64,000 bases of DNA from a virus: positions 1-64,000 of the IMG/VR virus record IMGVR_UViG_3300027668_000010; one strand, 5' to 3'. Shown piece by piece: positions 1 to 64,000 of the stretch; the stretch's first letter is position 1, and the number at the start of each line of letters is the position of its first letter. A program made the position numbers and the translations under genes. The notes under the pieces are model-generated. The model did no database searches. It was not told where the DNA came from and saw only the letters and a list, made by a program, of their open reading frames with translations.

Positions 1-3
1 GGA

Positions 4-504
4 ATGGCTCGTAAAGGAAATGGATTAACTATTTATAACAAAGCCGAAGAAGAAAATGGTGATTACAAAAATGTAGCACTCATTGATAACAAAGGTAAAA
101 TAAAATACTTAGATAAAAAAGTACCATCTAACATTAAGAAACAAATTGAAGACGAAGCTAAGAAGATGATGGAAATCACAAACGAAGGAAACTCAATGAT
201 AAAATTAAAAAACTTAATGAACGAATCAATAGGACTTGGTGAACTACCATCTGAAAAACTAATGAAGATGAAAGTATCAGCTAAAGATATGTTGGATTCA
301 GTTAATCCTAAAAAAGTAAATGAATCTGAAGAGGATGAGTCAAGGAAGAGACTCGATTCTATCAATAAAATCAGACAGGCACTGTCAAAAACAAAAGACC
401 TAAAAAGAGCAGAGTTCGGCTTCCTTGATGATGTTAAAGCTAAAAGACTACTACTAAGCCTAATAGACCATCTAGAAAAACAAGTGAAGGTACTCTCAAA
501 ATAA
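4..504 (+). CDS. Hypothetical protein, prohead region
   Basis: A 166-residue, highly charged, Lys/Glu-rich protein with no Cys and no membrane segment. It is mostly helix-forming, and the C-terminal third (about residues 110-166) looks like a basic coiled coil. ATG at 4 is the first in-frame start; only three bases of leader are visible, so an upstream start cannot be excluded. Its place just upstream of the scaffold and capsid genes suggests a head assembly or core role, but I recognise no family. Confidence 0.7.
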   Translation: MARKGNGLTIYNKAEEENGDYKNVALIDNKGKIKYLDKKVPSNIKKQIEDEAKKMMEITNEGNSMIKLKNLMNESIGLGELPSEKLMKMKVSAKDMLDSVNPKKVNESEEDESRKRLDSINKIRQALSKTKDLKRAEFGFLDDVKAKRLLLSLIDHLEKQVKVLSK

Positions 505-531
505 ATCATTAAAAAAGCTAGGATAACAATA

Positions 532-891
532 ATGGATTACTCAGATATATTACAAGATATTTCAGTTGACTTATCATTTATGGTAAAGAAACATCTAAAG
601 GATATTAAAAAATTAGATTCCAAAAAACAAAAACAATTTGGAAAACTATTAGGAGATATGCTGAAAGGTATAGATGATTTAAGTGAAGCCAATGAATCAG
701 TTGTTAACGAAGCTAAGATAGCATTTGTGAATGATAAGTTAGTGGGTGATAGAATCCAAAAATCAGGATTGTTACCACTATTGGGTGACAACAACGCATC
801 TTTAAATGCTAACAAAGTGAAATTTACAAGAGAGTTAAGAGATACACTAATAAAACTTTATAAAAAATACAGTTCATTGACAATAAAGTAA
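532..891 (+). CDS. Hypothetical protein, prohead region
   Basis: A 119-residue helical, Lys/Asp-rich protein starting 27 bases after the previous gene and ending just before a late-type promoter box and terminator. It has no recognisable motif. It is probably co-transcribed with the upstream gene. A small head-core component is possible from position alone. Confidence 0.65.
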   Translation: MDYSDILQDISVDLSFMVKKHLKDIKKLDSKKQKQFGKLLGDMLKGIDDLSEANESVVNEAKIAFVNDKLVGDRIQKSGLLPLLGDNNASLNANKVKFTRELRDTLIKLYKKYSSLTIK

Positions 892-910
892 TTTTAATAA
901 AAATAAATTA

Positions 911-919
911 ATATTTATA
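911..919 (+). promoter_or_regulatory. Late-type promoter box ATATTTATA
   Basis: ATATTTATA lies 51 bases upstream of the bS21 start. It matches the box found in front of most structural genes in this window. It abuts the terminator hairpin at 919-955, so initiation near 926 would avoid forming the full hairpin. Confidence 0.45.
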
Positions 920-955
920 TACACCGGTCATTAGTTTGGCTGGTGTATTTTTTTT
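919..955 (+). terminator. Intrinsic terminator
   Basis: An inverted repeat ATACACC...GGTGTAT around an ATTAGTTT loop is followed by a run of eight T. It sits directly after the gene ending at 891 and closes the first head operon. Confidence 0.75.
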
Positions 956-969
956 AATAAAACAATTAT

Positions 970-1224
970 ATGCAAGAACGAAAAAGTAACTTTAAAAAAG
1001 TCCGTAGAGATGATATGGAAGTAATGGGTAATGCAATGGCAGTGAAAGTCGTTAACGGTCAAATTGAACCAGCTCTTAAATTATGGAAACGTAAGATGAA
1101 AGATAGTGGTAAATTAGATGAAGTTAAAGATAGACGAGAATTCATAAAACCATCAGCAGTTAATCGAAGAAAACGTGCAGAGGCTATACGAACTCAATGG
1201 CACAGAACTCAAGAAGATAAGTAA
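970..1224 (+). CDS. rpsU: Phage-encoded ribosomal protein bS21
   Basis: An 84-residue basic protein whose residues 24-76 follow the bS21 pattern: a first helix with ALKLWKRKMKDSGKLDEV (35-52), then RREFIKPSAVNRRKR (55-69). The FIKPS segment is the form I recall from Bacteroidota bS21. About 20 N-terminal residues extend beyond the usual bS21 start, and internal Met at 16, 19 and 23 are alternative starts. bS21 sits on the 30S platform next to the 16S rRNA 3' end; in Flavobacterium it helps sequester the anti-Shine-Dalgarno. In my recalled alignment the tyrosine that contacts the anti-SD corresponds to Arg74 here. The gene's own leader is AT-rich with no Shine-Dalgarno, unlike the capsid genes that follow. 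Phage bS21 genes are known in several large phages, so the family call is firm; any effect on translation is inference. Confidence 0.88.
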   Translation: MQERKSNFKKVRRDDMEVMGNAMAVKVVNGQIEPALKLWKRKMKDSGKLDEVKDRREFIKPSAVNRRKRAEAIRTQWHRTQEDK

Positions 1225-1244
1225 TGAGTACAATATTAGTGTTT

Positions 1245-1253
1245 TTATTTATA
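1245..1253 (+). promoter_or_regulatory. Possible late-type promoter box TTATTTATA
   Basis: TTATTTATA differs from the ATATTTATA box at one base. It lies between the bS21 gene and the scaffold gene, 122 bases before the scaffold start, with a stem-loop at 1280-1299 in between. Confidence 0.35.
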
Positions 1254-1279
1254 CTACACTATTTATTGTAAATTGTGAT

Positions 1280-1299
1280 ACCACCTCCCAATAGGTGGT
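1280..1299 (+). terminator. Stem-loop, possible weak terminator or leader hairpin
   Basis: A perfect 7-bp stem ACCACCT/AGGTGGT with loop CCCAAT lies between bS21 and the scaffold gene. No clear T run follows, so it may attenuate transcription or protect an mRNA end rather than terminate efficiently. Confidence 0.45.
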
Positions 1300-1375
1300 T
1301 AACGTTATTTTATATAAACAATTATATTAAGATTTACAATAATCTTATTTCCCCAAAAAATTTAGGAGAATTATT

Positions 1376-2347
1376 ATGGCAAGAAAAGACTTGTTATCAG
1401 AAGCAATTGCTGATGCTAAGGCTGTGAAAGAAACAGCAATGGCCAATGCAAAATTAGCTTTGGAAGAGGCATTCACTCCAAAACTTCAATCAATGATATC
1501 TGCGAAGCTAGCAGAAGAAGCTGAAGAAGAAATGGAAGAAGAAGAAACTGAAGAAGCGTATCATTCTGAAGAAGCTGAAGTAGAAGAGTACAAAGAAGCA
1601 GACATGGATTCTGAAGAAGAAGAAATGGAAGAAGCTGAAATGGATTCTGAAGAAGAAGCAGAAACGGAAGAAGAAGAAATGGAAATGGATTCGGAAGAAG
1701 AAATGGAAATGGATTCGGAAGAAGAAATGGAAATGGATTCTGAAGAGGATGAAGATGAATTAGATTTAGAATCTATCATTAGAGAACTTGAAGATGAAAA
1801 CGAAATGGATTCGGAAGAAGAAATGGAAATGACTGAAGAAGAAGAAATGGAAATGGATTCGGAAGAAGAAGTGACTGAAGAAGAAGAAGAAGAAATCGAT
1901 TTGGATGAAGTTATCAGAACATTGAAAGAAATGGAAGATGGTGACGAAGAAGAAGAATCGATGACTGAAGCTGAAGAAGAAGATGAAGATATGGCAGGTG
2001 AATTGGAAGAAGCTTATACAACTATAAAAAGTTTACAAACTACTATCAACGAAGTTAACCTATTGAACGCTAAACTTCTTTACACTAACAAATTATTCAG
2101 AACATTTGATTTAAATGAAAATCAAAAAGTAAAAGTTCTTGAAAACTTTGATAGAACTTCATCAGTAAGAGAAGTTAAGTTAGTATTTTCAACATTAGCT
2201 GAAAATCTTAACGTAGCTAAGAAAACAAAAGTTGTTGTTAGAGAAGGTTATGCTTCTAAAGCAACAAAAAGTTCTGCACCTAAGAAAATAATTTCTGAAG
2301 GTAATGAAATGGCCGCTCGCTGGAAAAAGCTTGCTGGTTTAAATTAA
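1376..2347 (+). CDS. 22: Prohead core scaffolding protein, gp22-like
   Basis: A 323-residue protein. Residues about 50-215 are extremely acidic (Glu/Asp/Met/Ser tracts, including short repeats of EEEMEMDS), followed by a predicted coiled-coil segment (about 215-285) containing EVNLLNAKLLYTNKLFR and LNENQKVKVLENFD. This C-terminal pattern is shared by scaffold proteins of marine T4-like phages. The gene lies directly upstream of gp23, as in T4. The scaffold should fill the prohead and be destroyed by the prohead protease before DNA packaging. ATG 1376 has a strong AGGAG at 1364-1368. The C-terminal AARWKKLAGLN could be the capsid-interacting tail. Family assignment rests on architecture and position. 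Confidence 0.78.
   Translation: MARKDLLSEAIADAKAVKETAMANAKLALEEAFTPKLQSMISAKLAEEAEEEMEEEETEEAYHSEEAEVEEYKEADMDSEEEEMEEAEMDSEEEAETEEEEMEMDSEEEMEMDSEEEMEMDSEEDEDELDLESIIRELEDENEMDSEEEMEMTEEEEMEMDSEEEVTEEEEEEIDLDEVIRTLKEMEDGDEEEESMTEAEEEDEDMAGELEEAYTTIKSLQTTINEVNLLNAKLLYTNKLFRTFDLNENQKVKVLENFDRTSSVREVKLVFSTLAENLNVAKKTKVVVREGYASKATKSSAPKKIISEGNEMAARWKKLAGLN
1672..1747 (+). repeat. Tandem 24-bp coding repeat in scaffold gene
   Basis: About three tandem copies of a 24-bp unit (GAAGAAGAAATGGAAATGGA then TTCG) encode repeats of EEEMEMDS. A related copy recurs at about 1801-1870. The low-complexity tract explains the spurious antisense Ser-rich ORF here. Confidence 0.8.
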
Positions 2348-2377
2348 TTTTTAAATAAATAAAAACGGAGAATAAAC

Positions 2378-4024
2378 ATGGATTTAAAAAACATCCTTAG
2401 TGAAGGTTCTTCTCATACCGCTAGATTGTCAGAAGCTACAAGAGCTTTGGCAGGGAAATGGGAAAAAACTGGTCTTTTAGAAGGAATTGACAACGAAGTT
2501 GAAAAAGCAGGCGTTGCAACACTTTTAGAAAACCAAGCAAGACAATTAGTAAAAGAAGCATCTTCTACTGGAACAGCCGCAAACGGTGAAGAATGGGCTG
2601 GAGTAGCTCTACCATTAGTAAGACGTATCTTTTCTGAAATAGTTGCTAAAGATTTCGTATCTGTACAACCAATGAACTTACCATCAGGTCTAGTATTTTA
2701 TCTAGATTTCAAATATGGTACTGCTCAACCAGGTTTTGCAACAGGTGCTGGAAAAGATTCACAACTTGATTCTGTATTCGGTGTTACCGATACTACTGCA
2801 GATGCATCTGGTGGACTTTATGGTGCTGGAAGATTTGGTTATACAATCAATGACCAAGTTACTGCAACTCAATTGAGTTCATCAACTTCAGCAACAGCTG
2901 CAAATAAATTTGCAACTGGTTCAGCTGCATCAGCTGCTACATGGAATTATGATACTGCATTTAGTTCATCTTACCATACGAAGTTTAACGCAACACTACC
3001 AACTGTATATACAATTGCCGTTCCTACTGCATCTATGCCAGGTTTAGACCTTAAAGGTATTAGAGCATTTAGAATTATTGGTACAGATGTTTCTGACCAA
3101 TTCCCACAATTCGCTGTATTAGATGGTGGAGATGTTAGATTTGTAGTAGAAGGAAGTGCAGTACATAATGATAGTATTACAGTTAAGTATCACAAACAAC
3201 CAACTGATATTACTCGTGGTGATTTTGAAGCTACTTCAACTGCTAATCCTGAAGTTGATGTTGATATTCCAGAATTAAATGTTGAAATGAAATCAATTCC
3301 AATCGTTGCTAAGACACGTAAGTTGAAAGCACAATGGACTCCTGAATTCGCTCAAGATTTGAACGCTTATCATAGTATCGATGCAGAAGCTGAATTAACT
3401 TCTATGTTATCAGAATATATCTCACAAGAGATTGATTTTGAAATCTTAGATATGTTGATTACTGATGCTAAGACTACTGGATATTGGTCAACGCAAGTTG
3501 GACGTGAATGGAATGGTACAGCATTTGCTGATTATTCTTCTACTGCAGCTGCAGCTAGTGCATTCGGACAGGGAGCTTGGTTTCAAACTCTTGGAACAGT
3601 TATCGCTGGTGTATCTAATAAGATTCATCAAAAAACACTTAGAGGTGGAGCTAATTTCATAGTTGTATCTCCAGATGTTGCAACGATAATTGAATCTATT
3701 CCAGGTTATGCTAGTGGTGCTGACAACGGTGATGCACAATTTGCATTCGGTGTTCAGAAGATTGGTGCTTTGAATAGCAGATTTACTGTATATAAGAATC
3801 CTTATATGAAAGAGAACGTAATACTAATGGGTTATAGAGGAAATCAATTCCTTGAAACTGGCGCTGTTTATGCACCATATATTCCACTTATTATGACTCC
3901 TTTAGTATATGACCCTAAAAACTTCACTCCACGTAAAGGTGTTATGACACGTTACGCTAAGCAAATGCTAAGAGGTGAGTTCTACGGAAAAGTATACGTT
4001 GATTCATTAAACAAAATTCAGTAA
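2378..4024 (+). CDS. 23: Major capsid protein, gp23-like
   Basis: A 548-residue HK97-fold capsid protein of the T4 group. The N-terminal segment (about 1-65) is a helical prosequence. It is followed by the conserved LVRRIFSEIVAKDFVSVQPM (about 81-100), the counterpart of the T4 gp23 LVRR...LVSVQP segment. The middle (about 130-270) is a Ser/Thr/Ala-rich insertion. The conserved C-terminal part runs from VDIPELNVEMKSIPIVAKTR to the Met/Arg-rich end. In T4, gp23 is cleaved by the gp21 protease; a Glu-terminated site near residue 60 (LVKE then ASST) is a candidate but not proven. ATG 2378 follows CGGAG. A UUCG-capped terminator ends the unit. Confidence 0.96.
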   Translation: MDLKNILSEGSSHTARLSEATRALAGKWEKTGLLEGIDNEVEKAGVATLLENQARQLVKEASSTGTAANGEEWAGVALPLVRRIFSEIVAKDFVSVQPMNLPSGLVFYLDFKYGTAQPGFATGAGKDSQLDSVFGVTDTTADASGGLYGAGRFGYTINDQVTATQLSSSTSATAANKFATGSAASAATWNYDTAFSSSYHTKFNATLPTVYTIAVPTASMPGLDLKGIRAFRIIGTDVSDQFPQFAVLDGGDVRFVVEGSAVHNDSITVKYHKQPTDITRGDFEATSTANPEVDVDIPELNVEMKSIPIVAKTRKLKAQWTPEFAQDLNAYHSIDAEAELTSMLSEYISQEIDFEILDMLITDAKTTGYWSTQVGREWNGTAFADYSSTAAAASAFGQGAWFQTLGTVIAGVSNKIHQKTLRGGANFIVVSPDVATIIESIPGYASGADNGDAQFAFGVQKIGALNSRFTVYKNPYMKENVILMGYRGNQFLETGAVYAPYIPLIMTPLVYDPKNFTPRKGVMTRYAKQMLRGEFYGKVYVDSLNKIQ

Positions 4025-4056
4025 TCATTAGATTATAGAATTTATACTTAATCTAA

Positions 4057-4085
4057 AAGGGCTTACTTCGGTAGGCCCTTTTTTT
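4057..4085 (+). terminator. Intrinsic terminator with UUCG tetraloop
   Basis: Stem AAGGGC-TAC / GTA-GGCCCTT is closed by a C(TTCG)G loop and followed by seven T. It lies 30 bases after the capsid stop codon and is one of the strongest terminators in the window. Confidence 0.9.
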
Positions 4086-4117
4086 ATGCCTTAAATGTTG
4101 TAATAAAAAATGAATTG

Positions 4118-4126
4118 ATATTTATA
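4118..4126 (+). promoter_or_regulatory. Late-type promoter box ATATTTATA
   Basis: ATATTTATA lies 28 bases upstream of the phoH start, directly after the capsid terminator. Confidence 0.5.
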
Positions 4127-4154
4127 CTAAAGGTTATTTAAGATAGGATTGTAT

Positions 4155-4814
4155 ATGCAGGAAAACGTAGAAAAAAAAGCACCCAAAGGGAATATTAAAT
4201 TTTCAATTACATTATCAGATGAACAAAAAACATCAAAAGCACAAATACTCAATCACCCATTTAGTTTTATAATAGGACAAGCTGGTAGTGGTAAAACTTT
4301 ATTAGCATGTCAGGTTGGATTGGATATGTTTTTTAAAAGAACTGTGAATAAAATAGTGGTTACTAGACCAACTGTATCAAATGAAGATAATGGATTTCTT
4401 CCAGGAACATTAGAAGAAAAAATGGAGCCCTGGTTAGTACCAATTAAATCGAATATGAGAAAGGTTTATAACAAGCCGGCTATATTAGATAAAATGATGG
4501 TAGATGAGCAAATTGAATTAGTATCATTATCACATTTTAGGGGAAGAACGTTTGAAAACTCCATAGTTATAGTAGATGAGTTTCAAAATTTAACTAAACA
4601 ACAACTTCTTATGGTGTTAGGTCGTGTAGGTAAAGGTTCTACTATGATATTATGTGGTGACCCACAACAAATTGATTTAAAATTCAGGAATGATTCAGCA
4701 ATACATGAAGTTCCTAAATTAAAAAATTCAAAATGGGTTTACGATGTTGTATTAAAGGATAACCATAGACATGAATCTTTAAATGATATTTTAAGATTAT
4801 TAACAGAATATTAA
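4155..4814 (+). CDS. phoH: PhoH-like P-loop ATPase
   Basis: A 219-residue PhoH-family NTPase covering the ATPase core. Visible motifs: Walker A GQAGSGKT (about 38-45), VVTRPTV, the GFLPGTLEEKM segment, Walker B IVIVDEFQN (about 140-148) and CGDPQQ (about 173-178). PhoH-like genes are widespread in marine phages; the exact role is unsettled (RNA metabolism is suspected). I start at ATG 4155, which has AGGA at 4145-4148; a TTG at 4149 would add two residues. It has its own late-type promoter and lies between the capsid and fibre genes, away from the replication genes. Confidence 0.93.
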   Translation: MQENVEKKAPKGNIKFSITLSDEQKTSKAQILNHPFSFIIGQAGSGKTLLACQVGLDMFFKRTVNKIVVTRPTVSNEDNGFLPGTLEEKMEPWLVPIKSNMRKVYNKPAILDKMMVDEQIELVSLSHFRGRTFENSIVIVDEFQNLTKQQLLMVLGRVGKGSTMILCGDPQQIDLKFRNDSAIHEVPKLKNSKWVYDVVLKDNHRHESLNDILRLLTEY

Positions 4815-4821
4815 ATTGTAT

Positions 4822-4830
4822 ATATTTATT
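4822..4830 (+). promoter_or_regulatory. Late-type promoter box ATATTTATT
   Basis: ATATTTATT within TATATATTTATTATAAAC lies 23 bases upstream of the small fibre-region gene at 4854. It probably serves the whole adhesion operon through the LamG genes. Confidence 0.45.
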
Positions 4831-4853
4831 ATAAACATTAATCAAAGGTAATT

Positions 4854-5246
4854 ATGTCAGCTGGAAAATATTCATTTACAATAGAGCAGGGGGCTACCCT
4901 CCAATTTGAAATACAATATAAAGATTCTAATAACATTCCTGTGGATTTAACTTCATATAACGGAAGATTACAAGTTAGACCAACAGTTGGTTCATCTGAT
5001 GTGTATTTAACGTTATCAAGTACCTTACAATCAGATAAGACCGGATTAAACTTTAGTGGTTCAAATGGAAGTACACCGTTATCATCAGGTTCAATTGGAA
5101 TATACGTTTCAGCAGTAACTTCATCAGTATTAGATTTCACAACTGCACATTATGATTTGGAAATCTACTCTGGTAGTGGTAATTCTGAGTATGTGGTTAG
5201 GTTATTGGAAGGTAAGGTAAACTTATCTAAAGAGGTAACACGATAA
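4854..5246 (+). CDS. Small beta-rich virion protein preceding the fibre
   Basis: A 130-residue protein rich in Ser/Thr/Gly/Val, predicted all-beta, beginning with a FTIEQGATLQFEIQYKDSN strand pattern seen in Ig-like or baseplate-adaptor domains at the start of phage tail-fibre operons. Its stop codon is followed directly by the ATG of the giant fibre (TAA-ATG), so the two are translationally coupled and may interact. I infer an adaptor that links fibre to baseplate. No enzyme motif is visible. Confidence 0.7.
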   Translation: MSAGKYSFTIEQGATLQFEIQYKDSNNIPVDLTSYNGRLQVRPTVGSSDVYLTLSSTLQSDKTGLNFSGSNGSTPLSSGSIGIYVSAVTSSVLDFTTAHYDLEIYSGSGNSEYVVRLLEGKVNLSKEVTR

Positions 5247-8200
5247 ATGGCATCTAAGAAAGTAAATATAACAAATACTGATAATAAAGTAACTGTAACC
5301 AACTCAAATAATAAAATTGAGGTTATAGATACTAACGTTGCATCAAATATTGAAGTTACCCGACCCGTAACTACAATAGTTGAAGTAAAATCACCAGGCC
5401 CACAAGGTGCAGTTGGTATCACAGGCCCATCTGGGTCACAAGGTATTCAAGGAACTGCAGGCGTTGATGGTGGTGGGGTATTTACACTAATTGAAGGTGG
5501 AATAATATACGCAACCACATCATCTCTACAAATATCAGGTTCACTATATGTAAGTGGTTCATATTTTGGAGATGGTTCAAACCTAACAGGCGTTGGTGGA
5601 GCAGCTGGAACAATAAGTGGTTCGGCTCAAATCATAGCACATTTACCTGTTGGAACAATAAGTGGTTCAACGCAATTTGATACACTTACACTTCCATTTA
5701 CAGGTTCATTCACTGGGTCTTTCGCTGGAGATGGTTCTCAACTAACCTCTATTCCATCCCAAACTGCTAACGACTTCACAACAATATTAAAAAATAAACT
5801 TGATGCAATCGAAGCTAGTGCTGATGTAACTGATGCAACTAACGTATTAGCAAATTTACCTGCTGGAACAATTAGTAGTTCAGCACAATTACCATCTGGT
5901 ATTATAAGTGGTTCAACGCAATTTGATACACTTACACTTCCATTTACAGGTTCATTCACTGGGTCTTTCGCTGGAGATGGTTCTCAACTAACCTCTATTC
6001 CATCCCAAACTGCTAACGACTTCACAACAATATTAAAAAATAAACTTGATGCAATCGAAGCTAGTGCTGATGTAACTGATGCAACTAACGTATTAGCAAA
6101 TTTACCTGCTGGAACAATTAGTAGTTCAGCACAATTACCATCTGGTATTATAAGTGGTTCAACGCAATTTGATACACTTACACTTCCATTTACTGGGTCT
6201 TTTACAGGCTCATTTATTGGGGATGGTTCGTTATTAACTTCATTACCTACACAAACTGCAAATGACTTTACAAATACTCTAAAAAGCAAATTAGATGCAA
6301 TTGAAGCATCCGCAGACGTAACCGATACAACTAATGTAACATCTGCTGGGGCATTGATGGATTCTGAGGTTTCTGCATTAGCATTAATTAAAGGATTAAC
6401 CGCAGCATCAATTTCTGGTTCGTTTACTTCTGTAAGTTCTTCAATAGCATCCGATGTTGCAACCAATACCGCAAAAGTAACAAACGTAAGTACTAATTTA
6501 ACTAAAACAACTGCTACAGCTCAAATAACAATTAATTCATCTGATGGGGATAACGTAGTTATCGCAGAAGCAAGTGATTCTATTGCCGGCTTAATGAGTA
6601 CTACCCATCACGATAAACTTGATGGAATCGAAGCATTAGCAGATGTAACAGATACAACCAATGTATTATCTTCTTTAGTTGGGAGTGAATTGGTAGTTAA
6701 AACAATAACGGCTGAAGAATATGTAGTAAGTTCATCAGTAACTCATATGACTACATCATTTAGTAGTGGTTCTACAATATTTGGCGATGATATATTAGAT
6801 ACACATCAATTTACAGGTTCATTATTTGTTAGTGGTTCATTATATGGTGATGGTTCAAATTTAACAGGTGTTGGTGGAGCAGCTGGAACGATAAGTAGTT
6901 CAGCACAATTACCAACTGGTATTATAAGTGGTTCAACTCAATTCGATACACTCACTCTTCCATTTACAGGCTCATTCACTGGGTCTTTTAATGGTGATGG
7001 TAGTGGAATCACAGGAATTAGTGGAGCATCAGATGAAAACTTTACATCGACATTAAAAAACAAATTAGATGGAATTGAAGCATCCTCTGATGTAACAGAT
7101 ACAGCAAATGTATTAGCAAATTTACCTGCTGGTATTATAAGTGGTTCAACTCAATTTAATACATTAACAACTCCATTTACAGGTTCATTTACAGGTTCAT
7201 ATTTTGGAGATGGTTCAAACCTAACAGGCGTTGGTGGAGCAGCTGGAACAATTAGTAGTTCAGCTCAATTACCAAGTGGAATCATAAGTAGTTCAGCTCA
7301 ATTACCAAGTGGAATCATAAGTGGCTCAACACAATTCGATACACTTACTCTTCCATTTACAGGCTCATTCACTGGGTCTTTCGCTGGAGATGGCTCGTTA
7401 TTAACTTCATTACCTACTCAGACAGCAAATGATTTTACAAATACTTTAAAAACTAAATTAGATGCCATTGAAGCATCCGCAGATGTAACAGATACGGCAA
7501 ATGTATTAGCAAATTTACCTGCTGGTATCATAAGTGGTTCAACACAATTGCCAATTGGAATCATAAGTGGTTCAACACAATTCGATACATTAACCCTTCC
7601 ATTTACAGGTTCATTTACTGGGTCTTTCGCTGGAGATGGGAGTGGATTAACCTCTCTTCCAACCCAAACAGCAAATGATTTTACAAATACTTTAAAAACT
7701 AAATTAGATGCCATTGAAGCATCCGCAGATGTAACAGATGCAACTAATGTAGTAGCAGCACTTGATACGTTAGGAGTTATAAGTGGTTCGGCTCAAGTCT
7801 TAGCACAATTACCTGATGGAACGATAAGTGGCTCAACGCAATTCGATACATTAACACTCCCATTTACTGGGTCTTTTACAGGCTCATTTGTTGGCGATGG
7901 GAGTGGATTAACCTCTCTTCCAGCCCAAACTGCAAATGATTTTACAACAACATTAAAAAACAAATTAGATGCCATTGAGGCATCCGCAGACGTAACCGAT
8001 GCAGCTAATGTATTATCATCATTGCCAGCTGGGGTAGTAAGTAGTTCAGCATTTCCATTAGGTGTTAATATTACAGGCGGAGCTATAATTACAGGTTCAA
8101 CATCGATATATCGTTCTGGTTCTATTGGTGATACGACTATATTTAGTGTTGAAGGTGGACTAGGTACTTTATTCTCAGTAACAGATGAACTAACAGGTTC

Positions 8201-11177
8201 TCTATTCTCAGTAAATGATATATCTGGTATTCCGATTTTTGAAGTATTCTCTGATAATACAGTTAAAATAGGAACTCATAATCAAGAAGGTATTGTAGTA
8301 ACTGGGAGTAATATAGTAATAACAGGTTCATTATTTGTTAGTGGTTCATTATATGGAGATGGTTCTCAACTAACCTCTCTTCCAACCCAAACTGCAAATG
8401 ATTTTACAACAACATTAAAAAACAAATTAGATGCCATTGAAGCATCAGCAGATGTAACCGATGCAACTAACGTTGTTGCTGCACTTGATACATTGGGTGT
8501 AATAAGTGGCTCAACGCAATTTGATACATTAACTCTTCCATTTACAGGTTCATTTACAGGTTCATTTGCTGGAGATGGTAGTGGGTTAACTTCAGTTCCA
8601 ATTCCAAGTGGAACGATAAGTGGTTCGGCTCAATTCGATACATTAACTCTCCCATTTACAGGTTCATTCACTGGGTCTTTCTCTGGCGATGGAAGTGGGT
8701 TAACCTCTCTTCCAACTCAGACTGCAAATGACTTTACAAATACTCTAAAAAACAAATTAGATGCCATTGAAGCATCCGCAGATGTAACAGATGCAACTAA
8801 CGTTGTTGCTGCACTTGATACATTGGGTGTAATAAGTGGTTCGGCTCAAGTCTTAGCACAATTACCTGATGGAACGATAAGTGGTTCAACTCAATTCGAT
8901 ACATTAACTCTTCCATTTACAGGTTCGTTTACTGGGTCTTTCTCTGGCGATGGAAGTGGATTAACCTCTCTTCCAACCCAAACTGCAAATGATTTTACAA
9001 CAACATTAAAAAACAAATTAGATGCCATTGAAGCATCCGCAGATGTAACCGATGCAACTAATGTATTATCTTCTTTAGTTGGGAGTGAATTGGTAGTTAA
9101 AACAATAACGGCTGAAGAATATGTAGTAAGTTCATCGGTAACTCATATGACTACATCATTCAGTAGCGGCTCCACAATATTTGGTGATGATATATTAGAT
9201 ACACATCAATTTACAGGTTCATTATTTGTTAGTGGTTCAATACATAATGTTGGTAGTGTAACCTCATCATTTTTTATAGGAGATGGTTCAGCACTAACCT
9301 CACTACCTACTCAAACTGCAAATGATTTCACAACAACATTAAAAAATAAATTAGATGCGATTGAAGCATCCGCAGATGTAACAGATGCAACTAATGTAGT
9401 TGCGGCACTTGATACATTGGGTGTAATAAGTGGTTCAACACAATTCGATACATTAACCCTTCCATTTACAGGTTCATTTACTGGGTCTTTCGCTGGAGAT
9501 GCTAGTGGGTTAACTTCAGTTCCAATTCCAAGTGGTACAATAAGTGGCTCAACGCAATTCGATACATTAACACTCCCATTTACTGGGTCTTTTACAGGCT
9601 CATTTGTTGGTGATGGAAGTGGATTAACCTCTCTTCCAACCCAAACTGCTAATGACTTTACAAATACTCTAAAAAGCAAATTAGATGCAATTGAAGCATC
9701 CGCAGACGTAACCGATGCAACTAATGTAACTTCCGCAGGTGCATTAATGGATTCGGAAGTTACAAATCTAGCATTAGTAAAAGCATTAGCAAGTGGTATT
9801 TCCGATGGAAATGTTTTAACGGCTAATGATGCAGTAGCAGACGATGATTTTTTAAGAATCAACGGAACGGAAGTAGAAGGTAGAACTGTAGCTCAAGTAT
9901 TAAGTGATTTGAATGTTGAAGCTGGTGCAGATGTAACAGATGCTACTAATGTAGTAGCAGCACTTGATACATTGGGTGTAATAAGTGGTTCGGCTCAATT
10001 CGATACATTAACTCTCCCATTTACAGGTTCATTCACTGGGTCTTTTACTGGAGATGGAAGTGGGTTAACCTCTCTTCCAACTCAGACTGCAAATGACTTT
10101 ACAAATACTCTAAAAAGCAAATTAGATGCAATTGAGGCATCCGCAGACGTAACAGATGCTACTAATGTAGTAGCAGCACTTGATACGTTAGGAGTTATAA
10201 GTGGCTCAACGCAATTTGATACACTTACACTTCCATTTACAGGTTCATTTACAGGTTCATTTGTTGGTGATGGGAGTGGATTAACCTCTCTTCCAACCCA
10301 AACTGCAAATGACTTTACAAATACTCTAAAAAGCAAATTAGATGCAATTGAAGCATCAGCAGATGTAACCGATGCTACTAATGTAACCGCTGCTGGGGCA
10401 TTAATGGATTCGGAAGTTACAAATCTCGCATTAGTAAAAGCATTAGCAAGTGGTGTTTCAAATGGAAATGTTTTAGTTGCTAACGCAGCAGTAGCAGATA
10501 ATGATTTCTTAAAAATTGATGGAACATCTGTTGAAGGTAGAACTGTAGCTCAAGTATTAAGTGATTTGAATGTTGAAGCTGGTGCAGATGTAACCGATGC
10601 AGCAAATGTATTATCATCATTGCCAGCTGGGGTAGTATCATCATCAACATTTCCATTTACAGGTGATGCTCAAATCACAGGTTCATTAATACTATCGGGT
10701 TCGGCTGGTACTGTATTCGAAGTAATAGGTTCATCAGGTTCACTATTCGAAATTACTGACTCATTTGAAGGTACATTATTTTCAGTTGCAGATATATCAG
10801 GTATTCCACAATTTGGAGTAACCGATGCTGGTGTCGCAACCATTGGCTCTACACCCGTATCAATATATACAACTGCACAAATTGCATCAACCCAAGCCAC
10901 AACAAACGAATCCGTATATACGTTATCATCATCCTCATTTGATGGTGCTTGGTTTGATTATACTATAATTAGTTCTTCTAATATGAGAGCTGGAAACGTT
11001 ATGAGTATTTGGGAAGCTGGAACTACGAATATTAATTTTACAGAAACGACAACAACCGATATTGGTGATACGACAGGTGTTGTTATATCAACAGTAATCA
11101 CCGGGTCGGAAATAGCACTAAGAGTTAATACACCAACTGATAAATGGAAGATTAAAACAATCGTAAGAAGCATATAA
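5247..11177 (+). CDS. Giant repetitive tail fibre, 1976 residues
   Basis: A very long adhesin-like fibre. Residues about 1-50 are a beta-rich attachment region, followed by a short collagen-like stretch (GPQGAVGITGPSGSQGIQG, about 51-69). The rest is dominated by about 15 copies of a module centred on FDTLTLPFTGSFTGSF, GDGSGLTSLP and TANDFTTTLKNKLDAIEASA, about 75-85 residues each. Different inserts interrupt the modules: an LVGSELVVKTITAEEY block occurs twice, and an IYRSGSIGDTTIFSVEGG block is shared with the fibre at 12611. The C-terminus (about 1850-1976) is non-repetitive and could be the receptor-binding tip. It has no S74 chaperone of its own. Function in host binding is inferred from architecture and neighbours. 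Confidence 0.88.
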   Translation: MASKKVNITNTDNKVTVTNSNNKIEVIDTNVASNIEVTRPVTTIVEVKSPGPQGAVGITGPSGSQGIQGTAGVDGGGVFTLIEGGIIYATTSSLQISGSLYVSGSYFGDGSNLTGVGGAAGTISGSAQIIAHLPVGTISGSTQFDTLTLPFTGSFTGSFAGDGSQLTSIPSQTANDFTTILKNKLDAIEASADVTDATNVLANLPAGTISSSAQLPSGIISGSTQFDTLTLPFTGSFTGSFAGDGSQLTSIPSQTANDFTTILKNKLDAIEASADVTDATNVLANLPAGTISSSAQLPSGIISGSTQFDTLTLPFTGSFTGSFIGDGSLLTSLPTQTANDFTNTLKSKLDAIEASADVTDTTNVTSAGALMDSEVSALALIKGLTAASISGSFTSVSSSIASDVATNTAKVTNVSTNLTKTTATAQITINSSDGDNVVIAEASDSIAGLMSTTHHDKLDGIEALADVTDTTNVLSSLVGSELVVKTITAEEYVVSSSVTHMTTSFSSGSTIFGDDILDTHQFTGSLFVSGSLYGDGSNLTGVGGAAGTISSSAQLPTGIISGSTQFDTLTLPFTGSFTGSFNGDGSGITGISGASDENFTSTLKNKLDGIEASSDVTDTANVLANLPAGIISGSTQFNTLTTPFTGSFTGSYFGDGSNLTGVGGAAGTISSSAQLPSGIISSSAQLPSGIISGSTQFDTLTLPFTGSFTGSFAGDGSLLTSLPTQTANDFTNTLKTKLDAIEASADVTDTANVLANLPAGIISGSTQLPIGIISGSTQFDTLTLPFTGSFTGSFAGDGSGLTSLPTQTANDFTNTLKTKLDAIEASADVTDATNVVAALDTLGVISGSAQVLAQLPDGTISGSTQFDTLTLPFTGSFTGSFVGDGSGLTSLPAQTANDFTTTLKNKLDAIEASADVTDAANVLSSLPAGVVSSSAFPLGVNITGGAIITGSTSIYRSGSIGDTTIFSVEGGLGTLFSVTDELTGSLFSVNDISGIPIFEVFSDNTVKIGTHNQEGIVVTGSNIVITGSLFVSGSLYGDGSQLTSLPTQTANDFTTTLKNKLDAIEASADVTDATNVVAALDTLGVISGSTQFDTLTLPFTGSFTGSFAGDGSGLTSVPIPSGTISGSAQFDTLTLPFTGSFTGSFSGDGSGLTSLPTQTANDFTNTLKNKLDAIEASADVTDATNVVAALDTLGVISGSAQVLAQLPDGTISGSTQFDTLTLPFTGSFTGSFSGDGSGLTSLPTQTANDFTTTLKNKLDAIEASADVTDATNVLSSLVGSELVVKTITAEEYVVSSSVTHMTTSFSSGSTIFGDDILDTHQFTGSLFVSGSIHNVGSVTSSFFIGDGSALTSLPTQTANDFTTTLKNKLDAIEASADVTDATNVVAALDTLGVISGSTQFDTLTLPFTGSFTGSFAGDASGLTSVPIPSGTISGSTQFDTLTLPFTGSFTGSFVGDGSGLTSLPTQTANDFTNTLKSKLDAIEASADVTDATNVTSAGALMDSEVTNLALVKALASGISDGNVLTANDAVADDDFLRINGTEVEGRTVAQVLSDLNVEAGADVTDATNVVAALDTLGVISGSAQFDTLTLPFTGSFTGSFTGDGSGLTSLPTQTANDFTNTLKSKLDAIEASADVTDATNVVAALDTLGVISGSTQFDTLTLPFTGSFTGSFVGDGSGLTSLPTQTANDFTNTLKSKLDAIEASADVTDATNVTAAGALMDSEVTNLALVKALASGVSNGNVLVANAAVADNDFLKIDGTSVEGRTVAQVLSDLNVEAGADVTDAANVLSSLPAGVVSSSTFPFTGDAQITGSLILSGSAGTVFEVIGSSGSLFEITDSFEGTLFSVADISGIPQFGVTDAGVATIGSTPVSIYTTAQIASTQATTNESVYTLSSSSFDGAWFDYTIISSSNMRAGNVMSIWEAGTTNINFTETTTTDIGDTTGVVISTVITGSEIALRVNTPTDKWKIKTIVRSI
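5658..6149 (+). repeat. Perfect 246-bp tandem duplication inside the fibre gene
   Basis: Positions 5658-5903 and 5904-6149 read as identical 246-bp copies (82 codons each), with a third, diverging copy starting at 6150. Related copies continue to about 10345. Perfect identity beside diverged copies suggests very recent duplication or gene conversion. Confidence 0.85.
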
Positions 11178-11178
11178 T

Positions 11179-11871
11179 ATGGCTATCATCAGAGGAAAAT
11201 CAATAGTAGCAGATGGGTTAGTATTACATACTGATGCTGCAAACAAAAAATCATATCCAGGCTCAGGCACAATTATAAATGATTTATCTGGAAATGAACG
11301 AAATGGTGAATTAATAAATGGAGCATCATTAGATACTGCAAATGCTGGTACTATTACATTTGATGGTACTAACGATAGAATAGTATTAAATGATACATTA
11401 GATATAGCATTCACTACACAATATTGGACTACTGATATATGGTTTAATCTTGATTCCACTTATGCTAGTTATGATGCAATGCTTGGAAATGGATACCCAT
11501 TTCAGTTGTATGCAGTTGGTGGTAAAATACAAGCATATTTATCATCAACCGCCGGCTCCGGAACTTATTTTTTAAGTGGAATGACATCTACACAAACACT
11601 ATCCACAGAAACATGGTATCATCTTTCTTTTGTTAGAGACGGAACAAATTATTACTATTATATTAATGGTGCTTTAGATAAATCAGCTACATCAAACACT
11701 AATGTATGTGCAGCAGCAAATCAAAACGCTCAAATTGGAAACTTATGGAATGTAAATGATACATATGCATGGGATGGTGAAATCGCAAACGTAAAAATCT
11801 ACAATAGAGCATTATCAGCAGCCGAATCACTTCAAAATTATAACGCAACTAAATCAAGGTTTTCATTATGA
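11179..11871 (+). CDS. LamG-like virion protein 1
   Basis: A 230-residue single-domain protein of concanavalin A-like (LamG_3 type) jelly-roll pattern. It has SIVADGLVLHTDAANKKSYP at the N-terminus, ITFDGTNDRIVL, ETWYHLSFVRDG...YYYINGAL in the middle and IYNRALSAAESLQNYNATKS at the C-terminus. It is the first of five paralogues in this window. LamG domains commonly bind glycans, so a role in decorating the fibre or recognising host surface sugars is inferred. It starts one base after the giant fibre stop codon and overlaps the next paralogue by an ATGA junction. No signal peptide. Confidence 0.82.
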   Translation: MAIIRGKSIVADGLVLHTDAANKKSYPGSGTIINDLSGNERNGELINGASLDTANAGTITFDGTNDRIVLNDTLDIAFTTQYWTTDIWFNLDSTYASYDAMLGNGYPFQLYAVGGKIQAYLSSTAGSGTYFLSGMTSTQTLSTETWYHLSFVRDGTNYYYYINGALDKSATSNTNVCAAANQNAQIGNLWNVNDTYAWDGEIANVKIYNRALSAAESLQNYNATKSRFSL

Positions 11872-12557
11872 GTGGTATAGCGGGAAAATCAATAGTAACA
11901 GATGGGTTAGTGTTATCATTAGATGCAGCAAACCGAAAATCATATCCAGCTGCTGGAACTTCTATAACCGATTTAAGTGGTAATGGGAATAATGGTACAT
12001 TAGTAAACGGAACTGCATTCGATTCGGATAAAGTTGGAAATTTTAATTTTGATAGTACGAACGATTATATAACCCTATCAACGGCAGTATCAAATACAAT
12101 TTATACTTTAAATTTCTGGTATAAGACAGGTACAAATGATGGGTCATATGGGTATTTTTCAACTGATTCAAATAGCCCTAGAAGTAGAGGACTTGCAATA
12201 AGTGAGGGTGGAACTTTTGGAGGTCTTTCTTATGGAAAGTTTTATTATTACGATGGGGTATCAGTAAATGTATTGAACCAAACCACCTTACTAAACGTTA
12301 CCAACAAATGGTATAATATAGCAGCTGTAATTGATACTAGTAGTAATAATATTAAAGTATACATTAATGGAGTACTAGATGTAAATCAAACCATAAATGC
12401 TATGGCAACATCAGTTGATGAAATAGGAAGATGGAAATCAGGAAATGTTAATTTCCTAAATGGAAAAATGGCCTCATATAAAATATACAATAAAGCACTA
12501 ACAGCAACAGAAGTACTTCAAAACTATAACGCAACAAAAAATAGGTTCGGATTATAA
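11868..12557 (+). CDS. LamG-like virion protein 2
   Basis: A 229-residue paralogue of the preceding gene with the same ends (GKSIVTDGLVLSLDAANRKS and IYNKALTATEVLQNYNATKN) but a diverged middle (residues about 60-170). FNFDSTNDYITL and YINGVLDVNQT mark the jelly-roll core. The ATGA overlap with gene 1 implies coupled translation. It is followed by a new late-type promoter rather than a terminator. Confidence 0.82.
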   Translation: MSGIAGKSIVTDGLVLSLDAANRKSYPAAGTSITDLSGNGNNGTLVNGTAFDSDKVGNFNFDSTNDYITLSTAVSNTIYTLNFWYKTGTNDGSYGYFSTDSNSPRSRGLAISEGGTFGGLSYGKFYYYDGVSVNVLNQTTLLNVTNKWYNIAAVIDTSSNNIKVYINGVLDVNQTINAMATSVDEIGRWKSGNVNFLNGKMASYKIYNKALTATEVLQNYNATKNRFGL

Positions 12558-12566
12558 AAATCTACC

Positions 12567-12575
12567 ATATTTATA
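12567..12575 (+). promoter_or_regulatory. Late-type promoter box ATATTTATA
   Basis: TCTACCATATTTATAATAA is identical over 19 bases to the site at 18597-18615. It lies 35 bases upstream of the S74 fibre start. Confidence 0.55.
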
Positions 12576-12610
12576 ATAAGTTAGTTGGATAGGGAAAACT
12601 AAAGGAAATT

Positions 12611-14119
12611 ATGGCAAATGAATTTATAATAAAGAACGGATTCCACTCTAAAGGGGATTCACAAGTATCAGGCTCACTATATGTATCAAGTTCGATAACA
12701 TCCACATTTGTTGGTGATGGAAGTGGATTAACCTCTCTTCCAACCCAAACTGCAAATGATTTTACAACAACATTAAAAAACAAATTAGATGCCATTGAAG
12801 CATCAGCAGATGTAACCGATGCTACTAATGTAGTAGCTGCACTTGATACATTGGGTGTAATAAGTGGCTCAACGCAATTTGATACACTTACACTTCCATT
12901 TACAGGTTCATTTACAGGTTCATTTGTTGGAGATGGAAGTGGGTTAACCTCTCTTCCAGCTCAGACTGCAAATGATTTTACAACAACATTAAAAAACAAA
13001 TTAGATGCCATTGAAGCATCAGCAGATGTAACCGATGCTACTAATGTAACCGCTGCTGGGGCATTAATGGATTCGGAATTAACTTCTATTGCTAATGTAA
13101 AGGCATTAAATCAATCGTTAGTGAGTGGAGCTACACCAACATTTACAACTACTAACTTTACAGATGCATCTGACAAACGGTTAATGACCAATGCACAAGA
13201 AACTAAATTAGATGCCATTGAAGCATCAGCAGATGTAACCGATGCTACTAATGTAGTAGCTGCACTTGATACATTGGGTGTAATAAGTGGCTCAACGCAA
13301 TTTGATACACTTACACTTCCATTTACAGGTTCATTTACAGGTTCATTTGTTGGAGATGGAAGTGGGTTAACCTCTCTTCCAGCAGCATTCCCATACACCG
13401 GAGATGCATTGGCTACCATTTCCGGCTCATTCGCAATCTCAAATGCATCCGGAATGATAATGCATATAACAAGCTCTGGTCCTACTCAACCCGATGGTAG
13501 AATGGATATCAACGCACAGACATCGATATATCGTTCTGGTTCTATTGGTGATACGACTATATTTAGTGTTGAAGGTGGGTTGGGTAACTTATTTACAGTA
13601 ACAGATGAACTAACAGGTTCTCTATTCTCAGTAAATGATATATCAGGTATCCCTTTGTTTGAAGTATTTTCATATGAACAAATTAAAATGGGAACGTTTG
13701 GAGCAGAGGGGTTACGTGTTAGTGGTAGTGATGCACAAACATCAGGCTCATTAGCAGTAGGACCTATTGTAAACTCAGGAATTGCTGGTAGAATTGATGC
13801 ATCAAATGATGTTGTAGCATTCTCAACCTCAGATAGAAGATGGAAAGATAATATCACACCAATTGAATCCCCATTACAAAAATTACTTGAATTAGGTGGG
13901 TATGAGTTTGATTGGCGAGAAGATAAAAAAGTACATGGTAATAAAGGACATGATGTTGGTGTTATTGCACAAGAAGTAGAATCAGTTCTACCTGAAGCAG
14001 TACAAACTCGAAGTAGTGGTATGAAAGCAGTTCGATATGAAAAAATAATACCATTATTGATAGAAACTATTAAAGAACAACAAAAACAAATTGATGAACT
14101 TAAAAATAGGATTAAGTAA
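12611..14119 (+). CDS. Tail fibre with C-terminal S74 intramolecular chaperone
   Basis: A 502-residue fibre. Residues 1-270 contain three GDGSGLTSLP modules and two FDTLTLPFTGSFTGSF units, nearly identical to those of the giant fibre. Residues about 305-370 repeat the IYRSGSIGDTTIFSVEGG block. Residues about 404-502 form a peptidase S74 (intramolecular chaperone) domain: Ser407 and Lys412 in STSDRRWKDNI match the catalytic Ser/Lys spacing of phage endosialidase chaperones, followed by GHDVGVIAQEVESVLPEAV and a terminal coiled coil. The domain should trimerise the fibre and then cut itself off just before Ser407. ATG 12611 has AAGGA. Its stop codon overlaps the next ATG by one base. Confidence 0.92.
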   Translation: MANEFIIKNGFHSKGDSQVSGSLYVSSSITSTFVGDGSGLTSLPTQTANDFTTTLKNKLDAIEASADVTDATNVVAALDTLGVISGSTQFDTLTLPFTGSFTGSFVGDGSGLTSLPAQTANDFTTTLKNKLDAIEASADVTDATNVTAAGALMDSELTSIANVKALNQSLVSGATPTFTTTNFTDASDKRLMTNAQETKLDAIEASADVTDATNVVAALDTLGVISGSTQFDTLTLPFTGSFTGSFVGDGSGLTSLPAAFPYTGDALATISGSFAISNASGMIMHITSSGPTQPDGRMDINAQTSIYRSGSIGDTTIFSVEGGLGNLFTVTDELTGSLFSVNDISGIPLFEVFSYEQIKMGTFGAEGLRVSGSDAQTSGSLAVGPIVNSGIAGRIDASNDVVAFSTSDRRWKDNITPIESPLQKLLELGGYEFDWREDKKVHGNKGHDVGVIAQEVESVLPEAVQTRSSGMKAVRYEKIIPLLIETIKEQQKQIDELKNRIK

Positions 14120-14544
14120 TGGCATTACCAGCAAGTGGAAACCCAATAAGTATCAACCAAATCAGAGCGGAGATGAGTAACCCTAATGGTTCATTAAAAG
14201 TATTATCAACAACAGATGTAAATGCTGCAAGTTCGGCTAGACCAGATGGAAATACACCACATCAACTATCAGAATTTTATTCATACGACCATTCAGCATC
14301 AAACTTAACTCGAATAGCACTATTCGGCCCAGACCAAGAAGCTGGTGAATTGTGTGGAGAAACTCCTAATACTAACTTTTATCACGATGGTGGTGGAGAC
14401 CCATTCGTTAATAGTGTCGTTTATTATCAAAACGATGATGCAAGTGGAGCAGTTGCAGAAGCGGGATTTTATATATACGGAAATGGTTCAGCTGGGATTG
14501 CAATTGGTGGGGATGGAAAAGTAGTAGGAGCATTTGATTGTTAA
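14119..14544 (+). CDS. Virion-associated protein with LPxSGxPIS-type N-terminus
   Basis: A 141-residue protein. The first 20 residues (MALPASGNPISINQIRAEMS) match a short N-terminal pattern common to phage tail and fibre proteins (LPxSG.ISxxxI..E). The remainder is Gly/Asn/Asp-rich and predicted beta. Two Cys near the ends (in LCGE and the final DC) could form a disulphide. It overlaps the S74 fibre gene by one base, so it is probably a fibre or baseplate-decorating partner. No enzyme motif. Confidence 0.62.
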   Translation: MALPASGNPISINQIRAEMSNPNGSLKVLSTTDVNAASSARPDGNTPHQLSEFYSYDHSASNLTRIALFGPDQEAGELCGETPNTNFYHDGGGDPFVNSVVYYQNDDASGAVAEAGFYIYGNGSAGIAIGGDGKVVGAFDC

Positions 14545-14565
14545 AATTAATTAAAAGGAAATAAT

Positions 14566-14817
14566 ATGAGTAACAATAGAGATTTTATGATATTTGATAC
14601 TTCTGAAACAGGAAGTATTGATTTTAACGATGTAGCAGAGACATCAATAGATACACTTAGAATAAATGTATCAGGTTCTAGAACATTTGTTAAATGGAAT
14701 GGTGATATACCAACATCAGTTTCTTCACTAACAACAAAAGAAGGACCATACACTCACCAACAAATTCTAACAATACTAACCGGTTCGGAATGGGCTGATA
14801 ATTCGGATATAGTATAA
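14566..14817 (+). CDS. Small hypothetical protein in fibre operon
   Basis: An 83-residue acidic protein with AAAGGA before ATG 14566 and a one-base TAATG overlap with LamG-like gene 3. The C-terminal half (PYTHQQILTILTGSEWADNS) looks helical. The family is not recognised; co-transcription suggests a fibre-related role. Confidence 0.6.
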   Translation: MSNNRDFMIFDTSETGSIDFNDVAETSIDTLRINVSGSRTFVKWNGDIPTSVSSLTTKEGPYTHQQILTILTGSEWADNSDIV

Positions 14818-15524
14818 TGGCATTTCATTATTCACCAAAAATAGTAACAGATGGGTTAGTGTTAGCATTAGATGCTGCAAACCTAAAATCATATCCAGGC
14901 TCAGGAACTGTATGGAAGGATTTATCAGTAAATAAAATCAATGGTACATTAACAAATGGGCCGACACTTGCTAGTGCAAATGCTGGTATCATTAGTTTTG
15001 ATGGGGCTAATGATTTTATTGATTTTGGGTCTATCGCTAGCACTAATCCATTATCATTATATGGAATTACTAATTTTACAATAGAGATTTGGATTAAAGC
15101 AAATGATGCAGGGGATGGATTCCAACGAATAATAGATAAAAGTTCAGGCGGCGCAGGCGCAGGAGGATGGTCTATATTTTTTGGTCATCCAGCTGGAGCT
15201 GATTCTCTATTTATAGCAGGAGGTGGTGCAACTTTGGTATCACAGACAGGCGGTGGAATTACGGATTATGGAAATTGGGTACACTATATGTTTACCAAAT
15301 CCAACAACACTCATAAAATTTATATGAATGGTGTATTTAGGAAAACTGCCAGTACTTCACAGGCTATCCCATCAACAACTACTAATTGTAGAATAGGCTC
15401 ATGGAATCACTCAACAGGAAGAGAATTAAATGGGGATATAGCATCACTTAAAATTTACACCAAAACATTTTCCCAATCTGAAGTCCTTCAAAATTATAAC
15501 GCGCTTAAAGGGAGATTTGTATAA
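14817..15524 (+). CDS. LamG-like virion protein 3
   Basis: A 235-residue member of the LamG-like set: KIVTDGLVLALDAANLKSYP (N-terminus), IISFDGANDFIDFG, FTIEIWIKAND, HKIYMNGVFRKT and IYTKTFSQSEVLQNYNALKG (C-terminus). The Gly-rich loop at about 108-118 (SSGGAGAGGWS) is unlike the other copies and could be a binding-loop variation. It overlaps both neighbours by one base (TAATG). Confidence 0.82.
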   Translation: MAFHYSPKIVTDGLVLALDAANLKSYPGSGTVWKDLSVNKINGTLTNGPTLASANAGIISFDGANDFIDFGSIASTNPLSLYGITNFTIEIWIKANDAGDGFQRIIDKSSGGAGAGGWSIFFGHPAGADSLFIAGGGATLVSQTGGGITDYGNWVHYMFTKSNNTHKIYMNGVFRKTASTSQAIPSTTTNCRIGSWNHSTGRELNGDIASLKIYTKTFSQSEVLQNYNALKGRFV

Positions 15525-16234
15525 TGGGAACACATGGTGGACCAAAGATACCTACTAATGGATTGATATTAGCATTAGATGCAGGTAACAGTAAGTGTAC
15601 TGATAATGGCATAGTTGATACCGTTAGTAATATTGTAGGTGCACGTGGGATTGTATCAGGCCCATACGGCCAACCAAATACAGGCACACCTACACGACAC
15701 GGAGGGACATTCCCAGAAATAAGTGGTTCTTTTGGCGGCCATTTTGATTTTAGTGGTGGTAGGGGTATGAGAGTAGAAGAAGCATTATCAAAAGGTACTA
15801 CTATGACTCAATGTATGTGGTTTTACAATAAGACTTCTGATATTATGTACTTCGGTGATGGTAGGAATGATGCAGGAACTTATTTTTTAACTAACTATGG
15901 GGATGCAAATATAAACATTGGCCAAAAATTACGATATAAGTTTTCCAGCACTCACGCAGCCGATGACCCATTATTCCTAAATCGATGGCATTGTATGATT
16001 GTTACAAGTGATGGTAATGGTTCAAAATTATATTTAGCTGGAATAGAAGTAGATAGTTATATGTCTCAAATCTCTGTTGATGAAGATTTCGGTATAAACT
16101 ACACAATTGGTGCTAGATTCACTACACAGAACAAGTGGACTGGGTTGTTTGGGCAAATTCATTTCTATGATAGAGCACTATCCGCAATTGAAGCAAAACA
16201 ATATTACAACGCAACAAAAACGAGGTATAAATAA
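15524..16234 (+). CDS. LamG-like virion protein 4, most diverged
   Basis: A 236-residue paralogue. It keeps PKIPTNGLILALDAGNSKC at the N-terminus and FYDRALSAIEAKQYYNATKT at the C-terminus but lacks the KSYPGSGT motif. It carries a different Gly-rich segment (GSFGGHFDFSGGRGMRV) and a DRALSAIEA helix. CMWFYNKTSD and WHCMIVTSDGNGSKLYLAG mark the jelly-roll strands. Four scattered Cys are unusual among these phage surface proteins. A remnant of another copy begins two bases after its stop codon. Confidence 0.8.
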   Translation: MGTHGGPKIPTNGLILALDAGNSKCTDNGIVDTVSNIVGARGIVSGPYGQPNTGTPTRHGGTFPEISGSFGGHFDFSGGRGMRVEEALSKGTTMTQCMWFYNKTSDIMYFGDGRNDAGTYFLTNYGDANINIGQKLRYKFSSTHAADDPLFLNRWHCMIVTSDGNGSKLYLAGIEVDSYMSQISVDEDFGINYTIGARFTTQNKWTGLFGQIHFYDRALSAIEAKQYYNATKTRYK

Positions 16235-16235
16235 T

Positions 16236-16289
16236 ATGGTTATCATCAGAGGAAACTCAATAGTAGGTTCGGATTATGAAATTAGGTAA
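16236..16289 (+). pseudogene. N-terminal remnant of a LamG-like gene
   Basis: ATG at 16236 opens 17 codons reading MVIIRGNSIVGSDYEIR and then stops. The first 27 bases (ATGGTTATCATCAGAGGAAA onward) nearly match the start of LamG-like gene 1 (ATGGCTATCATCAGAGGAAA). The fragment overlaps the start of LamG-like gene 5. It looks like the scar of a recombination or deletion that removed one paralogue, although it could still act as a short leader peptide. Confidence 0.6.
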
Positions 16290-16971
16290 ATCAATAGTAA
16301 CAGATGGATTAGTATTCTCTGTAGATGCTGCAAATAAAAAATCATATCCTGGTAGTGGAACTGCAGTTAAAGATTTATCAGGAAATAGTGATAGTACACT
16401 AACTAATGGAACTACACATGATACTACATTTATTGGAGCTTTTGATTTTGATGGTTCTAATGATAAGATAGTTACTCCAGTAACTGCTACCAATTGGGCA
16501 GATGTTGCATTTACAATTCAATTATGGACTTCAGACTGTACACAAAATGATAGTTGTTTTGTAATGGGGGGAGATGGCGGCACAAATAATTTTGGACTTG
16601 TAGGGTTTTATTGGTCAAGTAGTAATCTAATATTTAGTTATTGGAGAACGGGGGGAGGTACTAGCAAAGGATTCCGTATGCAAGTGCCCCACGATAGAAC
16701 GGCACCTAATAATCTATGTCTGACATTTACTGGAGTTGGTGGAACTAATACCACTACAATAGTAAATAACTGTACTCTTTATTTTAATGGTATTAGTCAA
16801 ACTGTTATACATGGTGGTGGAGGTACTCCGAGCACGTCTGGAATACTAGAGTTAGGTGGAGGTAATTACCCATTAAATGGTAAAATACATAACACATTGT
16901 ATTATGATAGAGTATTAACATCCCAAGAAGTCCTTCAAAATTATAACGCAACAAAAAATAGGTTTATATAA
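16276..16971 (+). CDS. LamG-like virion protein 5
   Basis: A 231-residue paralogue beginning MKLGKSIVTDGLVFSVDAAN, with AFDFDGSNDKIVTP, FTIQLWTSD, a Gly-rich TGVGGTNTTTIVNNCTLYFNG segment and YYDRVLTSQEVLQNYNATKN at the end. Its start lies inside the vestigial copy at 16236-16289 and has no Shine-Dalgarno of its own, so translation probably depends on re-initiation. Its stop overlaps the next ATG by one base. Confidence 0.8.
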   Translation: MKLGKSIVTDGLVFSVDAANKKSYPGSGTAVKDLSGNSDSTLTNGTTHDTTFIGAFDFDGSNDKIVTPVTATNWADVAFTIQLWTSDCTQNDSCFVMGGDGGTNNFGLVGFYWSSSNLIFSYWRTGGGTSKGFRMQVPHDRTAPNNLCLTFTGVGGTNTTTIVNNCTLYFNGISQTVIHGGGGTPSTSGILELGGGNYPLNGKIHNTLYYDRVLTSQEVLQNYNATKNRFI

Positions 16972-18338
16972 TGGGGATACAACTAAATAACAATTCATTC
17001 ATATCAGTATGGAAAACAGATAATACTGGGACAAGTAATAATGACCAAATTACACTACCATTACTTAATAATTCAACTAATAATTTTATTGCAAATTGGG
17101 GGGATGGTACATCCGATACAATAACCGCATATAATGCAGCGGAAATAACACATACATACGCATCAGCTGGAACGTATACTGTTACATTGAATGGGACAAT
17201 TGGTGCATTTCATTTCAACAATGGTGGGGATAAGCTAAAAATATTAGAAATTAAACAATGGGGAAGTTCCACATTAGGAGCAACAATCCGCGGATTTTGG
17301 GGAACTAGAAATTGTGACATAACAGCTATGGATAGGCCTACCATTACAGGTATTCAATTAGAACGAGCATTCGCTCAGTCGGGAACTGATGTTGTTGGTG
17401 GAAACCCATTTCGTAATATAGGCACTTGGGATATAAAAACAATCACTAATATTAACAATGCGTTTCAGGACAATGTAAGCTTTAACGAACCACTCAATGA
17501 TTGGTATATGGATAATAAAACTAGCCTTTATCTAACATTTGAGGGGTGTGAGCGATTCAACCAACCACTTAATAAGTGGAACACCTCTAATATTACTAAC
17601 ATTAGACAGACGTTTGAAAACAATTACAAATTTAACGGAAAAGTCGATGGATGGGATACATCAAACGTAATTTACGGATATAGAGCTTTTCTGACCGCAA
17701 GGGAATTCAACCAACCACTTACCAGCTGGAGATTGCCAATTTTTAGAGAGTTAAACCATTTCTTTGCGGGATGTCAGGTGTTCAATCAACCCGTTGCTCA
17801 ATTAGCAATATCAAGTAGTTGTACGAACATGCAGAGTTGCTTTCAAACCTGTCACAAATTTAACCAACCTATTGATAATTGGATTCCATCCAATGTAACT
17901 AATACATCCTTTATGTTTAATAACGCATTGGTGTTCAATCAACCACTTAATTCGTGGGATGTTGGTTCGGTTACGACTATGTTTCTTATGTTTGAAGGTG
18001 CCGTATCATTCAATCAACCACTTAATAATTGGGATACATCCAACGTAACAAATATGGGGCGGGTATTTAGGGACGCCACCGCATTCGACCAATCATTGGC
18101 GGATTGGGATGTGAGTAATGTAACTAGTATGGCTTTAATGTTTAGTGGTGCTGCATTATCAACTGAAAACTACGATGCGACACTCATAGGGTGGGCTAAT
18201 CAAGATGTTCAATCTAACGTATCTTTTCATGGCGGGAACTCCACATATACAGGTACACCAGGGAATGATGCATCGGCATCCCGAGCTCAATTAATTAATA
18301 GTTATAGTTGGACTATCATCGATGGTGGTTCTGCATAA
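16971..18338 (+). CDS. DUF285 repeat protein with PKD-like N-terminus
   Basis: A 455-residue protein. Residues about 1-75 look PKD-like (FIANWGDGTSD, then ITHTYASAGTYTVTLNG). From about residue 150 there are roughly ten 25-26-residue repeats of the form FNQPLNNWDTSNVTNMGRVF, the DUF285/Lipo_26 bacterial surface repeat. The C-terminal part (STENYDATLIGWANQ) is the usual cap of this family. Such proteins are typical of the surfaces of Bacteroidota, Mycoplasma and Listeria; here the gene lies at the end of the phage fibre operon without a signal peptide, so a virion adhesin is the likely role. Host-derived acquisition is plausible. Confidence 0.85.
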   Translation: MGIQLNNNSFISVWKTDNTGTSNNDQITLPLLNNSTNNFIANWGDGTSDTITAYNAAEITHTYASAGTYTVTLNGTIGAFHFNNGGDKLKILEIKQWGSSTLGATIRGFWGTRNCDITAMDRPTITGIQLERAFAQSGTDVVGGNPFRNIGTWDIKTITNINNAFQDNVSFNEPLNDWYMDNKTSLYLTFEGCERFNQPLNKWNTSNITNIRQTFENNYKFNGKVDGWDTSNVIYGYRAFLTAREFNQPLTSWRLPIFRELNHFFAGCQVFNQPVAQLAISSSCTNMQSCFQTCHKFNQPIDNWIPSNVTNTSFMFNNALVFNQPLNSWDVGSVTTMFLMFEGAVSFNQPLNNWDTSNVTNMGRVFRDATAFDQSLADWDVSNVTSMALMFSGAALSTENYDATLIGWANQDVQSNVSFHGGNSTYTGTPGNDASASRAQLINSYSWTIIDGGSA

Positions 18339-18352
18339 AAACGGAAATAAAT

Positions 18353-18580
18353 ATGGCAAATATAATAAGTAATCCAATCCAACCCATCTGGTATTTGGCA
18401 TATAACCAATCGGATGATATATGGCACTATGGTGAAGTTCAATCAAATCAAACTATGACAACCCATCAACCGATATTAGAACAATTCGAAACTGAGGAAT
18501 TATTAGAAGCTAGAGTAGATAGTTTTAAGGGTGATGGGTGGTATGCCACCGAAAATAGTATAACTGAATACCCAATATAA
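18353..18580 (+). CDS. Small hypothetical protein closing the fibre operon
   Basis: A 75-residue acidic protein starting at ATG 18353 after ACGGAAATAAAT; a longer in-frame start at 18308 lies inside the upstream gene and is unlikely. It contains IWYLAYNQSDDIWHYGEV and a C-terminal helix. The pattern recalls small tail-fibre accessory proteins, but I cannot name a family. Confidence 0.6.
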   Translation: MANIISNPIQPIWYLAYNQSDDIWHYGEVQSNQTMTTHQPILEQFETEELLEARVDSFKGDGWYATENSITEYPI

Positions 18581-18602
18581 AATTGGATTATAACAATCTA
18601 CC

Positions 18603-18611
18603 ATATTTATA
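18603..18611 (+). promoter_or_regulatory. Late-type promoter box ATATTTATA
   Basis: The site has the same 19-base context as the one at 12559-12577 and lies 20 bases upstream of the neck gene start. It is followed by a strong AGGAG. Confidence 0.55.
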
Positions 18612-18631
18612 ATAAACAATAGGAGATATTA

Positions 18632-19786
18632 ATGGCAGTACAAATTCCAATATGGCCAGGTTCATCATCATTCTTTCCAGATATGACACCGTTTGGACAT
18701 TATGATAATGATTATGAGTTTCAGCAAGATGCAGATAAAGTATCATCTTGGTGTGCCAAACGATTGGGTTATCCAATTGTTGATATTGAATTACAAGACA
18801 TTAACTTCTATACTTGCTTTGAAGAAGCAGTTACAGAATATTCAACACAAGTCAATCAATTTAACATTAGAGAGAATCTTTTAAATTTAAAAGGCTCTCC
18901 GACTGGTTCTAACATTTCACAAACTCAACTTGATGGAAATATGGGCGGGTTAGTATCACTTGCAAAGGATTATGGTTCGGAAGTAGGTAGTGGTGGTAGA
19001 TTAACATATTATACAGGCTCATTCAGTACTGTGGCAGGTCAGCAAGTTTATGATTTAACTACATCATCAGTTGCTTCATTAGAAAGTGGTACTGCTGGAG
19101 TTGATAAATTTGAAATTAAGAAGATGTTACACGATGCACCACCTGCTATGGTAAGATACTTTGACCCATTAGCCGGTGCAGGTGTTGGTTCTGATAATCT
19201 AATGGATGCATTTGGATGGGGTAACTATTCTCCAGGCGTTTCATTTATGATGCAACCACTTTATAGCGATTTACTTAAAGTTCAAGCAATTGAGTTCAAT
19301 GATATGATTCGTAGGTCACAATATGGATTCGATATTCAAAATAATAGAATTAGAATATTCCCAATCCCAACAGTAGCATACAAAATACACTTTCATTACA
19401 TTTTAGAGGATGAACGAAGTAATGGTATTATTTCTAATTCAGTAGTATCTGATTATTCAAATGTACCTTATGATAGGATTACTTATACAAAAGTTAATCA
19501 TGTAGGAAAGCGTTGGATTCATAAATACTCATTAGCATTAGCAAAAGAAATGTTAGGTGCAGTAAGAGCTAAGTTTAGTTCAGTACCAATTCCTAACTCA
19601 GAAATAACATTAGATGGGGCTGATTTAAGAGGTGAAGCATCAGCAGAAAAAGAAATATTAATTTCAGAATTAAGAGAAAACTTAGAAGCAACTTCTCGTA
19701 AATCATTATTAGAAGCCCAAAAGGATGAATCTGAATTTATGGAATCAACTCTAAGTCGAATCCCTAGAGCTGTTTACATAGGATAA
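18632..19786 (+). CDS. 13: Neck protein, gp13-like
   Basis: A 384-residue protein. The N-terminal third contains YDNDYEFQQDADKVSSWCAK, LGYPIVDIELQDINFYTCFE and EAVTEYSTQVNQF, a pattern I associate with T4-like neck/connector proteins of marine phages. It is the first gene of a gp13-gp14-gp15 order matching T4. It should join the head vertex to the tail. It is longer than T4 gp13 (309 residues). ATG 18632 has AGGAG. The call depends partly on the better-supported gp15 downstream. Confidence 0.6.
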   Translation: MAVQIPIWPGSSSFFPDMTPFGHYDNDYEFQQDADKVSSWCAKRLGYPIVDIELQDINFYTCFEEAVTEYSTQVNQFNIRENLLNLKGSPTGSNISQTQLDGNMGGLVSLAKDYGSEVGSGGRLTYYTGSFSTVAGQQVYDLTTSSVASLESGTAGVDKFEIKKMLHDAPPAMVRYFDPLAGAGVGSDNLMDAFGWGNYSPGVSFMMQPLYSDLLKVQAIEFNDMIRRSQYGFDIQNNRIRIFPIPTVAYKIHFHYILEDERSNGIISNSVVSDYSNVPYDRITYTKVNHVGKRWIHKYSLALAKEMLGAVRAKFSSVPIPNSEITLDGADLRGEASAEKEILISELRENLEATSRKSLLEAQKDESEFMESTLSRIPRAVYIG

Positions 19787-19790
19787 TAAT

Positions 19791-20318
19791 ATGGCACTAT
19801 TTGGTGGAAGCAGAGATGCTAGTTTATTTAGAAAGGTTAATAAGGAACTTATCAATGATATTATTGATACAGAGGTTTATTATTATAAATTAGTAATCGA
19901 TGAGACTAGTGTAAATGTATATGGTGAAGGTAAGGTTAAATCTTATTACAGTCCTGTAAAACTACCATGTATAATAGATAGAGCAGATAGAACTCAAATA
20001 TTCGATGAATTTGGTACTGATTACACTAGAATAGTAAGTTTTTTCTTTTTAAGAGATACATTAGTTGATAGTAATTTATATCCCCAAATAGGTGATGTAA
20101 TTGAGTGGGATTCAGAACAGCATGTTGTGGATAGTACAACCGAAAATCAATACTTTGCAGGAAAGAATCCTGAAACTTGGGATGGTGGTGATACACAAGG
20201 TTATAACCTATCAATAAAGCTTGAAACTCATGTAGCTAAAAAATCTCAATTAAATTTGAGAGATGATTATAGAGTTGGTATAAACAGAGATAACAATGAT
20301 TTACCAATAGGAATATAA
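19791..20318 (+). CDS. 14: Neck protein, gp14-like
   Basis: A 175-residue protein between the gp13-like and gp15-like genes, shorter than T4 gp14 (256 residues). LYPQIGDVIEWDSEQHVVDS and NQYFAGKNPETWD resemble the T4 gp14 segment in which a GDLIYF strand precedes a QLGQN-type turn. It is expected in the neck complex that seals the filled head for tail attachment. It starts four bases after the upstream stop codon. The similarity is modest and supported by gene order. Confidence 0.6.
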   Translation: MALFGGSRDASLFRKVNKELINDIIDTEVYYYKLVIDETSVNVYGEGKVKSYYSPVKLPCIIDRADRTQIFDEFGTDYTRIVSFFFLRDTLVDSNLYPQIGDVIEWDSEQHVVDSTTENQYFAGKNPETWDGGDTQGYNLSIKLETHVAKKSQLNLRDDYRVGINRDNNDLPIGI

Positions 20319-20319
20319 T

Positions 20320-21123
20320 ATGGCATACAAATACAGAAACGATAGAGATGAGAAGGTAGATTTGAAAAGAACACAAAGTTCATTTTCAGATGACCCCATA
20401 TTGAATAAAGCCAAACAAGTATCTCGAAGAACTGATGATGTTAAGATGCCATCCGTTGGTATCTATGATATTGATTTAGCTTTTAAAGATTTCTTAGAGA
20501 TTAACGTAAAACCTACTATTAAAGAGAACGGAAAGTTTATTCCTGTTCCTGTAATGTATTCAACTCCTGAAAATTGGGCATCTGCACAACGTGATGGGTT
20601 TATGAAAGATAGTAGTGGTAAGATTATAGCACCATTAATTACATTCAAACGAAATTCATTGGAAGTTAATACTGAATATGCTAAATTAAAAGTTTTAACT
20701 GATGATGATACTTCAAGAACGTTTACTAAGAAATATACGCAAGAAAACAAATACGATTCATTCTCTGAATTAATAGGACAATCGCCTGTACAAGAAAACT
20801 ACATTATAGATACACCTGATTATGTGAATATATCATATGATGTTATTGTATGGTGTGATTATATGGAAGATTTGAATAAAGTAGTTGAACAAATAATCTA
20901 TTTCAATGGTGGTTCATTCGGCCAACGATATAAATTCCAAATCAAAGGTGATTCTTACTCATTTGAAACTACCAATGGTGTTGGTGAAGAGAGAGTTGTA
21001 CGAAGTAACGTAACACTTACAGCTAAAGCATATTTAATTCCAGAACACAAAGGAAATACTGTAAATGCTCAAAAAGCATTCGGAGTTTCAAAAATTGTTT
21101 GGAATACTAAACTTTCTAAATAA
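20320..21123 (+). CDS. 15: Tail completion / sheath terminator, gp15-like
   Basis: A 267-residue protein close in length to T4 gp15 (272). Two blocks align well with T4 gp15: KFIPVPVMYSTPENW (T4 has FIRVPITYASKEHF) and ISYDVIVWCDYMEDLNKVVE followed by QIIYF (T4 has YELSIFTRYEDDMFQIVEQI). It caps the tail tube and sheath and binds the neck. It starts one base after the upstream stop codon, so it is coupled to gp14. Confidence 0.78.
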   Translation: MAYKYRNDRDEKVDLKRTQSSFSDDPILNKAKQVSRRTDDVKMPSVGIYDIDLAFKDFLEINVKPTIKENGKFIPVPVMYSTPENWASAQRDGFMKDSSGKIIAPLITFKRNSLEVNTEYAKLKVLTDDDTSRTFTKKYTQENKYDSFSELIGQSPVQENYIIDTPDYVNISYDVIVWCDYMEDLNKVVEQIIYFNGGSFGQRYKFQIKGDSYSFETTNGVGEERVVRSNVTLTAKAYLIPEHKGNTVNAQKAFGVSKIVWNTKLSK

Positions 21124-21129
21124 ATAATC

Positions 21130-21138
21130 ATATTTATA
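21130..21138 (+). promoter_or_regulatory. Late-type promoter box ATATTTATA
   Basis: CATATTTATATACGATAG lies 32 bases upstream of the coiled-coil gene at 21171. Confidence 0.5.
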
Positions 21139-21170
21139 TACGATAGTAATAAATTAAAATACAAAATGTT

Positions 21171-21470
21171 ATGGCAGAAATAAAACAAGTTACAGAAAAG
21201 CAAGTAATTAAGTTTCAAGAAGAAGAAATAAAGAAAATACACAAATTTAGAGATGATTATTCAGATATTACCGCTAAATTAGGTGAATTAGAGATTGAAT
21301 TGTTAGTTTTAGCTAACCAAAACAATCAGTTGATGACTTATAAAGAAGAACTTCAACAATCATATATAAAAATAAGAGAAAGTGAAATGACACTAGCAGC
21401 AGACTTAAAAGAAAAGTATGGTGATGGTGAATTTGATATAAATACAGGTATTTTTACACCGAAACAATAA
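21171..21470 (+). CDS. Coiled-coil hypothetical protein before the sheath gene
   Basis: A 99-residue protein that is almost entirely a predicted coiled coil (residues 5-80, heptads through KFQEEEIKKIHKF and LGELEIELLVLANQNNQL), ending DINTGIFTPKQ. Small coiled-coil proteins of this type accompany tail genes in many T4-like marine phages. The role is unknown; a chaperone or virion accessory protein is possible. Confidence 0.68.
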   Translation: MAEIKQVTEKQVIKFQEEEIKKIHKFRDDYSDITAKLGELEIELLVLANQNNQLMTYKEELQQSYIKIRESEMTLAADLKEKYGDGEFDINTGIFTPKQ

Positions 21471-21495
21471 CTATCACCGTTTCCAATTTTTAGAA

Positions 21496-21504
21496 GTATT
21501 TATT
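21496..21504 (+). promoter_or_regulatory. Late-type promoter box GTATTTATT
   Basis: GTATTTATTAGTATATAAAC lies 36 bases upstream of the sheath start. It is a weaker match at the first and last positions. Confidence 0.45.
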
Positions 21505-21540
21505 AGTATATAAACAATAAGAAATTAATAGGAGAATAAA

Positions 21541-23928
21541 ATGGCAGAAAGAATAGTAAGTCCTGGAGTATTTACCAGAGAAAAGGACTTGTCGTTTCTA
21601 CCCCAAGGAATTGGTGAAATTGGTGCAGCATTAATAGGGTCAACTGTAAAAGGACCTGCGTTTGTACCAACGACCGTACAATCGTATCAAGAGTTTCAAC
21701 AAGTATTCGGAGGATTGACAGAAGATTCATACCTACCTTATACTGCACAAGCTTATTTAGAAGATGCAGGTACAGCAACAATCGTTAGGGTATTGGGACA
21801 AGATGGGTATACTTTAGAAAACCCAATAGCATTACAAATTTCATCATCAGCGCTTGGTATTAAAACTGTAGCAGTATTACACCCAACAACGGCTGTAACA
21901 TCTGATGTTGATGTATTTAGTGGACCACTACCTGTATCTGAAAACACAGGTTCGGAGTTTTTATTAACAATTACAGGTTCAACTGTAACAGGAAAGGTAT
22001 TTTCCTCTTCATTAAATCCAACAAACGATAACTACATAACTAAAGCATTAGGATTCTCCCCAAGAGGTTCTGAAAACGCATATCTTTTATCAAACTTTAA
22101 AATATTTCAATCAGAATCAATCGCAACAGGCGAAACTGTAGCAGTAACTGCAGTAACCAGTTCTGATATTGATTATACTAAAGCATACACAGAAGCTGCA
22201 ACACCATTTATTACATCTCAAAAAGTTGGTGGAAACACTACTAATTTGTTTAAGTTCCATACATTATCACATGGTACTGCTACAAACTATGAGTTTAAAA
22301 TTGGTATTCAAGATATTAAAATAGCAGGTTCAGTACCTGGCTCTGAATATGGTTCATTTACAGTAGTTGTACGAAGAGTTGACCAGGACAAAATTGTTGG
22401 TTCACCATTCGTAGGAGTAGTTGATTCGGATATCAGACCAAATTTAGTTGAAACGTTTCAAGGATGTAACTTAAACCCTGATTCTCCAAACTATATAGCT
22501 AGAGTAATTGGTGACAAATATATTACAGTTGATGCAAATGGTAAATTATCAACAAATGGTGATTATAACAACCTATCAGCAAATATTAGAGTTGAAGTAG
22601 CTACCGCAGTTGGTAATGGTGCAGTTGATGTATCATTAGTACCATTCGGATTCGCAGCATTGCAAAATCCTTACGGAACAGCATTTACATTACCAAATCC
22701 AGCATTTGTAGCAAATCAACAAATCAATAGTTCATATAACGCTAAAAAGTTTTTTGGATTTAATTTTGATTTATCTAAAACGGATAACGTAAATTATTTA
22801 TCAGTATTTCCTGATTCCGCAACAGCAACAGCTGGAACGGCATTTTACTTAGGTGATTATAACCAAGAAAGTGGAGCTAATTTCCCATCATCTGCAGCTG
22901 CAAATAGTGGTTCTATTTCATTATCAGATGTAACTACATCAGTTAACTCTCGTAAATTTATAGTACCATTTCAAGGTGGTTTTGATGGATTCAAACCAAA
23001 TAGAATTGTAAGTACTACTGGTGATATTACTGCTGGAAATACGCAAGGATATGATTGTTCATCAAATACAGCGACTGGAACGGTAGCATTTAGAAAAGCT
23101 ATTAACTCAGTATCTAATCCTGATGAATTTGATATTAATATGTTAGTATTGCCAGGGTTAATCCACAGATTACATTCATCTGTTACTACATTCGCTAAAG
23201 ATATGTGTGAAGACAGACAGGATGCATTCTTTATAATGGATGCTGGAGCATACGCTGATTCAATATCAACAATTGTAAACACAGTTCAACCATTTGATTC
23301 AAATTATGTAGCATCTTATCACCCATGGGTTAAGATACTAAATTCAGATAAAAACAAACCTGTATGGGTTCCACCATCTGTAGTTCTACCGGGTGTTATT
23401 GCATTTAACGATTCAGTAGCAGCCGAATGGTTCGCACCAGCTGGTTTAAATCGTGGTGGATTAACTAACGTTATTGAAGCTAAGAGTAGATTGACTAGAG
23501 TTGAGAGAGATGCACTTTACGAAGGTAGAGTAAATCCTATCGCAACGTTCCCTGGTCAAGGAGTTACTGTATTTGGACAAAAAACCTTACAAGCTAAACC
23601 ATCCGCATTGGATAGAATTAATGTAAGAAGATTATTAATCGCAGTTAAGAAGTTTATCGCATCTTCAACTCGTTACTTAGTATTTGAAAATAATACAGCA
23701 GCGACACGAAATCGTTTCTTATCAATCGTAAATCCTTATTTGGAATCAATCCAACAAAGACAAGGTTTATTCGCATTTAGAGTAGTTATGGATGATACCA
23801 ACAACACTCCTGATGTAATTGATAGAAACATTATGGTAGGTGAGATTTTCTTACAACCTGCAAAAACAGCAGAATTCATTGTACTTGATTTCAACGTACT
23901 ACCGACTGGCGCTGCATTCCCATCTTAA
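21541..23928 (+). CDS. 18: Contractile tail sheath protein, gp18-like
   Basis: A 795-residue sheath protein, longer than T4 gp18 (659). The N-terminus MAERIVSPGVFTREKDLS, then GAALIGSTVKGPAFVPT and SYQEFQQVFGG, is the standard sheath opening. The C-terminal domain contains VNVRRLLIAVKKFIASSTRY-type text (the stretch begins at about residue 695), VFENNTAATRNRF and GEIFLQPAKTAEFIVLDFN, typical of the conserved inner domain. Extra length lies in surface insertions (about residues 90-480). It has a strong AGGAG and its own promoter and terminator. Confidence 0.96.
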   Translation: MAERIVSPGVFTREKDLSFLPQGIGEIGAALIGSTVKGPAFVPTTVQSYQEFQQVFGGLTEDSYLPYTAQAYLEDAGTATIVRVLGQDGYTLENPIALQISSSALGIKTVAVLHPTTAVTSDVDVFSGPLPVSENTGSEFLLTITGSTVTGKVFSSSLNPTNDNYITKALGFSPRGSENAYLLSNFKIFQSESIATGETVAVTAVTSSDIDYTKAYTEAATPFITSQKVGGNTTNLFKFHTLSHGTATNYEFKIGIQDIKIAGSVPGSEYGSFTVVVRRVDQDKIVGSPFVGVVDSDIRPNLVETFQGCNLNPDSPNYIARVIGDKYITVDANGKLSTNGDYNNLSANIRVEVATAVGNGAVDVSLVPFGFAALQNPYGTAFTLPNPAFVANQQINSSYNAKKFFGFNFDLSKTDNVNYLSVFPDSATATAGTAFYLGDYNQESGANFPSSAAANSGSISLSDVTTSVNSRKFIVPFQGGFDGFKPNRIVSTTGDITAGNTQGYDCSSNTATGTVAFRKAINSVSNPDEFDINMLVLPGLIHRLHSSVTTFAKDMCEDRQDAFFIMDAGAYADSISTIVNTVQPFDSNYVASYHPWVKILNSDKNKPVWVPPSVVLPGVIAFNDSVAAEWFAPAGLNRGGLTNVIEAKSRLTRVERDALYEGRVNPIATFPGQGVTVFGQKTLQAKPSALDRINVRRLLIAVKKFIASSTRYLVFENNTAATRNRFLSIVNPYLESIQQRQGLFAFRVVMDDTNNTPDVIDRNIMVGEIFLQPAKTAEFIVLDFNVLPTGAAFPS

Positions 23929-23937
23929 ATTAAAGAT

Positions 23938-23971
23938 TAGTTCCCCATTTCGGTGGGGAACTTCATCTTTT
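23938..23971 (+). terminator. Intrinsic terminator after the sheath gene
   Basis: Stem AGTTCCCCA/TGGGGAACT with loop TTTCGG is followed by TCATCTTTTTT. It lies 10 bases after the sheath stop codon. Confidence 0.85.
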
Positions 23972-23983
23972 TTAAAAAGTTGG

Positions 23984-23992
23984 ATATTTATA
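23984..23992 (+). promoter_or_regulatory. Late-type promoter box ATATTTATA
   Basis: GGATATTTATAGTAAAG lies 37 bases upstream of the tube gene and just after the sheath terminator. Confidence 0.55.
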
Positions 23993-24029
23993 GTAAAGAA
24001 ATAAAGTTGAATAACAACGGAGAAATTAA

Positions 24030-24518
24030 ATGGCACAATTATTAGACCCAACAGAAGTAATGTTTACATCGTTCGAACCAAAAATGTCGAATCGATTTAT
24101 TATGTATATAGAGGGAATCCCAGCATACTTAGTAAAAGCAGCAGGTAGACCAGAAATAACAAACGGTAAAGTCACTATCGACCACATTAACGTTAAAAGA
24201 TATGTAAAAGGTAGAAGTGAGTGGAGTGATTTAACAATTACACTATATGACCCAGTAGTTCCTTCAGCAGCACAAGCAGCTATGGAATGGGTAAGATTAC
24301 ACCATGAATCTGTAACAGGACGAGATGGATACTCTGATTTCTACAAAAAAGATATCACATTTAACAGTTTGGGTCCTGTTGGTGATAAAGTAGAAGAGTG
24401 GAAACTAAAAGGTGCATTTATTCAATCAGCAAAATTCTCAGATATGGATTATACTGGAGAAGATATCGCAACTGTAGATTTAACACTTACATTTGATTAC
24501 GCAATACTAAATTTCTAA
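24030..24518 (+). CDS. 19: Tail tube protein, gp19-like
   Basis: A 162-residue tube protein, essentially the length of T4 gp19 (163). It contains MFTSFEPKMSNRFIMYIEGI, the VKAAGRPEI segment, WSDLTITLYDPVVPSAAQA and VDLTLTFDYAILNF, the hallmark strands of the T4-like tube. It forms hexameric rings inside the sheath. CGGAG precedes ATG 24030. It is bracketed by terminators, as expected for a highly expressed single gene. Confidence 0.95.
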   Translation: MAQLLDPTEVMFTSFEPKMSNRFIMYIEGIPAYLVKAAGRPEITNGKVTIDHINVKRYVKGRSEWSDLTITLYDPVVPSAAQAAMEWVRLHHESVTGRDGYSDFYKKDITFNSLGPVGDKVEEWKLKGAFIQSAKFSDMDYTGEDIATVDLTLTFDYAILNF

Positions 24519-24550
24519 TTCAGAATTACCGAATTATTAATAAAATTTAT

Positions 24551-24579
24551 AACCCTACCAGAGATGGTGGGGTTTTTTG
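24551..24579 (+). terminator. Intrinsic terminator after the tube gene
   Basis: A perfect 10-bp stem AACCCTACCA/TGGTGGGGTT (one G-T pair) with GAGA tetraloop is followed by TTTTGTTT. Confidence 0.88.
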
Positions 24580-24598
24580 TTTATAAAGTATTTTTTTC

Positions 24599-24607
24599 AT
24601 ATTTATA
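24599..24607 (+). promoter_or_regulatory. Late-type promoter box ATATTTATA
   Basis: TCATATTTATATACGAAC lies 33 bases upstream of the gp26-like gene, close in sequence to the site at 21130. Confidence 0.55.
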
Positions 24608-24640
24608 TACGAACAAAGTTATAAAAACGGAGATTACTAT

Positions 24641-25525
24641 ATGAGTGAAAAACTACAAGATGATTATTCATCAAAGCCCATGTCTAATTCAGATATGGTG
24701 GAACTCGCAAAGCAACAACATGCACAAACGCAAGTTTCAGATTACAAATTCCCAACAGAAATAATTGAATTACCTTCAAATGGGTTGGTTTATCCAAAAG
24801 ATAATCCATTATCATCAGGAAAGATAGAATTAAAATATATGACTGCCAGAGAGGAAGATATCCTTACAACACAGTCATACATTAAAGATGGTAGTGTATT
24901 GGATAGATTATTTCAAGCACTAATTATATCGAATGGTGATGGATTGCCAATCAAATACGTTGATTTAGTAACAGGCGATAAAAACGCAATTATGATAGCA
25001 TCGCGTGTTTTAGGTTATGGTAAAGATTACGAAGTTGAAATCGATGACCCTACCACATCAAACATAACTCAGAAAGATATAATTGATTTAACTCAATTTG
25101 AAAACAAAGGGTATGATGGTTCAGGCCAAACTGAATTAAACAAAAACGAATACGAATTTGAATTACCCCGCTCTAAGAGAATGGTAACATTTCAAGCACT
25201 AACTGAAAGTAAAGAACGTAAGATTAAACATCAGTTAGAAGAAAGTAAAAAAGCACGTAAGAAATTAAAAGATGAAACCTCTAAAGATTTAACAACTCGA
25301 TTAAAAAATATGATTTTATCAGTTGATGGTGAATACGACCAAAAGATAATCACTAATTTTGTGGATAATGAGTTATTCGCAGTAGATTCAAAGGCTTTAA
25401 GAACGCATATAAGTGAAGTTACACCTGATATAGATTTAACATGGGAATTTGTATCAGATGAGACTGGTGAAAGGAGGAATATGCTACTGCCTATGGAGGC
25501 CGGGTTTTTTTGGCCTAAGTCTTAA
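24641..25525 (+). CDS. 26: Baseplate hub / tail assembly protein, gp26-like
   Basis: A 294-residue protein of the T4 baseplate (gp26) type: IIELPSNGLVYPKDNPLSSG (about 41-60), then ELKYMTAREEDILTTQSYI (about 64-82) and a C-terminal PMEAGFFWP motif, longer than T4 gp26 (208). A highly charged helical segment lies at about 190-225. In T4, gp26 is needed for baseplate hub assembly. It has CGGAG and its own promoter. Its last 68 bases overlap the gp51-like frame, with a T7 slippery run four codons before its end, so it may also be made as a longer frameshifted product. Confidence 0.8.
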   Translation: MSEKLQDDYSSKPMSNSDMVELAKQQHAQTQVSDYKFPTEIIELPSNGLVYPKDNPLSSGKIELKYMTAREEDILTTQSYIKDGSVLDRLFQALIISNGDGLPIKYVDLVTGDKNAIMIASRVLGYGKDYEVEIDDPTTSNITQKDIIDLTQFENKGYDGSGQTELNKNEYEFELPRSKRMVTFQALTESKERKIKHQLEESKKARKKLKDETSKDLTTRLKNMILSVDGEYDQKIITNFVDNELFAVDSKALRTHISEVTPDIDLTWEFVSDETGERRNMLLPMEAGFFWPKS

Positions 25526-25715
25526 CTACCGAAAGCAGTTGCATTCCCAAATATTTGATTTAATCTATCATGGTAATGGTGGATTTACATTTACAGATGT
25601 ATATAACCTACCCGTTTGGTCTAGGAAATTCTACATCAGTAAAATAATAGAATTTAAAAAAGAAGAACAGAAGCAACATGATACAGCTATGAAAAAAGCT
25701 AAATCAAAAAGATAA
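25458..25715 (+). CDS. 51: Baseplate hub assembly protein, gp51-like, in overlapping frame
   Basis: The conserved part begins after the gp26 stop codon: NYRKQLHSQIFDLIYHGNG, then FTFTDVYNLPVWSRKFYISK and a Lys-rich tail, the pattern of gp51-type assembly catalysts. The frame is +1 relative to gp26. ATG 25458 is the only plausible ATG start, but it has no Shine-Dalgarno and would add MRLVKGGICYCLWRPG, which looks like read-through of the gp26 tail rather than protein sequence. Expression by frameshift at 25505-25511 is therefore an alternative to independent initiation. It lies just before the tape measure gene, as frameshifted tail chaperones do in many phages. Confidence 0.7.
   Translation: MRLVKGGICYCLWRPGFFGLSLNYRKQLHSQIFDLIYHGNGGFTFTDVYNLPVWSRKFYISKIIEFKKEEQKQHDTAMKKAKSKR
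25502..25513 (+). promoter_or_regulatory. Candidate programmed frameshift site
   Basis: In the gp26 frame the codons are GGG TTT TTT TGG, containing seven T (25505-25511). A P-site phenylalanyl-tRNA on the second TTT can re-pair perfectly after a +1 or a -2 shift, and either shift enters the gp51 frame. The run lies in the loop of a 5-bp AGGCC/GGCCT inverted repeat (25497-25501 with 25512-25516). Confidence 0.4.
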
Positions 25716-25719
25716 TAGG

Positions 25720-25743
25720 ATACCCAACAGAAATGTTGGGTAT
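25720..25743 (+). terminator. Stem-loop, weak terminator
   Basis: A perfect 9-bp stem ATACCCAAC/GTTGGGTAT with loop AGAAAT lies directly after the gp51-like gene. The following TTACATATTTATA has only short T runs, so read-through is likely. Confidence 0.6.
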
Positions 25744-25747
25744 TTAC

Positions 25748-25756
25748 ATATTTATA
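25748..25756 (+). promoter_or_regulatory. Late-type promoter box ATATTTATA
   Basis: CATATTTATAGATAAG lies 27 bases upstream of the small gene at 25784 that opens the tape measure/baseplate operon. Confidence 0.55.
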
Positions 25757-25783
25757 GATAAGTAACTTAATAAGGAATCTATT

Positions 25784-26023
25784 ATGGCAAAAATAAAACT
25801 ATCAACTGTTAAGGAAATCTTTAATGAACTAGAGGTTAGTGAGGGTTTATTTGATATTTTTAAAAGTAAACGGAGTAAGTTAAAAAATACATTAGATAAT
25901 GTTAAATCTCAAATAGATGATTTAATAAAATCAGCACCAACTACTAAAGATAAAGAAGATTTAGCCGCATTAGTAAAAGCGTTTAGAGCAGTTGAAGCAC
26001 AAAAAAGAAAAATGGGTAGATAG
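25784..26023 (+). CDS. Small hypothetical protein before tape measure
   Basis: A 79-residue basic helical protein (MAKIKLSTVKEIFNELEVSE) with a predicted coiled coil at residues 28-75. AAGGA precedes ATG 25784. It is first in the operon with the tape measure. The family is not recognised. Confidence 0.62.
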   Translation: MAKIKLSTVKEIFNELEVSEGLFDIFKSKRSKLKNTLDNVKSQIDDLIKSAPTTKDKEDLAALVKAFRAVEAQKRKMGR

Positions 26024-26047
26024 ATTATTTAATTCGGTATAATTGCA

Positions 26048-28210
26048 ATGGCAAAAAAGAATCAAGAACAAAGTGAATTTAATAAACTTCTTCAGGATGA
26101 GATTACTCTCAGAGAACTGGAGCAAGGTCTTCAAGACAAACTGCTTCAGTCTGTCAAAAATAAAGAAAGAATATCTACCAATGCTCAAATTGTTCAACAA
26201 GATTTAAACAAATCATTATTAGAATCAGTATCTACCGAAGACAAAATTGAAGCAATTAAACAAGCTCAGGATAAACTCTTAGATGAAGCCGTTTCCAAAG
26301 GTAAGGCAATAAACGCAGAGCATTACAAAAGATTAGATACAGCAAAACAACTGTTGGTTAAATCCAAAGAAGAAGCAGATACTACCAAAACACTTAAAGA
26401 TGGATTAAAGGGTGCAAAAGATGAATTATTAGGTTCACTTGGACCAGCTGGCCAATTAGTAAGTCAAATGTTAGCCGCTGGGACTGCTGTAGCTATAATG
26501 GTGGTAGCTCTCACAGCTGCACTAAAGTTTATAATCGATATGGTTAGGCGTGGTATTGAATTAAACCAAACATTGGGTATGAGTGCTAAAGATTCAACTG
26601 CACTTGAAGCTAATATTATGGGAGCTAGCTACTCTATGGAGGGGTTACTTTATTCAACTGAGGAAATGCGAGCATCTGCTATGGCTTTAGTAGACACTAT
26701 GGGTAGGGTACAAGTTCCATCACAATTAATAACAGATGCAACTAGACTTACAAAGTTATTAGGTGGGGATGACGCTTCTGGTACATCATTAGCAAGGTCA
26801 CTCAAAAACGCTGGGCATAATCAAACTAAATTAACGGATGATATTGAAGCAATGGCAACCTCAATGGGTATGACTGCGGGTCCCGCTATGGAAATGCTAG
26901 TTCTGAATCAAATGAAGCTCGGTAGTTTATCTCACGAACAAGCACTAGCAGAAGCAAGAAAAGGATTAGAAATAAAAAAGCAAGGTTTAGATGTAAAGAA
27001 AATGAACGCAATGATGCGGGAAGCTTTAGATATTGAAGGTAGTATGCGAAGTGCAATGAAGCTCAGAATTATGAGTGGAAAAGAAATAAACTTTAATGCA
27101 ATAAATCAAGCAAAACTCGCAGATGATGAAGCGGGGCTAGCAAAAGCACTCAATGACCAAATTGCTCTAATGGGTCCTGGGTTTGAAACCAACCATAGGA
27201 TGCAGCAGTTAATGGCAGATGGTTTAAATCTATCAGTCGAAGAGATGAATAATATGCGTAACGCTACAGCAGAACAAGCAACACTTGCAGCTGAATTAGT
27301 AGAACTTCAAAAAACAAATAAAGATGCCACAGAAGAAACATTACTGGCTCAAAAAGAAAGTACTGAAGAAACTGGAAATGGTATAATGGCTATGATAGGA
27401 GGAATGCCAATGTGGGCTAAAGTTACCGCTGCAATTGTAGGTATTGGTGCAGCCCTAATCGTTGTAGCAATGCTAATCCCATCAGTAGGTGCAGGTATAA
27501 TTTCCATTACCGGAGCAGTTGGCTCGGGAATCGCATCAATAGGTGCAGGGATAGGTACTGCATTATCATCAATAGGTTTAGGAATTGCAGGATTAGCAGC
27601 CGGTTCTGTTGGAGTTCCCGTCTTATTAGCATTAACACTTGCTGTAATTGGGTTCGGTGCGGCACTTTACTTAGCTACACCTGCAATTGTAGAAATCGGT
27701 GGGGTACTTAAAACTGTATTCGAAGGAATTGGTTTAATAGTTACCAATATAGGAAATGTTATAATAGGTATATTCTCAGAAATACCACCAATCATTACAG
27801 CAGTATCAGATGGACTTGTTAATATGATGAATGTAGTAACTATGGATAATGTAGGTGCTATGTTACTATTAGGACCCGCTCTTATGGGTGTTGCATTCGG
27901 ATTGGCTGCAATTGGTATGATGGGGATACCTGGGTTACTAGCTCTTACAGGGTTAGGAGCAGTAACTGTTCTACTTGCACCTAGTTTAATGGGAATTGCT
28001 GATAGTATTGGTGATATGATGGGTGGTGGTTCAGATGATGTTGATACAAATTCAGATAATTCGGATTCTAAGTTAATAGATGCTATTAATGGATTACGTG
28101 GTGATATTCAGTCTCAACCTATACTAATAAGTGTAGATGGTAAAGTAGTTTCTGAAATAACAAAAATTCAAAGTAGACAGGGTGTATCTAAAAACGTATA
28201 TAGGAAATAA
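26048..28210 (+). CDS. Tail tape measure protein-like
   Basis: A 720-residue protein. Residues 1-125 are a charged coiled coil, about 135-175 contain a first hydrophobic segment (MLAAGTAVAIMVVALTAAL), about 175-440 are helical and Met/Ala-rich, and about 450-665 hold several long hydrophobic Gly/Ala/Ile stretches (VGIGAALIVVAMLIPSVGAG, IGFGAALYLA). The tail ends in a short polar segment. This architecture and the position after the gp51-like gene fit the tape measure, which sets tail length and can contact the host membrane during DNA entry (T4 gp29 is the counterpart, 590 residues). I see no peptidase motif. Confidence 0.78.
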   Translation: MAKKNQEQSEFNKLLQDEITLRELEQGLQDKLLQSVKNKERISTNAQIVQQDLNKSLLESVSTEDKIEAIKQAQDKLLDEAVSKGKAINAEHYKRLDTAKQLLVKSKEEADTTKTLKDGLKGAKDELLGSLGPAGQLVSQMLAAGTAVAIMVVALTAALKFIIDMVRRGIELNQTLGMSAKDSTALEANIMGASYSMEGLLYSTEEMRASAMALVDTMGRVQVPSQLITDATRLTKLLGGDDASGTSLARSLKNAGHNQTKLTDDIEAMATSMGMTAGPAMEMLVLNQMKLGSLSHEQALAEARKGLEIKKQGLDVKKMNAMMREALDIEGSMRSAMKLRIMSGKEINFNAINQAKLADDEAGLAKALNDQIALMGPGFETNHRMQQLMADGLNLSVEEMNNMRNATAEQATLAAELVELQKTNKDATEETLLAQKESTEETGNGIMAMIGGMPMWAKVTAAIVGIGAALIVVAMLIPSVGAGIISITGAVGSGIASIGAGIGTALSSIGLGIAGLAAGSVGVPVLLALTLAVIGFGAALYLATPAIVEIGGVLKTVFEGIGLIVTNIGNVIIGIFSEIPPIITAVSDGLVNMMNVVTMDNVGAMLLLGPALMGVAFGLAAIGMMGIPGLLALTGLGAVTVLLAPSLMGIADSIGDMMGGGSDDVDTNSDNSDSKLIDAINGLRGDIQSQPILISVDGKVVSEITKIQSRQGVSKNVYRK

Positions 28211-28212
28211 CT

Positions 28213-31200
28213 ATGGCATTAAAAGATTTAAAATCAGACCTTTCAAAGTTTAGGATGCCAAAGAAAGACCCGTTGGAATCTAAAGAAAGAGTAACTGTTA
28301 ACAAAAACTTAAACAAAACACCTTTAAGTTCTATGGTAGAATCAGCACCAAAGATTCCACGTTCTCAAACAACTACTAATAAAGAGGGTGTTAATCCAAA
28401 AAATATGGATAACACATCTAAGTTCTTAGGTGAAACCACACCTACACCATCTAATAACTCTGAAAAGTTTTTAGGTGAAACCACTACTAAACCATTAAGT
28501 TTAGAAGAACGTTACTTAGGTGAAACAACACCAACCAATTCAGATAACACATCTAAGTTCTTAGGGGAAACGACTCCTACTAAATTTGATAATCAATCTA
28601 GCTTCTTAGGTGAAACAACTCCTAATAAATTTGATAATAACGAAAACTTCTTAGGATTAACAACCCCAACTCTATCTAATAGGGAATCGAAGTTTTTAGG
28701 TGAAACCACTCCTAATTCAGCAGATAACACATCTAAGTTTTTAGGTGAAACCACTCCTAATTCAGCAGATAACACATCTAAGTTTTTGGGTGAAACAACA
28801 CAAACTCCATCTAATAACACATCTAAGTTTTTAGGTGAAACAACACAAACTCCATCTAACAATAAATCTAGGTTCTTAGGGGAAACAACACCCACCGAAG
28901 TTAACTTTATTACAGATATTCATGCTAAAGGGTTTACATCAAAACAAAAGCATAAATCACCATCTAAGTTCAATGGTATAAACAAACCCCAAAGTTCATT
29001 CGATGGGAATTCATCAGTATATGGTAAACTTAAAACTTCTAATTTTATAACAGATACTCATTCAACTGGGTTTTCTTTAAATAAATTTCATAAAGCTCCA
29101 TCCGAATTTACTGGTGTAGGAAAAACGCAAGATATATGGAATAATAACTCATTATTTGGTAATATAGGAACTGTTGATTTCTTTCCAAATGACGGAAAAT
29201 CACAATCACGCGGGTTTACATTAAATCAAAAGCATAAATCACCATCACAGTTTACTGGGATTTCAAACGAACAAAATAAGTGGGATACTGATTCATCTGA
29301 ATACAGTAGTTTTTCTAATTATATACATGATGATTTATCATCAGCACCTGGTTATGGTAAGTTTAAATTACAAAAACAATCATCAGGTCAAAAGCAAAGT
29401 TACAACCAAGACAGCACCTATTATATGGATTCATTCCAAAGAGGTGATTTTGCATTAGATTTGACTAAAGGTAAAATATCCAAACTACAAGAGATGCGGA
29501 ATTCACCATCGTTCTTAGATGAGATGTATTCTAAATTTAATCTAAGAGATGATGCACATAATACTGGAATGACTGCATTTGACCATCCACTAATTCTTAG
29601 AGGTATACAACGTAAGGGTAAGAAGGGAAACGAACCTCAAAACTTTGGTATACCAGGTACTAACATTGATTTAGATGATGGACTTATCAGAGGTGGTATA
29701 ATAACATCAACTACAAGAGCAGTTATAGATGCAATTAGACTTGGTAAGTGGATGGTATCCATCAAAGGGTTATTATGGGGTGTTAAGCAATTTGGATTAC
29801 AACAATCAAATCCAAATGTGGAAAAGATTGGTGGAATCAGACGTACAAAAATGTGGACACCTATAAACACATTAGCATCTGCAATTGGTGTACAGATTGG
29901 ATTACACCCAAATAGACATGGATTCACACCATTTGATTTAAATGATGGTTCATATGAATCGGTACAAAAGCAAAAAGCAATAGCACATAGGGCTGGTAAG
30001 TTAATAATAGGTGCACCAATAGTTGGTAATAGGTTAGTTGGATTATGGAAAGATTCGTTTTCTACTTTTTACGGGACATCAACCTCATCTACCTTTACAG
30101 GCTCACCTCATTCAAGGCTTCAAGGAATAGGTGGACCTAATTCAGTATATGGATTAATTCCAAACGGTAAATTTCCTAGACGTGATGAAGATACCCGATA
30201 TGATGTATTCTACGGTAATACTGAGGATAATCGGTATGGTACATTCGTTCAGACTATCACACCTAATCCGGGATTTACCGATAGTATACCTGAACCAGCA
30301 GCTGTAAACCAAAATAAAGCAGAACGGTTAAAAAAATTAGTTGAATCTGGAAACATTAGGAAGTTCGCAGGTGGAGGCGCACCATTACAAGATGCTAAAG
30401 GCCGGAACTATGATGCAACAAATGCAGCCGGCGATGATATTGGCAAAAATATACCCGGCTCAGAAGTAATCAACGATTACGAAACCATTGCATATGGTGA
30501 TATGCCCAATAGAGTTTCCGGGGAAACATCAGATATAGATTTCAGAAGTTTGTTAACAAAAGATAGTAATGAATCTAATCGAGCCAAAAAAGAAAACTAT
30601 ACTGAAAAAAACATAAACGCAAGAGTTAATTTTGGAAATCCTGGTAAATTAGGTACAGGTGAAAATAGAGTAGATTATGATAATACAGACCCAAAAAAGG
30701 CAGGATTTCTAGATAGATTTGATAAAGTAAATGCATCTGATGTAGGCGATGCTGTCTTAAATGATTTAATTCACTTACAGTTCAAAACATCTGATAAGAC
30801 GAGAATTCAATTCAGAGGAACGGTTTCAGGAATAACCGATACATTCTCACCATCATGGGATTCTATAAAGTACAATGGTAGAGCAGACCAAGCATATCAA
30901 TACAAAACATTCGAACGAAGTTTATCATTTGCCTTTAAAATTTATGCAACCTCCCGTATTGAAATGATGCCTATATATAAAAAACTATCTCAGTTATCAA
31001 AAATGACTATGCCGGTATATAATGGTGACCCTGGATATAGTGGACAACTAATTAATTTCCGTTTGGGTAGTTTGTTTAACAAACGACAAGCATTCATCGA
31101 ATCATTATCATATTCAATGTCAGATGAAACCCCATGGGACCTCGCATTAGATAATAACGTAGGTGAATTACCAATGGGTATTGATGTATCAATAGGATTA

Positions 31201-31260
31201 AAAATTCTAGGAGAAACTCCATCATCTACAATGGAAAAAGTTTATGATACAGTATTTTAG
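28213..31260 (+). CDS. Large baseplate / tail-tube initiator-like protein with N-terminal repeats
   Basis: A 1015-residue protein. Residues about 70-228 consist of about eleven 15-residue repeats built on KFLGETTPTxxxNTS. Residues about 235-385 hold three copies of a longer repeat (GFTLNQKHKSPSQFTGI type). The C-terminal 170 residues (IQFRGTVSGITDTFSPSWD, FERSLSFAFKIYATS, FRLGSLF, PWDLALD) are ordered and resemble tube-cap/initiator proteins of T4-like baseplates (gp48/gp54 group). Location between tape measure and gp53 supports this. The disordered repeat region has no counterpart in T4. It begins two bases after the tape measure gene. Confidence 0.6.
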   Translation: MALKDLKSDLSKFRMPKKDPLESKERVTVNKNLNKTPLSSMVESAPKIPRSQTTTNKEGVNPKNMDNTSKFLGETTPTPSNNSEKFLGETTTKPLSLEERYLGETTPTNSDNTSKFLGETTPTKFDNQSSFLGETTPNKFDNNENFLGLTTPTLSNRESKFLGETTPNSADNTSKFLGETTPNSADNTSKFLGETTQTPSNNTSKFLGETTQTPSNNKSRFLGETTPTEVNFITDIHAKGFTSKQKHKSPSKFNGINKPQSSFDGNSSVYGKLKTSNFITDTHSTGFSLNKFHKAPSEFTGVGKTQDIWNNNSLFGNIGTVDFFPNDGKSQSRGFTLNQKHKSPSQFTGISNEQNKWDTDSSEYSSFSNYIHDDLSSAPGYGKFKLQKQSSGQKQSYNQDSTYYMDSFQRGDFALDLTKGKISKLQEMRNSPSFLDEMYSKFNLRDDAHNTGMTAFDHPLILRGIQRKGKKGNEPQNFGIPGTNIDLDDGLIRGGIITSTTRAVIDAIRLGKWMVSIKGLLWGVKQFGLQQSNPNVEKIGGIRRTKMWTPINTLASAIGVQIGLHPNRHGFTPFDLNDGSYESVQKQKAIAHRAGKLIIGAPIVGNRLVGLWKDSFSTFYGTSTSSTFTGSPHSRLQGIGGPNSVYGLIPNGKFPRRDEDTRYDVFYGNTEDNRYGTFVQTITPNPGFTDSIPEPAAVNQNKAERLKKLVESGNIRKFAGGGAPLQDAKGRNYDATNAAGDDIGKNIPGSEVINDYETIAYGDMPNRVSGETSDIDFRSLLTKDSNESNRAKKENYTEKNINARVNFGNPGKLGTGENRVDYDNTDPKKAGFLDRFDKVNASDVGDAVLNDLIHLQFKTSDKTRIQFRGTVSGITDTFSPSWDSIKYNGRADQAYQYKTFERSLSFAFKIYATSRIEMMPIYKKLSQLSKMTMPVYNGDPGYSGQLINFRLGSLFNKRQAFIESLSYSMSDETPWDLALDNNVGELPMGIDVSIGLKILGETPSSTMEKVYDTVF
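28420..28896 (+). repeat. About eleven 45-bp coding repeats (FLGETT repeats)
   Basis: Each 45-bp unit encodes a 15-residue FLGETTP-containing repeat. The units at about 28687-28776 are nearly identical adjacent copies, and others have diverged. They are part of the open reading frame, not intergenic spacers. Confidence 0.85.
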
Positions 31261-31269
31261 AGGTAGATT

Positions 31270-31566
31270 ATGAATAGATATGAAAATATAACAATAGTAA
31301 AGACAGAAGAAGGTAAGAGATATCGGAAATCAGTCCAATACCCTGCGATAGAACGTAATCTAAATGATATTTATATCATAGGTGCTAGACACGATAGGTT
31401 AGATAATCTTGCATTCCAATATTACGAAGATGCAGCCTTATGGTGGATTATAGCAAGAGCAAATAATATAGGAAAAGGTAATCTAACAGTTCCAATCGGA
31501 GTACAGATTAGAATACCACACGATTATTTAACAATTGTAAGAGAATATAACGAATTAAACGAATAA
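31270..31566 (+). CDS. 53: Baseplate wedge protein, gp53-like (LysM-like)
   Basis: A 98-residue protein with a LysM-like core: RHDRLDNLAFQYYEDAALWW then IIARANNIGKGNLTVPIGVQ and IRIP. T4 gp53 (196 residues) also carries a LysM-like fold and joins adjacent wedges; this version is only the core. AGAGGT precedes ATG 31270. It starts ten bases after the large baseplate gene. Confidence 0.75.
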   Translation: MNRYENITIVKTEEGKRYRKSVQYPAIERNLNDIYIIGARHDRLDNLAFQYYEDAALWWIIARANNIGKGNLTVPIGVQIRIPHDYLTIVREYNELNE

Positions 31567-31569
31567 GTT

Positions 31570-33453
31570 ATGGAAAACCCATTTAATCCAATATTTAGTG
31601 AAGCCGCTAAAAAAGAATTAGACAGACGTAGTAATATGCCTGATTCGTGGAAGTACAAAAAATACGCATACATTAATTTAGAACTTACAGGCGAAACTGC
31701 AACTAACATTTGTGTATCAGATACATCTTTAAAAATAGGTGATACTAATTCAGGTAAACTGTATACTACTGATAACGGTGTTAGACGACCTAACATAACA
31801 CTCCAATCGGTTAATATTAGAAATGAAGGTGGTAGTGATTATACCAATTCATATTTGTATGAAATAGAGGCATCCTTTAAAGTTTGGAGCAAAGACCAAA
31901 TGGATAAAGTAGAGAAGGGATTTTTTAGACTTGGTGGGGAGATGAAAGTATCCTTTGGATGGCGAGGTAGTACTGATGTAGTAAATACCGATTCAATCCT
32001 TGCTTCTATATATAATTTTGGATTCTCAATGGATTCCGATGGTAGTTATAATTGTAATGTTAAAGCAATGTCAGGAGCATCGTTGTTTGGACAAGAAACT
32101 ATGGGTGGGGAACGTACTACCGAATCACTTGGATTAAAGACGGAAATAACTGGAATAGATAAAGTATTCGCAAATCCAATAGAAACTTTTATATTAATGG
32201 GTAGACAATCGTTCGGTATAAAAGAAGGTAAGACGGATACCGCTGATGGATTAGAAAATAATGAAGTTCAATTCCGAAGGTACGAAAAAAAATACGACTT
32301 CGCCGCATTAGAGTTGGAAGAACCATCGAGTGGTGTATTAGATTTTTTATCTGGTGGTAATGATAAAACTGTATTATATACATCATTAGGTTCAATCATT
32401 AGGTATTTAAACGATACTACTAAAACATCCGATGGTTTGTTTAATATTAATATTCATGGTACTACTGATGAATTCAAATACTCACCAAAAGAATTTAAAG
32501 ATTTTGGTTCATCTAACCCATTTAGAACTTTTATACCAATAGGAAATGCTGGGCAGTATGGTACAGAAGGTGGAATTAACTTCACAAAAAGTTACGACAT
32601 TCCGTTACCATCCAATTCTAGCGAAATCGAACAAATATTTATTAATACAAACGTGTTAGCTGATGCCTATAGTGGTTTACAAAGTAGTGCTTCTGGAAAA
32701 GATGGAGTAAAAGCCCCACCCAAAACAAAGGATTTTTTGTCAAAACTATTTTCTATAATAGAAACTGATACCGGTGGTATTGTTAGGTTACAACTCCGAC
32801 CAAAAATTACTGACTTAGATTCAAAACAACCTAGCCCAGAGAACCAAATGACCTTCGACATTATAAATCGGGCTATGATAAGAACCAAAGCAAAAAAAGA
32901 GGATTCAAAACCATACATATTTTCAGTATTAGGGGAAAACTCAATTACACGAAACGTAAGTCTTCAAAGTGATTTCGATTCTGATATGTTGATGCGGACA
33001 ACTTCAAAATCTATGAAAGAAGGAAGTTCAAATTTCAGAGTGATATCGACGTTATATTCTGATTGTGATAAGTTAAAGGTTGAGAAAACTAAGGCTGATG
33101 AAAATACTATTGTAACGGCAAAAATGATAACACAGGCAAAAACGAATATGGGTGTAGAGGGGTATACTTCTGAAAAAGCAAGTTCATTAACTTCTCTTAT
33201 TCAAAAATTTGTAGGTCAAAACGCCGACACAATATCGGTAGGTTCGTTTGGTGAAGTTCCAATGATGTTAAAATTAGGGGTAACGATTGATGGTATTTCA
33301 GGTGTAAAGTATATGTCTCCCATAATGATTGACCGTATGCCAACGGTGTATACCAAAAAAGGCATCGATTTTCCTATAATCTCAATTGAACATTCATTTG
33401 ATGGACAAGGTGATTGGTCAACTACATATGAAACTGTAATGAGAATTAAATAG
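31570..33453 (+). CDS. Baseplate hub-like virion protein
   Basis: A 627-residue beta-rich protein. Recognisable blocks are EASFKVWSKDQMDKVEKGFF, MKVSFGWRGS and SIYNFGFSMDSDGSYNCNVK (a pattern seen in hub and spike-base proteins), with a C-terminal ISIEHSFDGQGDWSTTYETV strand pair. In hub proteins such blocks form the ring that matches the tube. I infer a hub or hub-adjacent protein but cannot assign gp27 or gp5 with certainty, and I see no lysozyme domain. Confidence 0.5.
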   Translation: MENPFNPIFSEAAKKELDRRSNMPDSWKYKKYAYINLELTGETATNICVSDTSLKIGDTNSGKLYTTDNGVRRPNITLQSVNIRNEGGSDYTNSYLYEIEASFKVWSKDQMDKVEKGFFRLGGEMKVSFGWRGSTDVVNTDSILASIYNFGFSMDSDGSYNCNVKAMSGASLFGQETMGGERTTESLGLKTEITGIDKVFANPIETFILMGRQSFGIKEGKTDTADGLENNEVQFRRYEKKYDFAALELEEPSSGVLDFLSGGNDKTVLYTSLGSIIRYLNDTTKTSDGLFNINIHGTTDEFKYSPKEFKDFGSSNPFRTFIPIGNAGQYGTEGGINFTKSYDIPLPSNSSEIEQIFINTNVLADAYSGLQSSASGKDGVKAPPKTKDFLSKLFSIIETDTGGIVRLQLRPKITDLDSKQPSPENQMTFDIINRAMIRTKAKKEDSKPYIFSVLGENSITRNVSLQSDFDSDMLMRTTSKSMKEGSSNFRVISTLYSDCDKLKVEKTKADENTIVTAKMITQAKTNMGVEGYTSEKASSLTSLIQKFVGQNADTISVGSFGEVPMMLKLGVTIDGISGVKYMSPIMIDRMPTVYTKKGIDFPIISIEHSFDGQGDWSTTYETVMRIK

Positions 33454-33460
33454 AACTAAC

Positions 33461-34093
33461 ATGGCTGATAAACGAAACCGTATATATTACACTAAAGCAC
33501 AGATAACAACTGGATTAATTACCGATGGTTCTGAATGGATGTTTACTGATAATGTTGAATACATTGGGCAGTATCATACATATACGACTGGTGAGGTATT
33601 TTCAGAACCATCATTTGTTAATACTAAATCAAGAATCTTAATTCCATATGTAGATATCAAAAAATTAAATCAACAAACTGATGTAGGATTTGATTTAGCA
33701 AAAAACTTTGAGTACGATAATATAAAAACATTGGATGTAAAAAAATCAATTACACCTAACCCATCACAACTAACACCAACCAATTCTGATATAAAGCGGG
33801 GTTGGATGGAACGATACTTTGCACAAAAGGTAAATGATGATTCTTTCTTAGAGTTATCTAAAAAGGATTTTGGAAAAGTAGGAACTGATAAGGGATTGGA
33901 TTCTATATTATGGAAAAAGTTCAAAATAAGATGGAAAATATCCGGCCCTATTGTTGATATAAAGAACCCCGATGGTAGTATTAAAGAAGCAGGTATAGAA
34001 AACACAAATAGAAGAACTACCCTAATATCATCAGATAATTACCCACCCCTCAAAACTTATATCACAAATTACAGAGAGTTTGCACAAACTTAA
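33461..34093 (+). CDS. Baseplate-associated virion protein, family unnamed
   Basis: A 210-residue protein with YIGQYHTYTTGEVFSEPSF near residue 36 and a GWMERYFAQKVND segment, a pattern I have seen in baseplate gene clusters of marine T4-like phages without an assigned function. It is the last gene of the structural block; the next promoter is of the early type. No membrane segment or enzyme motif. Confidence 0.6.
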   Translation: MADKRNRIYYTKAQITTGLITDGSEWMFTDNVEYIGQYHTYTTGEVFSEPSFVNTKSRILIPYVDIKKLNQQTDVGFDLAKNFEYDNIKTLDVKKSITPNPSQLTPTNSDIKRGWMERYFAQKVNDDSFLELSKKDFGKVGTDKGLDSILWKKFKIRWKISGPIVDIKNPDGSIKEAGIENTNRRTTLISSDNYPPLKTYITNYREFAQT

Positions 34094-34123
34094 AAATACT
34101 TAACAATTTCTTAACATTGGAAG

Positions 34124-34155
34124 TTTGGTAATACCATGCTTTTTTCGTATATTTA
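34124..34155 (+). promoter_or_regulatory. Early promoter with inverted repeat at -33
   Basis: TTTGG (34124-34128) lies in TTTGGTAATACCA, then TATATTTA (34148-34155) and ACATAG. The hairpin is followed by six T, so it may also terminate the baseplate operon. The surrounding 60 bases closely match those at 59052-59116. Confidence 0.75.
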
Positions 34156-34207
34156 CATAGTAAAAGGGTTAGAGTTAACCTCATTTAATAAGTAAAAATT
34201 AAAAAAT

Positions 34208-34546
34208 ATGAAAAAGCCATTAAACACTAAGTACGGAATCCAAATCACAAAACCTTGGAGTAACGAAATGTATGACCACAATGATAAGGTGGCCGATTTG
34301 ATGAAGATTGAAATATTAATTCAGTTAAAAAACGCTAAACATACGGATGATGAGGAACTTTTACGAAAGGTTTCTTCTATTGTTTGTCCAACTGGGTATG
34401 GTACTGGATTTGATTTTGAAGATATCTATAATGAAACTCTTAGAGAGCTTGAAAACGTTCAAAACTTCTGGCTGAATGAAGAATACCCATATGCAGTAAG
34501 TAAAGGTATTATTCCTGAGGTTAAGTTGGAATTCATTGGATATTAA
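34208..34546 (+). CDS. Hypothetical early protein
   Basis: A 112-residue acidic protein with no recognised motif (MKKPLNTKYGIQITKPWSNE at the start, NFWLNEEYPYAVSKG near the end). The A-rich leader lacks a Shine-Dalgarno. It is the first gene behind the early promoter at 34124. Confidence 0.6.
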   Translation: MKKPLNTKYGIQITKPWSNEMYDHNDKVADLMKIEILIQLKNAKHTDDEELLRKVSSIVCPTGYGTGFDFEDIYNETLRELENVQNFWLNEEYPYAVSKGIIPEVKLEFIGY

Positions 34547-34571
34547 ATTTAACATTTTTTAACATTTAAAA

Positions 34572-34603
34572 TTTGGTAAATCCAATAAATTGTTGTACAT
34601 TAG
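34572..34603 (+). promoter_or_regulatory. Early promoter with inverted repeat at -33
   Basis: TTTGGTAAATCCAA, 19 bases, then TACATTAG (34596-34603), a weaker -7 than its relatives. It drives the gene at 34657. Confidence 0.6.
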
Positions 34604-34656
34604 TAAGGTAATACGGAGTTAAGGTTTAACCCAATTAAAAATTAAATAAATAAGTT

Positions 34657-34953
34657 ATGAAAAGTAAATTAAAAATTCATTCTCAGTTCTATGAGAATTA
34701 CGGAGCCCATGATTGGGATGGTAATGGTGATTGTCCACAGAGTTGGAAGCCAAAAGGTGGCCACACCTTCGAAATCGAAGTAGATTCGGATGTGGTAATG
34801 TATTCAACTAAGTTAGAATCTCATCTTACAGAGATTGTAGCATCTCAATCAGATGATTATCAGAAGTTTGAGTATTTAGAGCATGAGTTGGAATTCGTTA
34901 AACCATCCGTATTGGATTCGGAATTACTTTATTCACTATTAAGAGCAGAGTAA
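34657..34953 (+). CDS. Hypothetical early protein
   Basis: A 98-residue protein with QFYENYGAHDWDGNGDCPQS and WKPKGGHTFEIEVDSD near the N-terminus. The Asp/Gly-rich YGAHDWDGNGD segment looks like a metal or ligand loop, but I know no family. It has an AT-rich leader and a one-base TAATG overlap with the next small gene. Confidence 0.6.
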   Translation: MKSKLKIHSQFYENYGAHDWDGNGDCPQSWKPKGGHTFEIEVDSDVVMYSTKLESHLTEIVASQSDDYQKFEYLEHELEFVKPSVLDSELLYSLLRAE

Positions 34954-35129
34954 TGGATAAAGATTTAAAAGAAATACTAAACAGAATCAAATTCCTAAAG
35001 GAAGATTTTGAGATGTTACAAGATGGTAGATGGAGTTTAACTTATTCAGATGGTTCAAGTGTAGATGCATCTATTGAAAATTGTGATAAGATAATCAAAG
35101 CAGTTGAACGTTTAAATAAACGAAAATGA
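34953..35129 (+). CDS. Small hypothetical early protein, 58 residues
   Basis: ATG at 34953 overlaps the previous stop codon (TAATG), and its own stop overlaps the next ATG (ATGA). It reads MDKDLKEILNRIKFLKEDFE and so on, helical with a central WSLTYSDGSSVDAS turn. The two overlaps are good evidence that it is translated. Confidence 0.6.
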   Translation: MDKDLKEILNRIKFLKEDFEMLQDGRWSLTYSDGSSVDASIENCDKIIKAVERLNKRK

Positions 35130-35347
35130 GACCAAAAGATAAAGCAAGCAAATTAGCAAATAAATTCATTACTAAATCTGTATTTGATATGACAGATAAA
35201 GAACTAAAAGAGCAAAGAGAACAAGGTAAAACATTTGCTATTATTTGTGTAGACGAAATATTAAGTGACAACCCAAATATTTATGATAGCGATAGACTGA
35301 ATCATAAATATTGGAAAGAAGTAAAAAAAGAGGTTGAGCTATTGTAG
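35126..35347 (+). CDS. Small hypothetical early protein
   Basis: A 73-residue charged helical protein coupled to the upstream gene by ATGA. The pattern DRLNHKYWKEVKKEVELL ends it. Its stop codon lies inside the first of two related intergenic repeats (35341-35384). Function unknown. Confidence 0.58.
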   Translation: MRPKDKASKLANKFITKSVFDMTDKELKEQREQGKTFAIICVDEILSDNPNIYDSDRLNHKYWKEVKKEVELL

Positions 35348-35384
35348 CTAACGGTTAGTGTAAGAATAGTTTAGGATTAAATAA
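35341..35384 (+). repeat. Cassette-like intergenic repeat, copy 1
   Basis: ATTGTAGCTAACGGTTAGTG, then TAAGAATAGTTTAGGATTAA and ATAA, shares ATTG, AACGGTTnGnGTA and GGATTAAATAA with copy 2 at 35712-35762. The two copies flank the gene at 35393-35707. Confidence 0.5.
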
Positions 35385-35392
35385 CAGAAATT

Positions 35393-35707
35393 ATGAAAGA
35401 TATAATTACAGCAGAAGATATGATTAAAAGATTAGGTTTAGAGAAAAAACGAAATATTATGAATATAGACTACAGTAAAATAACAAATAACTCAGAAGTA
35501 GTAAAGCTTTTGAAGCAAAGATTAAAATTGGAAGCAAAGATAAAAGCACTTGACCCAATGGCTTTAATAAACCACGAAATTGAGTTATTATCTTTACCTG
35601 ATGTTGTAGAGCAAAGCGAACAGTATTGCGACTGCGATAAACCTGCTCCTGGAGACAATGTTTGGAGTTGCGGTTGTGGTAATCCATTTAAGAAAAAAGA
35701 TAAATAG
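35393..35707 (+). CDS. Small Cys-rich protein in a cassette-like position
   Basis: A 104-residue protein: a charged helix (about 40-70), then a C-terminal putative zinc site YCDCDKPAPGDNVWSCGCGN (CxC plus CxC, about 78-97). It is bracketed by two related ~50-bp repeats, as mobile gene cassettes are. The function is unknown; a small metal-binding regulator is possible. Confidence 0.58.
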   Translation: MKDIITAEDMIKRLGLEKKRNIMNIDYSKITNNSEVVKLLKQRLKLEAKIKALDPMALINHEIELLSLPDVVEQSEQYCDCDKPAPGDNVWSCGCGNPFKKKDK

Positions 35708-35711
35708 CAAT

Positions 35712-35762
35712 ATTGCCTACAACGGTTTGGGTATGAAATGTAATTTTAACGGATTAAATAAA
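35712..35762 (+). repeat. Cassette-like intergenic repeat, copy 2
   Basis: ATTGCCTACAACGGTTTGGG, then TATGAAATG and TAATTTTAACGGATTAAATA. It matches copy 1 in order and spacing of the conserved blocks but not in the linker. It ends just before the SWIM mini-protein gene. Confidence 0.5.
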
Positions 35763-35769
35763 ACTAAGG

Positions 35770-35958
35770 ATGGAAAAGTGGACGTATAGGGAAATGGGTA
35801 GTAGGAATAAAAAGACTGGAAAGTTATCCTATTATACTGTAACAGTTACAGATTTTAAAATAACCGATTGTGAATGTCCTGCTAGGGAGTTCCGTAGTTA
35901 TACCCCATGTAAACATATGAAACGATTAAACGAAAAATTAACACATTTTACAATATGA
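35770..35958 (+). CDS. SWIM zinc-finger mini-protein
   Basis: A 62-residue protein. A short beta region (SYYTVTVTDFKITD) leads into CECPAREFRSYTPCKHMKRL, which fits the SWIM zinc motif CxC...CxH, at residues about 34-50. SWIM domains mediate DNA or protein binding, usually within larger proteins such as transposases and helicase-associated factors. A stand-alone version this small is unusual. Its stop codon forms an ATGA overlap with a 25-codon ORF. Confidence 0.75.
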   Translation: MEKWTYREMGSRNKKTGKLSYYTVTVTDFKITDCECPAREFRSYTPCKHMKRLNEKLTHFTI

Positions 35959-36032
35959 ATTGGTATCAATTAGAAGTAGAAGCAGATAAGTACGAAGAAT
36001 TGCAGGAATTACTTTTGGAATTGTCAAAATAA
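35955..36032 (+). CDS. Possible 25-residue peptide
   Basis: ATG 35955 overlaps the upstream stop codon (ATGA). The reading frame gives a Glu/Leu-rich helix (MNWYQLEVEADKYEELQELL and so on) and ends inside the next early promoter. Coupling is the only support. Confidence 0.35.
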   Translation: MNWYQLEVEADKYEELQELLLELSK

Positions 36033-36045
36033 TTTCGTATATTTA
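36014..36045 (+). promoter_or_regulatory. Early promoter
   Basis: TTTGG (36014-36018), 19 bases, TATATTTA (36038-36045), then CAAAAATAAAG. This copy lacks a good CCAA arm. It overlaps the end of the preceding small ORF and lies 11 bases before the membrane peptide gene. Confidence 0.65.
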
Positions 36046-36056
36046 CAAAAATAAAG

Positions 36057-36152
36057 ATGAAAATGAATAACCAAGAAGATTCAGCCAAATTTGTATTCAT
36101 TGCAATGATTGGCATCGGAGTATTAATATTAATTTTATTATTAACAGTATAA
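36057..36152 (+). CDS. 31-residue single-pass membrane peptide
   Basis: ATG 36057 gives MKMNNQEDSAKFVFIAMIGI followed by GVLILILLLTV: a short polar N-terminus and one hydrophobic helix of about 20 residues running to the end. It lies right behind an early promoter. Small membrane peptides of early phage regions often modify host functions or superinfection, but no specific role can be given. Confidence 0.5.
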   Translation: MKMNNQEDSAKFVFIAMIGIGVLILILLLTV

Positions 36153-36169
36153 GTTATGACAACACAAAG

Positions 36170-36961
36170 ATGAGTGAAACAATATACATAGGAGATATAC
36201 ATGGTAGAGATGTATGGAGAGATATTGTTGCCAAACACAAAGATGCTGATAACATTGTTTTCATTGGAGATTATTTCGATTCATTTGATATTACATCTGT
36301 AATCCAATTAGATAACATTAAGAAGATAGTAGAGTTCAAAAAGAAGAGAGAATTAGATACTACTAAAAAAGTATATCTCTTAATCGGAAATCACGATATT
36401 CACTATTGGCCAGGGATTAAAGAACGAGGTAGTACATCAGGCTTTCAATCAACTATGTCATTTCAATATGAACAATTCTTTAGAGAAAATGAAAAGTGCT
36501 TTCAAATGTCAGTACTAATCGATAATAGATTATGTACTCATGCTGGGGTTAGTTCTCAATTCTTAAAAGATGTAGGTTTCTATAAGCAAGATAATGTAGA
36601 TGAATCAATGATATCTAATTATCTAAATGAACTGTTTCACCACAAGCCAAATGAATTTACATTCAATGGTTGTTATGATAGAAATAATACAGGCAAAAGC
36701 CCAAATGGACATGGAGATGATGATTGGCAATCACCAATTTGGATTCGACCTCATTCATTACAAAGAGTTAATAAGAATACAGAATTAAAGAAAAATTACA
36801 TTCAAATTGTTGGGCATACTCAACAACATCATATTGATATTAAAGGTAAAACGACCGGTGGTAAGTATTATTATATTGATACACTTCCTATTGGTGAATA
36901 CCTTATCGATACAGATGGTGAATTTAAAATAGGATATACAACAATTGTAAAATACACATAA
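36170..36961 (+). CDS. Calcineurin-like metallophosphoesterase
   Basis: A 263-residue phosphoesterase with all metal motifs: GDIHG (8-12), GDYFD (33-37), GNHD (about 73-76), a His in LCTHAGVS (about 124) and GHT (about 224-226). It resembles Ser/Thr protein phosphatases of phages (lambda NinI group) more than nucleases. Substrate unknown; protein dephosphorylation or nucleotide hydrolysis is possible. It is followed two bases later by a small gene. Confidence 0.85.
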   Translation: MSETIYIGDIHGRDVWRDIVAKHKDADNIVFIGDYFDSFDITSVIQLDNIKKIVEFKKKRELDTTKKVYLLIGNHDIHYWPGIKERGSTSGFQSTMSFQYEQFFRENEKCFQMSVLIDNRLCTHAGVSSQFLKDVGFYKQDNVDESMISNYLNELFHHKPNEFTFNGCYDRNNTGKSPNGHGDDDWQSPIWIRPHSLQRVNKNTELKKNYIQIVGHTQQHHIDIKGKTTGGKYYYIDTLPIGEYLIDTDGEFKIGYTTIVKYT

Positions 36962-36962
36962 G

Positions 36963-37127
36963 ATGATTGAGATTTCACTATTAGAGTTCTATGCTAAATA
37001 TTGTAAAGTAAATGGAAAAGAACCTACCATAACAGATAAGGATAAATGGTTGCTTGAAAATTTAGAGAGTGGCAATATACAAAGAGTATGGACTCGTAAA
37101 TATGGATGGCAATACAAACAATTGTAA
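36963..37127 (+). CDS. Small hypothetical protein, 54 residues
   Basis: ATG 36963 begins two bases after the phosphoesterase stop codon. The protein reads MIEISLLEFYAKYCKVNGKE and ends RKYGWQYKQL, compact and charged. Spacing and sensible composition support translation. Confidence 0.5.
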   Translation: MIEISLLEFYAKYCKVNGKEPTITDKDKWLLENLESGNIQRVWTRKYGWQYKQL

Positions 37128-37139
37128 AATACATATAAG

Positions 37140-37286
37140 ATGAGAAAAATAGAAATAGAAATAAGTGAAATATGGGGGCAAATATACCTCCTTCCCTTTA
37201 TAAAGATAACACATGATAAGTTTCTTAACGGAAAATATGAGTTTATAGTAGGGTGGTTAAAATGGGAAGTAATTATAATGTTATGA
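37140..37286 (+). CDS. Small hypothetical protein, 48 residues
   Basis: ATG 37140 reads MRKIEIEISEIWGQIYLLPF and continues to a stop that overlaps the next ATG (ATGA at 37283-37286). It is amphipathic and Ile-rich; function unknown. Confidence 0.45.
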   Translation: MRKIEIEISEIWGQIYLLPFIKITHDKFLNGKYEFIVGWLKWEVIIML

Positions 37287-37507
37287 AAGGAATATTAGAA
37301 TACAATTTAGACGAAAGAGAAGATGAAATGGCAATGAAAAAAGCTATGAAATCATCAGATATGGCAGGATTTATATGGGACTTACAACATAACTTTTGGA
37401 GAAAATGGAAACATGATGAAACTGATTTTAACTTAGAAACATATAGAGAAGCATTGGGTGAGTTATTAGAGAATTACAATATTAACATAGATGAGTTAAT
37501 AGAATAA
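37283..37507 (+). CDS. Conserved small T4-like phage protein
   Basis: I start at ATG 37283, which overlaps the previous stop codon by ATGA and gives MKGILEYNLDEREDEMAMKK, matching a small family seen in many phages (MKxxLxFNLPxDxxxF... then a helical core and a C-terminal ENYNINIDEL). In-frame starts at 37253 (GTG) and 37262 add unrelated residues. The family is widespread but has no assigned function that I know. Confidence 0.65.
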   Translation: MKGILEYNLDEREDEMAMKKAMKSSDMAGFIWDLQHNFWRKWKHDETDFNLETYREALGELLENYNINIDELIE

Positions 37508-37534
37508 AAATTAAAAAAGTTAGATTGAAATTAA

Positions 37535-38785
37535 ATGATTGATTTCCAAAGTGAAGGTTCAATAGTAATGAATAAAGTGTATATGCACCCAATATGGTCG
37601 GATGTACATCTTCACCCTGCGCAAAATAAACTATCATTACTCTACATCTACGATATAGAGGAAAAGCGAGAGGTTGTTATCAACATTGGTAATAGTGATT
37701 ACCATACATCATCCCTAAGTGATATAACATTCGATATAAAGGAGGCAAATGTATTTGGGAAGAAATCCTTCCTAAATATGATAGAACTCCCACAAACGGT
37801 TGAAGCGGGGTTGTACAAATACCTACAAGATAACAAAACCCTAAAAGAATACCCAACATCAGCACATACATTTTATCAGAGAAAGTTTCATAATATGAAA
37901 TGGGTAAATAATTTAATACCTATCACTAAACATATAGAATCTATCAGACAAACAAGAGATGAATTCCTACAGTATTACGATGTAGGTGGGGGAATCGAAA
38001 AAAGTGTGAAGAAATTTGACAATTTCTACATAGAGCCGTTATCCAAAGTAGAAAAAAGTGGGATATGGACAGAGAGTGGGATGGAGTGGACTCAATATCA
38101 TCCGTTTACGTTAACTTCCCGCCCTTCAAACAACTTTGGGGGTATCAACTATGCTGCACTTAACAAAGAAGATGGTAGTAGAGATAGATTTGTGAGTAGA
38201 TTCGATGGGGGTAAATTAATCCAATTTGATTATGATGCATATCATCCTCGTATTATTGGTAAGATGGTAGGAGAACCGATTCCGTTGGATGTGAGTGGAC
38301 ACCAAACCCTAGCAGATATGTATGGGGTATCTTATTCGGAATCAAAACCAATAACGTTTCGTCAATTATATGGTGGTGTTCAAAGTGAGTACTTACATAT
38401 ACCGTTGTTTAAGAAAGTATCACACAAAATAGATAAGATGTGGGTTGAGTTCACACGTAATGGTTACATTATTACTCCAATGGGTAGAAAGCTTGTTAGA
38501 ACGAACCTAAACGATATGAACGCTAATAAACTATTTAATTATGTTTTACAATCAACGGAAACCGAATTAAATATGGTTATACTTTTAAAATTAATGGAGT
38601 TTATGAAAGATATGAAGTCTAAAATGGTTTTATATACATATGATTCATATTTATTGGATATACACCCTACTGAAATTGGGGTATTAAAAGAATTAAAGAT
38701 ACTTATAGAAGTAAATGGCTTTCCAACGAAAGTAGAGGCTGGTAATCGGTATTCAGAGATGAGTTCGGTTGAAATGAATAAATAG
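37535..38785 (+). CDS. Compact family-A DNA polymerase-like protein
   Basis: A 416-residue protein whose C-terminal half carries the palm/fingers motifs of DNA polymerase I: motif A LIQFDYDAYHPRIIG (about 229-243), motif B KPITFRQLYGG (about 268-278, matching K..F...YG of the O-helix) and motif C LYTYDSYLLDI (about 363-373). Against the E. coli enzyme the catalytic Asp of motif A and motif C, Lys758, Phe762 and Tyr766 have counterparts. Glu710 of motif A aligns with His, and the HDE of motif C reads YDS. No 5' nuclease is present, and the first 190 residues lack exonuclease motifs. It exists in addition to the family-B replicase at 51281. It may be a repair or specialised polymerase, or a non-catalytic derivative. 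Confidence 0.72.
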   Translation: MIDFQSEGSIVMNKVYMHPIWSDVHLHPAQNKLSLLYIYDIEEKREVVINIGNSDYHTSSLSDITFDIKEANVFGKKSFLNMIELPQTVEAGLYKYLQDNKTLKEYPTSAHTFYQRKFHNMKWVNNLIPITKHIESIRQTRDEFLQYYDVGGGIEKSVKKFDNFYIEPLSKVEKSGIWTESGMEWTQYHPFTLTSRPSNNFGGINYAALNKEDGSRDRFVSRFDGGKLIQFDYDAYHPRIIGKMVGEPIPLDVSGHQTLADMYGVSYSESKPITFRQLYGGVQSEYLHIPLFKKVSHKIDKMWVEFTRNGYIITPMGRKLVRTNLNDMNANKLFNYVLQSTETELNMVILLKLMEFMKDMKSKMVLYTYDSYLLDIHPTEIGVLKELKILIEVNGFPTKVEAGNRYSEMSSVEMNK

Positions 38786-38793
38786 GCAAATAT

Positions 38794-40839
38794 ATGAAAG
38801 ATTTTCTTAAAGAGATTATAAGGTTATGGTGGGTTGAAGCTGGAACTGCATTAAAAAACCCTAAATCAGAGGCATCCATTAAAGCACTTAGAACAATTTT
38901 AAAAGAAGACTTAGATTTTCCTAGTGAAGCCATTGAGTACATAATTGAAAATATAAAAACACCAACAACTCACTTTGCAGCAGATACCAAATCATCATCA
39001 GGAATCAATGTTGGCAAAAATCAATCTGCAGTTTCAGCACAATTACATCCTGATTGGGATGATGACGATTTAAATGAAGATGGTAACGATTTAAATGAAG
39101 CTGAAAAGTTTTCTGCTATAAAGAACGATACTAACAATCGAACTGATTTTGGAAGTCAACAAGCTAAAGATGCAGCAATTGCATTAGGTACACATACAGA
39201 TATTAATAAAGATACCGGTGATGCAGAGGAAGATGATTCTACCGAAGAAGAAACTCCCGAAGACAAATTGGCCAGAGAAAAGGCGGAAGAGAAAGCTGCT
39301 GAACCTGAATTTGATAAAGCTGCTCAAATGGATATGATGACCGCTCTCGAAAAGGATGTGGTTAAAGCAAACGATGATAAAGTTGAAAAAGATACAGCTG
39401 GTGAGAAATCAGAACCACAAGCAAATGGGTATGTAGGTGATAAGGATAAAAGTTTAAAACAAGGTGACCCGATAGAATCTGATGTTTATCAACAAGAGTT
39501 ACCACCTGATGATAAAGAGTTTACAGAAAAGAATAAAAAGTTTGCAAACCCAATCCCACCCGAACCATATAAAATGCCGGATTTCTTAAATGATAATCCT
39601 AAATTCCCTAAGAAATATGTTAAGGCATTAGAACGTATGATGAATACACAGCCAAAGGGTGATGCTACTAAATGGGGGCATTTTTCTGATATAGAGGGTG
39701 GAGCCGGTCAAATCTCAGCACAAGCTGGTGAGTTAATGACTATGATGGGTTCTACTATGAGTGATGATGAGTGGAATGAATTTTCTAACTCAATTCTTAA
39801 ACATGATGATGATTTCAATAAAGCTAATCCAAAACTTAAAGCTTCTAAACATAAGATAGTTGATAAAACGTGGGTAAAGGCAGCAACACAAAGTAGAAAA
39901 GCAATTAAGGATAGATTAACTGCTCAATATGGTGAAGGTGTTGAAATTGTAGCAGGTGCGTGGGATACACAATCTGATGTAGAAGCCATGGGATTATCAG
40001 ATTATGAAAAAAACAAAGGATTTTCAACTGATATGTATCTTAAAGTAAGAAAGTCTAATGGTGAAGAAGTTTTAGATGAGGTATCATTAAAAAAATCAAC
40101 TAAAGTAAACTTCCTAAATTCAGGAGCTGGTGAATTTGCAAAATGGGATAAAAACTTACCTGATGAAATTAATCAATCCGTATATAGAGATAAAGCTAGA
40201 GCTCGTAATATATCAGTTGTTAATGAAAATAGAGCTGAAATTGAAAAGTTATTAAAATCACCTGAAGGTGCATCATTAAATGCTTTACTTAAATCTAAAA
40301 AGATGAATTTGGATGATGCATTACAGGGTAACTCTAGAGCTAAACAAAAAGTTCTATGGACTGCTATTAATGAATTAGCTAAAAACGGAAACAAAGGTGC
40401 ACAATCTACTGTAGATACTGATGATAAAGCACATAGACAGTTTCAAGCTGATTCGGTTAAAGCAATTACTGAAAATCCAAAAATGAAAGAGGGTATGTTG
40501 AATACCATTAAAAATGAGTTTCCATTAAAAGCTGTAAGTGATGGTGAAGAAACTATGGCCATCGGACCAAACTCATTAGATAAGAAAACGATGAAAGAGA
40601 TATTTGGTACTGATGATTATAGTATATTAAAAGAGAACTTAGTTGCTGAAGATGGACCACCACCATTTATTGGATATAAAATAGAAACTTCAGGTGAAGT
40701 ATTCGCAATTGCAGATATTGTTATTAGAGAAGATGGACGTGGTTATGGTGGTCAATTTAAATTTGAAATGCAGTTGAATCAAAAATCATTTGCAAAACGA
40801 CTGGAACAAGCACAAGCAGATGTTTACGGTGATAACTAA
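38794..40839 (+). CDS. Large acidic protein with possible nuclease-like core
   Basis: A 681-residue protein. Residues 1-50 are a helical domain, about 60-260 are disordered and very acidic, and about 280-680 are ordered. Around residues 408-430 the text FSTDMYLKVRKSNGEEVLDE then VSLKKS resembles the D...(E)xSLK arrangement of divergent PD-(D/E)XK nucleases. The C-terminus contains GYKIETSGEVFAIADIVIRE. I cannot assign a T4 counterpart. It starts eight bases after the polymerase-like gene. Confidence 0.5.
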   Translation: MKDFLKEIIRLWWVEAGTALKNPKSEASIKALRTILKEDLDFPSEAIEYIIENIKTPTTHFAADTKSSSGINVGKNQSAVSAQLHPDWDDDDLNEDGNDLNEAEKFSAIKNDTNNRTDFGSQQAKDAAIALGTHTDINKDTGDAEEDDSTEEETPEDKLAREKAEEKAAEPEFDKAAQMDMMTALEKDVVKANDDKVEKDTAGEKSEPQANGYVGDKDKSLKQGDPIESDVYQQELPPDDKEFTEKNKKFANPIPPEPYKMPDFLNDNPKFPKKYVKALERMMNTQPKGDATKWGHFSDIEGGAGQISAQAGELMTMMGSTMSDDEWNEFSNSILKHDDDFNKANPKLKASKHKIVDKTWVKAATQSRKAIKDRLTAQYGEGVEIVAGAWDTQSDVEAMGLSDYEKNKGFSTDMYLKVRKSNGEEVLDEVSLKKSTKVNFLNSGAGEFAKWDKNLPDEINQSVYRDKARARNISVVNENRAEIEKLLKSPEGASLNALLKSKKMNLDDALQGNSRAKQKVLWTAINELAKNGNKGAQSTVDTDDKAHRQFQADSVKAITENPKMKEGMLNTIKNEFPLKAVSDGEETMAIGPNSLDKKTMKEIFGTDDYSILKENLVAEDGPPPFIGYKIETSGEVFAIADIVIREDGRGYGGQFKFEMQLNQKSFAKRLEQAQADVYGDN

Positions 40840-40854
40840 ATACGGAGAGAATGA

Positions 40855-41244
40855 GTGAGAACACAACTATTATGTAGCTTTACCGATGAGAATTCATTTG
40901 AGGGGTTATTAGAAACTATATTTAAAAAGTACGAAATATTCAGTAGAAAGATATTCATATTAAAGTTAGACCCTTCTAAAGAATTGGTGATAAGTTATAA
41001 TATAATACCAAATGTTAATTCAGAGTTTTTACCAAGTACTATAATGGTACATCGAAAGCAGGAAAGTAACACTCTATACACTATTAATTCATTAAACAGT
41101 TTGATATTAGACTTAAACAATGGTAAGGTAGATAACGAATACCAAGTAGATTGGCAGAATTACAAAAATTCAATGGTTCTGACTGATGGGGGTGGGTATA
41201 AGATAATGAAAACACACTTATTCAGAATAGTCAACGTTAATTAA
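40855..41244 (+). CDS. Conserved hypothetical protein, GTG start
   Basis: A 129-residue protein beginning at GTG 40855 with CGGAGAGA upstream (MRTQLLCSFTDENSFEGLLE). It has alternating beta-alpha composition and ends HLFRIVNVN. Similar small proteins occur near replication genes of T4-like phages as far as I recall, without known function. It is the last gene before a new early promoter. Confidence 0.6.
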   Translation: MRTQLLCSFTDENSFEGLLETIFKKYEIFSRKIFILKLDPSKELVISYNIIPNVNSEFLPSTIMVHRKQESNTLYTINSLNSLILDLNNGKVDNEYQVDWQNYKNSMVLTDGGGYKIMKTHLFRIVNVN

Positions 41245-41282
41245 AATAATTTAATATTTATTAACATAAAAGACCAGCATAA

Positions 41283-41314
41283 TTTGGTAAATCCAATTAA
41301 ATGTTGTATATTTA
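41283..41314 (+). promoter_or_regulatory. Early promoter with inverted repeat at -33
   Basis: TTTGGTAAATCCAAT (41283-41297), then TATATTTA (41307-41314) and CAAAG. It lies 29 bases before the gene at 41344. Confidence 0.75.
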
Positions 41315-41343
41315 CAAAGTAAAGAAATCAAAAGGATAACACT

Positions 41344-41733
41344 ATGGCAAATTTAAATGAAAACAGACGTTTAATGGAAGCGCAAATCAAATCATTAAGA
41401 AATATCAACGAAGCTTTGGGGATGACCAAAGGGAAAGATAACAGACTAATGAAAGATTTAGAAAATATCATAGGTAATGAAGTTGAGTATACTACTAAAA
41501 AGAACGGTAGAGTATCAGTTATCACATCATTTAGTGTACCTGGTGGAAAAAACAAATTGGAAGTTGAAGAAGATATGGATGGAATGTGGGTTGTAACATT
41601 GAGAGCTAAGAAAGGTATGAAAATATGGGCTAATGAGTTCGATTTTGGATTTAGTGATATCAAAGATGAAGAAACTGCAATGAAAGCTGCAATGAAAATG
41701 GCTAAAAAGCACAAAGGTGCATTCGCTTACTAA
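41344..41733 (+). CDS. Hypothetical early protein
   Basis: A 129-residue protein with a helical N-terminus (LNENRRLMEAQIKSLRNINE), a beta-rich centre (KNGRVSVITSFSVPGGKNKL) and a Met/Lys-rich C-terminal helix. No family recognised. Sole gene of its transcription unit before the next promoter. Confidence 0.62.
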   Translation: MANLNENRRLMEAQIKSLRNINEALGMTKGKDNRLMKDLENIIGNEVEYTTKKNGRVSVITSFSVPGGKNKLEVEEDMDGMWVVTLRAKKGMKIWANEFDFGFSDIKDEETAMKAAMKMAKKHKGAFAY

Positions 41734-41762
41734 AAAGAAATTACAAAATATATACAGAAAGG

Positions 41763-41794
41763 ATTGGTTAATCCAAGTTCTTTCCGTATATTTA
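41763..41794 (+). promoter_or_regulatory. Early promoter with inverted repeat at -33
   Basis: ATTGGTTAATCCAAG contains a perfect TTGG-N5-CCAA. It is followed by TATATTTA (41787-41794) and lies 27 bases before the zinc-ribbon gene. Confidence 0.72.
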
Positions 41795-41821
41795 CAAACC
41801 AAATGGGTTATAATCACATCA

Positions 41822-41956
41822 ATGAGTAAAGTACCTACTAAAGCAGTTATAAATACCGCAGAATGGCCTAAATGTGTATATTGTAAAGAATCAATACCGG
41901 TAGGATTACAACTCAAAAGAATATGTTTAAAGTGTTTAGGTAATAAAAATAAGTAA
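41822..41956 (+). CDS. Small zinc-ribbon protein
   Basis: A 44-residue protein with CVYC (about 17-20) and CLKC (about 35-38), a minimal treble-clef or zinc-ribbon arrangement. I use ATG 41822 because it lies just downstream of the promoter; a longer in-frame start at 41717 would run through that promoter and upstream coding DNA. Function unknown. Confidence 0.6.
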   Translation: MSKVPTKAVINTAEWPKCVYCKESIPVGLQLKRICLKCLGNKNK

Positions 41957-41983
41957 AATAAATTAAAAAAAACAACAAAACAT

Positions 41984-42014
41984 TAGGAATATCCAAATTA
42001 ATGTTGTATATTTA
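41984..42014 (+). promoter_or_regulatory. Early promoter with inverted repeat at -33
   Basis: TTAGGAATATCCAAA, then TATATTTA (42007-42014). The first downstream ATG is at 42022, only seven bases past the -7 box. Confidence 0.7.
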
Positions 42015-42021
42015 CAAAGTA

Positions 42022-42120
42022 ATGATTGAGAGATGTACTCTTTCAGCCTTACAGATGTATTGGTTATTTAGAATTGGCGTAAAGTTCGCCCTTAGTAAAA
42101 TAAATAATCGGTGGTTTTAA
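42022..42120 (+). CDS. Possible leaderless 32-residue ORF
   Basis: ATG 42022 reads MIERCTLSALQMYWLFRIGV then KFALSKINNRWF. It begins at or next to the expected transcription start, so the mRNA would be leaderless. It could instead be a chance frame within a structured RNA (see 42022-42180). Confidence 0.3.
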   Translation: MIERCTLSALQMYWLFRIGVKFALSKINNRWF

Positions 42121-42180
42121 ATCCACTATAAAAAATTAAGACCAGGTCAACGTATGGGTTTAAATTAACGTTGAAAAATA
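42022..42180 (+). ncRNA. Candidate structured RNA or leader upstream of gp32
   Basis: This gap of about 310 bases between the zinc-ribbon gene and gp32 holds two early promoters and four successive short inverted repeats: GAGAG/CTCTT (42028-42042), GGCG/CGCC (42076-42090), GTGG/CCAC (42111-42126) and CAACGT/ACGTTG (42148-42173). No tRNA fold is apparent. It may be a small RNA or simply a folded leader. Confidence 0.3.
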
Positions 42181-42195
42181 ATAAATGAAATATAA

Positions 42196-42227
42196 TTAGG
42201 AAATTAGAAATAGTTTTCGTATATTTG
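42196..42227 (+). promoter_or_regulatory. Early promoter for the gp32-uvsX operon
   Basis: TTAGG (42196-42200), then TATATTTG (42220-42227), an exact TAnnTTTG -7 element. The CC arm of the inverted repeat is missing here. It lies 40 bases before gp32. Confidence 0.7.
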
Positions 42228-42267
42228 TTTAAATAATAATAATTAATAACTAAAAACATAGTAAATT

Positions 42268-43074
42268 ATGGCAATTGATTTAAATGCAATTCGAAACAGA
42301 CTAGACAGTCTACAAACAAAGGTAACAAAAACAGATAACCTTTGGAAGCCGAAGCCCGGCAAACAGCAAGTAAGAATAGTACCTTACATCCACAACGAAT
42401 CCAATCCGTTTATTGAACTTTTCTTCCATTATGGTTTTGGTGGTAAGAATATTCTTTCACCCCAAACACATGGTGAAGCAGACCCATTAGTAGAGTTCGC
42501 TCAACAACTAAAGGCGACTGGTGATAGAAACGATTGGAATTTATCAAAAGATTTAACACCCAAAATGAGAACTTATGTTCCCGTTGTAGTTCGTGGTGAA
42601 GAATCAGAAGGAGTTAAGTTTTGGGGATTCGGTAAAACCGTATATCAAGAACTACTTGCTTTCTTTGCAGACCCAGACTATGGTGATTTAACAGACCCGA
42701 TTAGTGGTAGAGATATCACCGTTGAGTTTAAGACAGCAAAGGAGTTAGGTAAGAACTATCCTGAAACTTATATCAGAGTTAAACCAAATCAAACACCTAT
42801 TTCAGAAGATAAGAATGTTTTGACAATGTTGAAAGACCAAATTGAACTTCCTGGTATGTTCAAAAAATATGATTATGATGAAATGAAAGGTTTATTGGAA
42901 ACTTGGATGGAAACTGGGAAAGTTGGTGAAGATACGGAATCTGAAACTCAACCTACTCAAACAGAATCACCATTTAAAGGTGATACCCCACAAACATCAG
43001 CACCACAATCATCAGCACCTTCTTCGAAGGCAGCAGATGTAAAGGATGCATTTGATGATTTATTTAATAACTAA
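42268..43074 (+). CDS. 32: Single-stranded DNA-binding protein, gp32-like
   Basis: A 268-residue protein. Residues 1-200 form the OB-type core with LWKPKPGKQQVRIVPYIHN, PFIELFFHYGFGGKN and VKFWGFGKTVYQELLAFF, the gp32 hallmark strands. It is followed by a Ser/Pro/Thr-rich linker and an acidic tail ending VKDAFDDLFNN, which in T4 contacts replication partners. T4 gp32 holds zinc through His and three Cys; this protein has no Cys at all, so the zinc site is absent. It coats ssDNA during replication and recombination. First gene of an operon with uvsX and RNase H. Confidence 0.93.
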   Translation: MAIDLNAIRNRLDSLQTKVTKTDNLWKPKPGKQQVRIVPYIHNESNPFIELFFHYGFGGKNILSPQTHGEADPLVEFAQQLKATGDRNDWNLSKDLTPKMRTYVPVVVRGEESEGVKFWGFGKTVYQELLAFFADPDYGDLTDPISGRDITVEFKTAKELGKNYPETYIRVKPNQTPISEDKNVLTMLKDQIELPGMFKKYDYDEMKGLLETWMETGKVGEDTESETQPTQTESPFKGDTPQTSAPQSSAPSSKAADVKDAFDDLFNN

Positions 43075-43083
43075 AATTAGGAT

Positions 43084-44205
43084 ATGGCAACGAAACGTGA
43101 TGAATTATCTTCACTTCTCGCCAGTAATCTTAATAAAAAGTTCAAAGGACAGGCACAAGCTGCATATTTCTTAGATGGCTCAGAACAGACACCCACCGAT
43201 TTAACGGAGTGGGTGTCTACTGGGGATGATATGTTAGATTTAGCAATATCGAATCGACCGAATGGTGGGTTTCCTGTTGGACGAATAGTTGAGGTTACGG
43301 GTTTAGAAGCGAGTGGAAAATCTCTATTATCTGCACATACATTAGCAAACTGCCAGAAGAAGGGTGGGTTAGCAGTATACATAGATACAGAGAACGCTAT
43401 CAATCAAGAGTTTTTAGAAGCATTAGGTGTTGATACCGCAAAGTTACTTTATGTACCTTTGGAAACGGTAGAAGATATCTTTGATGCTATGGATTCGATT
43501 ATTGAATCAGTAAGAAAATCTGATAAGAAACGATTAGTAACAATTGTAGTTGATTCAGTAGCAGCTGCTACCACTAAGGTAGAACTTGCTGCAGATTATG
43601 ACCAAGCGGGTTATGCAACCCAAAAGGCTATAATCATTTCAAAAGCAATGAGAAAGATTACAAATCTTATCGGAAGAGAAAGAATCTTAGTGGTATTTAC
43701 AAATCAACTGAGAGTTAGAATGGGAGTATCCTTTGGAGACCCATATACAACATCAGGTGGTAAAGCATTAGGGTTTCACGCATCTTGTAGATTGAGAATG
43801 AAACAGATGGGTAAACTTAACGCTAAAATCGGTGGGGTTGAACAAGCAGTTGGTATTAAGACTAGAGTTCAGGTTATTAAAAACCGAATGGGACCACCAT
43901 TACGTTCAATAGATTTTGAAATATATTTTGATAGGGGAATTGATAGATATGCTTCATGGCTTAACACTATGAAAACATATAAGTTACTAGAACAAGGTGG
44001 TGCATGGTACACATGGACTTCCAAAGAGACTGGTGAGATTATTAAATTCCAAGCAAAAGATTTTCAAGGTAAATTGGATGAGAAGCCAGAGATAAAGGAG
44101 GAAATGTATAAACAAATTTGTGATGCATATATTTTAGGATACAAAGAAGCATCCGAAAACGCAAACACAGATACAACCCAATTAGATGATACACACGAAA
44201 TATAA
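43084..44205 (+). CDS. uvsX: RecA-like recombinase, UvsX-type
   Basis: A 373-residue RecA-family ATPase. Walker A GLEASGKS (about 74-81), YIDTENAI, Walker B TIVVDSVAAA, loop GYATQKAIIISKAMRKI, then FTNQLRVRMGVSFGDPYTTS and GGKALGFHASCRLRMKQMG. It catalyses strand exchange with gp32 in recombination-dependent replication. AGGA lies just before ATG 43084, nine bases after gp32 stops. The C-terminus is acidic and Thr-rich. Confidence 0.94.
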   Translation: MATKRDELSSLLASNLNKKFKGQAQAAYFLDGSEQTPTDLTEWVSTGDDMLDLAISNRPNGGFPVGRIVEVTGLEASGKSLLSAHTLANCQKKGGLAVYIDTENAINQEFLEALGVDTAKLLYVPLETVEDIFDAMDSIIESVRKSDKKRLVTIVVDSVAAATTKVELAADYDQAGYATQKAIIISKAMRKITNLIGRERILVVFTNQLRVRMGVSFGDPYTTSGGKALGFHASCRLRMKQMGKLNAKIGGVEQAVGIKTRVQVIKNRMGPPLRSIDFEIYFDRGIDRYASWLNTMKTYKLLEQGGAWYTWTSKETGEIIKFQAKDFQGKLDEKPEIKEEMYKQICDAYILGYKEASENANTDTTQLDDTHEI

Positions 44206-44209
44206 AGAA

Positions 44210-45223
44210 ATGGTTGACAATCTATCAGAAACAAAACATGGTGATGTTAATGATAAAGTAATGATTGTTGATGGATTGAATATGTTTATCAGATGTTTTG
44301 GGGCAGTTCCAACTTTAAATGATGATGGGAATCACGTCGGTGGGGTAACAGGTTTTCTGTTATCCCTCGGCGCTCTTATCCGAAACAATAAACCTACCAG
44401 GGTTTTTATGGTATTTGATGGAAAGGGTGGTTCTACTCGTAGAAAGAAAATGTATAAAGGTTATAAGGAAGGTAGAACTGGAATGACTAAAGTAAACAGA
44501 TTAGCTGGATACGAAGATTTAGAAGACCAGAGAGAATCTATGAAGAATCAATTCAATACGTTGATGAGATACTTAGATTTACTTCCAATCGATGTATGTT
44601 TTGTAGATTACGTTGAGGCTGATGATATTATGGCATATGCTGCAAAGCATGTATTCAAAAAAGAAGTTTTGATAGTATCATCTGATAAGGACTTTCTACA
44701 ATTAGTGGATGATAGGATATCAGTATGGCAACCGATAAAGAAAAAGATGATGTACAAAGATGATGTTCAAAAATTATATGGAGTTCCATCAAAGAACTTA
44801 GTGTATTTCAGAATCTTCGATGGGGATAAATCAGATAATATTCCAGGTGTTAAGGGTGTAGGTCCTAAAACAATTTTAAATAAGTTACCATTCCTTCAAG
44901 AAGATAATATGAGTATGGAGAAATTGTTTGAAAATGTAGAGAAGCTTGATGATGAGAAGTTAAAGGCAAAAATAATGAATAGTAAAGATGTATTAACATT
45001 GAACTACGATTTAATGCAGTTAAAAGAACCAGATATGTTGAGTGCAGCAATAACCTCAACAGTCCGTAGCATGATAGATTCACCAATTGAAGGATTAAAC
45101 TCATTTCAGTTCAAAAAAGATTTTATGGTTGATAAACTATACACTGCTTTTAAGAATATAGAGGTATGGTTATCAAACACTTGGACCGAATTAGACACCT
45201 ATTCAAAACAAACTAGAAAATAG
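44210..45223 (+). CDS. rnh: 5'-3' exonuclease / RNase H, FEN family
   Basis: A 337-residue FEN-type nuclease. VMIVDGLNMFIRCF carries the first catalytic Asp, VFDGKGGSTRRKKMYKGYK the second block, DYVEADDIMAY and SSDKDFLQLVDD the acidic metal cluster, and FDGDKSDNIPGVKGVGPKTI the helix-3-turn-helix DNA-binding motif. It removes RNA primers and processes flaps, as T4 RNase H does. I prefer ATG 44210, four bases after the uvsX stop codon; ATG 44186 would overlap uvsX by 20 bases. Confidence 0.92.
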   Translation: MVDNLSETKHGDVNDKVMIVDGLNMFIRCFGAVPTLNDDGNHVGGVTGFLLSLGALIRNNKPTRVFMVFDGKGGSTRRKKMYKGYKEGRTGMTKVNRLAGYEDLEDQRESMKNQFNTLMRYLDLLPIDVCFVDYVEADDIMAYAAKHVFKKEVLIVSSDKDFLQLVDDRISVWQPIKKKMMYKDDVQKLYGVPSKNLVYFRIFDGDKSDNIPGVKGVGPKTILNKLPFLQEDNMSMEKLFENVEKLDDEKLKAKIMNSKDVLTLNYDLMQLKEPDMLSAAITSTVRSMIDSPIEGLNSFQFKKDFMVDKLYTAFKNIEVWLSNTWTELDTYSKQTRK

Positions 45224-45224
45224 C

Positions 45225-45255
45225 TTGTTAGTTTAGAATAAAAGTCGTATATTTA
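45225..45255 (+). promoter_or_regulatory. Early promoter
   Basis: TTG (45225-45227), 20 bases, TATATTTA (45248-45255). It has no clear inverted repeat at -33, and it lies 20 bases before the helicase start. Confidence 0.6.
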
Positions 45256-45275
45256 CAAAGTACTAATAAAAAACT

Positions 45276-46634
45276 ATGGATACATTCGGGCAGAAATTTG
45301 GGACTAGCTTTCAAATAAAAATAATATCAGCGTTATTATCTGATAGAATATTCCTACAAACGGTATATGATATCTTAAAGCCTGAGGCGTTCGATTCGGA
45401 GGCTAATGAGTGGTTAGTAAAGATAATACTAAAACATTTTGATGAATTTTCCAAATTACCCACCTTAGATGTATTCAAAGTTGAAATAGATAAGGTACAA
45501 AGGGATGTACTAAAACAAACGGTTTTAGATAACTTAAAGCAAGTTTGGAATAAGTTAGAATCTGATGATTTAGAGTATGTTAAGGAACAAACGTTGGAGT
45601 TTTGTAAAAACCAAAACTTTAAGGGTGCTATCTTAGAATCTGTTCAATTACTTGAAGAAGGTAAGTTTGATGTTATCAAAGAAAAGATTGATAACGCTAT
45701 GAAATCAGGTCAAGATACTGATATCGGACATGAGTACAAAGCTGATGTTAAACAAAGGTATGAAGAAAACATTAGAAATGTTATTCCGACTGGATGGGAT
45801 GTTGTTGATGAATTAGTTGATGGTGGGTTTGGAAAGGGTGAACTTATACTATTTGCGGCACCTCCGGGTATTGGTAAATCTTGGGCATTAATTAATGTTG
45901 GGATGGCAGCTGTAAAAGCTGGTAAAACTGTGGTTCATTATACATTAGAGTTAAACGAAGGTTATGTAGGTCAGAGATATGATGCTATACTAACAGGTAC
46001 AGCAGTACCTAACCTAAAATATAACATCGAAGAAGTAGAACGACAGGTTTCTAATTTATCAGGTGAATTGATAGTTAAGTATTGGCCTACTAAATCTGCT
46101 GGATTGAACGCAATAAGAGCGAGTCTTGATAAATTAACATTGCAGGGTAAGAAACCTGATGTGATAATTTGTGATTACGCAGATTTATTATTGGGTAATA
46201 GTAGAAAAGAACGACACGAAGAGTTGGAAGAGTTAGTAGAAGGATTACGAGGTATTGCTGGTGAATATGAATGTCCGTTATATACAGCATCACAAATTAA
46301 TCGAAGTGGAGCAGATGCAGATGTTATTACAGGCACATCAATAGCAGGTTCATTCTCAAAATTGATGACTGCTGATTTTGTGGTATCATTGAGTAGAAAG
46401 ATTGAAGATAAATTAGCAGGAACGGGTCGATGGCACGTAATTAAAAACAGATTTGGGCCAGATGGAATGACTCTACCATCTAAAGCAAATATGAGTAATG
46501 GTAGGATGGATATTTATTCAGATGATAGCATTGATGGTAAAAAAACTCAAAGTGATATGAATAAAGGTGAATCATTAGTTCGTAAGAATTTATTACAAAA
46601 ATACAACGAATTAAAAACAGATACCGATTTTTAA
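45276..46634 (+). CDS. 41: Replicative DNA helicase, gp41/DnaB-like
   Basis: A 452-residue hexameric helicase. The N-terminal domain (about 1-150) is helical. The RecA-type core has GGFGKGELILFAAPPGIGKS (Walker A AAPPGIGKS), VVHYTLELNEGYVGQRYDA (H1a), PDVIICDYADLL (Walker B) and PLYTASQINRSGADA (sensor Gln). It should unwind the fork with gp43 and a primase that is not seen in this window. A-rich leader without Shine-Dalgarno. Confidence 0.95.
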   Translation: MDTFGQKFGTSFQIKIISALLSDRIFLQTVYDILKPEAFDSEANEWLVKIILKHFDEFSKLPTLDVFKVEIDKVQRDVLKQTVLDNLKQVWNKLESDDLEYVKEQTLEFCKNQNFKGAILESVQLLEEGKFDVIKEKIDNAMKSGQDTDIGHEYKADVKQRYEENIRNVIPTGWDVVDELVDGGFGKGELILFAAPPGIGKSWALINVGMAAVKAGKTVVHYTLELNEGYVGQRYDAILTGTAVPNLKYNIEEVERQVSNLSGELIVKYWPTKSAGLNAIRASLDKLTLQGKKPDVIICDYADLLLGNSRKERHEELEELVEGLRGIAGEYECPLYTASQINRSGADADVITGTSIAGSFSKLMTADFVVSLSRKIEDKLAGTGRWHVIKNRFGPDGMTLPSKANMSNGRMDIYSDDSIDGKKTQSDMNKGESLVRKNLLQKYNELKTDTDF

Positions 46635-46637
46635 TCT

Positions 46638-46646
46638 ATATTTATT
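46638..46646 (+). promoter_or_regulatory. Late-type box ATATTTATT before nrdB
   Basis: CTATATTTATTATCACC lies 43 bases upstream of nrdB. It is one of two late-type boxes seen within or beyond the replication region, and the gene behind it has AAAGGA. Confidence 0.4.
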
Positions 46647-46689
46647 ATCACCCCAAATAAGTTAAATTAACAAAATTAAAAGGAAAAGA

Positions 46690-47682
46690 ATGGCATTATT
46701 TAAAGAAAGAATGGAGTATAAACCATTCGAATATCCAGAGTATTATACCGAAGGTTGGTTGAAGCAAGCACAAGCATTTTGGTTACATACTGAGATACCA
46801 ATGCAAGGTGATATTAAAGATTGGAATGAAAATTTAACTAAAGAGGAAAAGAATTTAGTTGGTAATATTCTTTTAGGATTTTCACAAACAGAATGTGCAG
46901 TATCCGATTATTGGACTACTATGGTTACTAAGTGGTTTCCAAAGCACGAAATTAAACAAATGGCTATGATGTTCGGTTCGCAAGAAACAATTCATGCAAC
47001 TGCATATTCATACCTAAACGAATCTTTAGGATTAGAAGATTTTGAAGCATTCCTACACGAACCTGCAATAGCAGAGAAGTTTGATTTTCTAACATCTACT
47101 ACATCCGAATGGACACATACGGATTTACAAACAAATCCTATAGCACGAAAAGAAGTAGCCAGGTCATTAGCAATATTCTCAGCATTCGCCGAAGGGGTAT
47201 CTTTATATAGTTCTTTCGCAGTTCTATATAGTTTTCAAATGAGAAATCTTTTAAAAGGTATTGGACAGCAAATGAAATGGAGTGTAAGAGATGAATCTTT
47301 ACATTCGAAGATGGGTTGTCAGTTATTCAGAGAAATGTGTAATGAATATCCTGAACTTTTTGAAGAAGTTAAGGATGATGTGCATGAAGCAGCAAAACAT
47401 ATGATAGAAATGGAACATAAGTTCATTGATATGATATTTGAGCAGGGTGATTTAGAAAACTTAAAATCATCTGATTTAAAAGAGTTTATCTCAAAAAGAG
47501 GTAATGAAAAGTTAAAAGAATTAGGATACGAACCTACATTTGAATTTAATGATAAGAAAGCATCTAATTTAGATTGGTTTTATCATCTTACCGGGGGAAT
47601 AACCCACACCGATTTCTTCGCAGTAAGACCAACTGATTATGCAAAGGCTGGTGAAGGTGAAGATTTTAGTGATATGTGGTAA
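46690..47682 (+). CDS. nrdB: Ribonucleotide reductase, class I beta subunit
   Basis: A 330-residue NrdB. The dimetal site is visible as SQETIHATAY, in which Glu, His and Tyr keep the E-x2-H-x3-Y spacing of the E. coli radical site (Tyr122 equivalent). FAEGVSLYSSFAVLYSFQ and VRDESLHSKMG supply the second Glu/His set. The C-terminal acidic tail ends SDMW. It makes the tyrosyl radical for NrdA, supplying dNTPs. It begins an nrdB-mazG-nrdA operon. Confidence 0.95.
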   Translation: MALFKERMEYKPFEYPEYYTEGWLKQAQAFWLHTEIPMQGDIKDWNENLTKEEKNLVGNILLGFSQTECAVSDYWTTMVTKWFPKHEIKQMAMMFGSQETIHATAYSYLNESLGLEDFEAFLHEPAIAEKFDFLTSTTSEWTHTDLQTNPIARKEVARSLAIFSAFAEGVSLYSSFAVLYSFQMRNLLKGIGQQMKWSVRDESLHSKMGCQLFREMCNEYPELFEEVKDDVHEAAKHMIEMEHKFIDMIFEQGDLENLKSSDLKEFISKRGNEKLKELGYEPTFEFNDKKASNLDWFYHLTGGITHTDFFAVRPTDYAKAGEGEDFSDMW

Positions 47683-47703
47683 TAATAAAAAAAAGAATAA
47701 GTT

Positions 47704-48003
47704 ATGGAATTTAATGAATTAATTACAAACGTAATAGGGTGGGCTGAAGATAAAGATATCTTAAAAGCTGAAAACGCACCTAAACAAATGTTAAAAGTTG
47801 TAGAAGAAGTTGGAGAAACTGCTGGGGCTTTACTTAAAAACAATAGGGATGAATTGATAGATGGTATTGGTGATTCCTTTGTAACATTGATTATATTATC
47901 AATGCAGTTAGGAGTACATCCATCCGAATGTTTAGAAGCGGCTTGGAATGAAATAAAAGACCGTAAAGGTGAAACTAAAAATGGGGTATTCATAAAAGAA
48001 TGA
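47704..48003 (+). CDS. MazG-like nucleotide pyrophosphohydrolase
   Basis: A 99-residue all-alpha NTP-PPase. KVVEEVGETAGALLKN (EExxE helix, about 32-47) and ELIDGIGDSFVTLIIL (DxxxD helix, about 52-67) supply the Mg-binding residues, and AWNEIKDRKGETKNG matches the conserved C-terminus. It may hydrolyse non-canonical NTPs or (p)ppGpp-type nucleotides. It lies between nrdB and nrdA, overlapping nrdA by ATGA. Confidence 0.87.
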   Translation: MEFNELITNVIGWAEDKDILKAENAPKQMLKVVEEVGETAGALLKNNRDELIDGIGDSFVTLIILSMQLGVHPSECLEAAWNEIKDRKGETKNGVFIKE

Positions 48004-49772
48004 AAAATCACGGAGAAGAATTAGGATGGGAGTTGGATGTCGATTTCCCATCATGGGCAAATACAGAAATATATGTTAAAACAATTAGTAAAGGTTACCT
48101 TTTGGAAGGAGAAACTCCGAAAGATGCGTATTGGCGTGTCGCTACTAAAGTCGCCCGCCGTTTGGAACGGGGTGATATGGCCTCTAAGTTTTTTGATTAT
48201 ATTTGGCGTGGTTGGCTTAATCTTGCTACTCCCGTTTTATCTAATACGGGTACTGATAGGGGTTTGCCGATATCTTGTTTTGGAGTTGATGTTGGTGATT
48301 CGATTCAAGAAATCGGAACCAAAAACTTAGAAATGATGCTACTCGCCAAAAGTGGTGGTGGTGTTGGGTTCGGTATGAATATGATTAGACCCGCTGGTAG
48401 TAAAATCAATCAAAATGGAACATCAGATGGTGTAGTGCCATTTGCTAAGATATTTGATTCAACTATTATAGCTACCAATCAAGGTTCAGTTCGTAGAGGT
48501 GCTGCATCAGTAAACTTAAACATAGAACATGGTGATTTTGATGAATGGATTGATATTCGTGAACCAAAGGGTGATGTAAACAGACAATGTTTAAATTTAC
48601 ATCAATGTGTAGTTGTTGGTGATAAGTTCATGCGACAATTAGAAGATGGAGATGCTGAAGCCCGTAGAAAGTGGAGTAAAGTAATTCAGAAACGTAAAGC
48701 AACTGGTGAACCTTATATTATGTATAAAGGTAATATCAATAAAGCAAATCCAGAAGCATATAAACATAATGGATTAAAAGTTCATATGACAAACATATGT
48801 TCTGAGATTACATTACATACAGATGAGAATCATTCATTCGTATGTTGTTTATCTTCTCTTAACCTTTCAAAATACGATGAGTGGAAAGATACAGATTTAA
48901 TTTATACAGCAACTTGGTTTTTAGATGGTGTATTAGATGAGTTTATTCAAAAAGCAAAAAATATGCGTGGTTTTGAAAACTCAGTACGTTCTGCTGAAAA
49001 GGGTAGAGCATTAGGATTAGGTGTATTAGGATGGCATACTTACTTACAACAAAGAGGTATTCCATTTGATTCATTAACCGCACAATTTGAAACTCGTAAA
49101 ATATTCTCTCAAATGAAGATTGAATCTGAAAGAGCAAGTAGAGATATGGCAGATGTTTACGGAGAACCACTATGGTGTGTTGGTACTGGGTTGAGAAATA
49201 CTCACCTAAGAGCAATTGCACCAACGGTATCTAACTCTAAATTAAGTGGTAACGTTTCTCCAGGTATTGAACCTTGGGCAGCAAATGTATTTACTGAACA
49301 AACTTCAAAAGGTACGTTTATTAGAAAAAACAGAGAATTAGAAAAAGTTCTTCGTAAAGCTGGAATCAACACCAAAGATACTTGGGATAAGATACTTGCT
49401 GATGGTGGTAGTATTCAGGATATAGCTGAATTAGATAATTGGTTATATTGTGATAATAAACTTACAAATATATCAGAAGTAGGTGAAGGTATTGAGTGTG
49501 ATAAGGTAAAGGATGTATTTAAAACCTTTAAGGAAATCAATCAATTAGAATTGGTTAGACAAGCTGGTATTAGACAACAATATATCGACCAATCAGTATC
49601 ATTGAACTTAGCATTCCCATCTGAGGCAACTCCGAAATGGCTTAATCTCGTACACATGGAAGCGTGGAAGCAAGGTGTAAAAACACTTTACTATACGAGA
49701 ACCGAATCAGTACTTAGAGGTGATATAGCACAAAAGGCAATGGATGCAGACTGTATAAGTTGTGACGGATAG
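48000..49772 (+). CDS. nrdA: Ribonucleotide reductase, class I alpha subunit, short form
   Basis: A 590-residue NrdA, shorter than the E. coli enzyme (761) because the N-terminal ATP cone is missing. Key residues: PVLSNTGTDRGLPISCF (first active-site Cys), NICSE (the thiyl-radical Cys with Asn and Glu), FVCCLSSLNL (partner Cys) and a C-terminal ADCISCDG redox pair. Without the cone, activity should escape ATP/dATP on-off control, which suits a phage. The ATGA overlap with the MazG-like gene couples them. Three hairpins follow the stop codon. Confidence 0.95.
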   Translation: MKNHGEELGWELDVDFPSWANTEIYVKTISKGYLLEGETPKDAYWRVATKVARRLERGDMASKFFDYIWRGWLNLATPVLSNTGTDRGLPISCFGVDVGDSIQEIGTKNLEMMLLAKSGGGVGFGMNMIRPAGSKINQNGTSDGVVPFAKIFDSTIIATNQGSVRRGAASVNLNIEHGDFDEWIDIREPKGDVNRQCLNLHQCVVVGDKFMRQLEDGDAEARRKWSKVIQKRKATGEPYIMYKGNINKANPEAYKHNGLKVHMTNICSEITLHTDENHSFVCCLSSLNLSKYDEWKDTDLIYTATWFLDGVLDEFIQKAKNMRGFENSVRSAEKGRALGLGVLGWHTYLQQRGIPFDSLTAQFETRKIFSQMKIESERASRDMADVYGEPLWCVGTGLRNTHLRAIAPTVSNSKLSGNVSPGIEPWAANVFTEQTSKGTFIRKNRELEKVLRKAGINTKDTWDKILADGGSIQDIAELDNWLYCDNKLTNISEVGEGIECDKVKDVFKTFKEINQLELVRQAGIRQQYIDQSVSLNLAFPSEATPKWLNLVHMEAWKQGVKTLYYTRTESVLRGDIAQKAMDADCISCDG

Positions 49773-49780
49773 AAGATAGT

Positions 49781-49860
49781 GTGGTCTAACGACCACCTTT
49801 AGGACCGTTACTCGTAACGGACGAGATGGGGAGATTCGCTACCTCCCCATTTCATTTTTG
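49781..49860 (+). terminator. Triple hairpin ending in a terminator
   Basis: Three consecutive perfect stems: GTGGTC/GACCAC (49781-49796), CCGTTA/TAACGG with CTCG loop (49805-49820) and TGGGGAG/CTCCCCA (49827-49849) followed by TTTCATTTTT. The last is an intrinsic terminator for the nrd operon. The first two may stabilise the transcript 3' end or form a small RNA. Confidence 0.75.
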
Positions 49861-49883
49861 ATAACAATTAAAATAAAAGCATT

Positions 49884-50123
49884 ATGAAATATTTATACTT
49901 CTCAGCAGCTTGGTGTGGCCCATGCAAAACATTAGCACCGATTATGGCTCAAGTAGGCCAATCAGTATCAGTTCAAAAAATCGATGTGGATTCACAATCA
50001 GCATTAGCATCACAATACAACGTTAGGAATGTACCAACTGTGATATTAATAAATGGGTCAACTGAAGTAAAAAGATTCGTTGGGATTCAGTCAAAAGAAA
50101 CTTATATAAATGCCGCAAGATAA
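49884..50123 (+). CDS. Thioredoxin / glutaredoxin-like reductant
   Basis: A 79-residue minimal thioredoxin. FSAAWCGPCKTLAPIM holds the WCGPC active site at residues 10-14, and VRNVPTVILING the cis-Pro loop. It lacks the N-terminal strand and helix of bacterial thioredoxin (about 105 residues). It presumably reduces the NrdA C-terminal cysteines. Placed right after the nrd operon terminator with an AT-rich leader. Confidence 0.93.
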   Translation: MKYLYFSAAWCGPCKTLAPIMAQVGQSVSVQKIDVDSQSALASQYNVRNVPTVILINGSTEVKRFVGIQSKETYINAAR

Positions 50124-50124
50124 A

Positions 50125-50156
50125 TTAGGAAATTCCAAAAAAAAGTTGTATATTTA
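50125..50156 (+). promoter_or_regulatory. Early promoter with inverted repeat at -33
   Basis: TTAGGAAATTCCAAA (perfect GGAAATTCC core), then TATATTTA (50149-50156) and CAATAAG. It lies 25 bases before the HTH protein start. Confidence 0.75.
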
Positions 50157-50181
50157 CAATAAGAAACAGTTACGAAAGAAA

Positions 50182-50385
50182 ATGGCACTACGAGGGGAAT
50201 CACATCCAGCACATAAGCTTACGGAAGAGCAGGTTACATCTATTAGAACCCTATATAAAATAGGACACCGAAACATCAAAGTTTTGGCGAGAAATAATGG
50301 AGTATCACCAGCTAACATCCGTAGGATTGTAAAGGGTGAGACTTGGAGACATTTATTGCACGGAAAATTCAATGATTATCAATAA
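50182..50385 (+). CDS. Small helix-turn-helix protein of NUMOD type
   Basis: A 67-residue protein: HPAHKLTEEQVTSIRTLY, then VLARNNGVSPANIRRIVKGE and TWRHL, the helix-turn-helix pattern found as the DNA-recognition tail of phage HNH homing endonucleases (NUMOD-like). No HNH domain is present. It may be a free-standing regulator or a remnant. ATG 50182 is chosen because it follows the promoter; an upstream start at 50110 would overlap the thioredoxin gene and the promoter. Confidence 0.7.
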   Translation: MALRGESHPAHKLTEEQVTSIRTLYKIGHRNIKVLARNNGVSPANIRRIVKGETWRHLLHGKFNDYQ

Positions 50386-50391
50386 TCAGTT

Positions 50392-51195
50392 ATGAAAGAA
50401 GAAGGTAAACATTACGTTGATGCATCTAAGGTGAGTGTAGCTCCAATTGCTAAATCTATCGCTAAAGATATGATTATCAAAAAACACTATACTCATGCAT
50501 GGACTGCATGTAGGTATTCATTAGGTATATACCATACATTAGATGAAAAAGATGTATTTGGAAACGACCAGCAATTAGTTGGAGTTGCTGTATACGGATT
50601 CCCGGTCGGAGCAAGAGCACCCACATCAGTATGTGATGGTTTAACAAAAGATAATATCTTAGAACTTACTCGATTATATGTAGATGATGGGTTCGGTTCA
50701 AATATAGAGAGCTGTGCATTAGGTAAAACTTTCCAATGGATAAAGGATAATGATAAAAATATCAAAGTGTTACTCAGTTATGCTAATAATGGTGAAGGAC
50801 ACGTTGGTGGTATTTACAAAGCAACCAATTGGATTTATCAAGGATTAAACACCGATTACGCATTGATGGCAAACTGGGGTATATCCCTAACCAAAGACCC
50901 ATATGATTGGATTCATAGTAGAACTGTTTATAATAATTGGGGTAGTGGTAACTTAGAACATCTTCGTAGAGAGATTGGTAAGGAAGGTCATACTGAGTTT
51001 TGGAGAAGAGAAGAACCACCTAAACATAGGTACATTCAGATACTTGCTACCAATAAAAAAGAAAAGAAGGATTTATTCAAAAGGTTAAAGCATGAAATCA
51101 AACCTTATCCTAAAGAATTAAATGATTACAACACCGAAGTTGTAACACATACCACTTATGCGCCTGAAGAGAGTAATGATATCAATTTTTGGTAA
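50392..51195 (+). CDS. Mom-like (GNAT-fold) DNA modification protein
   Basis: A 267-residue protein resembling the Mom family, whose phage Mu member converts adenine in DNA to a methylcarbamoyl form. Visible blocks: KHYTHAWTACRYSLGIYHT (about 32-50), QLVGVAVYGFPVG, ILELTRLYVDDGFGSNIES (about 89-107), LLSYANNGEGHVGGIYKATN then WIYQG (about 126-150). It ends in a His/Arg-rich YIQILATNKKEKK region. Such modification protects phage DNA from host restriction. It starts six bases after the HTH gene. Mu mom has elaborate control; whether the HTH protein regulates this gene is unknown. Confidence 0.72.
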   Translation: MKEEGKHYVDASKVSVAPIAKSIAKDMIIKKHYTHAWTACRYSLGIYHTLDEKDVFGNDQQLVGVAVYGFPVGARAPTSVCDGLTKDNILELTRLYVDDGFGSNIESCALGKTFQWIKDNDKNIKVLLSYANNGEGHVGGIYKATNWIYQGLNTDYALMANWGISLTKDPYDWIHSRTVYNNWGSGNLEHLRREIGKEGHTEFWRREEPPKHRYIQILATNKKEKKDLFKRLKHEIKPYPKELNDYNTEVVTHTTYAPEESNDINFW

Positions 51196-51228
51196 TTGTT
51201 AATAACTTTTCAAAAAAAATACAAAATA

Positions 51229-51260
51229 TTAGGATATACGGAAACGAATTCGTATATTTG
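51229..51260 (+). promoter_or_regulatory. Early promoter, ATATACG inverted-repeat type
   Basis: TTAGG (51229-51233), then ATATACG (51234-51240) pairs with CGTATAT (51251-51257), which overlaps the -7 TATATTTG (51253-51260). It drives the DNA polymerase gene at 51281. Confidence 0.75.
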
Positions 51261-51280
51261 TTAAAATTAAAAACACATAA

Positions 51281-53797
51281 ATGTATCAAAATGTATATTA
51301 TGAAAAACAAGCAGGAGTTATCCATTGTTGGGATGATTCTCGTGGATATTTTACAAAGAAGTATAGGAATTATGCTTATGTAGAAGATGGTAATGGTTCA
51401 TACCAATCAATCTATGGTGAACGCTTAAAGAAAATCAATTATTGGAAGCATGAGGATAATCTGAAATTATATGAATCTGATGTAAATGAGGTAACTCGAT
51501 TCTTGATTGATGAGTATGGTGATTCTGATGAGGTATCAGAGGGTAACGTTGTACTAACGTTTGACATTGAGGTAGAAATGAACTCAGGCCTACCTGATAT
51601 TACGGAAGCTAAGAATGCAATGACTTCGGTAGCATTCCATGATTCAGCAACAAAAGATTATCACGTATATGTTATAAACGATGGTGATGAGATAAACAAA
51701 ACTATCAAAGGTGCTATGGTTCGTTCTTTCCGAAGTGAGGAAGATATGCTAATGGCATTCTTAACCAAATGGGAAGAGATTTCACCTACAATCATAACAG
51801 GTTGGAATATTGATTTCTTTGATGTGACTTATCTTTATAATCGAATGAATCGTTTATTGGGAACTAAAAACGCAAATAGATTATCCCCAATACAAAAGGT
51901 TCATTGGAATAAATACAGACAACGTTATATCATAGCCGGTGTATCTGCATTAGATTATATGGCTCTATTTAAAAACTTTACATATACAGAACATCCAAAT
52001 TATAGATTGGATACTATTGCTCGTATGACATTGGGTAGAGGTAAGATTGAATACGAAGGAAACCTCGACCAATTATTCAGAGATGATTTGGAAAAATTCA
52101 TTGAGTATAACTTAGTGGATGTTGAATTGATTGTTGATATGGATAAGAAATTACAGTATATCGATTTGGCTAGAGCAATCTGCCATACAGGACACGTATT
52201 CTATGAAGATTTTATATTCTCATCAAAATGGTTAGAAGGGGCGATATTAACATTCCTACGAAGAAGTAGTCGTATAGCTCCAGATAGACCTCACAGAAGA
52301 AATAAGAACGATGATGGAAGTGATGCAGAAGGTAAGTTTCAAGGAGCATATGTAAAAGAACCAAAACCTGGTCTTTATAAGTGGGTGTATGATTTAGATT
52401 TAACATCACTATACCCATCTATTATTATGACAATTAACATTTCCCCTGAAACAAAGGTTGGTAAGGTAAAAGGATACTCCGTTGAAGAACATATGAAATC
52501 TGCTATTGATGAATACATCATTGTAGATGATAACGGTAAAGACTACCCATCAATGGATAAAGACAAGTTCGAAGATTTCGCTAAAAAGATGGATTTATCA
52601 GTAGCATCGAATGGTGTGTTATATAAGCAAGATTCCGTAGGTGTAATACCTGAGATTCTTAATGTATGGTTCGATAAGAGGGTTAAGTATAAAGACGAGA
52701 TGAAAACGCATGGTAAAGCTGGGAATGATGAATTATACAAATTCTATCATCAAAGGCAGTTAGTTCAGAAGATTATGTTAAATTCACTTTATGGAGTATT
52801 AGGGCTACCTGCTTTTAGATTCTATGATGTGGATAATGCAGAAGCAGTTACACTTACAGGTCAGACTGTAATTAAAACTACTGAGATGATAGCTAATAGT
52901 TATTATAGTAAAATCACAGGTGAGAATAAGGATTATAACATTTATGTTGATACGGATTCAGTATTTTATCAGGCAGCTCCATTAGTGAAAGCTAGAAACC
53001 CCGAAATTGATGAAAGTGATGATGCACAAATGATACCTGCGATACTGCAAGTAGCACAAGAGGTTGAGGCTCACATCAATGCAACGTATGATACGATGTC
53101 AAAAAAGTTATTCAACGTAATTAATCATCGGTTCGATATAAAACAGGAGACTATCGCAAAAGGTGGTTTTTGGGTATCAAAGAAACGATACGCACAATGG
53201 ATTATCAATGATAATACTGTGGATTGTGATAAATTAGATGTTAAGGGATTGGATGTAAAACGTAGTTCATTTCCAACATACTTTAAAGAGGTAATGTCAA
53301 CTGTATTATGGGATATTCTAAAGGATGAGGATAAGATGAAGTTGGACCAGAAGATTTTAGATTATAAGGATGACATGCCTAAAAGAAACTTTATCGATAT
53401 TGCTAAGAATTCAGCAGTAAAGGGTATGAGTAAGTATTCTACTAAAACGCAAGTACTTGGTGAATTTATGAAAGGTACTCCAGCGCATGTTAAAGCAGCA
53501 CTTACTTACAATCAATTATTGAAGTATTACAAAACCGCTTTCAAATACGAACCAATGAAAGATGGTGATAAGATAAAGTATGTGTATTTGAAGAATAACC
53601 CATTAGGATTAGAAACAGTTGGATTGACTGGGTATAACGACCCAAAAGAGATATTGGATTTAGTAGAAGAGTATATTGATTACAATAAACTATGGGAACG
53701 TGAGTTAAAGAATAAGTTAGATGATTTCTATTCAGCGATGAATTGGGAGAACCCAAATCCAAACTTAGAGAATATAGGAAAATTCTTTTCGTTTTAA
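51281..53797 (+). CDS. 43: DNA polymerase, family B, gp43-like
   Basis: An 838-residue replicase (T4 gp43 is 898). 3'-5' exonuclease: FDIEVE (94-99), GWNIDFFDVTYL (Exo II) and FIEYNLVDVELI (Exo III). Polymerase: YDLDLTSLYPSIIMTINISP (motif A), KIMLNSLYGVLG (motif B) and IYVDTDSVF (motif C, DTDS). The C-terminus ends in the short hydrophobic NIGKFFSF, like the gp43 clamp-binding tail. No Shine-Dalgarno. It is a single-gene unit between two early promoters. Confidence 0.97.
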   Translation: MYQNVYYEKQAGVIHCWDDSRGYFTKKYRNYAYVEDGNGSYQSIYGERLKKINYWKHEDNLKLYESDVNEVTRFLIDEYGDSDEVSEGNVVLTFDIEVEMNSGLPDITEAKNAMTSVAFHDSATKDYHVYVINDGDEINKTIKGAMVRSFRSEEDMLMAFLTKWEEISPTIITGWNIDFFDVTYLYNRMNRLLGTKNANRLSPIQKVHWNKYRQRYIIAGVSALDYMALFKNFTYTEHPNYRLDTIARMTLGRGKIEYEGNLDQLFRDDLEKFIEYNLVDVELIVDMDKKLQYIDLARAICHTGHVFYEDFIFSSKWLEGAILTFLRRSSRIAPDRPHRRNKNDDGSDAEGKFQGAYVKEPKPGLYKWVYDLDLTSLYPSIIMTINISPETKVGKVKGYSVEEHMKSAIDEYIIVDDNGKDYPSMDKDKFEDFAKKMDLSVASNGVLYKQDSVGVIPEILNVWFDKRVKYKDEMKTHGKAGNDELYKFYHQRQLVQKIMLNSLYGVLGLPAFRFYDVDNAEAVTLTGQTVIKTTEMIANSYYSKITGENKDYNIYVDTDSVFYQAAPLVKARNPEIDESDDAQMIPAILQVAQEVEAHINATYDTMSKKLFNVINHRFDIKQETIAKGGFWVSKKRYAQWIINDNTVDCDKLDVKGLDVKRSSFPTYFKEVMSTVLWDILKDEDKMKLDQKILDYKDDMPKRNFIDIAKNSAVKGMSKYSTKTQVLGEFMKGTPAHVKAALTYNQLLKYYKTAFKYEPMKDGDKIKYVYLKNNPLGLETVGLTGYNDPKEILDLVEEYIDYNKLWERELKNKLDDFYSAMNWENPNPNLENIGKFFSF

Positions 53798-53829
53798 TTA
53801 GGATATATGGAAAAGAATTCGTATATTAG
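53798..53829 (+). promoter_or_regulatory. Early promoter, ATATATG/CGTATAT type
   Basis: TTAGGATATATGGAAAAGAA, then TTCGTATATTAG; the -7 is TATATTAG (53822-53829). The first 28 bases are identical to the promoter at 56788. The -33 element overlaps the polymerase stop codon. Confidence 0.7.
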
Positions 53830-53861
53830 TATAAATAAATAATAAATAGTAAATTTAAAGC

Positions 53862-54557
53862 ATGAAAAAAGCATCAATTGAACAATTCGTCAATCGTTAC
53901 AACTTAGGTGGTGAGGTTGAATCAGTAAAAATTGAATCTACAGATGATTCAATGAAAGTAAGTTTTATCTCAGATGATAAAACTCTATTAGGTACAGTAG
54001 AATCCGCAGAGAAGGATTTCCCAAATGGTGAATTTGGTATCTATACAACATCTCAAATGAAAGCACTATTAGGTGTAGTAGAATCAAACGTAGACGTAGG
54101 AGCAGAAGATTCGTATCTTACGTTTTCGGATAAAGGTACATCAGTAAACTATATGTTGGCTGATTTATCAGTTATTCCAGTAGTTCCAGATTTAAAGCAA
54201 GTACCACCATTCGATTCTGAAATTACTTTAGATGATGAATTTACAAATAGATTCATTAAATCTAAAGGAGCACTTAACGAATCAGATACATTTACATTTA
54301 CTTGTACTGGCGGTAAAGGTGAGGTTGTATTAGGTTATTCAACTATTAATACAAACAGAATCTCTATGACAGTTGAGTGTAAATGTGATACGGATATAAA
54401 ACCTATTTCGTTTTCAGCAAAATATCTAAAAGAGATACTAATGGCGAACAAAGGTTCTAAATCAGCAACTCTTAAAATAGCATCAGCTGGATTAGCACAT
54501 GTTAAGTTCGAACGAGATGGTTTAGTTTCCAATTATTTTCTCGTAGAAATTAAGTAG
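53862..54557 (+). CDS. 45: Sliding clamp, gp45-like
   Basis: A 231-residue clamp, the size of T4 gp45 (228), with two repeated clamp domains. KVSFISDDKTLLGTVESAEK, FGIYTTSQMKALLGVVES and the C-terminal ATLKIASAGLAHVKFERDGL follow the T4-like clamp pattern. It holds gp43 on DNA and in T4 also activates late transcription. A-rich leader; single-gene unit. Confidence 0.9.
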   Translation: MKKASIEQFVNRYNLGGEVESVKIESTDDSMKVSFISDDKTLLGTVESAEKDFPNGEFGIYTTSQMKALLGVVESNVDVGAEDSYLTFSDKGTSVNYMLADLSVIPVVPDLKQVPPFDSEITLDDEFTNRFIKSKGALNESDTFTFTCTGGKGEVVLGYSTINTNRISMTVECKCDTDIKPISFSAKYLKEILMANKGSKSATLKIASAGLAHVKFERDGLVSNYFLVEIK

Positions 54558-54589
54558 TTTGGTAAAACCAATTCTTTTTCGTATATTTA
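54558..54589 (+). promoter_or_regulatory. Early promoter with inverted repeat at -33
   Basis: TTTGGTAAAACCAA (TTGGT/ACCAA, 5-bp arms), then TATATTTA (54582-54589). It begins right at the end of the clamp gene and drives the DUF4338-like and clamp-loader genes. Confidence 0.78.
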
Positions 54590-54615
54590 CAAATAATAAT
54601 TAAAAACAATTAAGT

Positions 54616-55833
54616 ATGGATTTTTGGGATGCAGAGCCAGAGAAACCTAAATTTGATTTTGAGAAGCAGAAGAGTGAGTTAATCCAAAATATGGATTATC
54701 TCGCTACCATGTCTGTTCAAGAGCAAGTTTTGTATAAGAAGTGGGTAGAATTACAGGATGTTAAAATGATTAGGGATAAATCTCAAATCGCAGCAATGTA
54801 TGATACTCAATGGGCTCCAACTGATATTAACAATTTGGAGCAAACTATTAAAGAGATTGAAGAGTTAGAACCTTATGTTGAAATTTTGGAAGATACTAAA
54901 GATGCAGCTAAATGGACATATGCTAGACGTATGATTCATTCTATGGATTTTACTGCTAATCCCGGCCGCAATGTTAAAATCAATGTTAAAGATAAAACGA
55001 GTGGTAAACTCTTAGGACAAATATCATTAGCATCAGATGTAACATCAATGGCAGTTAGAGATAACTACATTGGTTGGACTAAGGATGATAAGTTTAAGAA
55101 AGGAAAGCTAAACCATACTACAATTGCATCAACTATTGTTTGTACACAACCGTTAGGTTATAATTTCTTAGGTGGAAAGCTCGTTGCTATGATGACAACA
55201 GTTCCGGACGTAAGAGAATTTTGGAAGAAAAAGTATGGACAGACTTTGGTAGGTGTTGGTACAACTTCATTATATGGGATTCATTCTCAATATAATGGAA
55301 TTCCTCACTTTAAAACATTGGGTGAATCAGCAGGAAAGATTTCTCTGAAACCTGATGATAAGTTCTACGAACCTTGGCATCAGCATATTAAAGAAGAACA
55401 TGCCGAATGGTATGAAACCGCAATCACTAATGAACGAATTCGTAATGGTGCTAGTATGGGTACTGGTGAAGGTGCTAGTGGACCTGTAAGTGGTATCAAA
55501 CAAAAGATTCTTGGAAAGATTTTCAAAGAATGTGGTATCAAACAATCAGCTTACCACCACGGATTCCACAGGGGAGTTTATTTGGCAATGATGTACGATA
55601 ATGGACAAGCATTCTTACGAGATGAAATTGAAGAATCTGAATTGGTGATGAAAAAGAAGTTTGAGGATGGAGTTCCTTATATTAATAATTGGTGGAAGAA
55701 GAAAGCCATCAAACGTTACACTAAATTACACTCAGAGGGTAGGTTAAAGCCTGAGCATTTATTTTATTTGGAAGCAATTGGAATGAGTTGGGAAAAGATG
55801 AAGGAAACTTACTTAAAAGAAATAGGAAGATAA
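54616..55833 (+). CDS. DUF4338-like (DruA-like) protein
   Basis: A 405-residue protein. Residues about 1-125 are helical. The region about 128-245 reads GKLLGQISLASDVTSMAVRD, then NYIGW, a LNHTTIASTIVCTQPLGYNF block, GGKLVAMMTTVPDV and FWKKKYGQTLVGVGTTSLYG, the order of conserved blocks I know from DUF4338, the domain of DruA in the Druantia defence system. The C-terminal part carries HHGFHRGVYLAMMYDNG. The gene lies between clamp and clamp-loader genes, so a replication-linked role is as likely as a defence-related one. Biochemical function unknown. Confidence 0.55.
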   Translation: MDFWDAEPEKPKFDFEKQKSELIQNMDYLATMSVQEQVLYKKWVELQDVKMIRDKSQIAAMYDTQWAPTDINNLEQTIKEIEELEPYVEILEDTKDAAKWTYARRMIHSMDFTANPGRNVKINVKDKTSGKLLGQISLASDVTSMAVRDNYIGWTKDDKFKKGKLNHTTIASTIVCTQPLGYNFLGGKLVAMMTTVPDVREFWKKKYGQTLVGVGTTSLYGIHSQYNGIPHFKTLGESAGKISLKPDDKFYEPWHQHIKEEHAEWYETAITNERIRNGASMGTGEGASGPVSGIKQKILGKIFKECGIKQSAYHHGFHRGVYLAMMYDNGQAFLRDEIEESELVMKKKFEDGVPYINNWWKKKAIKRYTKLHSEGRLKPEHLFYLEAIGMSWEKMKETYLKEIGR

Positions 55834-55843
55834 AATTACAAAT

Positions 55844-56776
55844 ATGATTAAAAAAGAAAAGCACTCACTATGGGTGGAACGGTATAGGCCGGATTCAATG
55901 GATGGGTATGTTGGTAATCAGCATATCATAGAGAAAGTAAAGATTTACATTGAGAGTAATGATGTACCCCATTTGTTACTATACGGACAAGCTGGTACAG
56001 GTAAAACAACTCTTGCTAAAATCATTACAAACCAAATCGATTGTGATTTGATGTATATTAACGCATCTGATGAAAACTCAGTTGATGCAGTTCGTGATAA
56101 GATTCGTGGATTTGCATCATCAATGGGATTCAAAGAGTGGAAGATTGTAATACTTGATGAAGCAGATTACCTAACACCAAACGCACAAGCAGCTCTCCGT
56201 AACCTGATGGAAACGTTCTCCAGAACGACAAGATTCATTTTGACTTGTAACTATGTAGAGAAAGTGATTGACCCTATCCAAAGTAGATGTCAAACATTTG
56301 GGATTACACCACCATCTAAAAAGGAAGTAGCTATGAGATTGAAACAAATCTTAGATACCGAAGAGGTGAAGTATGAAATGTCTGACTTAGCAATCTTAGT
56401 GAATAGTGGATACCCTGATATTCGTAGAGTTTTAAACGCAGCTCAACGACAAGTAGTAGGTAATGAATTAAAGATTGATAAAACATCAGCTATTCAGGCC
56501 AACTATATGGATGAGGTACTTACTGTATTACAATCAAATGGTAGTGTTAAAGATTCTTTTACTAACGTAAGAAAGATTATAGCTGATTCAAAGGTAAGAG
56601 ATTTTACACCATTTTACAGATTTTTGTATGATGAAGTAGATAACTATGCAAATGGTAAGATTGGTAGTACAATTTTAAATATAGCAGATGCTCAATATAA
56701 GGATTCTCAATGTGTAGATAAAGAAATATCTGTGATGGCTATGTTGTTAGAAATAATAACTGACATTAGAAAATAA
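55844..56776 (+). CDS. 44: Clamp loader large subunit, gp44-like
   Basis: A 310-residue AAA+ ATPase: SLWVERYRPDSMDGYVG, Walker A LLLYGQAGTGKTTLAKI, Walker B IVILDEADYL, and the arginine-finger motif SRCQTF. This matches RFC-type loaders, and T4 gp44 is 319 residues. With the gp62-like protein at 57302 it opens the clamp. It begins 10 bases after the DUF4338-like gene. Confidence 0.95.
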   Translation: MIKKEKHSLWVERYRPDSMDGYVGNQHIIEKVKIYIESNDVPHLLLYGQAGTGKTTLAKIITNQIDCDLMYINASDENSVDAVRDKIRGFASSMGFKEWKIVILDEADYLTPNAQAALRNLMETFSRTTRFILTCNYVEKVIDPIQSRCQTFGITPPSKKEVAMRLKQILDTEEVKYEMSDLAILVNSGYPDIRRVLNAAQRQVVGNELKIDKTSAIQANYMDEVLTVLQSNGSVKDSFTNVRKIIADSKVRDFTPFYRFLYDEVDNYANGKIGSTILNIADAQYKDSQCVDKEISVMAMLLEIITDIRK

Positions 56777-56787
56777 AAGTAAATAAA

Positions 56788-56819
56788 TTAGGATATATGG
56801 AAAAGAATTCGTATATTTG
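56788..56819 (+). promoter_or_regulatory. Early promoter, ATATATG/CGTATAT type
   Basis: The first 28 bases equal those of the promoter at 53798. The -7 is TATATTTG (56812-56819). It drives the histone-like gene operon with a 49-base leader. Confidence 0.75.
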
Positions 56820-56868
56820 TGTAAACAATAAGTAAATTAAATTAGTAACAATAAACAAAAGTAGTATT

Positions 56869-57039
56869 ATGACAAATTCAAATGAAATTTTCGAATCAAT
56901 TAAAGAATTATATACAGAGTTCGAAGCAGAGCACAACGGTACAACAAAAGCATCTAAAAGTAGAGCTAGAAAAGCTATCGGAGAAATCAAAAAGTTAGTA
57001 ACTGAGTACAGAAAACTATCAGTAGAAGAATCTAAGTAA
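56869..57039 (+). CDS. Histone H1-like (Hc1-type) DNA-binding protein
   Basis: A 56-residue protein: an acidic N-terminal helix (IFESIKELYTEFEAEH), then the basic segment TKASKSRARKAIGEIKKL and the ending YRKLSVEESK. The SRARKA...L.EYRKLSVEE pattern matches the small Hc1/histone-H1-like proteins of Bacteroidota. It may compact phage or host DNA or affect transcription. It is first in an operon with a zinc-ribbon protein and the gp62-like clamp loader subunit; two bases separate it from the next gene. Confidence 0.75.
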   Translation: MTNSNEIFESIKELYTEFEAEHNGTTKASKSRARKAIGEIKKLVTEYRKLSVEESK

Positions 57040-57041
57040 TT

Positions 57042-57302
57042 ATGGCAAAGAAAAGTGGAAAGGTGATTGGTATGAACCAACCGCCACCTGCACCTAAAAT
57101 GCAGTTAGACCCAACAAAGTTGGACACCGTTCGTTGTGAAGAATGTGATGGTATATTCTTCAATGAGGTAACGATGTACAAAGTAGTTCCTGCAGTACAA
57201 GCACCTAATGGTCAGAAATCAATGTTACCTATTCCGGTACAACGATGTGCTGATTGTGGTAATGTATCAGAACAATTTTTACCAAAAGAGTTATTACCTT
57301 AA
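57042..57302 (+). CDS. Zinc-ribbon protein
   Basis: An 86-residue protein with CEEC (about 32-35) and CADC (about 70-73), a two-knuckle zinc ribbon, preceded by a Pro-rich MNQPPPAPKMQ linker. Similar small ribbons are found in replication operons of T4-like phages. It overlaps the gp62-like gene by one base (TAATG). Function unknown. Confidence 0.7.
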   Translation: MAKKSGKVIGMNQPPPAPKMQLDPTKLDTVRCEECDGIFFNEVTMYKVVPAVQAPNGQKSMLPIPVQRCADCGNVSEQFLPKELLP

Positions 57303-57757
57303 TGGCGAAAAAAGCAAGTACAGGTATAAAAGCAAAATCCATATTCGACCACCTTTCGGGAATTAAAGAAAAGAAAACATCTTGGGAATCTTTAACAGAT
57401 ATGGACAAGAAATCATTCAGCCCCTTTATAATCAACCGATGGTTAAGTATGAATATGGATTTGCTGCCTATTGTTAATATTCTCCAAAAGTACACAATCG
57501 GACTTCTATCTGCTAGAGATACCTACAAAGTATATTTAGATTTCCTACCTAATAAGAAAACGTTTGATAAATATATCAAAGGTAAATCTGATGGGAAATA
57601 TAATAAAGATATGTTAAAGTATCTATCTACTTGGTATGGTGTTTCTCAGAGAGAGGTTATCGATTATATGGAGCTCCTACCGAAGCAGGAGGTTTTGGAT
57701 ATATTAATGAAATACGGGTTAACAGATAAAGAAGCTAAAAAACTATTAAAAAAATGA
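57302..57757 (+). CDS. 62: Clamp loader small subunit, gp62-like
   Basis: A 151-residue helical protein. FIINRWLSMNMDLLPIVNIL, then FLPNKKTFDKYIKG and WYGVSQREVIDYMELLPKQE follow the order of conserved helices in T4 gp62 (187 residues; compare FMVENALSQFPECMPAVYAM and VNTNDAINYKSIL). It should bind gp44 in the loader. In T4 genes 44 and 62 are adjacent; here two small genes separate them. ATGA overlap with the next gene. Confidence 0.72.
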   Translation: MAKKASTGIKAKSIFDHLSGIKEKKTSWESLTDMDKKSFSPFIINRWLSMNMDLLPIVNILQKYTIGLLSARDTYKVYLDFLPNKKTFDKYIKGKSDGKYNKDMLKYLSTWYGVSQREVIDYMELLPKQEVLDILMKYGLTDKEAKKLLKK

Positions 57758-58020
57758 TGAGAAATAAAAACGTATTAGTAGATATGCTGAGAACATCAGC
57801 AATGGCTGATAAAGCAAAAGCACTACTTTCATTAGATTTGTTGGAACATCGAGCCGTAGGGATTGGTGACCATTCAACTGATGATTTCTATAAAAACGCG
57901 GAGGAAGCTCTTATGTTATTGGTAGATGCAGATGATAGATTAACGGCATTGGATAAGTATTTTAATCCAAATACAATTTCCAACGATAGTAATGAAAGTA
58001 AAACTTGGTTAAATGGATAA
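57754..58020 (+). CDS. Hypothetical small protein
   Basis: An 88-residue acidic helical protein (MMRNKNVLVDMLRTSAMADK, then HSTDDFYKNAEEALMLLVDA). It overlaps both neighbours (ATGA upstream, 8 bases downstream). No family recognised; co-translation with gp62 suggests a replication accessory. Confidence 0.6.
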   Translation: MMRNKNVLVDMLRTSAMADKAKALLSLDLLEHRAVGIGDHSTDDFYKNAEEALMLLVDADDRLTALDKYFNPNTISNDSNESKTWLNG

Positions 58021-58450
58021 TATTATATTAAAATTGGAGAATATTAAAGAATCAAAATCGAAAGTAGTTCATAGAGGTGAGAGAGAATACAAAGCCAATA
58101 TGGGTGATAAAACCCTAACTGCAATCCAACATTGTGAAGAAACATATCCTATAATGATGGAAGAGTACAAACGTATTATGTGGGACCAATATGAAACGTT
58201 TTGTAAGAAACAAAAAAATTATGGGCCGGGTAACATATCAGTAGGTACTCCCTTAGAAACGAAGGATGATATTAAATTATCATTAACTGGATTGTGGTTT
58301 AGAATGAATGATAAAATTCAAAGACTAAAACAATTAGTTGTATTAGGACATGATGATGAAGTAGGTGAATCTGTGCAAGATACATTTCAAGACTTATCGG
58401 TATATGGAATCATAGCTCAAATTGTTCAAAATAAAAAGTGGGGAAAGTAA
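58013..58450 (+). CDS. DUF1599 / Nmad1-like nucleotide-modification associated protein
   Basis: A 145-residue all-alpha protein with FCKKQKNYGPGNISVGTPLE (about 62-81), LWFRMNDKIQRLKQLVVLG and a C-terminal EVGESVQDTFQDLSVYGIIA helix. This KNYG...R..DK..RL...G....ES..DT..DL..Y pattern fits DUF1599, a domain associated with nucleotide modification and related to NTP pyrophosphatases. It could purge a normal nucleotide or prepare a modified one. It starts inside the end of the upstream gene. Confidence 0.72.
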   Translation: MDNIILKLENIKESKSKVVHRGEREYKANMGDKTLTAIQHCEETYPIMMEEYKRIMWDQYETFCKKQKNYGPGNISVGTPLETKDDIKLSLTGLWFRMNDKIQRLKQLVVLGHDDEVGESVQDTFQDLSVYGIIAQIVQNKKWGK

Positions 58451-58451
58451 T

Positions 58452-59036
58452 ATGAAAAACTTATTAACATTAGTAGTATGTATATTGTTTACATACATAG
58501 GGTTTGGACAGAAAACAAAAACAATAGAAACTGATATATTTAAAATAGTATATTCAGAAAAGTATCAACAACCCCTTTCAGTAGAGTATGAGGTTCAATG
58601 TCCTAATGGGGATGCGAGTAGGAAGGGTATGAATTTCTATGGAGTTGATTCTGTAATAACATCAAACAACGCTGATTATAAAAACAATGTATGGGATAAA
58701 GGTCATATGGCACCTGCAGCTGCATTCAATTGTAATACACAACTATTAAGAGAAACATTCAGTTATCTTAATTGTGCACTACAACATCAAGGTTTAAATA
58801 GAGGCCCATGGAAAGAATTGGAAGCGTTTGAGAGAAGCTTAGCAAAAGTACATTCATTAGTTATTGTAATTATTACAATTCATTTTGATGATGAGATGGG
58901 GTTACTCCCAACTGATGCGAGAGTACCTACTGGATTTACAAAGAAAATATTCACAGGCTCTTCTGATTCACTCGTATTCCATTTTCCTAATAGTAATGTA
59001 GCCGGTGTAAATTGGTTGGAATTTCAAATAGATTAA
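58452..59036 (+). CDS. Exported DNA/RNA non-specific endonuclease
   Basis: A 194-residue protein with a signal peptide (MKNLLTLVVCILFTYIGFGQ) and a beta-beta-alpha-metal nuclease core: WDKGHMAPAAAF carries the catalytic His in a DRGH-like motif, and TFSYLNCALQHQGLNRGPW then ELEAFE supplies the metal-binding Asn. The first sequenced Arg of DRGH is Lys here. Export from an early/middle operon suggests action in the periplasm, perhaps on incoming or host DNA released at lysis. I start at ATG 58452, two bases after the previous stop codon. Confidence 0.85.
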   Translation: MKNLLTLVVCILFTYIGFGQKTKTIETDIFKIVYSEKYQQPLSVEYEVQCPNGDASRKGMNFYGVDSVITSNNADYKNNVWDKGHMAPAAAFNCNTQLLRETFSYLNCALQHQGLNRGPWKELEAFERSLAKVHSLVIVIITIHFDDEMGLLPTDARVPTGFTKKIFTGSSDSLVFHFPNSNVAGVNWLEFQID

Positions 59037-59079
59037 AAATATAATTGTTCATAACTTAACAATTTGTTAACATTAAAAG

Positions 59080-59111
59080 CTTGGTAATACCAGGCTTTTT
59101 TTGTATATTTA
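59080..59111 (+). promoter_or_regulatory. Combined terminator and early promoter
   Basis: AGCTTGGTAATACCAGGCT forms an 8-bp stem with a 3-base loop followed by TTTTTTT, a good intrinsic terminator. The same DNA supplies the -33 element (CTTGG), with TATATTTA at 59104-59111 as the -7. The surrounding 60 bases match the site at 34098-34160. Confidence 0.75.
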
Positions 59112-59151
59112 CATAGTAAGAAAGTTAAGAAATACTTAAACAATTAAAACT

Positions 59152-59370
59152 ATGAGTGAATTATATCAAGTAATTAGAACAACTGAGGGGTATGAAGAAC
59201 ATACAACCGATTTATCACATACTGATGCTGTGGAGTTAGTAACAGAATTAGAATCGTGTTTTGAAGGTGAACAATATGAAGTACACCCACAGATGGAAGC
59301 AACACCTGAGCGTGAGTATAGAACTATACCACATGGAGCAGCTGATGGTTGGGAAGATTTAAATTACTAA
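59152..59370 (+). CDS. Hypothetical small acidic protein
   Basis: A 72-residue, strongly acidic protein (MSELYQVIRTTEGYEEHTTD, ending PHGAADGWEDLNY). A single-gene unit between two early promoters. The acidic surface could mimic DNA, but nothing in the sequence proves this. Confidence 0.6.
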   Translation: MSELYQVIRTTEGYEEHTTDLSHTDAVELVTELESCFEGEQYEVHPQMEATPEREYRTIPHGAADGWEDLNY

Positions 59371-59373
59371 AAG

Positions 59374-59405
59374 TTTGGTAGTTCCAATAATAATTTGTAT
59401 ATTTA
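59374..59405 (+). promoter_or_regulatory. Early promoter giving a leaderless mRNA
   Basis: TTTGGTAGTTCCAA, then TATATTTA (59398-59405) followed by CACT and ATG at 59410. The start codon lies where transcription should begin, so the nuclease mRNA is probably leaderless. Confidence 0.75.
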
Positions 59406-59409
59406 CACT

Positions 59410-60357
59410 ATGAAAGAATCAAAGATAAGTAATGTGTTTACATTTGGGGTGAAAGAACCTAATGAGGGTGATGTTACGGTATCATATTCGCAATACACGC
59501 AATATGCGAATTGCCCACATCAATGGAAGTTGAATTATATGGATGGTAATCGTTCATTCGACCCATCAATCCATTTGGTATTTGGCACTGCAATGCACGA
59601 AACCTTACAAAGTTGGTTAGATACATTGTATAATAACTCAATTGAGGATGCATCTAAAATCGATTTAGGTAAGATGTTATACGAATGTATGTTAGTTGAA
59701 TACAAAAAGATGAGAGAACAGACTGGAGTAGAATTCAGTAACGCATCTCAGATGGAAGAGTTCTTAGAGGATGGTATCGCCATACTTGATGAAGTTACTA
59801 AGAATAGAGTTGATTACTTCAATACTCGTCATATGAACTTAGTAGCTATTGAATTACCAATATACCAAAAAGCAATGGAATCTCACAATGTTTATATGAG
59901 GGGGTTCTTAGATTTGGTATTCGAAGATACATACGAAAACAAACTACAGATTTGGGATATCAAAACATCTACGATGGGTTGGAACAAATGGCAGAAAGCT
60001 GATAAAACTAAAACAGCACAATTGGTGTTGTATAAGAAGTTCTTATCAGAACAATTCGGATATCCATTAGATAGAATTAGTACAAAGTATTTTATAGTAA
60101 AACGTAAGTTGATGGAAGGAATGATGTTTGCTCAGAAGAGAGTTCAAACATTCGAACCCGCAAACGGTAAACCGACACTAAATAAGATTACTAAGAGTTT
60201 TGAGGATTTCGTTAGAAATTCGTTCAATGAGGATGGTTCATATAGAACCAAATCGGAGTATCCTGCTATGGCAGGTAAGAACGGAAAATCATGCAAATAC
60301 TGTCCATTTAAAACTGACTACGAAAAGTGTCCGAAGGAGAATAGACATCGAGTTTAA
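59410..60357 (+). CDS. PD-(D/E)XK nuclease with Fe-S cysteines (Cas4/RecB type)
   Basis: A 315-residue nuclease. SYSQYTQYANCPHQWKLNYM opens the RecB-type fold with the first Cys. FGTAMHETLQSWL, RGFLDLVFEDTYENKLQIWD then IKTS hold the D...DxK catalytic motif (about 181-200), and a Q-containing helix follows (TAQLVLYKKFL). The C-terminus CKYCPFKTDYEKC supplies three more Cys, giving the four-Cys Fe-S arrangement of Cas4/AddB nucleases. Role in DNA end processing is inferred. ATG 59410 is preferred over an upstream start inside the promoter. Confidence 0.88.
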   Translation: MKESKISNVFTFGVKEPNEGDVTVSYSQYTQYANCPHQWKLNYMDGNRSFDPSIHLVFGTAMHETLQSWLDTLYNNSIEDASKIDLGKMLYECMLVEYKKMREQTGVEFSNASQMEEFLEDGIAILDEVTKNRVDYFNTRHMNLVAIELPIYQKAMESHNVYMRGFLDLVFEDTYENKLQIWDIKTSTMGWNKWQKADKTKTAQLVLYKKFLSEQFGYPLDRISTKYFIVKRKLMEGMMFAQKRVQTFEPANGKPTLNKITKSFEDFVRNSFNEDGSYRTKSEYPAMAGKNGKSCKYCPFKTDYEKCPKENRHRV

Positions 60358-60377
60358 CAATAATTAAAAATTAAAAT

Positions 60378-60917
60378 ATGAAAAAGTTAATATTATTAAC
60401 AATACCCGTTATATTTGGATTAGGTAGTACAAACCCTCATATGGTGGAATCAGCAGATACATTAGAACTAACAAACGTTGAAATGAAGTTAGTTGAACCT
60501 GTATTTGTAACCCCAATATATACCTTAGATGTTGAATCATTAATTGAAGCGATGATTTGGGTTGAAAGTAGAGGAAATGATTCCGCATATTGCAAAAGAG
60601 AAGAAGCGGTAGGGTGTTTACAAATACGACCTATTATGTTACGGGAATGTAATCGTATATTAGGTATTCAGAAATCTGAATTAGAATACGCATTAGAGGA
60701 TAGGTGGAGTAGAGAGAAGTCGATTGAAATATTTCATATCGTAAATAGTTATCACAACAAAAATAATACATATGAAGCAATCGCACGGTCGTGGAATGGT
60801 GGGCCACAATGGATTAAAAAAAGTAATACAAAAAAATATTGGAGAAAAGTTAACCATCAACTCAAAAAACTCAAAAAAGAAAATGAATATAGTTCTAATA
60901 GGTTCGCCCAGCTATGA
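60378..60917 (+). CDS. Exported lytic transglycosylase-like protein
   Basis: A 179-residue protein with an N-terminal export signal (MKKLILLTIPVIFGLGSTNP) and an SLT/lysozyme-like domain: LIEAMIWVESRGNDSA (catalytic Glu at about 58), VGCLQIRPIMLRECNRI, and ARSWNGGPQWIKKS. It should cleave peptidoglycan glycan strands in the periplasm, as an endolysin or entry/lysis helper. No holin is visible nearby. Its end overlaps the SLOG-like gene by 35 bases. Confidence 0.8.
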   Translation: MKKLILLTIPVIFGLGSTNPHMVESADTLELTNVEMKLVEPVFVTPIYTLDVESLIEAMIWVESRGNDSAYCKREEAVGCLQIRPIMLRECNRILGIQKSELEYALEDRWSREKSIEIFHIVNSYHNKNNTYEAIARSWNGGPQWIKKSNTKKYWRKVNHQLKKLKKENEYSSNRFAQL

Positions 60918-61278
60918 AAACATCAGAAAGCTTAGAGATTTCCTGTTTACTATAAAGCAGAGGTTAGGTACGGATGTTAATATCATTACGCGGGGGAATA
61001 AAGATGGATGTGAAAAGTACATTCGGAAATATGCAATTGAGTTTGGATTCCGATATACTGAATACAACCCAGCAAGTACCAACAGAAATCTATATAGTGG
61101 AATGAGTAAGGAGTATTATGATAAACCATTTCATCCTACACAAACATTACATCAGTATGATTGTATTGTAAAGCACGCTGATAAAATGTTTTACTTTGGT
61201 GGTATAAAGCCATCCGAACAAAAGCACTTGGAGAGATTATTAAATAGATATAATAAAAAAGTAATGTATTTGGATTGA
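60883..61278 (+). CDS. SLOG-like nucleotide-binding protein
   Basis: A 131-residue Rossmann-like protein: MNIVLIGSPSYENIRKLRDF (GS loop), then VNIITRGNKDGCEKYIRKYA. This arrangement resembles DUF2493/YspA-type SLOG proteins (GSR..., then a GG(A/N)xGAD-like loop). SLOG proteins bind nucleotide derivatives. I start at ATG 60883; a longer frame from 60772 lies within the transglycosylase gene. Confidence 0.55.
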   Translation: MNIVLIGSPSYENIRKLRDFLFTIKQRLGTDVNIITRGNKDGCEKYIRKYAIEFGFRYTEYNPASTNRNLYSGMSKEYYDKPFHPTQTLHQYDCIVKHADKMFYFGGIKPSEQKHLERLLNRYNKKVMYLD

Positions 61279-61292
61279 TTAATTTCAATTAC

Positions 61293-61301
61293 ATATTTAT
61301 A
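61293..61301 (+). promoter_or_regulatory. Late-type box ATATTTATA before the glycosyltransferases
   Basis: ACATATTTATAGTAAACAT lies 29 bases upstream of the first glycosyltransferase start. Context and spacing match the structural-gene boxes. Confidence 0.5.
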
Positions 61302-61330
61302 GTAAACATATAAAAACAAGTTATAAAACA

Positions 61331-62728
61331 ATGAGTACAGAAAAAAAGAAACGCAAGATATTATTGCTATCAGATGATATGAGACTCCATAGTGGAATCG
61401 CTACAATGTCGAAGGAGATGGTTCTACATACAGTACACAAATACGATTGGATTCAAGTCGGAGCAGCTGTTAAACATCCTGATGCAGGAAAACTATTTGA
61501 TGTATCAGATTCAGTAGCAGCAGAAAGTGGTGTTAAGGATGCTAGTGTAAAGATTATCCCATTTAGTGGATATGGTAATCAAGAACTACTTAGACAATTA
61601 ATAGCATCAGAACGACCCGATGCTATATTACACTTTACAGACCCGAGGTTTTGGGAGTGGTTGTATGCTATGGAAGATGAAGTTCGTAGACACTGCCCTA
61701 TTATGTATTATAATATATGGGATGATTTACCAGACCCACAATGGAACGCTCCGTTCTATGCAAGTTGTGATTTACTAATGGGTATTTCAAAACAAACGTA
61801 TGGTATTAACCATAGGGTATTAGAAAAGTTTGGTGAGAAGTATGAAGATTGGCAGATAAAGTATGTACCACATGGTGTATCAGAAAAGTTCAAACCAATT
61901 CCAAAAGATTCAGTTGATTTCGGTAAAGTAACTGAATTAAAAAAGAAGCTGAATATTTCAGATAAGAAGTTCGTTGTGTTATATAACAATAGAAACATCC
62001 GTAGAAAGAACCCAGGTGATGTAATATTAGCATATAAAGAAATGTGTGATAGCATGACCGTTGATGAAGCTAAGGATTGTGTTTTATTATTACATACAAC
62101 ACCCATCGACTCTAATGGTACAGATATCCCTGCAGTAATTAAGGAATTATGTTCTGATTATGATGTGGTATTTACAAACGCTCAGTTCTCAACTGATGAA
62201 TTGAATGTATTATACAATATTGCTGATGTTACACTTAATATGGCATCCAATGAAGGATTCGGATTAGCAACTTGTGAATCAATGAAAGCAGGTACACCTA
62301 TTATAGTTAATGTAACAGGTGGTATGCAAGACCATTGTGGATTTACCAAAGATGGTAAGTTCATATCAGCTGATGATTATATAGAATTAGGGTCACTCCA
62401 CAACCACAAAAAACTTCCAGAGAATTTAGGATGGGGTAGATGGGTAAAGCCAATATGGCCTACAAATCGTTCATTACAAGGTTCTCCTATGACACCTTAT
62501 ATATTTGATGATAGGTGTTCATACGAAGATGCTGGTAAAGCATTAAAGCAATGGTATGATATGAGTGAAGAGACTCGTATCGAATGTGGATTAGAAGGTT
62601 CGGAGTTCGCAAATTCAGAAGAAAGTGGAATGAGTGCAAGAAATATGGGAGCGAGATTTATCGATTCCATTGAAGGTACATTTAAAAATTGGTCACCAAG
62701 AAACGAAATAAATTTATGGAAAATATAA
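61331..62728 (+). CDS. Glycosyltransferase, GT-B fold (GT4-like)
   Basis: A 465-residue retaining GT-B enzyme. The N-terminal domain starts RKILLLSDDMRLHSGIATMS. The C-terminal domain has FVVLYNNRNIRRKNPGDVIL, VVFTNAQFSTDELNVLYNIA and NMASNEGFGLATCESMKAGT, the EGFG-x4-E donor-site motif of GT4. Substrate unknown: modified phage DNA, a virion protein or a host surface glycan are possible. A late-type promoter and nearby partner argue for a late role. The end overlaps the next gene by 13 bases. Confidence 0.85.
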   Translation: MSTEKKKRKILLLSDDMRLHSGIATMSKEMVLHTVHKYDWIQVGAAVKHPDAGKLFDVSDSVAAESGVKDASVKIIPFSGYGNQELLRQLIASERPDAILHFTDPRFWEWLYAMEDEVRRHCPIMYYNIWDDLPDPQWNAPFYASCDLLMGISKQTYGINHRVLEKFGEKYEDWQIKYVPHGVSEKFKPIPKDSVDFGKVTELKKKLNISDKKFVVLYNNRNIRRKNPGDVILAYKEMCDSMTVDEAKDCVLLLHTTPIDSNGTDIPAVIKELCSDYDVVFTNAQFSTDELNVLYNIADVTLNMASNEGFGLATCESMKAGTPIIVNVTGGMQDHCGFTKDGKFISADDYIELGSLHNHKKLPENLGWGRWVKPIWPTNRSLQGSPMTPYIFDDRCSYEDAGKALKQWYDMSEETRIECGLEGSEFANSEESGMSARNMGARFIDSIEGTFKNWSPRNEINLWKI

Positions 62729-64000
62729 AGAAGTTATGTGTAGTAAGTGCGCCCGTTGCAACCCGAAGTGGTTATGGTGCACGTAGTAGAGATTTTGTAA
62801 GAGGTCTTATCAAATCAAAACCAGATTGGGATATTAAAATCCTTTCTCAGAGATGGGGAGCAACTCCAATGGATGCACTTAAAGAAGGTGAAGATAGTGA
62901 TTTATTAAATAGAATCATATTGGAGAAAATGGATACTAAACCAAATGTATGGATTCAAATTACTGTACCAAATGAGTTTCAATCAGTTGGTGATTATAAC
63001 ATTGGTGTTACTGCAGGTGTAGAAACAACAGTTATGCCACCTGAATGTTTAGAGGGTATTAATCGTATGGATTTAACATTAGTATCATCCAATTTTACTA
63101 AGGAGGTAATAATGAGTTCTACCTTTGATAAGAAGGATAAAGATTCAGGTCAACAAATAGGCCAGTTGAAGCTTGAAAAGCCGGTTGAGGTTCTATTTGA
63201 AGGTATCGATTTGGATATCTACAATGAAAAAGCAGCAACTGAACCTAGAATTGATAATGTTCTCAAAGATGTTACAGAGGAATTTGCGTTCCTATTTGTA
63301 GGACATTGGTTAAAGGGTGAATTCTTACAAGATAGAAAGAATGTAAGTGGTTTAATTTGGACATTCTTAAATCAGTTCAAAAATAAAAACAAAGTACCAG
63401 CATTAATTCTAAAAACATCATCAGGTTCTACTTCATTAGTAGATAGGGTTCATATTAAACAACAGATTGAACACATAAAGAATCATGTAAGAAAAGAAAC
63501 GGGTGCAAAGAAATTACCTAATATATACCTACTACATTCAGATTTAACAGATGCGGAAATGAACGCATTATACAATCACCCAAAAGTTAAAGCCCATACT
63601 TCTTTTACGAGAGGTGAAGGATTTGGAAGACCTTTATTAGAAGCTACTATTAGTGGTAAACCAATGGTTGTTAGTGGTTGGAGTGGTCATATGGACTTTA
63701 TGCAACCAACATTTGTTAATGTAATTAGTGGTAAGTTAGACAACGTTCATAATACAGCTGCTGATAAGTTCCTTCTTAAAGAAGGGCAGTGGTTCACAAT
63801 TGATTATAGTGCCGCTGGTTCATATATGGAAGGTATTTTCAAAAATTACAAAACACATTTGGAATTATCAAGAAAACATCGTAAGTTTACAAAAGATAAC
63901 TTTTCATTTGATAAGATGGTTGAATTAATGGGTACTCTAATAGATGAAACTAAGGTTGCCTCTAAACCACAGACTGTTGGTTTACAGTTACCTAAGTTGA
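62716..64000 (+). CDS. Glycosyltransferase, GT-B fold, partial at window end
   Basis: ATG 62716 opens a frame that runs to the window edge (428 residues seen, no stop). The N-terminus LCVVSAPVATRSGYGARSRD resembles that of the preceding enzyme. The C-terminal half has FLFVGHWLKGEFLQDRKNVS, NALYNHPKVKAHTSFTRGEG then FGRPLLEATISGKP, a GT4-type donor motif. The 13-base overlap with the previous gene suggests the two enzymes work in one pathway. Confidence 0.82.
   Translation, partial: MENIKKLCVVSAPVATRSGYGARSRDFVRGLIKSKPDWDIKILSQRWGATPMDALKEGEDSDLLNRIILEKMDTKPNVWIQITVPNEFQSVGDYNIGVTAGVETTVMPPECLEGINRMDLTLVSSNFTKEVIMSSTFDKKDKDSGQQIGQLKLEKPVEVLFEGIDLDIYNEKAATEPRIDNVLKDVTEEFAFLFVGHWLKGEFLQDRKNVSGLIWTFLNQFKNKNKVPALILKTSSGSTSLVDRVHIKQQIEHIKNHVRKETGAKKLPNIYLLHSDLTDAEMNALYNHPKVKAHTSFTRGEGFGRPLLEATISGKPMVVSGWSGHMDFMQPTFVNVISGKLDNVHNTAADKFLLKEGQWFTIDYSAAGSYMEGIFKNYKTHLELSRKHRKFTKDNFSFDKMVELMGTLIDETKVASKPQTVGLQLPKL

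Follow-up and report, generated by a model that had tools for sequence, protein, structure and literature searches.

Ribosomal protein bS21 has a known part in how the Bacteroidia choose their start sites. In Flavobacterium johnsoniae, it helps to hold the anti-Shine-Dalgarno (anti-SD) sequence on the ribosomal platform, and an altered bS21 frees the anti-SD (PMC9976891). Tyr54 stacks on A1534, and the Y54A substitution or loss of the C-terminus leads to higher translation of Shine-Dalgarno (SD) reporters. The Bacteroidia are SD-blind, and rpsU autoregulation in this group is believed to depend on an SD of extraordinary strength (PMC9976891). Furthermore, bS21 is encoded by phages, and its late expression and the idea of a ribosome take-over have already been published (PMC6375957, PMC9723584). 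Chen et al. 2022 studied 61 phages with a bS21, and every one of them has an aromatic residue at position 54 (PMC9723584). The bS21 of pelagiphage HTVC008M is cited in PMC9976891 and PMC9723584 as entering E. coli ribosomes, and the extension of rpS21 in huge phages is predicted to aid ribosome binding or initiation on phage mRNAs (PMC7162821).

The bS21 gene and its leader

Here, we analyze a stretch of 64,000 nucleotides (the window), which is positions 1 to 64,000 of IMG/VR record IMGVR_UViG_3300027668_000010, an uncultivated virus. The ATG at position 970 is the start codon of an 84-aa ORF (970-1224, + strand), the single bS21 gene in the whole 100,504-base record. Its identity, as given in a preliminary description of this DNA, was borne out by a match of residues 25-76 to Ribosomal_S21 (PF01165; E=1.9e-12, 47 bits versus a curated cut-off of 27) and by a second match of the product to PHROG 21469, "ribosomal protein S21". 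The gene and its leader contain the following features:

912-919 (+): TATTTATA, late-promoter-like element of the bS21 leader (enrichment upstream of genes)
919-955 (+): hairpin followed by a U-run, bS21 leader (conserved in the window's clade)
970-1224 (+): phage bS21 gene, 84 aa, SD-less start (PF01165; upstream motif scan)
970-1029 (+): basic N-terminal extension covering residues 1-20 (aligned with 49 phage homologues and F. johnsoniae bS21)
1189-1191 (+): Arg74 codon CGA, aligned with F. johnsoniae Tyr54 (ungapped alignment)
1198-1200 (+): Trp77 codon, three residues past Arg74 in the same predicted helix (alignment and structure prediction)

The preliminary description had placed an arginine where the host bS21 has the tyrosine that contacts the anti-SD. 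With F. johnsoniae bS21 (chain 7jil_z) as the reference, this is what we found: an ungapped alignment from the FIKPS block sets Arg74 opposite Tyr54, a multiple alignment also puts this non-aromatic residue at the contact position, and the anti-SD role given there for Tyr54 agrees with PMC9976891. As a statement about the host, the claim does not carry over, because the record is an uncultivated virus without an assigned host and the host bS21 is thus not readable here. The protein lacks the aromatic residue (Tyr) at position 54 of a Bacteroidia-type bS21, and since that position is aromatic throughout the set of Chen et al., Arg74 is a true departure from it. An aromatic residue is not absent from this face of the helix, because Trp77 lies with Arg74 in the same predicted helix (H61-83); 19 of the 35 Arg/Lys-type relatives have an aromatic at the Trp77 position. 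The predicted structure is confident and helical (mean pLDDT 86.7). A fold search of the model against the PDB gave a B. subtilis ribosome chain as its best match, at a non-significant E=1.1.

The N-terminal extension, earlier estimated at about 20 residues, measures exactly 20 relative to F. johnsoniae bS21. A turn of the [IV][PM]G type, characteristic of the window's clade, closes it, and extensions of the same kind are conserved among the clade's members.

The element TATTTATA occurs upstream of genes 14 times in this record versus 2.4 expected, its sites lie mostly at structural genes, and it is enriched before genes in every related T4-like genome tested except the partial G011. The T4-type late motif TATAAATA, tried as a candidate, was hardly enriched in this record (7 versus 4.7 expected). 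Within the leader (908-957), a terminator-like element, consisting of the covarying hairpin and the U-run, stands directly behind the late-promoter-like TATTTAT, about 20 nt before the AUG. The same arrangement is present in L015, L016, L017, L019, L023, L047 and other members of the clade. TATTTAT is invariant across 18 bS21 leaders, and 6 of the 12 hairpin pairs show compensatory change.

A motif scan found no SD upstream of the window's bS21 gene, and the extended SD seen before the bS21 gene in many Flavobacteriales is likewise missing upstream of 970. Among relatives, only 11 of 77 distinct extended bS21 genes have an SD of their own, all 11 in the clade of phages like "Microcystis phage Mel-JY01".

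Shine-Dalgarno motifs in the record and its relatives

The bS21 gene lies two genes upstream of the gene for the Gp23 capsid protein, on the same (+) strand as the structural genes. These form a T4-like block with a Glu-rich scaffold-position gene, capsid, PhoH, tail fibre, sheath and tube. A relationship to T4-like phages and to Immutovirus is indicated by 16 ORFs of the record that match structural proteins of Flavobacterium phage immuto; by capsid protein, the nearest named phages are Mel-JY01 (60%) and immuto (56%). The start contexts divide the window as follows:

1376-31566 (+): late structural block, mostly SD-bearing (SD count per gene)
1364-1368 (+): AGGAG, SD of the Glu-rich scaffold-position gene 1376-2347
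2367-2370 (+): GGAG, SD of the major capsid gene 2378-4024
2378-4024 (+): major capsid protein Gp23 (PF07068, E=1.5e-77)
18621-18625 (+): AGGAG, SD of the head-completion homologue 18632-19786
21530-21534 (+): AGGAG, SD of the tail sheath gene 21541-23928
24019-24022 (+): GGAG, SD of the tail tube gene 24030-24518
34208-62728 (+): replication, metabolism and glycosyltransferase genes, mostly SD-less (start contexts)

Counting genes of at least 80 aa, and taking as an SD any match of at least 4 nt containing GG, we found an SD in 20 of the 25 late-block genes (1.3-33 kb) versus 14 of 76 elsewhere (p=4e-8). Over the whole record, it was present in only 3 of the 17 homologues of immuto replication/metabolism genes. 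In the structural block, the motifs take the forms AGGAG, GGAG and ATAGGA, are 4-6 nt long and stand about 7 nt before the AUG. Such motifs, properly spaced, above background and late rather than early, are consistent with SD-driven late genes. The record is therefore split into SD-bearing late and SD-less early genes, and bS21 is the SD-less exception inside the late block.

Three other genes of the window have unusual products. The scaffold-position gene (1376-2347), in front of the capsid gene, is very Glu-rich with MDSEEEMEMDSEEE repeats. The 1976-aa protein of 5247-11177 has many near-identical GDGSxLTSLPTQTANDFT repeats and is probably a tail fibre. In the replication region, 54616-55833 encodes a DruA-family protein (PF14236, E=4.7e-21); this family is known from Druantia defence.

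Four sets of 80 loci gathered around related capsid genes yielded 145 distinct capsid proteins. We called a bS21 extended when it had at least 10 residues beyond that of F. johnsoniae (one protein truncated at a contig end was placed in this class), and we classed a locus as without bS21 when a stretch of at least 4.5 kb before the capsid gene contained none. The capsid gene had an SD in 79 of 80 cases with an extended bS21, in 6 of 59 without bS21 and in 0 of 6 with a short bS21. Similarly, among flanking late genes (capsid gene excluded), the SD was present in 71% of 743 next to an extended bS21, 14% of 468 without bS21 (excluding the discordant L368/L375 clade, itself at 17%) and 7% of 27 with a short one, and only the extended class showed a sharp motif peak at -13 to -10. 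Thus, an extended bS21 is associated with SD-bearing late genes across the relatives.

The long genomes behaved in the same way. Nine with an extended bS21 had an SD on 111/164 structural and 50/165 replication/metabolism genes, compared with 11/71 and 4/91 in three that lack bS21 (immuto, G012 and G013). Genes for scaffold, capsid, sheath and tube, whose expression is presumably the strongest, nearly always have an SD; it is frequent at ssb and groEL, and less so at terminase and portal. The late genes of immuto are almost all SD-less (4/30 with SD). In immuto, G012 and G013, SD-like motifs are rarer before genes (7-9%) than before internal ATGs (19-26%), as if they were avoided. On the other hand, T4 has an SD on 22/30 early or middle and 25/27 late genes, and the pelagiphage on 19/27 and 8/12, respectively. 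Because both use the SD throughout, the late/early split is no general T4-like feature. Misassigned starts were considered as an artefact and rejected, as the contrast persists if a gene may start at any one of its first three ATGs.

The primary sigma factor of the Bacteroidota uses TTTG / TAnnTTTG promoters (PMC6847099, PMC9723704). A scan for TTG-N19-21-TAnnTTTG within 120 nt upstream of genes gave 16 versus 0.9 expected in G001 (of the window's clade), 17 versus 1.1 in G005, 3 versus 0.55 in G010 and 3 versus 0.40 in this record, where they lie outside the window, at 85-96 kb of the record. Most often the spacer measures exactly 20 nt, and the genes behind these promoters in G001 and G005 include DNA polymerase, helicase and primase. 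The same scan found none in the pelagiphage and one in the T4 segment. No enrichment was seen in G004, G006 and G008, which have an extended bS21, or in immuto; since a Flavobacterium phage and several extended-bS21 genomes show none, the absence of the motif says little. From the promoters, we infer that the window's phage probably infects a member of the Bacteroidota. A host search in genome bins returned three matches (two unclassified bins and one Maricaulis bin) and no direct host link.

Two further observations concern these promoters. Many -7 boxes of early genes end only 2-7 nt short of the first ATG (in G001, G005 and, in this record, at 85035 and 91294), pointing either to leaderless mRNAs or to starts assigned too far upstream. 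Mel-JY01 (PP395634.1; L096, L298-L300, L426) has 18 Bacteroidota-type promoters versus 1.1 expected, which makes its named cyanobacterial host doubtful.

Genes behind TATTTATA have an SD in 87 of 162 cases in the extended-bS21 genomes versus 0 of 59 in the bS21-less ones (p=2e-16). Within the extended-bS21 genomes, the same 87/162 compares with 5/38 behind Bacteroidota promoters (p=4e-6), so that two transcription classes match two translation classes.

How many times did this association arise? On the capsid tree, the lack of an extended bS21 and SD-less capsid genes coincide on several distinct branches (the immuto clade; L051 with L302-L304; L301; L336 with L337, L344 and L347; L365; L376). 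Four well-supported independent contrasts were obtained, of which 3.7 on average agree and 0 oppose (p=0.125), and widening the sample raised the supported contrasts in this phylogenetic pair test only from 3 to 4. The association is thus numerically strong, yet it comprises few independent events. One clade is discordant (L368, L370, L372, L375, L404 and L420): it has AAGGA-type SDs at the capsid and scaffold genes alone, with its other genes at background (17%), and its records, fragments of 9-70 kb, yielded no bS21. Furthermore, Mel-JY01 carries SDs across its whole genome, its bS21 gene included.

Readings of the late-gene motifs

Could a virus re-tune its host's ribosome partway through infection? 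These data suggest that it may. Within this phage group, late-gene SDs accompany an extended bS21 encoded by the phage itself and are almost confined to such phages. The reading that we favor, with a probability of about 55%, is that the phage-encoded, N-terminally extended bS21 makes host ribosomes use the SD late in infection. The general form of this idea, in which phages of SD-blind bacteria convert ribosomes to SD reading mid-infection by means of an extended bS21, and the late genes, but neither the early genes nor the bS21 gene, are written for the altered ribosome, appears to us evenly balanced.

According to this proposal, the early, SD-less mRNAs would be readable by ordinary Bacteroidota ribosomes with a sequestered anti-SD. 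The phage bS21, SD-less and with its own late-promoter leader, would also be made by unmodified ribosomes; the missing SD fits, as a protein needed before SD mRNAs become readable would have to be made without one. It would then displace the host's own copy from the 30S platform, and the extension and the diverged body of the protein, rather than Arg74 alone, would make the anti-SD available. The capsid, scaffold, sheath and tube mRNAs would then be initiated preferentially by means of their short SDs (4-6 nt), which unmodified Bacteroidia ribosomes would hardly read. Ribosome entry, anti-SD release, the order of events and the host are what we infer from the genomes.

Host range might account for the SDs instead, if extended-bS21 phages infect SD-reading hosts, bS21-less ones infect SD-blind Flavobacteriia, and bS21 is carried for some other reason. 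Immuto, a cultured, bS21-less relative, does infect Flavobacterium, G004, G006 and G008 have no Bacteroidota promoters, and Mel-JY01 uses the SD throughout. However, within single genomes the early and bS21 genes are SD-less and the late genes SD-bearing, unlike in T4 or the pelagiphage, and Bacteroidota promoters are carried by G001, G005, G010 and this record, and the Bacteroidia are SD-blind (PMC9976891). We therefore regard host range as a serious but distinctly less probable explanation.

It is rather unlikely that the phage depletes or blocks the host bS21, so that bS21-less ribosomes translate the late genes and the phage protein is a late replacement and not the switch. F. johnsoniae ribosomes without bS21 do read SDs, and phage removal of the host bS21 has been speculated on (PMC9976891). 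However, the SDs occur where a bS21 is encoded beside the capsid gene, bS21-less ribosomes favor unusually strong SDs while those of the phage measure 4-6 nt, and no depleting factor was identified in this analysis.

The preliminary description had suggested that ribosomes with the phage bS21 might expose the anti-SD, and that Arg74 in place of Tyr54 would be the reason. The first part gains strong, if indirect, support from the late-gene SDs, which accompany an extended bS21 and are missing in bS21-less sister phages. The second part did not hold up. Y54A raises SD use in F. johnsoniae (PMC9976891) and Arg is the rule in the window's clade, and all 36 loci with an Arg/Lys54 extended bS21 have a capsid-gene SD. 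However, so do 42 of the 43 loci with a Tyr/Phe54 extended bS21, among them L015 of the window's own clade (capsid protein 84% identical), which has Tyr at 54 and keeps AGGAG. Conversely, L050/L376 has Arg at 54 with an extension of only seven residues, and its capsid gene is SD-less. The capsid genes next to short Tyr54 phage bS21s (L105, L109, L111, L115 and L120) are SD-less too, and G015, with a short His54 bS21, has an SD on 5% of its genes. Position 54 is therefore not the determinant, as Tyr/Phe54 proteins keep the SDs; in addition, Trp77 may take over the stacking. It is the N-terminal extension, and not position 54, that tracks the SD, and this basic extension is the best candidate for the active part. 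Exposure of the anti-SD by Arg74 is, in our view, even less likely than depletion.

Finally, it is scarcely credible that AGGA/GGAG is a signal other than an SD, for instance a site of mRNA processing or of repressor binding: an RNase of T4 does cleave at GGAG (a database record note) and the motif shifts with the pairing register by less than one base per step (slope 0.22 for all 4-mers), but the spacing to the AUG is tight, also between adjoining operon genes, the variants are pieces of AAAGGAGGTG, and their mean positions (-12.8, -12.1 and -11.6; from -12.8 to -11.5 with 5-mers) move in the direction that anti-SD pairing predicts.

The pattern joins two questions, namely why many phages carry bS21 and why the Bacteroidota keep an anti-SD that they hardly use. 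If an extended phage bS21 does make ribosomes read the SD, a virus would be imposing a different rule of start-site selection on its host, and a protein that changes the initiation code of the ribosome would also offer a means of controlling expression through the SD in the Bacteroidota.

Comparison with known systems

Our literature search, which covered mainly freely available journal papers, found no earlier link between phage bS21 and late-gene SDs. The bS21 genes of the Bacteroidetes phages of Chen et al. 2022 lie, like the one here, in or near the core structural block, and their products were proposed to replace the host bS21 and favor phage mRNAs late (PMC9723584). However, those genes are on the strand opposite to the structural genes and have an aromatic residue at position 54 (61/61), whereas the gene here is on the same (+) strand and combines Arg74 with an extension and SD-bearing late genes. 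The huge-phage rpS21 of Al-Shayeb et al. 2020 has a basic N-terminal extension, as here, but no link to late-gene SDs was drawn, the SD remark in that paper concerning rpS1 (PMC7162821). In pelagiphage Mosig EXVC030M, the relative of HTVC008M that we examined, the bS21 is unextended, its gene has its own strong SD, and early and late genes alike are SD-bearing.

The cultured relative immuto (Immutovirus, MW353176) has a homologous structural block with a capsid protein 56% identical; unlike this phage, it has no bS21 and its late genes are SD-less. As for the logic of control, rpsU autoregulation in F. johnsoniae resembles the mechanism proposed here in that the reading of SD mRNAs depends on the state of bS21 on the 30S subunit (PMC9976891). 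In that system, SD reading rises when bS21 is lost, and the bS21 gene itself carries the strong SD; here, on the other hand, a variant bS21 would be supplied, its own gene is SD-less, and the SDs are on other late genes.
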